A DNA stretch of 26,084 nt. Source: a virus. Location of the stretch: IMG/VR virus record IMGVR_UViG_3300048556_000194, positions 1 through 26,084 of that record, one strand, 5' to 3'. Numbering within the stretch: position 1 is the first letter of the stretch; each line of letters starts with the position of its first letter. This document shows, one piece after another, positions 1 through 26,084 of the stretch. The notes beneath the pieces are model-generated. The model did not search any database, was not told where the DNA came from, and saw only the letters and a program-made list of their open reading frames with translations. A program made the translations under genes and the position numbers.

Positions 1-151
1 AAACATTTGATGCACCAAGTTCTTCGCATATTGATAATGATGTTAGTGTTTTGCCAGTACGAACCTCCATTTGCAAATAAAGCAAACGATGGTCTGCAAT
101 GATGTCAACACCACGCCTTACAATATCCTTTTGATAATCTCTTAATTCCAT
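1..151 (-). CDS. DNA helicase, superfamily 2, N-terminal part (runs off the window)
   Basis: Fifty codons are visible from an ATG at 151 to the window edge, with no stop. The protein begins MELRDYQKDIV, a Q-motif-like start, and has a Walker A-like loop EVRTGKT at about residues 34-40. That arrangement fits a DEXD/H or SNF2-type ATPase that unwinds or translocates on DNA, common in phage replication modules. The ATG follows the TAA of the primase-helicase gene with no base between, so the two are translationally coupled. The helicase motifs that would separate SNF2 from RecQ or UvsW types lie outside the window. Confidence 0.75.
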   Translation of the reverse strand, partial: MELRDYQKDIVRRGVDIIADHRLLYLQMEVRTGKTLTSLSICEELGASNV

Positions 152-2476
152 TTAAAAAGGTAAATCGTAATCTATCATGAACCATCTATCACCATTAGTA
201 TGTCCTTCAGTATATTCACCGCCAATATAGTTTGCATACTTCTTAACCCAAATGTTGAATTTCTTTTGTGTTAACCATTTCTTATAATCTTGATAGTCGT
301 TCACAAACTGGTCATACATATTGCGTTTATTTAATCTAATATTAAACAACTCAGTTCCATCATAATTGCACCACTCATAAAACTCTTGTGATGTTTCAGA
401 TATGAATTTACGCAATTTGATATTCTTGGCATTGGTTTGTTTTATTAGTTTATGTGTAAAATATAATTGAATGCAACCAACCATGTAATTGTCAAATCTT
501 GCATACTCATCTTCATCCCAGTCATCAAATAATGTACGACCAAAATCATCATATGGTGTTAAATCACTATTATAATATTGAGCCACCTCAACTTCATGCC
601 TTCTTCGGTCATGGCTATTCCCTTCACCTTTAATTGCATAGTTAGTTGAAATCAACATCTTTGGTGATTCCTCAACACCAAGTTTAATTGCATCCTTTCC
701 TTTACGTTCCAATGTTATTCCTTCAGTAACCAAACTAAACTTTGATTCAAAATCAAAATTCTTTTTTACATCATCAAAGACCAGGATTTGCGTGTCTTGA
801 CTTATGGTTTGATATGGAAACGATTTCTTATCATCAAACGATTTACCATCTAATATGCCAACCCTTCTGATTTCTTTTAACCCCTGAACAAATAACCCTT
901 TTCCAGTGCCACCCTCAGGATTGTCACTAATCACTTCATCATTTAGTATTATAGCTTTATTGTCAATCTTATTCTTATAGGTATGTAATAAATAACCAAT
1001 TGTACATTCAATGGATAATGGTTCACCGCTGGATATGTTATTTATAAACTTTTGATAATCGTTGTCAATCTTATCATTTTCATTAAAATCCCTATCAATG
1101 ATCTGGTTCTTCCATATGTACCCATTGACATTCACATACTCATTTAAAAACACTTTGTCCTTTGTAACTTCCAAAATACCATTTCTAAATGCAATGAATG
1201 ATTTGTGTTGTGTATCATTCAACATCATTAGGTCAATTGTTTCAAGTATGGTAAGGAATGAATCAGTAAACAAGTTTTGATATGTTGCCACATATGAATA
1301 AACATCAATCTCATTATTGTCCAATAGATAAGATAAAACAAAATCTTTTATTATTTCAGTTGATGTTTCACTAACAATGTTTGATTGTATTTTTACGAAT
1401 GATGGTTTAAGACTATCTGCAAAAAAGAACTTTTTAAATCCATTCCTTTCTAAAAACAATTTATACTTTAATGGATCAATCTTAATATTCTGCTTCTTAT
1501 CATAAAACCAAAAATCATCATGCTCCGATTCATGAGATATTTGTTCATATACCTCACCATTTATGTTGTGCAGTTCTTGCACCTTTTCCTTTCCATACTT
1601 TAAATCCTTTTTAATACTATCTATTTTGGACCAATCTTCAAAATACTTACATCCAAATTGCCGAATACGATATGCACTTTTAATTGTGTTCTTTGTTTCA
1701 TCTTCACTAAACTCACCATAAACAACATTGTTTAGTATGTAATTAACTGCATTTATTTCTTGAATACCATACTCACAAAACGCCGATGCAATGTCCAATA
1801 TAAAATTGTTACGTTCACCCTCAATAAAATCCTTTTGCCAATTAAACTTCATTATAAGTTCAATCTTTTTAAAATCATCATTGATTGGTATTGTTGGAAT
1901 CTTTTCAGCAATTAAAAAACCATCATCAACCAGCTTTGGATTGTATTGTATAGCTTCATAATTAATGTAAATATTTGGATCGTATGATTCGAAACAAACT
2001 CTATCAACGTTGCAATTAGCACCATCAAAATAGTCATAAAGATAATCCTTGTTAAACTGCTTAAAATATTGTTCATGTTCTTTGGCATTACATTTAGGTA
2101 TTGAAACAATGGCTTTATATCCATTTCGTGATGGTGACATAAAAACCGAAACAATATGTTTGTTTTGTTTCAATTGGTCAAACATCATATCCATCTTATT
2201 ATTTGGTATCTTATCAAAGTCCAGCACCATAAGACCACTATGTTCTTTTAGTCCTGACTTTTTACGTTGTGTAAATACACCACCAAAGATGATACAAGGT
2301 AATTGATTTTTAAGTTTGGAACGTGCATCACCATCTAATGTCATCATCTTATCAATGATGTTTTTTGACTTTCCTTCCTTTATTCTTTTGAGTGATTGGT
2401 CAAGTTGGACATCATAGGGCACATCCGATGACTTGAATAGTGATTTAAAGATTGAAATCTTTGTGTTTTTTATCAT
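152..2476 (-). CDS. Primase-helicase with BT4734/VirE-N-like N-terminus and SF3 helicase C-terminus
   Basis: A 774-aa replication protein expected to prime and unwind phage DNA. Residues 1 to about 180 look like the BT4734/VirE-N primase-like domain of Bacteroidota, with an acidic pair in VLDFD (84-88) and SPSRNGYK (114-121). Residues 220-275 resemble a primase C-terminal helical region. The ATPase part has Walker A GGTGKG (522-527), Walker B ILVFDD (564-569), sensor MLISTN (607-612) and an arginine-rich SHDRRRHEVE (621-630), as in D5/SF3 helicases. The start matches the usual family beginning. A promoter lies immediately upstream, leaving only a few leader bases. The C-terminus, DYDLPF, resembles the SSB tail. 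The order of activities is inferred from motifs; the family call is strong. Confidence 0.88.
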   Translation of the reverse strand: MIKNTKISIFKSLFKSSDVPYDVQLDQSLKRIKEGKSKNIIDKMMTLDGDARSKLKNQLPCIIFGGVFTQRKKSGLKEHSGLMVLDFDKIPNNKMDMMFDQLKQNKHIVSVFMSPSRNGYKAIVSIPKCNAKEHEQYFKQFNKDYLYDYFDGANCNVDRVCFESYDPNIYINYEAIQYNPKLVDDGFLIAEKIPTIPINDDFKKIELIMKFNWQKDFIEGERNNFILDIASAFCEYGIQEINAVNYILNNVVYGEFSEDETKNTIKSAYRIRQFGCKYFEDWSKIDSIKKDLKYGKEKVQELHNINGEVYEQISHESEHDDFWFYDKKQNIKIDPLKYKLFLERNGFKKFFFADSLKPSFVKIQSNIVSETSTEIIKDFVLSYLLDNNEIDVYSYVATYQNLFTDSFLTILETIDLMMLNDTQHKSFIAFRNGILEVTKDKVFLNEYVNVNGYIWKNQIIDRDFNENDKIDNDYQKFINNISSGEPLSIECTIGYLLHTYKNKIDNKAIILNDEVISDNPEGGTGKGLFVQGLKEIRRVGILDGKSFDDKKSFPYQTISQDTQILVFDDVKKNFDFESKFSLVTEGITLERKGKDAIKLGVEESPKMLISTNYAIKGEGNSHDRRRHEVEVAQYYNSDLTPYDDFGRTLFDDWDEDEYARFDNYMVGCIQLYFTHKLIKQTNAKNIKLRKFISETSQEFYEWCNYDGTELFNIRLNKRNMYDQFVNDYQDYKKWLTQKKFNIWVKKYANYIGGEYTEGHTNGDRWFMIDYDLPF

Positions 2477-2486
2477 ATTGTGGCTA

Positions 2487-2519
2487 CAAATTTATAATTT
2501 TTATTTTTAGACTAACAAA
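2487..2519 (-). promoter_or_regulatory. Bacteroidota-type promoter of the primase-helicase operon
   Basis: On the minus strand a TAAATTTG -7 box (2487-2494) lies 21 bases from a TTTG -33 element (2516-2519), matching the Bacteroidota pattern TTTG-N19-21-TAnnTTTG. Only ten bases separate the box from the ATG at 2476, so the mRNA should be nearly leaderless. The box continues as TTTGTAGC, shared with the promoter at 17495. Confidence 0.7.
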
Positions 2520-2528
2520 ACAAATCCT

Positions 2529-2667
2529 ATGTGTCCGCGTAAAACCCTGATTATCATATAGTTTAACGATTTAGGACACATTTATTTCCCAAGTGACCCC
2601 CCCCCTTAAAATAAAAATAATTTTTGTGGGGTAGCAATAAGGGAAAAAATCTTAAAATGCGTCCTAA
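2529..2667. repeat. Repeat cluster ATGYGTCCTAA with C9 tract, candidate operator or origin
   Basis: Three copies of one motif lie in non-coding DNA next to the primase promoter: ATGTGTCC at 2529-2536 (plus), ATGTGTCCTAA at 2571-2581 (minus) and ATGCGTCCTAA at 2657-2667 (plus, its end overlapping the stop of the next small gene). A weaker copy, ATGTCCTAA, is at 2793-2801. Between them are a run of nine C (about 2597-2605) and a stretch of A and T. Such clusters are typical of operators or replication iterons. Which one applies here is inference. Confidence 0.45.
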
Positions 2668-2822
2668 TTAATAAAATGTTTTATTGCTTTGTCCATTGAA
2701 CCATATGATTCCAAAACTTGCCATCCTAAATTTTCAATGTGCTTCTTTGAATAATGATCATAAGTTTCCAATCCTATTGATTGCAAATAAAAATGTCCTA
2801 AATCTTCGATTGTGTATTGCAT
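2664..2822 (-). CDS. Small hypothetical protein, 52 aa
   Basis: A short open frame from ATG at 2822 to TAG at 2664. The product starts MQYTIEDLGHFYLQSIG and ends KAIKHFIN; it is polar with several aromatic residues, no signal peptide and no recognised domain. It lies just downstream of the hairpin terminator at 2837-2864 and has no clear promoter of its own, so expression would depend on read-through. Codon content is like the surrounding genes. It may be real or chance; I do not recognise a family. Confidence 0.45.
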   Translation of the reverse strand: MQYTIEDLGHFYLQSIGLETYDHYSKKHIENLGWQVLESYGSMDKAIKHFIN

Positions 2823-2836
2823 AATGTATGTATATT

Positions 2837-2864
2837 AAAAAACCCCTCACCATATGATGAAGGG
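2837..2864 (-). terminator. Rho-independent terminator of the 81-aa gene
   Basis: Read on the minus strand, a 9-bp stem (CCCTTCATC with GGTGAGGGG, two G-U pairs) closes an ATAT loop over 2843-2864 and is followed by six T (2842-2837). It lies about 10 bases past the stop of the gene at 2875-3120. It resembles the terminator at 23045-23071: both read AAAAAACCC(C)TCAC on the plus strand. Confidence 0.8.
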
Positions 2865-2874
2865 TTTGTGTTAT

Positions 2875-3120
2875 TTATTTATTTAATTTTTCTAATGTTA
2901 CAGAATTATATTGTATTCCCTTTATCAGACCTACACCATATTCTAAAGTATATCTTGTACCGATTCCGTTTTGAATTACGTCAGCCCAGTATTTGTTAGA
3001 TTTTCTGTACTCATAATTTTTTGCTAATTTAAACTCAACAAAACTTTCAGTTATGTTTTTAGTTGTTTTGATTGATTCCATTAAATTTGATCCTTCGTAA
3101 AATGTAATTGTGTTGTTCAT
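2875..3120 (-). CDS. Moron-like hypothetical protein, 81 aa
   Basis: An 81-aa soluble-looking protein beginning MNNTITFYEGSNLMES and rich in Lys, Tyr and Asn; no domain recognised. It forms a complete transcription unit: a TATATTTG -7 box at 3149-3156, an A-rich leader of about 25 bases, the gene, then a terminator at 2837-2864. It faces away from the early operon across 121 bases. A self-contained unit of this sort is the mark of a moron, a gene carried by a phage and expressed independently of its lytic programme. Its leader and first codons (ATGAACAACACAA) resemble those of the gene at 23106-23483, although the proteins are unrelated. Function unknown. Confidence 0.75.
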   Translation of the reverse strand: MNNTITFYEGSNLMESIKTTKNITESFVEFKLAKNYEYRKSNKYWADVIQNGIGTRYTLEYGVGLIKGIQYNSVTLEKLNK

Positions 3121-3148
3121 TTTTGTTATTGTTTTTTTTATTATACTT

Positions 3149-3181
3149 CAAATATAGTATAAAAAAGTAATACAATGCAAG
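3149..3181 (-). promoter_or_regulatory. Promoter of the 81-aa moron-like gene
   Basis: On the minus strand TATATTTG (3149-3156) fits the -7 consensus exactly. A TTG (3178-3180, in CTTG) lies 21 bases upstream as a -33 element. The start point would be near 3143, giving a leader of about 22 A-rich bases with no Shine-Dalgarno sequence. Confidence 0.65.
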
Positions 3182-3216
3182 TTTTATTTTATTTTTTTTA
3201 TTGTAAAATATTTTTA

Positions 3217-3224
3217 TACATTTG
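3217..3224 (+). promoter_or_regulatory. Promoter (-7 box) of the early operon
   Basis: TACATTTG matches TAnnTTTG and is followed by CAGTTC; the first ATG of the operon is 17 bases downstream at 3242. The upstream DNA is almost pure T and A with no TTTG at 19-21 bases, so the -33 element is missing or weak. The site may need an activator. It lies back to back with the moron promoter at 3149-3181. Confidence 0.55.
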
Positions 3225-3241
3225 CAGTTCAATATAACAAC

Positions 3242-3385
3242 ATGAAAAAAAATATATTAATCTACTTTGCAACATACCTTCCATTTAGTTTGGTATTGTT
3301 TGCACTTAATTATTCAGTCATTGCAACTATTATGTTTGTCATTGGCATTGTTTCACTTTTAGAATATTACTATGACAGAATATGA
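3242..3385 (+). CDS. Small membrane protein, 47 aa
   Basis: A 47-aa frame from ATG at 3242 to TGA at 3385, first gene after the early promoter. After MKKN it is almost wholly hydrophobic, with two likely transmembrane segments (about 5-22 and 25-41) joined near LNYS, and a charged end YYYDRI. The next gene starts inside it at 3372. Small early membrane proteins in phages sometimes block superinfection or alter the envelope, but no family is recognised. Promoter position and the overlap support it as a real gene. Confidence 0.6.
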   Translation: MKKNILIYFATYLPFSLVLFALNYSVIATIMFVIGIVSLLEYYYDRI

Positions 3386-3542
3386 AAAAGCACAACTTCG
3401 TAAATTAGTTTATGATAAACTTGATGAACTACAAAAAATGTATGTTGATTATTATAATGATGACGAAGAACATTATTCCCCATCATTAAATATTAAATCA
3501 AAAATTAGAGAGTATCAAACTATTTTAGAAAAATTAAAATGA
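3372..3542 (+). CDS. Small hypothetical protein, 56 aa
   Basis: A 56-aa frame beginning MTEYEKAQLRKLVYDKLDEL and ending ILEKLK. It is highly charged and should be mostly helical, with a possible short coiled coil in the first 30 residues and an acidic patch NDDEEH near residue 30. It overlaps the previous gene by 14 bases and the next by 4 (ATGA at 3539), the coupling style of the whole operon. Family and function unknown. Confidence 0.6.
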   Translation: MTEYEKAQLRKLVYDKLDELQKMYVDYYNDDEEHYSPSLNIKSKIREYQTILEKLK

Positions 3543-3802
3543 AATTTCAAAACACAATATCAAAAGAACTCAAAGATATTTTAAAATGTTGCACATCTAT
3601 TTCTGAACGAATAAAGATTGCAGAGAAACACAACATCTCAATCCACACTCTTAACAGTGTGCTGGAGGGTAAACGAAATATCACATTTAACAATCACGAT
3701 GCTATATTGGAACTACTTGCACAAGCAATAAGCAATGCAAAGTCATTCCATATGTCATTGATTGATTATTTTCACGAAACAAAATACATTAAATTTATAT
3801 AA
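3539..3802 (+). CDS. Putative helix-turn-helix protein, 87 aa
   Basis: An 87-aa protein. Residues 22-50 (ERIKIAEKHNISIHTLNSVL followed by EGKRNIT) read like a HTH of the Cro/CI type: a helix, a turn at HNIS, a recognition helix, and a GKRNIT loop. The remainder is helical and may serve dimerisation. It comes early in the operon, is coupled by ATGA to the gene before, and lies two bases ahead of the SSB-like gene. A regulator of early transcription is a fair guess. The HTH assignment is by eye; the protein could also be a small replication accessory. Confidence 0.5.
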   Translation: MKFQNTISKELKDILKCCTSISERIKIAEKHNISIHTLNSVLEGKRNITFNNHDAILELLAQAISNAKSFHMSLIDYFHETKYIKFI

Positions 3803-3804
3803 AC

Positions 3805-4398
3805 ATGGCAATTTTAGCAACAACAAACCAAACAAAGAAAAGCATTGAAATCATTCCAGCTGGTTCATATCCAGCAAGATGTTATTCAATGATTCACATT
3901 GGCACTATTGAAGAAACATTCAATGGTGAAACCAAAGAACGAAACAAAGTCCGAATCACTTGGGAACTACCAACTGAAACAATGATATTCAATGAAGAAC
4001 GCGGTGAACAACCTCGTGTCATTGCAAAGGAGTTTACATTATCATTACACGAAAAGTCAACCCTTCGTGCATTCCTTGAATCTTGGCGTGGTAAATCATT
4101 TACTGACAAAGAAGCACAATCATTTGATGTGACCAACTTACTTGGTGTGCCTTGTCTTTTATCTATTACGCACAAAACATCAGGCAATGGCAAAACATAT
4201 GCAAACATTGCAAGTGTGTCCATGCTTCCAAAAGGAATGGATTGTCCTGATCAAGTCAACGATAAACAAGAACTGACTTATTCAGATTTTAAGCAAGAAT
4301 TATTTGATTCACTTCCTGACTTTATTAAGGAAAAGATTGTGATGTCAAAAGAATATCAATCATTAAATAAAGATACTGATGAACAACTCCCATTTTAA
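3805..4398 (+). CDS. Single-stranded DNA-binding-like protein, 197 aa
   Basis: A 197-aa protein resembling DUF669-type phage proteins that sit in replication modules. The body (PAGSYPARCYSMIHIGTIEE, then KVRITWELP, LGVPCLLSITHK and YANIASVSML) alternates strands as expected for an OB-like fold with a loop around residues 95-112. The C-terminus is acidic and ends DTDEQLPF, close to the SSB tail DDD(I/L)PF through which SSBs recruit partner enzymes. The primase-helicase ends DYDLPF, a similar tip. It is followed by a gene starting 20 bases inside its 3' end. Call rests on the fold pattern, the tail and context; no direct proof of ssDNA binding. Confidence 0.55.
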   Translation: MAILATTNQTKKSIEIIPAGSYPARCYSMIHIGTIEETFNGETKERNKVRITWELPTETMIFNEERGEQPRVIAKEFTLSLHEKSTLRAFLESWRGKSFTDKEAQSFDVTNLLGVPCLLSITHKTSGNGKTYANIASVSMLPKGMDCPDQVNDKQELTYSDFKQELFDSLPDFIKEKIVMSKEYQSLNKDTDEQLPF

Positions 4399-4771
4399 TG
4401 ATATAGCAAACAATGTAATTCAAGGGGTAACCGACCCCTTGATTGCATATGCAGAACTGAAAGAATACAAACGTGAGATTGACCAAGCAATTAAGGATAT
4501 TGAACCAATTGCATTGGATGAGTCAGAGAAATACGGCAAGTCCTTTGAACTGCATGGTGTAAAGTTTGAACGTAGGAATGGAGCAACACGATATGACTTT
4601 AAACACATTGAGCAATGGCAAATGATGCACCAAGACCTGAAGAACTTTGAAATGCAATCTAAACAAGCACTTGCAGCAATGAAGCATGGTGCAAATTATA
4701 TTGATGAACATGGTGAGCAAATACCAGTTCCAAAATTAACATACGCAAAAGATTCACTTATAACAAAATGA
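4379..4771 (+). CDS. Hypothetical early protein, 130 aa, coiled-coil
   Basis: A 130-aa protein, not recognised with certainty. Residues 20-45 (LIAYAELKEYKREIDQAIKD) and 75-100 look like amphipathic helices able to form a coiled coil; the middle has FELHGVKFERRNGATRYDF, two short strands. The arrangement recalls small replication or recombination accessory proteins such as the Gp157 group, but similarity is too weak to assign. It begins 20 bases inside the SSB-like gene and overlaps the DnaA-like gene by ATGA, so it should be co-expressed with both. Confidence 0.7.
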   Translation: MNNSHFNDIANNVIQGVTDPLIAYAELKEYKREIDQAIKDIEPIALDESEKYGKSFELHGVKFERRNGATRYDFKHIEQWQMMHQDLKNFEMQSKQALAAMKHGANYIDEHGEQIPVPKLTYAKDSLITK

Positions 4772-5193
4772 AAAATGTACACCCCTACTTAATACCAGCC
4801 TTTGATGTTTATGAGATAAACAAACAATTGTCTGACTATACAACACCTGATGCAATCAAATATCAGGTTGCAAAATATTATGCAAAGAAATCAATCATTA
4901 AACTATTGTATGGTGATGTGACTGCTAACGATATGAAGGATTTGATTCTTTCAAAGACACGCAAACAAGAAATCATTCGCCCAAGATATGCAACGATTTA
5001 TTTCTTGCGTAACATTTTAAACATTAAACTTGCAACCATTGGAAAGTTTATGGGTTTTCGTGACCACTCAACAATTATTCACGCATTAAAAACTTATGAA
5101 GACATATGTGAATATGACAAAGTATGTTTTGATGATCACGTAAATTTGTGTGCAGTTTTTAAAGTACCAAATAAAATCCAGTTTTTTAAATGA
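4768..5193 (+). CDS. DnaA domain IV-like DNA-binding protein, 141 aa
   Basis: Residues about 65-112 match the C-terminal DNA-binding domain of the bacterial initiator DnaA, including RPRYATIYFLRNI, LATIGKFMG and the signature FRDHSTIIHA (97-106; DnaA consensus GxRDHSTVxHA). There is no AAA+ ATPase: the protein is 141 aa, with an unknown 60-residue helical N-terminus. It could bind DnaA-box-like sites to place the phage primase-helicase, or compete with host DnaA. It is coupled by 4-base overlaps to both neighbours and lies beside the SSB-like gene, which supports a replication role. The domain call is firm; the role is inferred. Confidence 0.8.
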   Translation: MKNVHPYLIPAFDVYEINKQLSDYTTPDAIKYQVAKYYAKKSIIKLLYGDVTANDMKDLILSKTRKQEIIRPRYATIYFLRNILNIKLATIGKFMGFRDHSTIIHALKTYEDICEYDKVCFDDHVNLCAVFKVPNKIQFFK

Positions 5194-5438
5194 ACCCATT
5201 AATAAAATTATATTTGTTATCACTTGAAATGATTCCTTTGTTGGATGATGTCGAAATACAAGGCGTTAAAGTACAACGTGACATCAAACGTGTATCACGT
5301 ACCCTTGAAACATTTGTTTTGGATGCTTGTAACTTGCTTGAAAAACAAGATACAAAGAATGAAATCCATGACAAACTGGTGACAAACTTTAGTAAGTTAA
5401 TGGATAGTTTAACCGAAGAAAATATTGTAAATCTGTGA
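5190..5438 (+). CDS. Hypothetical protein, 82 aa
   Basis: An 82-aa protein, acidic to neutral, predicted mostly helical: a hydrophobic N-terminal helix (LIKLYLLSLEMIPLL), a short strand region around VEIQGVKVQRD, then two helices ending LTEENIVNL. No signal peptide or known motif is visible. It is coupled to the DnaA-like gene by ATGA and to the lysozyme-like gene by GTGA. Function unknown. Confidence 0.65.
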   Translation: MNPLIKLYLLSLEMIPLLDDVEIQGVKVQRDIKRVSRTLETFVLDACNLLEKQDTKNEIHDKLVTNFSKLMDSLTEENIVNL

Positions 5439-5824
5439 TTTATTTATTGTTTATTTATTTGATATTCCAACCCACATCATCATCTGATGGTGTGGTAAGG
5501 AGTAATTCATTGGTCGATGCAGTGATGTATGTTGAATCACGCAACAATCCAAACGCTTGGAACAAACGTGAAGATGCTTGTGGTGTTTTGCAGATAAGAC
5601 CAATAATGATTAAGGATGTAAATCGTATTTTAAAACGTAATCAATACACATTAAATGATAGATGGAATAAAACAAAATCCATTGAAATATTTTATATTAT
5701 ACAAGAATACTATTCACCCAACGGAACACCTGAACGCATTGCACGTGTTTGGAATGGTGGACCAAATGGATACAAGAAACCCCAAACACTTGCCTATTGG
5801 CACAAAGTCAAACAACAATTATGA
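5435..5824 (+). CDS. Secreted lysozyme/transglycosylase-like protein, 129 aa
   Basis: A 129-aa protein with a hydrophobic N-terminal segment (residues 2-13) that should act as signal peptide or anchor. The rest fits a goose-type or SLT transglycosylase-like fold: a candidate catalytic Glu34 in VESRNNP, GVLQIRP (50-56) and ARVWNGGP (103-110), the usual motif set of enzymes that cut the glycan strands of peptidoglycan. It starts with GTG overlapping the previous stop. It lies in the early operon next to a DNA methyltransferase, away from holin and amidase on the opposite strand, which is unusual. It may serve lysis, entry or envelope remodelling. Confidence 0.72.
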   Translation: MIYLLFIYLIFQPTSSSDGVVRSNSLVDAVMYVESRNNPNAWNKREDACGVLQIRPIMIKDVNRILKRNQYTLNDRWNKTKSIEIFYIIQEYYSPNGTPERIARVWNGGPNGYKKPQTLAYWHKVKQQL

Positions 5825-6465
5825 AGATATTAAACTTATATGCTTGTCTTGGTGGCAACCGATACAAATGGAACGAAGTCAAAGATGACATTGAAGTGAC
5901 TGCAGTTGAACTTGATCCTGAAGCTGCACGATTATATCAAGAACGTTTTCCAAATGACAAGGTCATTGTTGCAGATGCTCATCAATATTTATTAGACCAC
6001 TACAAAGAATTTGATTTTATATGGTCATCCCCACCTTGCCCAACACACTCAAGGTTACAAACTTCTCTCAAAACAAGGGCAAAGATGAAATACCCAGATA
6101 TGAAATTATACCAAGAGATTATTTTTTTAGACAATTTTTTTAATGGTAAGTATTGTGTTGAAAATGTAATACCTTTTTATGAGCCATTAATACCAGCAAA
6201 AAAACGTGGTAGACATTTGTACTGGACAAACTTTAATTTACCAAACGTATTAAGTGATAAAAAAAATCCAGATTTTACAAGGGTAAAAAATCAAGTTAAA
6301 GTAATGTCAGAATATCACAACTATGATTTTACCAAATACAAAGGAAAACAACCAGTTTCTAAAATGGCAAATAATTTAGTTCATTACGAAGCTGGTAAAA
6401 CTATCTTTGAAACTGCACTTGGTATAATCTCTAAACCTAAAACAACACAAACATCATTATTATGA
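5821..6465 (+). CDS. C5-type cytosine DNA methyltransferase, 214 aa
   Basis: Likely transfers a methyl group from SAM to cytosine in DNA, protecting phage DNA. Motif I is degenerate (LNLYACLGGNRYKW, 4-16); VELD (29-32) fits the SAM-binding acidic residue; SPPCPTHSR (70-78) contains the catalytic Cys73; VENV (113-116) is motif VI; KKRGRHLYWTNF (127-138) is motif VIII. At 214 aa it is shorter than typical bacterial enzymes and has little room for a target-recognition domain. The ATG at 5821 overlaps the previous stop (ATGA) and begins exactly at motif I; an in-frame ATG at 5749 would add 24 residues that only reflect the other frame. No restriction partner is visible. Confidence 0.8.
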   Translation: MKILNLYACLGGNRYKWNEVKDDIEVTAVELDPEAARLYQERFPNDKVIVADAHQYLLDHYKEFDFIWSSPPCPTHSRLQTSLKTRAKMKYPDMKLYQEIIFLDNFFNGKYCVENVIPFYEPLIPAKKRGRHLYWTNFNLPNVLSDKKNPDFTRVKNQVKVMSEYHNYDFTKYKGKQPVSKMANNLVHYEAGKTIFETALGIISKPKTTQTSLL

Positions 6466-6716
6466 AATACTACATCATTACACTTGGATTTGCATTGATC
6501 GTTGCGTTATTAATCATTAATGATTTAACACGCAATAAACAAGAAATAATACAACCGCCTATCCTAACCAATACAGACACTATTTATTTACAATTGGATA
6601 GTTTAGAAAAACAATCCGATACAATCAAACTATATTATGAAAGAAAAGTTTCTAATTATCACATCCTTCCTTCTTCTGAACGTATTCGCTTATTCACAAA
6701 ACGCATTAATCGATGA
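6462..6716 (+). CDS. Membrane-anchored protein, 84 aa, possible inner-membrane spanin
   Basis: An 84-aa protein with one N-terminal transmembrane segment (about 3-21) and a short polar domain predicted to lie in the periplasm and to be partly helical (TIYLQLDSLEKQSDTIKLYY). The size and topology match an i-spanin, which joins inner and outer membrane at the end of lysis. It is coupled to the methyltransferase gene by ATGA, and the next gene starts 80 bases before its end in another frame, as Rz1 does in Rz. No sequence family is recognised, so the assignment is by architecture only. Confidence 0.55.
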   Translation: MKYYIITLGFALIVALLIINDLTRNKQEIIQPPILTNTDTIYLQLDSLEKQSDTIKLYYERKVSNYHILPSSERIRLFTKRINR

Positions 6717-7002
6717 AACGACTGGTGATACTTTGGTTGCTATTACCATTGGTCAAATGGATAATATTTATGTTGAATTGTTGCAAAAAGATTCTCTTGT
6801 TTCTCAAGCGAAAATAAACGCGTTTAAGGAACTCAAGTACATTGAGTTAATAGATAGTACACAAACTAATCTTGAACGCACTCAACACGCCCTAAATCAC
6901 CTTAATGAACGTTATAGTAAACAACAACACAAACTTAAACGTTCACGCCAATCACTATTGATTGCACTTGGTGTTATTGCTTTGCAGATTATTTTAAAAT
7001 AA
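6637..7002 (+). CDS. Secreted coiled-coil protein with C-terminal membrane anchor, 121 aa
   Basis: A 121-aa protein with a signal peptide of Bacteroidota type (residues 1-20, cut probably at AYSQ-N), a long helical region (about 55-100, with QTNLERTQHALNHLNERYSK) likely to be a coiled coil, and a C-terminal transmembrane segment SLLIALGVIALQIIL. There is no lipobox cysteine, so it is neither a classical o-spanin nor a u-spanin. It begins inside the previous gene and its stop lies in a palindrome shared with the stop of the converging late operon. A cell-envelope role is likely; spanin-like lysis function is one option. Confidence 0.6.
   Translation: MKEKFLIITSFLLLNVFAYSQNALIDETTGDTLVAITIGQMDNIYVELLQKDSLVSQAKINAFKELKYIELIDSTQTNLERTQHALNHLNERYSKQQHKLKRSRQSLLIALGVIALQIILK
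6989..7002. other. AT-only palindrome holding both convergent stop codons
   Basis: TTATTTTAAAATAA is a perfect 14-base palindrome. It contains the TAA of the plus-strand gene (7000-7002) and the TAA of the minus-strand gene (6996-6994), so the two operons overlap by nine bases. No GC stem or T-run is present, so it is not an ordinary terminator. Confidence 0.6.
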
Positions 7003-8112
7003 ATGCGTAAACCTTGCCACCTGACCATGATCTTTGTGTAATAGGAAACCTTCAATCGCTTTTAATGAATGGTATCCATTCCGATGATGCCAAGAATCCG
7101 TACCACTTGGTGAACGTAATGACTCTATTGTTATATTCTGAAAATCTTTCGATTGCTTATGGTGAACATGGTGGGTAAAAATGTATCTGTGCTTTGTGTC
7201 CGCCCAATATTCTTTTGCTTCAACTGCCATGAGCAATGGAAGGTCATTCATCTTTGCACCATCACCATGTGTTGTGCCAATAACATTTTGACCATACTTA
7301 AAATATTTTCGATGTGCAATTGAGCAATCAAAGGTCATATTTTTATTGTTCCTAAACCACGTTTGAATTACATCCGCTAAAAAGAACCCACTTTGATAGT
7401 CATGATTTGAAGGGTTGAAAGTAAAATGTACATCCGCCAATGGAAGTAACATCTCAAGTACATCAACATAAACTTGTTTTGCCATAAGAAAGTTTGAATA
7501 CCACATCCCATCTGTATCTTGTGGTGTTCCTGAAGTTGTTTGTCTTTTTGGTGAATCAATATGCAATATGTCATTACCGCCAATAAAAAGTATTTGGTCT
7601 ATGTTATACCCTCGTGATTTATCAATAATGCCTTGCACACCTTCCTTCACACGTTGCACTGCAATGTTTGAATTATAGTCCTCACCAGTTTCAAACGCTT
7701 CACAAAGTTTTCCAATGTGAACATCAGCTGGATCAACAACCAACAAATGACCATCTTGAATTTTGGTTCGTGTTAGTGGTGGGTAGGTTGGTGCATAATC
7801 TTTTAAATCATTGATGAGTTGTTCACGTATTTTATCATAATCAACCGCACCTTCAAAGTCAGGGTTCTTGAAAAATAGTGATGTGTCTTTTGTCTTAACC
7901 CAACCATGTTTGACATTGTGAGTTGGCACACCAGCCATTTCACAATAATTGTCAATCTTGGATTTTAAATTTAAGAAGTATTTTTTTACACTCGATGGTG
8001 CTTTGCCAGTTAAGTCAGCAACACGTTTGTAATATTGAACACGCTGCTCATTATCAAATTGTGGATACTTGTTAAAAATCTCAATCCATTCATCCGAATA
8101 AATCCTTTTCAT
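6994..8112 (-). CDS. Helix-turn-helix plus calcineurin-like metallophosphoesterase, 372 aa
   Basis: The C-terminal two thirds carry all metal-site motifs of calcineurin-like phosphoesterases: DxH as PADVH (D130, H132), GGND (178-181), NPSNHD (233-238), THGD (281-284) and THHVHH (313-318). Such enzymes hydrolyse phosphodiesters or phosphomonoesters with two metal ions. Residues 1-50 (NEQRVQYYKRVADLTGKAPS, then SVKKYFL) resemble a helix-turn-helix, suggesting it works on or near DNA. It is the last gene of the late operon and overlaps the amidase gene by 23 bases. Related phage proteins are common but their substrate is not established. Confidence 0.82.
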   Translation of the reverse strand: MKRIYSDEWIEIFNKYPQFDNEQRVQYYKRVADLTGKAPSSVKKYFLNLKSKIDNYCEMAGVPTHNVKHGWVKTKDTSLFFKNPDFEGAVDYDKIREQLINDLKDYAPTYPPLTRTKIQDGHLLVVDPADVHIGKLCEAFETGEDYNSNIAVQRVKEGVQGIIDKSRGYNIDQILFIGGNDILHIDSPKRQTTSGTPQDTDGMWYSNFLMAKQVYVDVLEMLLPLADVHFTFNPSNHDYQSGFFLADVIQTWFRNNKNMTFDCSIAHRKYFKYGQNVIGTTHGDGAKMNDLPLLMAVEAKEYWADTKHRYIFTHHVHHKQSKDFQNITIESLRSPSGTDSWHHRNGYHSLKAIEGFLLHKDHGQVARFTHLF

Positions 8113-8506
8113 TTTCTACATTGTATGATGGACACGCTTTGTTTGAAAACTCATTATGTCCATGTATTGACACATCAGGATAACAACCTTTTAACTTTTT
8201 TACAAGTCTAATTATTGAATCCTTTTGTGCTTTTGTTCTTGTGTCTTTTGGTGTTTTGCCATCTGCTTCAACACCCCCAACATATGCAACCCCTATTGAA
8301 TATTTGTTTTGCCCTTTGCAATGTGCTCCCATCAATTCAATTGGTCGACCAGCATGAATCTCACCATTTTTTATTCCTATCACATAATGATAACCAATAT
8401 CTGACCACCCACGATTCAAATGCCATCTTCGTATTGTATCAACGCTTATGTCATCCCCTTCACGTGTTGCAGTGCAATGAATAATTATCTTATGGATTGC
8501 CCTCAT
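8090..8506 (-). CDS. Endolysin: N-acetylmuramoyl-L-alanine amidase, 138 aa
   Basis: Cuts the amide bond between muramic acid and the stem peptide. The length and motifs match the T7 lysozyme type (amidase family 2): zinc ligands His10 in IIIHCTATR, His117 and Cys125 in HGHNEFSNKACPSY, with Tyr40 and Lys123 at the places of the T7 catalytic Tyr46 and Lys128. No signal peptide is present, so it needs the holin encoded just upstream (4-base overlap). It is followed by the metallophosphoesterase gene. T7-type amidases sometimes also bind RNA polymerase; nothing in the sequence speaks for or against this. Confidence 0.9.
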   Translation of the reverse strand: MRAIHKIIIHCTATREGDDISVDTIRRWHLNRGWSDIGYHYVIGIKNGEIHAGRPIELMGAHCKGQNKYSIGVAYVGGVEADGKTPKDTRTKAQKDSIIRLVKKLKGCYPDVSIHGHNEFSNKACPSYNVENEKDLFG

Positions 8507-8922
8507 AATTGTTTTTTTACATCCTTGATCTTGGAAATCATTTGTTTGAATTTATCAATAAACGAATAACCTTTGACTGCAATAAATGATTCATCCATTG
8601 ACTTAACTTCAATGCTTATCAATGTAAGTGCAACAATTTTAGTTGCAAGATATTCCACATCCACAACGCTTTTTGTTAGTTCGTTAATGATAAACACATC
8701 CGAACCATACACCATCATAATGGTTGTGATGTATGAAATAAGTTTTGGAACGAGTCCATTCCGAAATATTTTAGATGTGATTTTTTCGTTTAATTGCTTG
8801 GCTTTCCAAATGCCAAACGCAGTATCAATAATTGTGCTTAAACTTATTAAAATTATAAGCGGTTTGATTGGTGCAAAAAATAGTATTATTACTTTCAATA
8901 TAGATGTCAAATAGGTTTTCAT
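8503..8922 (-). CDS. Holin, 139 aa
   Basis: A 139-aa membrane protein with about three to four hydrophobic segments (roughly 8-35, 62-80, 88-105), a basic loop after the first (WKAKQLNEKI) and a Lys-rich tail. The motif around DTAFGIWKAKQ resembles the TcdE/phi29-type holins (phage_holin_4). Holins form inner-membrane lesions that release the endolysin at a set time. Its position directly before the amidase, with a 4-base overlap, supports the call. Confidence 0.75.
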   Translation of the reverse strand: MKTYLTSILKVIILFFAPIKPLIILISLSTIIDTAFGIWKAKQLNEKITSKIFRNGLVPKLISYITTIMMVYGSDVFIINELTKSVVDVEYLATKIVALTLISIEVKSMDESFIAVKGYSFIDKFKQMISKIKDVKKQL

Positions 8923-9278
8923 TCTTCTTCATCCATTTCAGGAACAACACAAAATGTTGATTCAGGATATTTAATACAGTAAGCCTTTAAATAAAGCGAA
9001 TCATCTCCAGCGAATGTATGTACACCAACTGGATCAGGATAAACCTCATAATCCTCTAAACTTTCAACCTCTTCGTTCAATAACATATCAACTGAATATT
9101 TAGTCGATAGGTCTGTGCATTCGCCTTCCTCATCAAATGCCTTGCAAATATGTCCAATCTCAACGACTGCGTTTATGGATTCGATTAATGTTTCGTTCCC
9201 CTCCTCATCTTTATTATATAAGGTTGGTCTAATGGTTTCCCATTGACTATCTGTAAATTCGTATTTCTTAAATATCAT
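8919..9278 (-). CDS. Hypothetical acidic protein after the tail fibre, 119 aa
   Basis: A 119-aa strongly acidic protein beginning MIFKKYEFTDSQWETIRPTL and ending PEMDEEE. It contains four cysteines and no membrane segment or recognised domain. It lies between the receptor-binding candidate (three bases upstream) and the holin (4-base overlap). Small acidic genes following fibre genes are often fibre assembly chaperones or minor tail components, but no specific family is recognised. Confidence 0.65.
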   Translation of the reverse strand: MIFKKYEFTDSQWETIRPTLYNKDEEGNETLIESINAVVEIGHICKAFDEEGECTDLSTKYSVDMLLNEEVESLEDYEVYPDPVGVHTFAGDDSLYLKAYCIKYPESTFCVVPEMDEEE

Positions 9279-9281
9279 TTT

Positions 9282-10820
9282 TTAACTTGTTAATGTTGTT
9301 AATTCGCTATCACTTAACGCCTCATCAAAGACCATTAGTTGTTTGCATTTGCCGTAGAAATCAAGTGAACCATCACCTTTATCAAATGATAATTCTGTAA
9401 ACGTTCCACTCGAAAACGCAGCAAAAGAAGTGTCAGTTGCAACCTCAACGCCATTAATCCATAATGCACAATCATTTACTTTATATTTAACTGCAATTTT
9501 ATTTGAATTAGTTATCGTTAGGTTTTGATTATATATGCCTAAATTAGTCCCACTTCCTGCACTTTCAACCGCTATTTGATTGCTCGTATTTTGATAAAAT
9601 AAAGATATTCTATTGGTGGCAGTTCCGTCAGAAAGACTGATTTGTCTGTAAGTTGAATCATTAGCCAACGCTGCTATCTCGGCAAATAAAACACCCTCTG
9701 TACTATTAAACGTCGCTGAAGTCCCAGCATTGTTGCAGACATCGGCGGTGCGAGTTGCGGTTGCTCCGCTTGTGTAAATTAGCGAAGTGCTAAAACTTCC
9801 CGCCTCAACTTGGAATCCAAATACAGATACATCAGCACCACTTGAACCAGCTAACCCTACATAGCTACCATTGGTTGCGGTATATGTAAATTCAAATCTT
9901 TTCCAATCGCTTGTTAACGAAATTGCACTATTAACCGCACCGCTTCCATTTGTAAAGAATCCAAACGATTGAGTATTTGTATCATTTCTTTTTGCATAGC
10001 AAGAAATAGTATATTCAGTTCCACTTGCTTGTAAAGTATTACCAAGAAATCCATTACTCGTAAATTGCAATCTTGTTGCGTTACTTGTTCCGTCTGGAGA
10101 AGTTATGTAGTTTGCAGTCCTTGTAACATTACTTGCTAACGACCAACCATTTATATCAGTGCTTTTAGTTTCTATATTAGTTCTCTGTCCTTCCAGTAAT
10201 AAACTCGCACAACTTCCATCGCTATAATCCAAGCGAGGAACGTTTGCCGACATTTCCTCAATCAACCCCTCACTATTTACCCTCGTTGCACTTGATGAAC
10301 GAGAGAAAGTGAAGTCGCCTATGTTTGTTGCTTCTTTAACGCTTACGTTGTCTAATAAAGCCGATTGCCCAATGCTTGTTCCGTGTGAGCTTCCAATATA
10401 AGTTGTTGTTGCAGTTGCAGTAAATTCGTGAGTAATAGTTACAGCATTTGTTGTTGTGTTAAAAGATGAGTCAAAAAATGCTCCATCTAAATTTGAGCCA
10501 TTTGATAACTTTAATTGAATCCCAGTGCTACTATCTATATTGGTAATGGTTGCAGTTGCTAAATATTTTTTGCCAACAACTGTTGTTATTCCTTGCCTAA
10601 CCCTACCTAACGAGATAGTGCTAACAATTTTCATTTGTCCACTTACGATAGATAATGTTGAATTGTAATCTGGACTTGACCAATTTGTTGTTCCACCACT
10701 AAAATCCCCATTCGTAACCAACTCACTACCATACGTTGGAGTAGGTTTTACCGAGTATAGCTTTCCATTTTTATATCCGCTTGGGATTTGGATTAAACTT
10801 GCTTTGTCTAAAATACTCAT
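9282..10820 (-). CDS. Tail fibre / receptor-binding candidate with carbohydrate-binding and LamG-like domains, 512 aa
   Basis: A beta-rich, Ser/Thr/Asn-rich protein with several modules: residues 30-165, a CBM4/9-like jelly roll (ELVTNGDFSGGTTNWS ... LDNVSVKE); residues 170-215, a motif seen in many phage tail proteins (DFTFSRSSSATRVN, then PRLDY and LLLEGQRTN); residues 215-360, a second jelly roll; residues 365-512, a LamG/concanavalin-like end with LMVFDEALSDSEL. These modules bind surface sugars, so it probably helps the phage attach. Parts of the gene are visibly GC-richer than neighbours (33 G+C of 60 at 9721-9780), suggesting exchange. It overlaps a 50-aa gene upstream by ATGA. Confidence 0.78.
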   Translation of the reverse strand: MSILDKASLIQIPSGYKNGKLYSVKPTPTYGSELVTNGDFSGGTTNWSSPDYNSTLSIVSGQMKIVSTISLGRVRQGITTVVGKKYLATATITNIDSSTGIQLKLSNGSNLDGAFFDSSFNTTTNAVTITHEFTATATTTYIGSSHGTSIGQSALLDNVSVKEATNIGDFTFSRSSSATRVNSEGLIEEMSANVPRLDYSDGSCASLLLEGQRTNIETKSTDINGWSLASNVTRTANYITSPDGTSNATRLQFTSNGFLGNTLQASGTEYTISCYAKRNDTNTQSFGFFTNGSGAVNSAISLTSDWKRFEFTYTATNGSYVGLAGSSGADVSVFGFQVEAGSFSTSLIYTSGATATRTADVCNNAGTSATFNSTEGVLFAEIAALANDSTYRQISLSDGTATNRISLFYQNTSNQIAVESAGSGTNLGIYNQNLTITNSNKIAVKYKVNDCALWINGVEVATDTSFAAFSSGTFTELSFDKGDGSLDFYGKCKQLMVFDEALSDSELTTLTS

Positions 10821-10969
10821 TTGATTCTGTTTAAATTATTAATTATACAACTTTGATTTTCAACCACACCTCCGTCAGCTAACACTCTTAATTTGTATGC
10901 CTCAAAAAGAATTCGACCAATTGAATCGAATGTTTTTATTGCACTATATTGAACACCAAATCCAATCAT
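10817..10969 (-). CDS. Small tail-module protein, 50 aa
   Basis: A 50-codon frame fills what would otherwise be a gap: ATG at 10969 overlaps the previous stop (TAATG) and TGA at 10817 overlaps the next start (ATGA). The product starts MIGFGVQYSAIKTF and contains AYKLRVLADGGVVENQSC, a pattern that recurs in short structural proteins of Bacteroidota phages just ahead of fibre genes. It may be an N-terminal adaptor or fibre attachment peptide. Coupling at both ends makes it real; the role is inferred. Confidence 0.7.
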   Translation of the reverse strand: MIGFGVQYSAIKTFDSIGRILFEAYKLRVLADGGVVENQSCIINNLNRIK

Positions 10970-11244
10970 TAAAGTTTGATCAATAATACAGACCCACTTG
11001 CAACACTTACAGTCTTAAATGGTCGTTCACTCGCTGGAGCAATCACCATCCCTTTGGTTAATGTCTTTCCAGTCAATCCCCATTCTGTAAGAATGTTGTT
11101 GTCTAAAACATCAGTTAATGCAGTAAAAACCACATCATCATTGACCACTAAAAATCTATAATTTGTCGCAATAGTTCCAGTTATAACCGCACCATTGTCT
11201 GCATATTTTCCGCCTTTTAAAGCAACTAATTCCTCTATTGTCAT
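10969..11244 (-). CDS. Hypothetical tail-module protein, 91 aa
   Basis: A 91-aa protein with helical start MTIEELVALKGGKY followed by alternating beta segments (AVITGTIATNYRFLVVNDDV, and SVASGSVLLIKL at the end). No signal peptide or cysteine is present. The beta-rich form and location between a DUF3168-like gene and the fibre genes suggest a small virion component, perhaps a decoration or fibre-collar protein. No family recognised. Confidence 0.65.
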   Translation of the reverse strand: MTIEELVALKGGKYADNGAVITGTIATNYRFLVVNDDVVFTALTDVLDNNILTEWGLTGKTLTKGMVIAPASERPFKTVSVASGSVLLIKL

Positions 11245-11248
11245 TTAT

Positions 11249-11644
11249 TTAAATACTTTCTCTAACACTATACTCCATGATCACTCTCGCACATTGCGAA
11301 GTTGAATCAAACATTATTTCCTGATTGCTTAAATAAATTTGCTGAATTGTTTTGCCACCACTTACACCTTTAAATCGATTTAAAATCAAATCAATTTTGT
11401 CAGCAATATTTGATGCTTCAGCAAATCCACCATTACCATCTTTGACTTTACTTGCAAAAATGTTTATTTCAACATCGTGATTTATTATTGAGTATCCATC
11501 CTTAAAGTTTTCAGGCGTGGATTGTTCGGTTATAATAACACGAGGAAATAAATTTTCTTGTGCAGCAAGTCCATAGTTCAACTGCTCAACTATACTTGTT
11601 ATTGATGAAACATTTAGCAGTTGATAGATAGCACCTCCAATCAT
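11249..11644 (-). CDS. Tail terminator / completion protein, DUF3168-like, 131 aa
   Basis: A 131-aa protein with the general form of DUF3168 tail completion proteins: a helical start GAIYQLLNVSSI, then LFPRVIITEQ (the usual 'P-x-pTf' strand), a central strand HDVEINIFASKV, a helix EASNIADKIDLILN, and a final strand pair ending ARVIMEYSVRE. Such proteins cap the tail tube or join tail to head. In HK97-like phages the gene lies between gp10-like and major tail protein; here that place (about 18000) is taken by a 77-aa unknown and this gene lies after the tail tip genes. The call rests on secondary-structure pattern. Confidence 0.55.
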   Translation of the reverse strand: MIGGAIYQLLNVSSITSIVEQLNYGLAAQENLFPRVIITEQSTPENFKDGYSIINHDVEINIFASKVKDGNGGFAEASNIADKIDLILNRFKGVSGGKTIQQIYLSNQEIMFDSTSQCARVIMEYSVRESI

Positions 11645-11662
11645 TTATGCAAATTTGTACTA

Positions 11663-11983
11663 TCAATCAAATTTATTAGTGTAAACTTTTTTACTTTGTT
11701 TTGCAGTTTTTGATGCATTGCATGATCGACACAATGCTTGGAAGTTGTTTTCATCCCATTTATCACCACCATCAGACACTGGAACAATGTGGTCAGTGTA
11801 GTATGATGATTGATGACAATCCACAACCTCACACACTGGATTGTGCATTTTATATGCAAGTGATAATTTTCGCCAACGTGATGTATTGTAGAATTTTAAA
11901 TCCGCTTGGTCCTTCAACCAATTCTTTTTTTTCTTTGGTTTATCATCTTTAAATGAATAAACTTTGTGTGGCATTCTTGGCAT
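11663..11983 (-). CDS. HNH endonuclease, 106 aa
   Basis: A compact HNH nuclease with zinc cysteines C51 and C56 (CEVVDC) and C85 and C88 (CRSC), catalytic DH at 64-65 (YYTDHIVPVS), Asn79/80 in DENNFQALC, and Asn89/Lys92. The first 20 residues are basic. HNH genes beside the terminase often assist genome packaging; this one lies instead inside the tail module, just after the 901-aa tail gene (TAATG overlap), so it could be a packaging nuclease that moved or a homing-type freestanding nuclease. Confidence 0.88.
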   Translation of the reverse strand: MPRMPHKVYSFKDDKPKKKKNWLKDQADLKFYNTSRWRKLSLAYKMHNPVCEVVDCHQSSYYTDHIVPVSDGGDKWDENNFQALCRSCNASKTAKQSKKVYTNKFD

Positions 11984-14688
11984 TAGTCAGGATGATGTGT
12001 GTTGCCTTGCAAACGATGATAATCACCATTACCATCACGCCAATAAATATAAGATTCATGGAACATAAACTCACCATTTTTAAAATAATTACCACCACTT
12101 TCAGGAGTTGGTGCAAGTGCATTCCCTTTCATTTGGAATAAATCCGCACGTACTTTGTTTGATTCAGTGACTTCACCTTTCTTAAAAACTGGAATGTCAC
12201 CCTCACTTATTGGATAGGTTGTTTCTTTTTGAACAACTGGAATAACTATTGCACCAACATCAATATCCGATGTCACTTCAAAATAATCCGTTTCATTGTT
12301 ATTGTTTGAGTTAATAACACTCAAAATATCCCCTTGATAAATTCTATCACCAGTATATGGTGGAATATTTATTTGTTGAACAACGTGATTGTCAGGAAAA
12401 AATTCTTCAACATAATCAACACCCTCAAAAACACCACCATCAGCGACAACTCTATTTTTTTGGAATACTGCATAAGTGTCTGATGAATCAAGCATTGGTG
12501 TGAGTTCTTCAATACCTCTATAAATTTTATTAGTGTTTTCAACCACCTCACCATTGTTTGTTGATATATCAGCTGGATCAATGTTGTCTTTTATTCTTTT
12601 AATTGCAACACCAGTTCTTGCAGATATTTGTTCAAACCATTCCCCACTTACCTCATCCATTTCATAATCACGTGTGCAACCACTAAACACATACACCTTG
12701 TCATTGTATGCTAATGATTGATATGGATAATAATCACCAACAATTGTACTCATTATTTTTTCAACTGGCTTTGTTTGCAATGACATTGCTTCCATTACAC
12801 GAGCATAAGATAAAAATGGATATGTGTCAAAATCACAATCCCATGTTGTTGATTCAACCAAACTAAATGATTGTGTATTGTTGTAATTTTCATCAATCTG
12901 AATCTTTGCAATTGTTGATGTACCAATTTCAGAATCAACAATAATCAACGGATCAAGTTCAACTTCTTTTGTATAAAAACCGCTTGGATTTTCAACCTCC
13001 AAAGTCATTGTGTTATTATCGTCACTTAATTCTTGTGGAAATAAAATTTCTATATCATCAACATAAAAAGCATTTGAAAAACCATTTGTTCCATCTGCAA
13101 GTGTAATAATATCATCTTTACCATCATATTTAAAAGTAACTCTAAAAGTCATATCATTTGCTTGAAAATTAATTAATGGTGTATCAAAATATACAAATGA
13201 TGATGAAGTTGTATTTTTTACAATTTTAGTCCATTTACGATTTGTTGAATTGTTGTCATTATACCATTTCCCTTCAAGTTGTGGTTCATTTCCAACACCT
13301 TTAATGTAGCGACTATTACTAAAAAGTTCTAAATCAATTTTGCATGAAAAATTTGCATTTGTGTTGCTATCTTGACCAAATGCAGTTTTTACTCTCATTC
13401 TTATACGAATATTAGCTTGACCTTGTCCAGTTATGTTACCAATATTTTTACTTCTCACAACAAAACCTTGCAATCCAAATGGTTTTTGACTTTTTAAAAT
13501 TACATCATCAATATCAAGTTTACCCTCAATGTGTTGCTTTGCTAAAATTCTTGTTCGATATGCACCAGCAAAATATCCAAATGTTCCACCAGCTAATATG
13601 TTTAAATTTTCACTTCCTGAATTACCAACTGACTTTTGATGTGTGTATGTGTCATCAGTATAAGTACCATCTTTTATATACTCACGATATTTGATTGTTG
13701 TTGCATCAAAATTTCTTACTTGCTGAATCCAATACACACCATCAGCATGGTATATTCGACAACTGAACAAATCCATTAATCCTTTTAGTGCATCATAATA
13801 TGACAAATACTGTGTTGGATTTTCATTCGTGTCACCAATAAACATATTGTCAGGAATGTATGTGTAATCAATTGGTGAATCATCCGTTGTTGTGGTTGCT
13901 TCAAGTACACGTGATGAATATTCAATTGATTCACGAATGTAAGCATCTGATGCTGACCAAAATTGTTTGAGTCCAAGAATGTCAAGAATCTCAAATATAT
14001 TGCTTTGTATTTTATTGACTGATAATGTTGTTTGTGTGTACTCGTATTTTTTAAGTGCATCAAGTCCATCAATGGCTTTGAATGTATATGGTCTTGGTTT
14101 ATCTATATTAGACCATTGAACAAGGTCCATTACAATGATACCAGCCCAATCAAGTTCCCAATCAGTTGTGTATCTATAAACTAATAATTTTAGTTTGTTA
14201 TCTTGTGTGATTTGGTATTGTTCAAAGAACCTATCAAAATAACGATCATTATTTGCATATGTGACTGATGTGCTTGATGACTTTATTGAACCAAGTATTT
14301 CATCCCCTTCACCTTTCCATTCTGTTTTTAAATCAATTAAATCAGGATTAAATGTTGGTTTGTATTGGTCTGTTGTGGTTGTGGATGAAGGACCACCAAT
14401 GTGAGTAAATGTTGCAGAATATGCAACACTCGTTGTGATTTGTGTTGTGATTCCGTTTGAAAAAATACCGGTTACACTGACCGCTTGTGTTGATGATGAT
14501 GTGTGAAGAAATAAATTTTTCCCAGTTTGTAAATAATCACGCCAATCTTTATTGATGTAAAATGTGTTTCCAGTTCCACCAACTATTGCAACCTTTGGCA
14601 AACCAACATAATCATCACCAAACAATTCAACTTTGTATCGTGTGTTATTGTCTGACCTTAATTCACTACTAAATATTACACCACTCAT
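11983..14688 (-). CDS. Large tail-tip / baseplate hub protein, 901 aa
   Basis: A 901-aa protein directly after the tape measure, the place of the distal tail and tail-associated lysin genes. The N-terminal 320 residues (strands such as RYKVELFGDDYVGLPKVA, then DLIDLKTEWKG, LDWAGIIVMDLVQW and PYTFKAIDGLDALKKYEY) look like the hub fold of baseplate proteins. Residues about 380-560 hold an apparent jelly-roll insertion (NIRIRMRVKTAFGQ ... YVDDIEILFP), perhaps a sugar-binding module. The end (ENGEFMFHESYIYW region) resembles tail-tip proteins that close with a short fibre-like segment. No peptidase motif is seen. Assignment is from order, size and fold impression. Confidence 0.72.
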   Translation of the reverse strand: MSGVIFSSELRSDNNTRYKVELFGDDYVGLPKVAIVGGTGNTFYINKDWRDYLQTGKNLFLHTSSSTQAVSVTGIFSNGITTQITTSVAYSATFTHIGGPSSTTTTDQYKPTFNPDLIDLKTEWKGEGDEILGSIKSSSTSVTYANNDRYFDRFFEQYQITQDNKLKLLVYRYTTDWELDWAGIIVMDLVQWSNIDKPRPYTFKAIDGLDALKKYEYTQTTLSVNKIQSNIFEILDILGLKQFWSASDAYIRESIEYSSRVLEATTTTDDSPIDYTYIPDNMFIGDTNENPTQYLSYYDALKGLMDLFSCRIYHADGVYWIQQVRNFDATTIKYREYIKDGTYTDDTYTHQKSVGNSGSENLNILAGGTFGYFAGAYRTRILAKQHIEGKLDIDDVILKSQKPFGLQGFVVRSKNIGNITGQGQANIRIRMRVKTAFGQDSNTNANFSCKIDLELFSNSRYIKGVGNEPQLEGKWYNDNNSTNRKWTKIVKNTTSSSFVYFDTPLINFQANDMTFRVTFKYDGKDDIITLADGTNGFSNAFYVDDIEILFPQELSDDNNTMTLEVENPSGFYTKEVELDPLIIVDSEIGTSTIAKIQIDENYNNTQSFSLVESTTWDCDFDTYPFLSYARVMEAMSLQTKPVEKIMSTIVGDYYPYQSLAYNDKVYVFSGCTRDYEMDEVSGEWFEQISARTGVAIKRIKDNIDPADISTNNGEVVENTNKIYRGIEELTPMLDSSDTYAVFQKNRVVADGGVFEGVDYVEEFFPDNHVVQQINIPPYTGDRIYQGDILSVINSNNNNETDYFEVTSDIDVGAIVIPVVQKETTYPISEGDIPVFKKGEVTESNKVRADLFQMKGNALAPTPESGGNYFKNGEFMFHESYIYWRDGNGDYHRLQGNTHHPD

Positions 14689-14691
14689 TTA

Positions 14692-16866
14692 TTATCTTGT
14701 AAATCCTTTTTCTCTATTTTGAACAAGTATCAAATCACGACCTGAAATCTTTGTTTCTAATGCAATTGGTTGTGTGTTCATTGCACCCATTCCACCGCCA
14801 CCAGCCATTGATGGAATTGAAGCATTACCACCGCCACCAGTGTCAATACCTTTTTTACTCAAGTTTGATATTGCTGCACCAGCTGCAACCAATGCAATAC
14901 CACCAACAATTGCAAGTGGACCATTCATATTTTTGATTGATTCTTTGAGCAATATTTCTGCAATACCCATTGCAATCATTGCTTCACCGAATTGTCCCAT
15001 AAACTTGCCAATTGAATCAAGTAACCCACGCCCAAAATCTTTCATTGTAACATCACCGCCACTTATCACACTACCTAAAAAGTTTCCAAATGAAACAAGT
15101 CCTTCAGTTGCAAGTGACTTTAAACCACTACTCAATGACTCCCCCATCTTCATTCCTATTCTTTGTGCTTGTGTAACAATACCAAGTTCTTGGTTTGATA
15201 ATGGTTCAATTTTTATTTTAACTGGTTCAATTGCTTTATTTGCTTGTTCACTTATTTGTTTAGTGACATTTTCAATTCCTTTTTTTGGCGGTGCTTCCAT
15301 TGGAATTCTAAGTAATTTACTAAATTTTCTGCCACCAGTTTTTACACCACCAGTTGTTGTTCCACTAGTTGCGGGAGTAACATCAAGAACACTATCTTTA
15401 CTAGCTTCATCTAAACCAGTAATTTCGTTCTTAATTCCTTTTAATGTTTCTTTAAATGACTTAAGTTCCTTTGTTGCTTCACGTGGTTTAAGTTTGAACT
15501 TATCAAAAAACGCATCAACTCCAATATCAACACCAAATAAACCAGCAAACTTTGCAAGTCCTTTTGCTATTGTCTTGACCGCATCAAGTGTGTTGTTTGC
15601 AATTTTTACCCATAAATTATAAAAGAAATCTGCAAAGAATTGTGCGTTATCTTTTACATACATAAACACCGCAACAAGCCCAGCAATTGCAGCACTGATT
15701 CCAACAACCCATAAAATGATTGGATTTGCCATCAAAGTTGCAAGTGCTAATTTAATCCCACCAATTGCGAATGCTAATGGTCCAAGAACTGCAACTAATC
15801 CAGCAAATACAGTAATTGCAGTTTTTACATATGGATTTAGGTTTGCAAATTTCATTGCAATCTTTGCAAGTATGTCAGCAACAAATCCAACCGCTGGAGC
15901 CATGATTTCACCAAATGATATTGCAAGTCCTTCCGTTGCTGATTTTAAACGCATCATTGAACCTTCCAATGTTGCATCCATAATTGCAGCCATTGATGAT
16001 GCAGTCACGCTTGTGTCAGATAGTTTTGCATTCATTTCAGTAATTGCATCACCACTTTGTGAAAGTGCAACCGCAACTTGTGCATTTTCTACACCAAACA
16101 TATTCATTGCAGTGTTTGCTGGATCAACAGAATTTTTAATTTTATCCATTGCATCCTTGAATGATATACCTGACTTCCTTGTCTTTAAAAATATATTTTT
16201 TAAACCAGTTCCAGCAGTAGTTGCTTGTATGTTTTTACCAACTAAAACACCAAGCATTGAAGTTGTTTCTTCAAGTGTTATTCCTAAACTCGATGCAACC
16301 GCTGAAACTTTTGGCATTGAGTTTTGAAATTTCTGCAAATCCAATGCCGAGCCACTGAATGCCCTTGCCATTACATCAGTCACCCTTGTCATTTCACCAG
16401 CTTCTAAACCGAAACCTCGCAATGTACCCCCAGCAACCGATGCAGATTGTGCCAAATCTTCACCAGTTGCAAGTGCAAGGTCTAATGTTGCAGCGGTTAT
16501 TTTTTGTATTTCTTCAGAACTAAAACCAAGTTTTGAATAATTCAACATTAACTCTGAAACTTCAGATGCACTAAATCGTGTTGCAATACCCAAATCCTTT
16601 GCAAGATTTGTCAAGTTTTGAAAATCTTTTCCAACCGCACCACTTATGGCTTGAACTTTTGCCATTGATTGCTCAAAGTTGGCAAACGTTTTAACTGCAA
16701 GTCCACCAAGTATTGCAATTGGTGCAGTCAATGACATTGACATTGATTTGCCAATTGACTGCATTTTTTTACCTGAAGAACGAAGTTGTCTTTGTAAATT
16801 TTGACTTGATGTGCTAAATGCTTTTAAGTCAAATCCAGCCCTTATGTTTATTGTCTTTTTTGCCAT
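14692..16866 (-). CDS. Tail tape measure protein, 724 aa (TP901 family)
   Basis: Sets tail length and passes into the host during injection. The N-terminal part has the TP901 core: FANFEQSMAKVQAISGA, DLGIATRFSASEVSELMLNY, then ALATGEDLAQSAS and MLGVLVGKNIQATTAGTGLK. A hydrophobic block at about 342-402 (ITVFAGLVAVLGPLAFAIGG and following) would cross the inner membrane. The C-terminal part is Gly/Ala-rich. Using the usual 1.5 Angstrom per residue, the tail should be near 105-110 nm. It follows the chaperone genes directly, as in other siphoviruses. Confidence 0.92.
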   Translation of the reverse strand: MAKKTINIRAGFDLKAFSTSSQNLQRQLRSSGKKMQSIGKSMSMSLTAPIAILGGLAVKTFANFEQSMAKVQAISGAVGKDFQNLTNLAKDLGIATRFSASEVSELMLNYSKLGFSSEEIQKITAATLDLALATGEDLAQSASVAGGTLRGFGLEAGEMTRVTDVMARAFSGSALDLQKFQNSMPKVSAVASSLGITLEETTSMLGVLVGKNIQATTAGTGLKNIFLKTRKSGISFKDAMDKIKNSVDPANTAMNMFGVENAQVAVALSQSGDAITEMNAKLSDTSVTASSMAAIMDATLEGSMMRLKSATEGLAISFGEIMAPAVGFVADILAKIAMKFANLNPYVKTAITVFAGLVAVLGPLAFAIGGIKLALATLMANPIILWVVGISAAIAGLVAVFMYVKDNAQFFADFFYNLWVKIANNTLDAVKTIAKGLAKFAGLFGVDIGVDAFFDKFKLKPREATKELKSFKETLKGIKNEITGLDEASKDSVLDVTPATSGTTTGGVKTGGRKFSKLLRIPMEAPPKKGIENVTKQISEQANKAIEPVKIKIEPLSNQELGIVTQAQRIGMKMGESLSSGLKSLATEGLVSFGNFLGSVISGGDVTMKDFGRGLLDSIGKFMGQFGEAMIAMGIAEILLKESIKNMNGPLAIVGGIALVAAGAAISNLSKKGIDTGGGGNASIPSMAGGGGMGAMNTQPIALETKISGRDLILVQNREKGFTR

Positions 16867-16867
16867 T

Positions 16868-17200
16868 TTAATTGAACCAATTTGGTTTTAATTTTTTAAG
16901 TTGTTCAATTTCTGTTTTTGTGTATGGATTTGATTTTGTTCCTTTTTGACCACTTTTTTCTTCCCACTCAAACTTCATCAAATCTTGTGGTCGTTTCATT
17001 GTTTTTTGCCCTTGTGATTTTAACGTTACATATGAAATCAATCTTGCAGTTTCCCACAATGATCTTGAATTTATATTTTCATTCAAACGATTTCCAACGT
17101 ACGCATCCCACACATCCACCATTGAATAACTTTCCAAACACAAAGGAGTTTGTTTTAACGTACCCAACACAAACCCCCTTATGAAATTTTTCAATGGCAA
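16868..17200 (-). CDS. Tail assembly chaperone extension (T part of a GT-type pair), 110 aa
   Basis: This frame has no ATG near its start; the only nearby candidate is a TTG at 17200, and the first internal ATG is at residue 27. It is read in the -1 frame relative to the gene before it, whose stop follows a slippery A AAA AAG. The natural product is therefore a fusion in which ribosomes slip at 17206-17212 and continue VKLPLKNFIRGF into this frame. The region SLWETARLISYVTLKSQGQK resembles tail assembly chaperones. In lambda the equivalent GT protein binds the tape measure while the short form binds major tail protein. The tape-measure gene follows one base later. Confidence 0.8.
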   Translation of the reverse strand: MPLKNFIRGFVLGTLKQTPLCLESYSMVDVWDAYVGNRLNENINSRSLWETARLISYVTLKSQGQKTMKRPQDLMKFEWEEKSGQKGTKSNPYTKTEIEQLKKLKPNWFN

Positions 17201-17202
17201 TT

Positions 17203-17490
17203 TTACTTTTTTGCTTCAACCTTTAAATTACCCAATGCACTTAAATCATTTTGCATTGCTTCAGTGAATACACTAATCAAACCCATGTCATCATCAATTG
17301 CATCGATAATAAAATCTTTTGTGACTTTTTCACCTGATGCTTTCATTCCAGCATAAGCAATTTCAACAATCATGTTCATTGTGACATTTTCGCCCATTTC
17401 TGAAATTGATGATCCAGTTTCTTTTTCATACATTAACAATGCTTTGAAACCGAATTTAAATTTGTACTCTTTGTTTTTAATTTTTATCAT
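17203..17490 (-). CDS. Tail assembly chaperone (G part), 95 aa
   Basis: A 95-aa chaperone-like protein starting MIKIKNKEYKFKFGFKALL, a common opening of siphovirus tail assembly chaperones, with an acidic helical second half and the end LKVEAKK. The ATG at 17490 is chosen because extension upstream to 17535 would translate the terminator hairpin and has no start signal; a TATATTTG promoter box lies four bases before this ATG. The last sense codons AAA AAG form the slippery site that leads into the next frame. It lies between major tail protein and tape measure as expected. Confidence 0.82.
   Translation of the reverse strand: MIKIKNKEYKFKFGFKALLMYEKETGSSISEMGENVTMNMIVEIAYAGMKASGEKVTKDFIIDAIDDDMGLISVFTEAMQNDLSALGNLKVEAKK
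17206..17212 (-). other. Programmed -1 ribosomal frameshift site, A AAA AAG
   Basis: The minus strand reads GC A AAA AAG TAA at the end of the chaperone gene, in the zero frame. A -1 slip gives AAA AAA GTA AAA TTG CCA, exactly the frame of the downstream gene. A AAA AAG is a classical X XXY YYZ heptamer, as in dnaX, placed directly before the stop. G/GT-type frameshifting is conserved in long-tailed phages. Confidence 0.82.
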
Positions 17491-17494
17491 GCTA

Positions 17495-17502
17495 CAAATA
17501 TA
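17495..17502 (-). promoter_or_regulatory. -7 promoter box of the tail chaperone/tape measure genes
   Basis: TATATTTG on the minus strand fits TAnnTTTG and is followed by TAGC and the ATG at 17490, so transcripts would start at or next to the start codon. No TTTG lies 19-21 bases upstream, where the terminator stem sits. The T-run of that terminator runs straight into the box. Confidence 0.5.
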
Positions 17503-17524
17503 AAAAAAGGGAATGAAGTTTCCC
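17502..17524 (-). terminator. Terminator after the major tail protein gene
   Basis: On the minus strand GGGAA (17524-17520) pairs with TTCCC (17513-17509) around a six-base loop, extended by one G-U pair, and is followed by seven T (17508-17502). It lies about 40 bases past the stop of the major tail protein gene and would limit read-through into the tail chaperone genes. Confidence 0.65.
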
Positions 17525-17563
17525 CCATCCCCCATTTATCACAATATAACAAAAATCAATTTC

Positions 17564-17971
17564 TTACACAGTTGCTTTTGTAACTGCACCAGTTCCTTCA
17601 AAAGATACCGAAAATGTGCTTGATTCCTCAAGTCCATCAGTTCTTTCAAGTGAAGTGATATAACAAGAACCACTATACTCATTGTCTCCTGATACATCAG
17701 TTGTCCATGTTACAACAACTTTTGTCCTTGCTGCAAATACACCGAATAAATCTTCATACCCATAAGATGCATCCTCAGCAAAAAAACCTTCAGCTGAACC
17801 GCTAAATGATTTTTGTCCTTCAAGACTCTCTTTCCATCCGTTTGAATCTTTTGTTGATGCATCTCTTGTTGACATATCAAAAGTCAACGAGTTTGATGTT
17901 AAGTGTGCTATTGTTGTCCCCGCAACTTGTACTTTTGCGAGAGTTCCGTTTAATATTCCAGTTGAAGCCAT
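17564..17971 (-). CDS. Major tail protein, 135 aa
   Basis: A 135-aa beta-rich protein of the TP901-1 major tail type, forming the tail tube. Family-like features are the start TGILNGTLAKVQVAGTTIAH, the middle strand STRDASTKDSNGWKESLEGQ with the typical 'R-x-x-x-KDS-x-G-W-x-E' pattern, and the end YITSLERTDGLEESSTFSVS followed by FEGTGAVT. A purine-rich AAGGAAA 9-15 bases before the ATG resembles a Shine-Dalgarno site, rare in this window and in keeping with high expression. A terminator follows. Confidence 0.87.
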   Translation of the reverse strand: MASTGILNGTLAKVQVAGTTIAHLTSNSLTFDMSTRDASTKDSNGWKESLEGQKSFSGSAEGFFAEDASYGYEDLFGVFAARTKVVVTWTTDVSGDNEYSGSCYITSLERTDGLEESSTFSVSFEGTGAVTKATV

Positions 17972-18000
17972 TTCTTTATTTCCTTAATTTTTATACAATA

Positions 18001-18234
18001 TTAGTTACTATCTTTTTTCTTTTTTGTAACTTTTTTAACTTTTGGAAGTTCTTCATTGTCCATTGCAACTTGCACAATGTGTTCAATTTTTTCTTCTTCC
18101 GTAAAATCATCAAGTGCTTTCGCAACTTTCAAATCAATTAATTCCTTACCTAATTTATTTGAAACACGCAATTGTGTTCCTTCAGGTAATGTTCTTTCGT
18201 GGATTGCATAATCCGTTGTTAATTCTATTCTCAT
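18001..18234 (-). CDS. Hypothetical small head-tail module protein, 77 aa
   Basis: A 77-aa protein: a beta-like N-terminus (MRIELTTDYAIHERTLPEGT), then a Lys/Glu-rich helix and a very basic tail KVKKVTKKKKDSN. It starts 4 bases inside the gp10-like gene and ends 29 bases before the major tail protein gene, the usual place of the tail terminator gene, but it does not look like one. It resembles small proteins of unknown function found here in other siphoviruses. Confidence 0.65.
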   Translation of the reverse strand: MRIELTTDYAIHERTLPEGTQLRVSNKLGKELIDLKVAKALDDFTEEEKIEHIVQVAMDNEELPKVKKVTKKKKDSN

Positions 18235-18698
18235 AAATTTAATTTTTTTGCTTTTCTTTTTATATACTTTTTAAGTTTATCACTTGCTTGAGTGTATATT
18301 TTATCACTCGTTTCAGAATAAGTTTTCTGAATAAAATTCTTTTTACCAGTTGGATTGGCTGAATGTGTTCCAACTCCGTATTCAATCCACCACGCATAAA
18401 AACCATCAAAATTCCTTGCACCTTTTCCATATCTTGGACCAACCAAAACATTTGGATATTTTTTTGATGGTGACGTTTTTACCGCAATAGAGTTTTTTAA
18501 TTCTTGTGGATCAATAATAGTACCTCTGACATTGATTTTTTCAGTACGTTGATTTGGTGCATTTTGTTTCATCTTATCAACCACTGGATCCATTTGCCTT
18601 CTTAATATTTTGAGGATTTCACTCCTTTTCATCTTGTCATCCAAAGATTGAATTTCAAGCATAACACCTTCAAAACCTTCAATTTTATACTTTATCAT
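18231..18698 (-). CDS. HK97 gp10-like tail/neck protein, 155 aa
   Basis: A 155-aa protein of the HK97 gp10-like family, acting at the head-tail joint. Characteristic features are the early helix (RSEILKILRRQMDPVVDKMK), a loop with APNQRTEKINVRG and DPQELKNSIAV, a strand YPNVLVGPRYGKG, and the motif YAWWIEYGVGTHSANPTGKK close to the family consensus 'a-x-x-x-E-f-G-T'. The C-terminal helix is Lys-rich. It overlaps both neighbours by 4 bases, as do the connector genes before it. Confidence 0.85.
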   Translation of the reverse strand: MIKYKIEGFEGVMLEIQSLDDKMKRSEILKILRRQMDPVVDKMKQNAPNQRTEKINVRGTIIDPQELKNSIAVKTSPSKKYPNVLVGPRYGKGARNFDGFYAWWIEYGVGTHSANPTGKKNFIQKTYSETSDKIYTQASDKLKKYIKRKAKKLNL

Positions 18699-19006
18699 AG
18701 TTTCTTGTTTGCACTAATCATCAAACCTTCACGACCAAGTTCTTGGATGTCAAGAATGTCATAGTATTTTGAATTGTATGAAATCCGCATTGATTCATTA
18801 ATTCCATCAAAGAACCGAATCTTGAATTTAACCTTGCTTGTGGATGTCACTTGGTCCGCTTCAACTTTTTCATTGCCCAAACCACGTTGCACATTTGCAA
18901 ACGTTGTATGAAACGTTGACCAACTTGCAGTGTATTCACCAATTGAATTGGTTGAAAACGTTTGTGATTGAATCACAATTCTTCTATCTAAACGACCAAT
19001 GTTCAT
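18695..19006 (-). CDS. Head closure protein, SPP1 gp16-like, 103 aa
   Basis: A 103-aa protein of the head-tail joining family. Recognition is by the opening IGRLDRRIVIQSQTFSTNSI, followed by GEYTASWSTFHTTFANVQ and the end YYDILDIQELGREGLMISAN, the standard order of this beta-barrel. These proteins close the portal channel after packaging. It overlaps the connector gene and the gp10-like gene by 4 bases each. Confidence 0.88.
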   Translation of the reverse strand: MNIGRLDRRIVIQSQTFSTNSIGEYTASWSTFHTTFANVQRGLGNEKVEADQVTSTSKVKFKIRFFDGINESMRISYNSKYYDILDIQELGREGLMISANKKL

Positions 19007-19557
19007 ATTTCAGTGCGTTGGCTTACCATTGACATTTGAAACTTTGTCCCACGTGATAAGTTGTGCATATTGCTTCCAACTATTGTGTTCTGTCTATTTT
19101 CAAACATATCCGAAACTATCATTCGCAATGCTTGTGTGACCATTTTATCAGAATTCGCCAAAGTTGTTATTTCAATTTCAATTGGAAAATCACGATTATA
19201 TAAATTTGGTAAATTGTCCTTCATCTCAACATATGAATAAAGTCCATTTGTCCAAATGTATTTTGATGAATCCAATGCAGTACGTGCATTGTCAGAATTA
19301 TAATAATAAATTGTAAATGCATCAATTGGATTGACATCAATTCTGAAGTCATCCCATTCAGTCATGTACCCAGTCACACCACCTTTGATAAGTAAACCAG
19401 CTTCGTTCCATAACATCAAATGTGCAGATGCTATGTAATCATTTATTAAATCATCAAACGATGAATCTAAAATGTTTAAATGTCTTTTTGCTTCAACCAA
19501 AGTCAAACCCCAATTGTTCGAAGGTGTATAGCTTGTTATTTTTTTGTTTCTTATCAT
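19003..19557 (-). CDS. Head-tail connector protein, HK97 gp6-like, 184 aa
   Basis: A 184-aa protein of the gp6-like connector family that forms a ring below the portal. The helix-rich N-terminus LTLVEAKRHLNILDSSFDDL, then INDYIASAHLMLWNEAGL, is typical. The remainder is beta-rich with a final helix. The ATG at 19557 is preferred: an upstream in-frame ATG at 19602 would translate the terminator hairpin as MKRVGFAHPLFFLKS. Its mRNA must come from read-through of that terminator, since only seven bases lie between the T-run and the ATG. Confidence 0.85.
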   Translation of the reverse strand: MIRNKKITSYTPSNNWGLTLVEAKRHLNILDSSFDDLINDYIASAHLMLWNEAGLLIKGGVTGYMTEWDDFRIDVNPIDAFTIYYYNSDNARTALDSSKYIWTNGLYSYVEMKDNLPNLYNRDFPIEIEITTLANSDKMVTQALRMIVSDMFENRQNTIVGSNMHNLSRGTKFQMSMVSQRTEI

Positions 19558-19564
19558 TGATTTT

Positions 19565-19599
19565 AAAAAAAAAAGAGGATGGGCAAAACCCACCCTCTT
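19565..19599 (-). terminator. Strong terminator after the major capsid gene
   Basis: On the minus strand an 11-bp stem (AAGAGGGTGGG with CCCATCCTCTT, one G-U pair) with a five-base loop TTTTG is followed by ten T sharing its start with the stem. It begins 26 bases past the capsid stop. This is the strongest terminator in the window. Confidence 0.88.
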
Positions 19600-19625
19600 C
19601 ATATATTAACTAATTAAAACTACTA

Positions 19626-20834
19626 TTATCCGAAGTTACCAACACTGATTGCAGCATCTTGAACAAGTGCAGCATCCCAGTATGAGTTTAGGATTAATCT
19701 GTTTGTTCCGCTTACCGCTTGTGTGTATGGATCAACCAAGATTTCAACTCCACCAAATTGTGCAATTTGAACTTTTGAGAAGTCACCATAATAAACAACT
19801 GGCTTACTTGCTATGTCAGCAATTTGGTTTGAGAACATTGCCTTAACTCCCATAATCGCTTCATTGATGATTAATGGATTAACACCACTAACTTGTGCAG
19901 CAGTGTAAACATCACTGAATAAATCATTTGAGATTGCGAATCCTAAATTACCTCTATTGTGGTTGTTTGATTGTACTTCCTCAACAAGTGCCATCATCAA
20001 GTTTGTGATGTTTGCATTTGTAACTGGAGTTTTTCCTTGACCTAAATAGTTGTATGATCCGTTGCCTGAATCGTTCGTAAATAATGCATATTCAACTTTT
20101 GCACCAACCGCTTGAGCAATTGAGTTTCTCAATGCTGATTCAAGTGATTCGTTGTGTTGCATTGCAGCTTGTTTACTGAAATCAACATAAGATGCAAGTC
20201 TTTTTGGAGCAAGGTCTTTTTTGCTCATTGCAGAACCGCCATCAGCAGCTGCATCCGTTTCACCTTCCCATTGAGTTGTAACTGCACCCAAGATTGGAAT
20301 ACGTTGGTCAGTTGTTGAAGTTACACGAGTAACACCAAGATCGTCTAAAATGGTATTGGCGTAAACGGCGTCCACGAAGGATTGAGTTTCGATTCCTGAA
20401 GTTCCGTTTTCAGTAACAACCGCACGATTCAAAATCATTGATGGTATAACAACACCATTTGCACTTCGACCAATTGCAGTCATTTCTTTTTGACCTTCTT
20501 GAGCCATTTCTAATTCAACACCATCAAGTTTGCCACCAAATGCTGCACGTACCGCTTTACCAAAAGAAAATTCTCTTACTATTTCTTTTTCTTCTTTAGT
20601 TTCTGCCACTACTGGACTTCCACCTAAATTTGCTGCTTTCATTCTTATTTCTTCTTCTTTTTCTACTTTCGGAAGTTCATCAACTAATTCAGTTAATCTT
20701 TCCATGTTTGTATCAAATGATACTTTTTCATCTTCAGAAAAATCTCTATTTTCTTCAGATACTAAATTTTCAAGAGCATCAAGGGCAACTTTTACCTCAC
20801 CTATTTCTTCTCTTATTACTTTACTATTTCTCAT
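19626..20834 (-). CDS. Major capsid protein, HK97 fold, 402 aa
   Basis: A 402-aa HK97-family capsid protein. Residues 1 to about 110 are a charged helical delta domain (IGEVKVALDALENLVSEENR ... VEKEEEIRMK) that acts as internal scaffold and is usually removed by the protease encoded upstream. The fold continues with SFVDAVYANTILDDLGVTRV, then RIPILGAVTTQWEGE, the long E-helix LESALRNSIAQAVGAKVEYA, and the P-domain end VEILVDPYTQAVSGTNRLIL. Expression is favoured by a strong terminator just after the gene and possibly a promoter just before it. Confidence 0.93.
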   Translation of the reverse strand: MRNSKVIREEIGEVKVALDALENLVSEENRDFSEDEKVSFDTNMERLTELVDELPKVEKEEEIRMKAANLGGSPVVAETKEEKEIVREFSFGKAVRAAFGGKLDGVELEMAQEGQKEMTAIGRSANGVVIPSMILNRAVVTENGTSGIETQSFVDAVYANTILDDLGVTRVTSTTDQRIPILGAVTTQWEGETDAAADGGSAMSKKDLAPKRLASYVDFSKQAAMQHNESLESALRNSIAQAVGAKVEYALFTNDSGNGSYNYLGQGKTPVTNANITNLMMALVEEVQSNNHNRGNLGFAISNDLFSDVYTAAQVSGVNPLIINEAIMGVKAMFSNQIADIASKPVVYYGDFSKVQIAQFGGVEILVDPYTQAVSGTNRLILNSYWDAALVQDAAISVGNFG

Positions 20835-20853
20835 TTTCTAAATTTTAATACTA

Positions 20854-20861
20854 CAAAAATC
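20854..20861 (-). promoter_or_regulatory. Possible promoter (-7 box) of the capsid gene
   Basis: GATTTTTG differs from TAnnTTTG only at the first base and continues TAGTAT, like the other promoters here. It lies 19 bases before the capsid ATG. No -33 TTTG is seen at the right distance, so it is a weaker candidate. Confidence 0.35.
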
Positions 20862-20871
20862 AATTATTTGA

Positions 20872-21786
20872 TTATAGGTACTTTGTAACAATTTTAACTT
20901 TGTTATAATTTCGCAAAGCTGATTTTGTTTCAAGTCCCATTTCTTGTTCAACAATTTCTTCTTCTTCAACCTCAAGTGATTTTTTAAGTTCATCAACTTG
21001 GTCAGCACTTCGTTTGAACGCATCACGATTTGAACCAGCACTCACAATTGACCATTCGACCAATTCTTGTCGTGTGAAGTAAATTGTATTTCTGTCCTCA
21101 TCATCTTCTTTGCCATAACGATACTCATGTGGAATTGCTCCAACACTCGCCATCTTTAAAATACCATCTTGCATTTTGTTGAATACTTTGTCAGCAAGTG
21201 GATTGTTTCCTTCACGTTCAAATGTTACTTCACCAATCAATGCTTCACCATCTCTAAAAACTCGTGATGTTCCAATGATTGTGTCAGGATTAGAACCACT
21301 CACTTCGTGATTGTAACCAACAATTGGATTTCTGTCATATGTCGACAAATCCCAACCATCAAGTTTAAATGATGTACCATGTCTATCAATTGACTCCGTT
21401 GATATAACAAATTGTGCAGTTCGTTCTAATTCGTTAATATTTCGAACTTCTGCAAGTCTTTCAATTTTATTCATTACTTTTCTATTTTTATCAATTTCTT
21501 TTAATTTACTTTCTGACCATCTCAATCCAGCTTTGCCACCCCACAACAAAAACGATATTGTTCCACACGCTTCAGTGTTGTCAGCATCATAATATACTTC
21601 AGCACGTGACAAATATGAAAACATGCGTTTGATTGTATCTTCAGTGATTGGTTCTTTATTTGCAAGTTGTTGACCTCTAACTTTGCCAACTTGTGTTGCA
21701 CATTTGTTTCCAACCTTTTCATTTAACTCAATACCACGTTTGGCATTGTTTGAAACCGCATCCGGATAATCACTATAACTCGCCAT
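20872..21786 (-). CDS. Prohead protease fused to an N-terminal DNA-packaging-module domain, 304 aa
   Basis: Residues about 120-265 are a HK97/S78-type prohead protease that matures the capsid shell, with probable catalytic His160 in VGYNHEVSG and Ser214 in KMASVGAIPHEY. Residues 1-95 form a separate domain (SYSDYPDAVSNNAKRGIELN; GKVRGQQLANKEPITEDTIK; CGTISFLLWGGKAGLRWSES) found alone or fused in many phages of Mu-, HK97- and XkdF-type modules and of unknown role. The C-terminus is acidic and basic in turn (KKSLEVEEEEIVEQE). It overlaps the portal gene by 14 bases. The protease call is firm. Confidence 0.88.
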   Translation of the reverse strand: MASYSDYPDAVSNNAKRGIELNEKVGNKCATQVGKVRGQQLANKEPITEDTIKRMFSYLSRAEVYYDADNTEACGTISFLLWGGKAGLRWSESKLKEIDKNRKVMNKIERLAEVRNINELERTAQFVISTESIDRHGTSFKLDGWDLSTYDRNPIVGYNHEVSGSNPDTIIGTSRVFRDGEALIGEVTFEREGNNPLADKVFNKMQDGILKMASVGAIPHEYRYGKEDDEDRNTIYFTRQELVEWSIVSAGSNRDAFKRSADQVDELKKSLEVEEEEIVEQEMGLETKSALRNYNKVKIVTKYL

Positions 21787-22993
21787 CTTCCTTCTTATAA
21801 TAATTGTCCATGTCTTGGATTGGTATTCTATTTATTTGGACATATCGTTCATCACCGCCTTCAATTGGATTTCTATCCTCTAACTCAAGTACATCATTAA
21901 TGCTATATGCACCAATATCTGTCATCAGTCGATAATACTCACCTTTTGTTTTGACATCAGTTCGAAGTAAACGATCAACATTATGCTTAAAATAATGGTC
22001 AAGTTTTTCTGTATCTTTTAATAATTTTCGTCTATATTCTTGCTCAATCTTTTCAATCCAAGTTCCAATTGAGTAAGTCACAAATTCAATTGATTGGTGT
22101 TCAATGTTTGAAAACGTTGAATTCTCCATTTCATTAATCATGTGAGATGGTATTCCCAAGATTGTTGCAATCTCATTCTTTTGGAATTTACGAGTTGAAA
22201 TCCATTCAGCATCTGCTGGAGGAAGTCCAATACGATGATATTTTGAACCAGCATCAAGAATTGCAGTTCCACGTGTTCCATTTGGTCCATAGTTTGCAGC
22301 CCATTGTTGACTAATTGCATCTTTTGTTTCTGGTTTCAACACACCAGCGTATTCGATGAAGCCGTCAATCCTACTCCCTTTGTTAAAAAAATCTGCTCCA
22401 TAATCTTGTGCTGCAATAGATAAACCAAGATTTTGCTTGTGTGCTTGTATTGCCGAAAGTCCAACAACTGGATCAACTCCAAAACCACGAAGATTAATCA
22501 TGTCAGCATCTTTTACAAGCAATGATTCAGTTTCATTGTATGCTTCTTTAACCTGAACTTTCCAATAAATCTCATCATCATATTTGATTGGTTCGCATTG
22601 TTCACGTGTTACATTGACCAATGATGTTGGTGTTCCGAACTGATCACGTTCAATAATGGCCAAACCATTACCATGATTGATGGCCGATGTGATTAATATT
22701 TGTGTGAAGTCAAATGAAATTGATTCATAGTTTGCTTCAGCATTCAACAAGTATTCTGTTGGATGTGCAACAATTTCCCTTCTTCCGTTTTGTTTGCGAA
22801 AAACCTCAACTGGCAACATTGCCACTGATTCGGTAATTCTTCTTACTCCAGCCCAATACGCTGATAAACCCATTGCGGTTTCTTCAGTGACTGGTGTTCT
22901 TCCAATCATTCCACCAAAGTTTGCATTTAAGAAACCTTTTTTTGCAGATAGAACTGGATTGATTCTTTTGATTTCAAACCCAAATAAATTCAC
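21773..22993 (-). CDS. Portal protein, HK97 family, 406 aa
   Basis: A 406-aa portal of the HK97 family, a dodecameric channel for DNA entry and exit. Family features are GLSAYWAGVRRITESVAMLP (clip/wing start), VEVFRK, GNGLAIIERDQFG, the basket GADFFNKGSRIDGFIEY, and FQKNEIATILGIPSHMIN with EYRRKLL near residue 320. It starts 13 bases past an A-rich leader and after the terminator of the moron-like gene, so it needs read-through or its own weak promoter. The protease gene starts inside its end. Confidence 0.92.
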   Translation of the reverse strand: MNLFGFEIKRINPVLSAKKGFLNANFGGMIGRTPVTEETAMGLSAYWAGVRRITESVAMLPVEVFRKQNGRREIVAHPTEYLLNAEANYESISFDFTQILITSAINHGNGLAIIERDQFGTPTSLVNVTREQCEPIKYDDEIYWKVQVKEAYNETESLLVKDADMINLRGFGVDPVVGLSAIQAHKQNLGLSIAAQDYGADFFNKGSRIDGFIEYAGVLKPETKDAISQQWAANYGPNGTRGTAILDAGSKYHRIGLPPADAEWISTRKFQKNEIATILGIPSHMINEMENSTFSNIEHQSIEFVTYSIGTWIEKIEQEYRRKLLKDTEKLDHYFKHNVDRLLRTDVKTKGEYYRLMTDIGAYSINDVLELEDRNPIEGGDERYVQINRIPIQDMDNYYKKEDGEL

Positions 22994-22998
22994 TATTG

Positions 22999-23006
22999 CA
23001 AAAATG
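22999..23006 (-). promoter_or_regulatory. Possible promoter (-7 box) of the portal gene
   Basis: CATTTTTG differs from TAnnTTTG at one base and lies five bases before the portal ATG at 22993. It would let portal and capsid genes be transcribed after the terminator at 23045-23071. No -33 element is visible. Confidence 0.3.
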
Positions 23007-23044
23007 AAACATTACTTTTTTAAAAATATGTAAAATATTTAACT

Positions 23045-23071
23045 AAAAAAACCCTCACATTTCTGCAAGGG
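23045..23071 (-). terminator. Terminator of the 125-aa moron-like gene
   Basis: On the minus strand an 8-bp stem (CCCTTGCA with TGTGAGGG, two G-U pairs) closes a GAAA tetraloop over 23052-23071, and seven T follow (23051-23045). It lies 34 bases past the stop of the gene at 23106-23483. Confidence 0.85.
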
Positions 23072-23105
23072 CTTTGATTGTTTTAGGTTTTAAGTTTTTT
23101 AGGTT

Positions 23106-23483
23106 TTATACTAATTTTAAATATTTTCTAAATATGTTAGCTGCGTGTCTTTCGTCATTTACTTTTAATTCCATAACCCATGTAGGTACTATTAGCTGAA
23201 TAGTAGGCTTTCCGTAATTTTTATTTAGCCAATTTGTTTTATCGAAATCGCAAGTAATCTCATAACCTACATACTTATCATTTTCAACTTGGTCAAAATT
23301 CTCTACGTTATGTTCCCAATAAGAGTACACCGCCATATATTTACCCTCTATATCTGCATAAGTAAGGTAGGAGCCAATTCTATCAACACAATTATCTAAA
23401 ATTGCTTTTTTTGTGATATGACCACTATTTGATGACCATTCTTCTTTTAAATACGTTCTAACTGTTTTTTTTGTGTTGTTCAT
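23106..23483 (-). CDS. Moron-like hypothetical protein, 125 aa, between terminase and portal
   Basis: A 125-aa soluble protein starting MNNTKKTVRTYLKEEWSSNS, with several aromatic strands (YMAVYSYWEHNVENF, YVGYEITCDFD, TIQLIVPTWVMELKV). No domain recognised. It is a complete unit with promoter at 23512-23542, a leader of about 25 A-rich bases, and a terminator at 23045-23071, inserted between packaging and portal genes that are otherwise contiguous in most phages. This is the classic form and place of a moron. It would be expressed apart from the late operon, possibly giving the host or prophage a trait such as exclusion. Function unknown. Confidence 0.8.
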   Translation of the reverse strand: MNNTKKTVRTYLKEEWSSNSGHITKKAILDNCVDRIGSYLTYADIEGKYMAVYSYWEHNVENFDQVENDKYVGYEITCDFDKTNWLNKNYGKPTIQLIVPTWVMELKVNDERHAANIFRKYLKLV

Positions 23484-23511
23484 TTTATTTGTTTTATTGT
23501 TTATTGTACTA

Positions 23512-23542
23512 CAAATATATACACAATTATTTAATTACAAAA
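23512..23542 (-). promoter_or_regulatory. Promoter of the 125-aa moron-like gene
   Basis: On the minus strand TATATTTG (23512-23519) is separated by 18 bases from TTTTG (23538-23542), close to the Bacteroidota consensus. It continues TAGTAC and an A-rich leader of 28 bases with no Shine-Dalgarno sequence, ending at the ATG at 23483. Confidence 0.68.
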
Positions 23543-23549
23543 TATTTTT

Positions 23550-23957
23550 TTATTTTTTCTTAAAATTAATTGATTGCAATGCTTTGAATGATTGATAATT
23601 TCGATGCGGTTTGTAGTCAGGTAAATAAATATTGATTTCCTTAACGCATTGATCATATGCCATTTTGCGAATCTTAACCTTTTTTAAGTGTTTGTGAAAC
23701 AAGTCATCAATTCCTTTTGTTACCGCATCAATTATTTCTTCAGGAACTTCAATCTCACGATTGTTTTTATTTGATAATATAACACGATAAGAATCAAAAT
23801 CTTTGTAGTGATTAAAATGTGGTGCATATTCACGAACCAAATCAAGTGCAGCATCATAGGCATCTTCACTGGTGTGATGTCTTAACATTTCAAGAAACAA
23901 GAAATCAAAGTTCCTTTTATTGTTTAAAACATCATATATTTTTTTTGGTATTTTCAT
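23550..23957 (-). CDS. Hypothetical packaging-module protein, 135 aa
   Basis: A 135-aa basic, mainly helical protein (MKIPKKIYDVLNNKRNFDFL; AYDAALDLVREYAPHFNHY; EIIDAVTKGIDDLFHKHLKK) ending SFKALQSINFKKK. No catalytic motif is recognised. It overlaps the large terminase gene by 4 bases, so it is co-expressed with packaging genes and may be an accessory. It ends shortly before the moron promoter. Confidence 0.68.
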   Translation of the reverse strand: MKIPKKIYDVLNNKRNFDFLFLEMLRHHTSEDAYDAALDLVREYAPHFNHYKDFDSYRVILSNKNNREIEVPEEIIDAVTKGIDDLFHKHLKKVKIRKMAYDQCVKEINIYLPDYKPHRNYQSFKALQSINFKKK

Positions 23958-25552
23958 ATTATATATAAATCACCTTGTTCTAAATAAGATTTGTTTGAGT
24001 CAGGTTTATCAAGCCACAAACCAAATGCCATAATATTTGAAATCAATCCATCAATCTTTTTGTTTGGTGAACGTGTGTCCTTTTCAAGTTTTATGTTTCC
24101 AGCGGGATCAGACTTGACCGATGCATTGCCAACCATCCAACGCAACACTGGATTGTTGCCATGATTAAACTTTTTACTTTCGACCATTGCTTGTAGTTCT
24201 TTGGTTGGTGCATTCATAGATTTAAATCCTTGTCTAAACTCAATTAAATCAAAACCTTCTTCATACAACTTTGGTGCAATGTGGTGTGAATTCCAATTGT
24301 CATAAGCAATGGATTGAATATCATATAACTTATTAAGTTGACCAAGTTTGTATATTATAAAATCATAGTCAATTACATTGCCACTTGTTTCTTCAATGAA
24401 ATTATCACGAACCCATTCACGATATTGAATATTTTTTTTGTCCGCTGATTGTGTTCCTTTATCTTCAGGTAACCAAAACCAATTTTTAGAATAATACTTT
24501 TCATCTATTTTCCAAACCAAAGAAAATGCAGTGATGTCACTTCGTGATGACAAATCAAGCCCACCATAACAAGGATAATCTCGCAACATCTCATCATCAA
24601 AATCCCAATGTGATTTGGTCCATACCTCATCATTAATCCATCCATCCTTTGATTGTGTCCAAACATTTAAATAGTATCTTTTAAATGAGTTCAAACTTGC
24701 AGCACTCACCATTGCTTTGTTTGCTTCCTTTTCATATGCACGTTTGCCAATACTTATGTTGTAATTTGGATTTGCTTTTTTCCAAGTACGTTCATCAAAC
24801 GGATCATCTTCTTTGTCCGCACCATAAACACAAACCAGTTGACTTTCATCTTCAATCAAACCTTTTGCAATGTCAATTGCTTGTTCATGTCTTTGGTATC
24901 CAATGCCATATAAATCAGAACCAGCAGTTGTGATAATAAATGACAAAGGTTGCTTCCTGGCCCCTTGTGATTTTTCAACCATCTCAAGAACTTCATTGTT
25001 TTTGTGAACGTGCAACTCATCAATGATTGCCAGTTGTGGATTTATACCATCTTCACCACCAGCTTCTTTTGATAATATTTGATATGTTTTTAAACCGCCA
25101 ATATGATCTGGGGCAGTGATTGAGTTTCGATATATATTGCACTTTGATTTTAATCTTGGTGATTTTTGAATTACTTGCTTTGTTGCATCAAAAACCAAAC
25201 CAGCTTGTTTTCTTCCCCAAGCAACACCAACAATTTCAGAGCCACCCTCACGTTCAATGTCAATAAATACACACGCAATCGATGCAGCCAAAAATGACTT
25301 ACCTGATTTTTTTGGAATCTCAATGTATGCACTTGTGTATTTTCGAAGTCCAGTTGCTTTGTGCTTCCAACCAAATAAAGGTTTGATAATGTCATCCTTT
25401 TGCCACTGCTCCAAAATAAATTCTTCACCAGCTTTGTCACCTTTAACGTGCTTAACATTTTCTTCAATGTATTGGACCACAATGTTTGCAGTCTTTTCAT
25501 CAAAGTAATATTTGTCTAAATCAATATTTTTAAAATTAGTTTTATATGCCAT
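23954..25552 (-). CDS. terL: Large terminase subunit (Terminase_1 type), 532 aa
   Basis: The packaging motor, with an ATPase and a nuclease. Walker A is PKKSGKS (80-86), Walker B LAIIDE (174-179), followed by the coupling segment FIITTAGSDLYG. The nuclease has acidic residues in GLDLSSRSD (D333, D339), AYDNW (D418) and KIDGLIS (D501). The ATG at 25552 is chosen over an upstream in-frame ATG at 25627, because the shorter form overlaps the small-subunit stop by only 11 bases and begins MAYKTNFKNID as in relatives. The hypothetical gene follows with a 4-base overlap. Confidence 0.92.
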   Translation of the reverse strand: MAYKTNFKNIDLDKYYFDEKTANIVVQYIEENVKHVKGDKAGEEFILEQWQKDDIIKPLFGWKHKATGLRKYTSAYIEIPKKSGKSFLAASIACVFIDIEREGGSEIVGVAWGRKQAGLVFDATKQVIQKSPRLKSKCNIYRNSITAPDHIGGLKTYQILSKEAGGEDGINPQLAIIDELHVHKNNEVLEMVEKSQGARKQPLSFIITTAGSDLYGIGYQRHEQAIDIAKGLIEDESQLVCVYGADKEDDPFDERTWKKANPNYNISIGKRAYEKEANKAMVSAASLNSFKRYYLNVWTQSKDGWINDEVWTKSHWDFDDEMLRDYPCYGGLDLSSRSDITAFSLVWKIDEKYYSKNWFWLPEDKGTQSADKKNIQYREWVRDNFIEETSGNVIDYDFIIYKLGQLNKLYDIQSIAYDNWNSHHIAPKLYEEGFDLIEFRQGFKSMNAPTKELQAMVESKKFNHGNNPVLRWMVGNASVKSDPAGNIKLEKDTRSPNKKIDGLISNIMAFGLWLDKPDSNKSYLEQGDLYII

Positions 25553-26018
25553 CAGAATATATGTCCTTATCTTCTTCAGGTTTTTGTTGTAGTTGGATTC
25601 TTGTTCTTGCACTTGGACTAAATCCAAACTCTTGTGACAATCTTAAAAAGTCCTTTCTTAATTTATTCAGTTCCATGTATAATGGATCAATCTTTTTCAT
25701 TCCTTTGTCATCAAGATAAAACCTTCCTTTTGTATTTTCTTTTAACCATTCAAGTTCTGAATAAACATAACAATATTCCTTAAATAAAGTCAGGTCAATA
25801 AATGATATATAACCATATAATTTTTGTGACTGCATAAGTTGTTGAGTCCACATTTTTTTTGCAACATCATTCAAATCTTCAGGTGGTGATGGCACTTCGT
25901 TGTGAACCCATTGCAAAGCATTCGTGTCTGCAATTGGATCATTTGCACGTGTCACGTTTATTGTGCCTTTTGCCTTTAGCACTGCAATTGGTTGTGGTGT
26001 TGGTCCCTTTCTACCCAT
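25542..26018 (-). CDS. terS: Small terminase subunit, P27 family, 158 aa
   Basis: A 158-aa DNA-recognition subunit. The start MGRKGPTPQPIAVLKAKGTI and the following VPSPPEDLNDVAKKMWTQQL are characteristic of P27-type small terminases, as is the end QEFGFSPSARTRIQLQ. It binds the packaging start site and hands DNA to the large subunit, which it overlaps by 11 bases. Its promoter, if separate, is not clear in the 66 bases to the window edge. Confidence 0.9.
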   Translation of the reverse strand: MGRKGPTPQPIAVLKAKGTINVTRANDPIADTNALQWVHNEVPSPPEDLNDVAKKMWTQQLMQSQKLYGYISFIDLTLFKEYCYVYSELEWLKENTKGRFYLDDKGMKKIDPLYMELNKLRKDFLRLSQEFGFSPSARTRIQLQQKPEEDKDIYSDGI

Positions 26019-26084
26019 ACCCTATACTTGTAAATGTGTAAAAAAAGCTCCACGAACGTTTGCAGTACATATTGTTGTAGATTT

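Follow-up and report, generated by a model that had tools for sequence, protein, structure and literature searches.

The window, meaning the whole 26,084-nt stretch of DNA analysed here, is a 26-kb piece with the gene set of an HK97-type siphophage. Its minus strand carries the small and large terminase, portal, protease, capsid and tail genes, and its plus strand one short early operon. No named phage close to it was found, and Rfam searches of the window and of ncRNA-like loci returned no family. Just upstream of the portal gene lies a single small gene with its own regulatory sequences, and a second unit of similar layout is found elsewhere in the window. The features are as follows.

21773..22993, minus strand: portal gene (Pfam Phage_portal, 8.4e-83), right border of the insertion site
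22994..23047, minus strand: original empty-site spacer, AGTTAAATATTTTACA...TTTTTGCAATA, ahead of the portal start, with few differences from 12 insert-free contigs
23048..23075, minus strand: intrinsic terminator, stem CCCTTGCA, GAAA loop, TGTGAGGG, then T7 (from folding; 29 nt identical in contig L136)
23106..23483, minus strand: cargo gene of 125 aa (MNNTKKTVRTYL...), no known family (ORF call; family and homologue searches)
23484..23507, minus strand: predicted A-rich 5' leader of 24 nt, from the start ACAATAAAC... to the ATG, without a Shine-Dalgarno sequence (transcription start placed from the -7 spacing)
23512..23541, minus strand: promoter of the sigma-ABfr type, TTTG-N18-TATATTTG (-33/-7), from its fit to the consensus and a conserved 51-nt block
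23550..23957, minus strand: conserved 135-aa gene, left border of the insertion site, adjoining the portal gene in relatives
2838..3175, minus strand: second window cassette, with promoter TATATTTG, leader, an 81-aa ORF (2875-3120) starting MNNT, and a terminator (z = -5.1)

On sequence evidence, the ORF at 23106-23483 is a real gene, because its copy in contig L005 has diverged without any frameshift (91.8% nucleotide identity). The codon changes in that copy comprise 17 synonymous and 12 non-synonymous ones, a pattern that suggests selection on the reading frame. The coding sequence has a G+C content of 30.2%, against 33.6% for the window and 28.9% for the conserved neighbour at 23550-23957. 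Homologues of the protein occur in three other contigs only (L003/L138, L004/L151 and L005), and a profile rescan of viral contigs recovered those same three loci (L138, L151, L005). Because only four copies are known, the gene's own history is thinly sampled.

The promoter (23541-23512 on the minus strand) fits the sigma-ABfr consensus of Bacteroidota, described for Flavobacterium as TTTG/TANNTTTG (PMC6847099; also PMC9723704), and not that of sigma-70. A sigma-70 promoter for the gene was rejected, as the scan was at chance level and gave no site there. In a window this rich in AT, the motif count is not significant alone (1 found, 1.6 expected). The promoter is credible not because of the motif match but because the 51-nt block that contains it is conserved in another phage, L136, where an exact copy lies 5' of an unrelated ORF (longest match in 200 simulations, 14 nt). 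The leader opens with CAATAA, as in most of the cassettes, and the missing Shine-Dalgarno sequence is usual in Bacteroidota. At the other end, a 65-nt stretch containing the terminator folds at -15.6 kcal/mol (z = -3.45 against shuffles), and in some relatives (L009, L013, L119) the hairpin is kept despite an altered sequence. Sequence, conservation and folding therefore bear out the promoter, leader and GAAA-loop terminator predicted in the initial annotation, and a gene with a putative promoter and terminator of its own is what a moron should contain. The promoter type, together with a BT4734-like domain in the phage's primase, points to a Bacteroidota host; a portal homologue in bacterial genomes, sought to assign the host, was not found.

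The same annotation had placed the cassette between the terminase and portal genes, in breach of the usual order. The insertion 5' of the portal gene is confirmed, but the terminase is not the direct neighbour: the 135-aa gene intervenes, and as it comes after terL in relatives it is part of the normal order. Relatives were fetched by their large terminase and portal, and the gap from the 135-aa gene to the portal was measured in 45 contigs, window included, with portals at least 80% identical; all sequences compared are metagenome or virus-database contigs. Conservation of the gene in all relatives, named beforehand as the outcome that would overturn a moron, was not seen, since the 125-aa gene occupies the site in 1 of the 45, the window itself. 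Twelve contigs have an empty gap of 49-52 bp, so that the insertion separates genes adjacent in close relatives, and six more have a short gap without a cassette. Promoter, ORF and terminator are present together in 11 contigs (window included), with six ORF types of 61-125 aa that lack significant mutual similarity. A promoter followed by a five-gene operon fills the slot in two contigs and other inserts in six, one of them a helicase-methyltransferase fusion; the remaining eight have a hairpin without an ORF. Filled sites stop exactly at AGTTAAATATTTTACA, the first sequence of the empty spacer. The earlier description of a self-contained moron cassette is strongly supported by a site that is empty or otherwise filled in relatives and by the presence of the same unit, inverted, elsewhere.

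Several observations accompany this comparison. In the two operon-bearing contigs (L115 2585-4541, L126 2844-4800), genes for DUF6378, thymidylate synthase, a MazG-like protein and dCMP deaminase follow the same promoter block as in the window cassette. In L006, L009, L090, L104, L119, L120, L121 and L122, the ORF-less portal slot holds the hairpin plus a TATATTTG element, which would represent a cassette remnant or a very short transcript. A second variable slot lies between terL and the 135-aa gene (L011 1996-2820, L012 2258-3073, L016 3147-3848, L021 1716-2453, L123 2870-3664). The ORFs in it have C-terminal motifs in common and differ in their middle parts; that of L016 encodes an N6_N4-type DNA methyltransferase, and the other four look alike by eye.

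The spacer at 22994-23047 is probably the portal gene's own promoter, because GTTAAAT-N3-TTACA and TTTTGCA, just 5' of the portal start, are kept in most of the more diverged relatives. With such a promoter downstream, an inserted terminator would be harmless to portal expression, which would explain why the slot tolerates cassettes.

The other copies of the gene lie at non-orthologous positions. Two contigs of another phage lineage, L151 and L138, have it between the tape-measure and scaffold-like genes, oriented against these late genes. Many contigs of this lineage have a gap of only 35-85 bp at that site (53 bp and empty in the sister contig L238), and others carry cassettes with different ORFs; L189 has a terminator without the gene, which looks like a scar. 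In L005, the gene heads an early operon. A second ORF family (107 aa) is likewise found at two kinds of site, the late slot in L145 and an early region in L142. From the inverted (L151), early (L005) and late (window) positions it can be argued that the unit depends on a promoter of its own, and at the sequence level this supports the earlier proposal of expression independent of late transcription.

Related arrangements extend further. The second window cassette (2838-3175), which sits where the early and late regions join, shares 84% identity with that of 23106-23483 over 49 nt of promoter, leader and start. L175 has a different ORF within the 5' module (up to MNNTIT) and terminator of this second cassette. 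In L132, L137, L141, L148 and L150, a TATATTTGTARTACAATAA promoter stands 5' of a conserved block of about 80 nt (AAGGGTAAAAGAGTATTAGCC...) with no ORF; the block matched no Rfam family and has no stable fold alone. In a related branch (L215, L216, L217, L219, L220, L222, L226, L227, L229, L231, L232), the tape-measure/scaffold gap contains a minus-strand gene of 136-140 aa, which by eye resembles the lysozyme-like window ORF 5435-5824.

The cassette is a mosaic. The window and L151 have 449 identical nt, which begin at the predicted transcription start and end in the hairpin loop of the terminator; just outside there are a few promoter and terminator differences, and beyond the cassette the two are unrelated. 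For its promoter (51 nt) and terminator (29 nt), the window instead has exact counterparts in L136, where a different ORF stands at the other lineage's site. The simplest reading of these exact matches is recombination inside the promoter and terminator blocks, which probably serve as recombination arms. Moreover, the first codons ATGAACAACAC are common to unrelated ORFs (window 23106-23483, window 2875-3120, L092, L136 and L175), so the 5' module that is exchanged can extend into coding sequence. Phages of the same hosts would then swap cassettes by recombination in the AT-rich promoter/leader block and in the terminator block, with both acting as short homology arms, and host RNA polymerase would transcribe the cassette, probably early. 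More broadly, the data lean toward a common pool of plug-in single-gene cartridges in marine Bacteroidota phages. Each would have a standard 5' module (promoter, leader and sometimes the first codons MNNT) and a standard terminator, and would move by recombination in these modules between fixed slots (portal, tape-measure/scaffold, early) and between lineages, in either orientation.

Alternatively, illegitimate recombination might account for the gain and loss of an ordinary moron, whose shared promoter and terminator are kept by host RNA polymerase and selection rather than as arms. The junctions do lie in very AT-rich sequence, and some inserts at the same site have no shared arms (L007, L112, L019). 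The inverted insertion of L151 is joined inside an AAAATAT/TTTTTTTAAAC-like stretch that is also present in the empty sister site. Against this, exact matches of 51 and 29 nt that flank unrelated ORFs at non-orthologous sites are longer than a promoter consensus requires, and even the first codons are held in common, which makes this explanation rather unlikely as a general account. The shared terminator is missing from two filled states and the shared promoter from six, so not every insertion requires these arms. For some insertions, illegitimate joining at microhomology in AT-rich sequence, or later mutation, is possible, and given the few promoter differences the mosaic of window, L151 and L136 could come partly from later point mutations. 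For the exchange as a whole, recombination within the shared promoter and terminator blocks is preferred.

The cargo itself is without relatives of known function. As the initial annotation had it, no domain is recognised: searches of Pfam, PHROGs, NCBIfam, PADLOC and PDB sequences gave no significant match. Nor did the sensitive profile search that it proposed find a relative outside the three viral contig loci, and phage and plasmid records and 84,980 bacterial and archaeal genomes contained none. An AlphaFold model built from a three-row alignment was unusable (pLDDT 50). The product is probably a small protein with an accessory or host-modulating role. The most likely specific reading, put forward tentatively, is an accessory protein that acts on the host and is expressed early by host RNA polymerase.

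Next in likelihood, and itself doubtful, is an anti-phage defence or counter-defence protein. A hypervariable slot is where such cargo would be expected, as Rousset et al. described for P2/P4 hotspots (PMC9122126), and the neighbouring slot holds DNA methyltransferases. However, PADLOC, Pfam and NCBIfam are silent on the protein, and the informative cargos here belong to nucleotide metabolism and methylation, not to defence. The defence-related function raised in the initial annotation accordingly gains no support from the family searches or the structure model. Whatever the cargo, the shared promoter and terminator offer a handle for finding small phage genes that must work alone in many phages; these make good candidates for proteins of Bacteroidota phages that act in host takeover or counter-defence.

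Two further explanations concern the locus as a whole. That an assembler joined the cassette of one phage into another is very improbable: the long identity to L151 of another record and the lack of a second contig with the 125-aa gene at the portal site would fit a chimaera, but the unit lies inside the contig, with 2.5 kb between it and the end, L138 and L151, two contigs independent of each other, place it at the same other location, and 10 relatives have other cassettes with the same arms at the same site. A normal late structural or assembly gene with regulatory motifs around it by chance, suggested by its strand and its place within the head-gene block, is scarcely credible, as the gene is missing from the site in 44 of 44 relatives examined and is inverted relative to the late genes in L151 and located in an early region in L005. 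The feature is very likely a strict-sense moron, a mobile transcription unit of one gene, in a hypervariable slot between the 135-aa and portal genes of a marine Bacteroidota siphophage lineage.

Searches of the literature returned no description of such cassettes for phages of Bacteroidota, though this does not prove that none exists. Lambdoid morons, as reportedly defined by Juhala, Hendrix and co-workers in 2000, are extra genes with their own promoter and terminator between genes adjacent in relatives, and the present unit has the same build. It differs in that a single promoter/terminator frame serves many cargos in several phage lineages, and in that the phage carrying it showed no sign of being temperate. 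The P2/P4 hotspots also combine a fixed slot between core genes with fast-changing cargo. In contrast to those hotspots, which lie next to cos and hold defence systems (PMC9122126), the slot here adjoins the portal gene and takes mostly single small ORFs, with no recognised defence genes; a check for cargo of the P2/P4 type gave no convincing PADLOC match for the 125-aa protein. A closer parallel is the PeSL promoter-terminator motifs, which, as cited in PMC4503421, mediate the shuffling of modules in phages of the T4 type (Arbiol et al. 2010, Genome Biol Evol 2:140; Comeau et al. 2014, Genome Biol Evol 6:1611). As far as that account goes, both systems have a conserved promoter and stem-loop terminator sequence next to unrelated small ORFs, which appears to guide the exchange of single genes between phages. 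Here, the promoter and terminator stand at opposite ends of one ORF and do not form one composite intergenic motif; with that motif defined from the title of the paper, the nearest approach is a -7-like element near an ORF-less hairpin in only 8 relatives. The phages also differ, being small Bacteroidota siphophages of the HK97 type with a sigma-ABfr promoter rather than T4-type, and insertion extends into head and tail gene blocks and to the inverted orientation. Because layout and phage type differ from those given for PeSL in these sources, the cassette is not classed as one. The resemblance suggests that gene shuffling guided by promoters and terminators, a process described for T4-type phages, contributes to phage evolution more generally.
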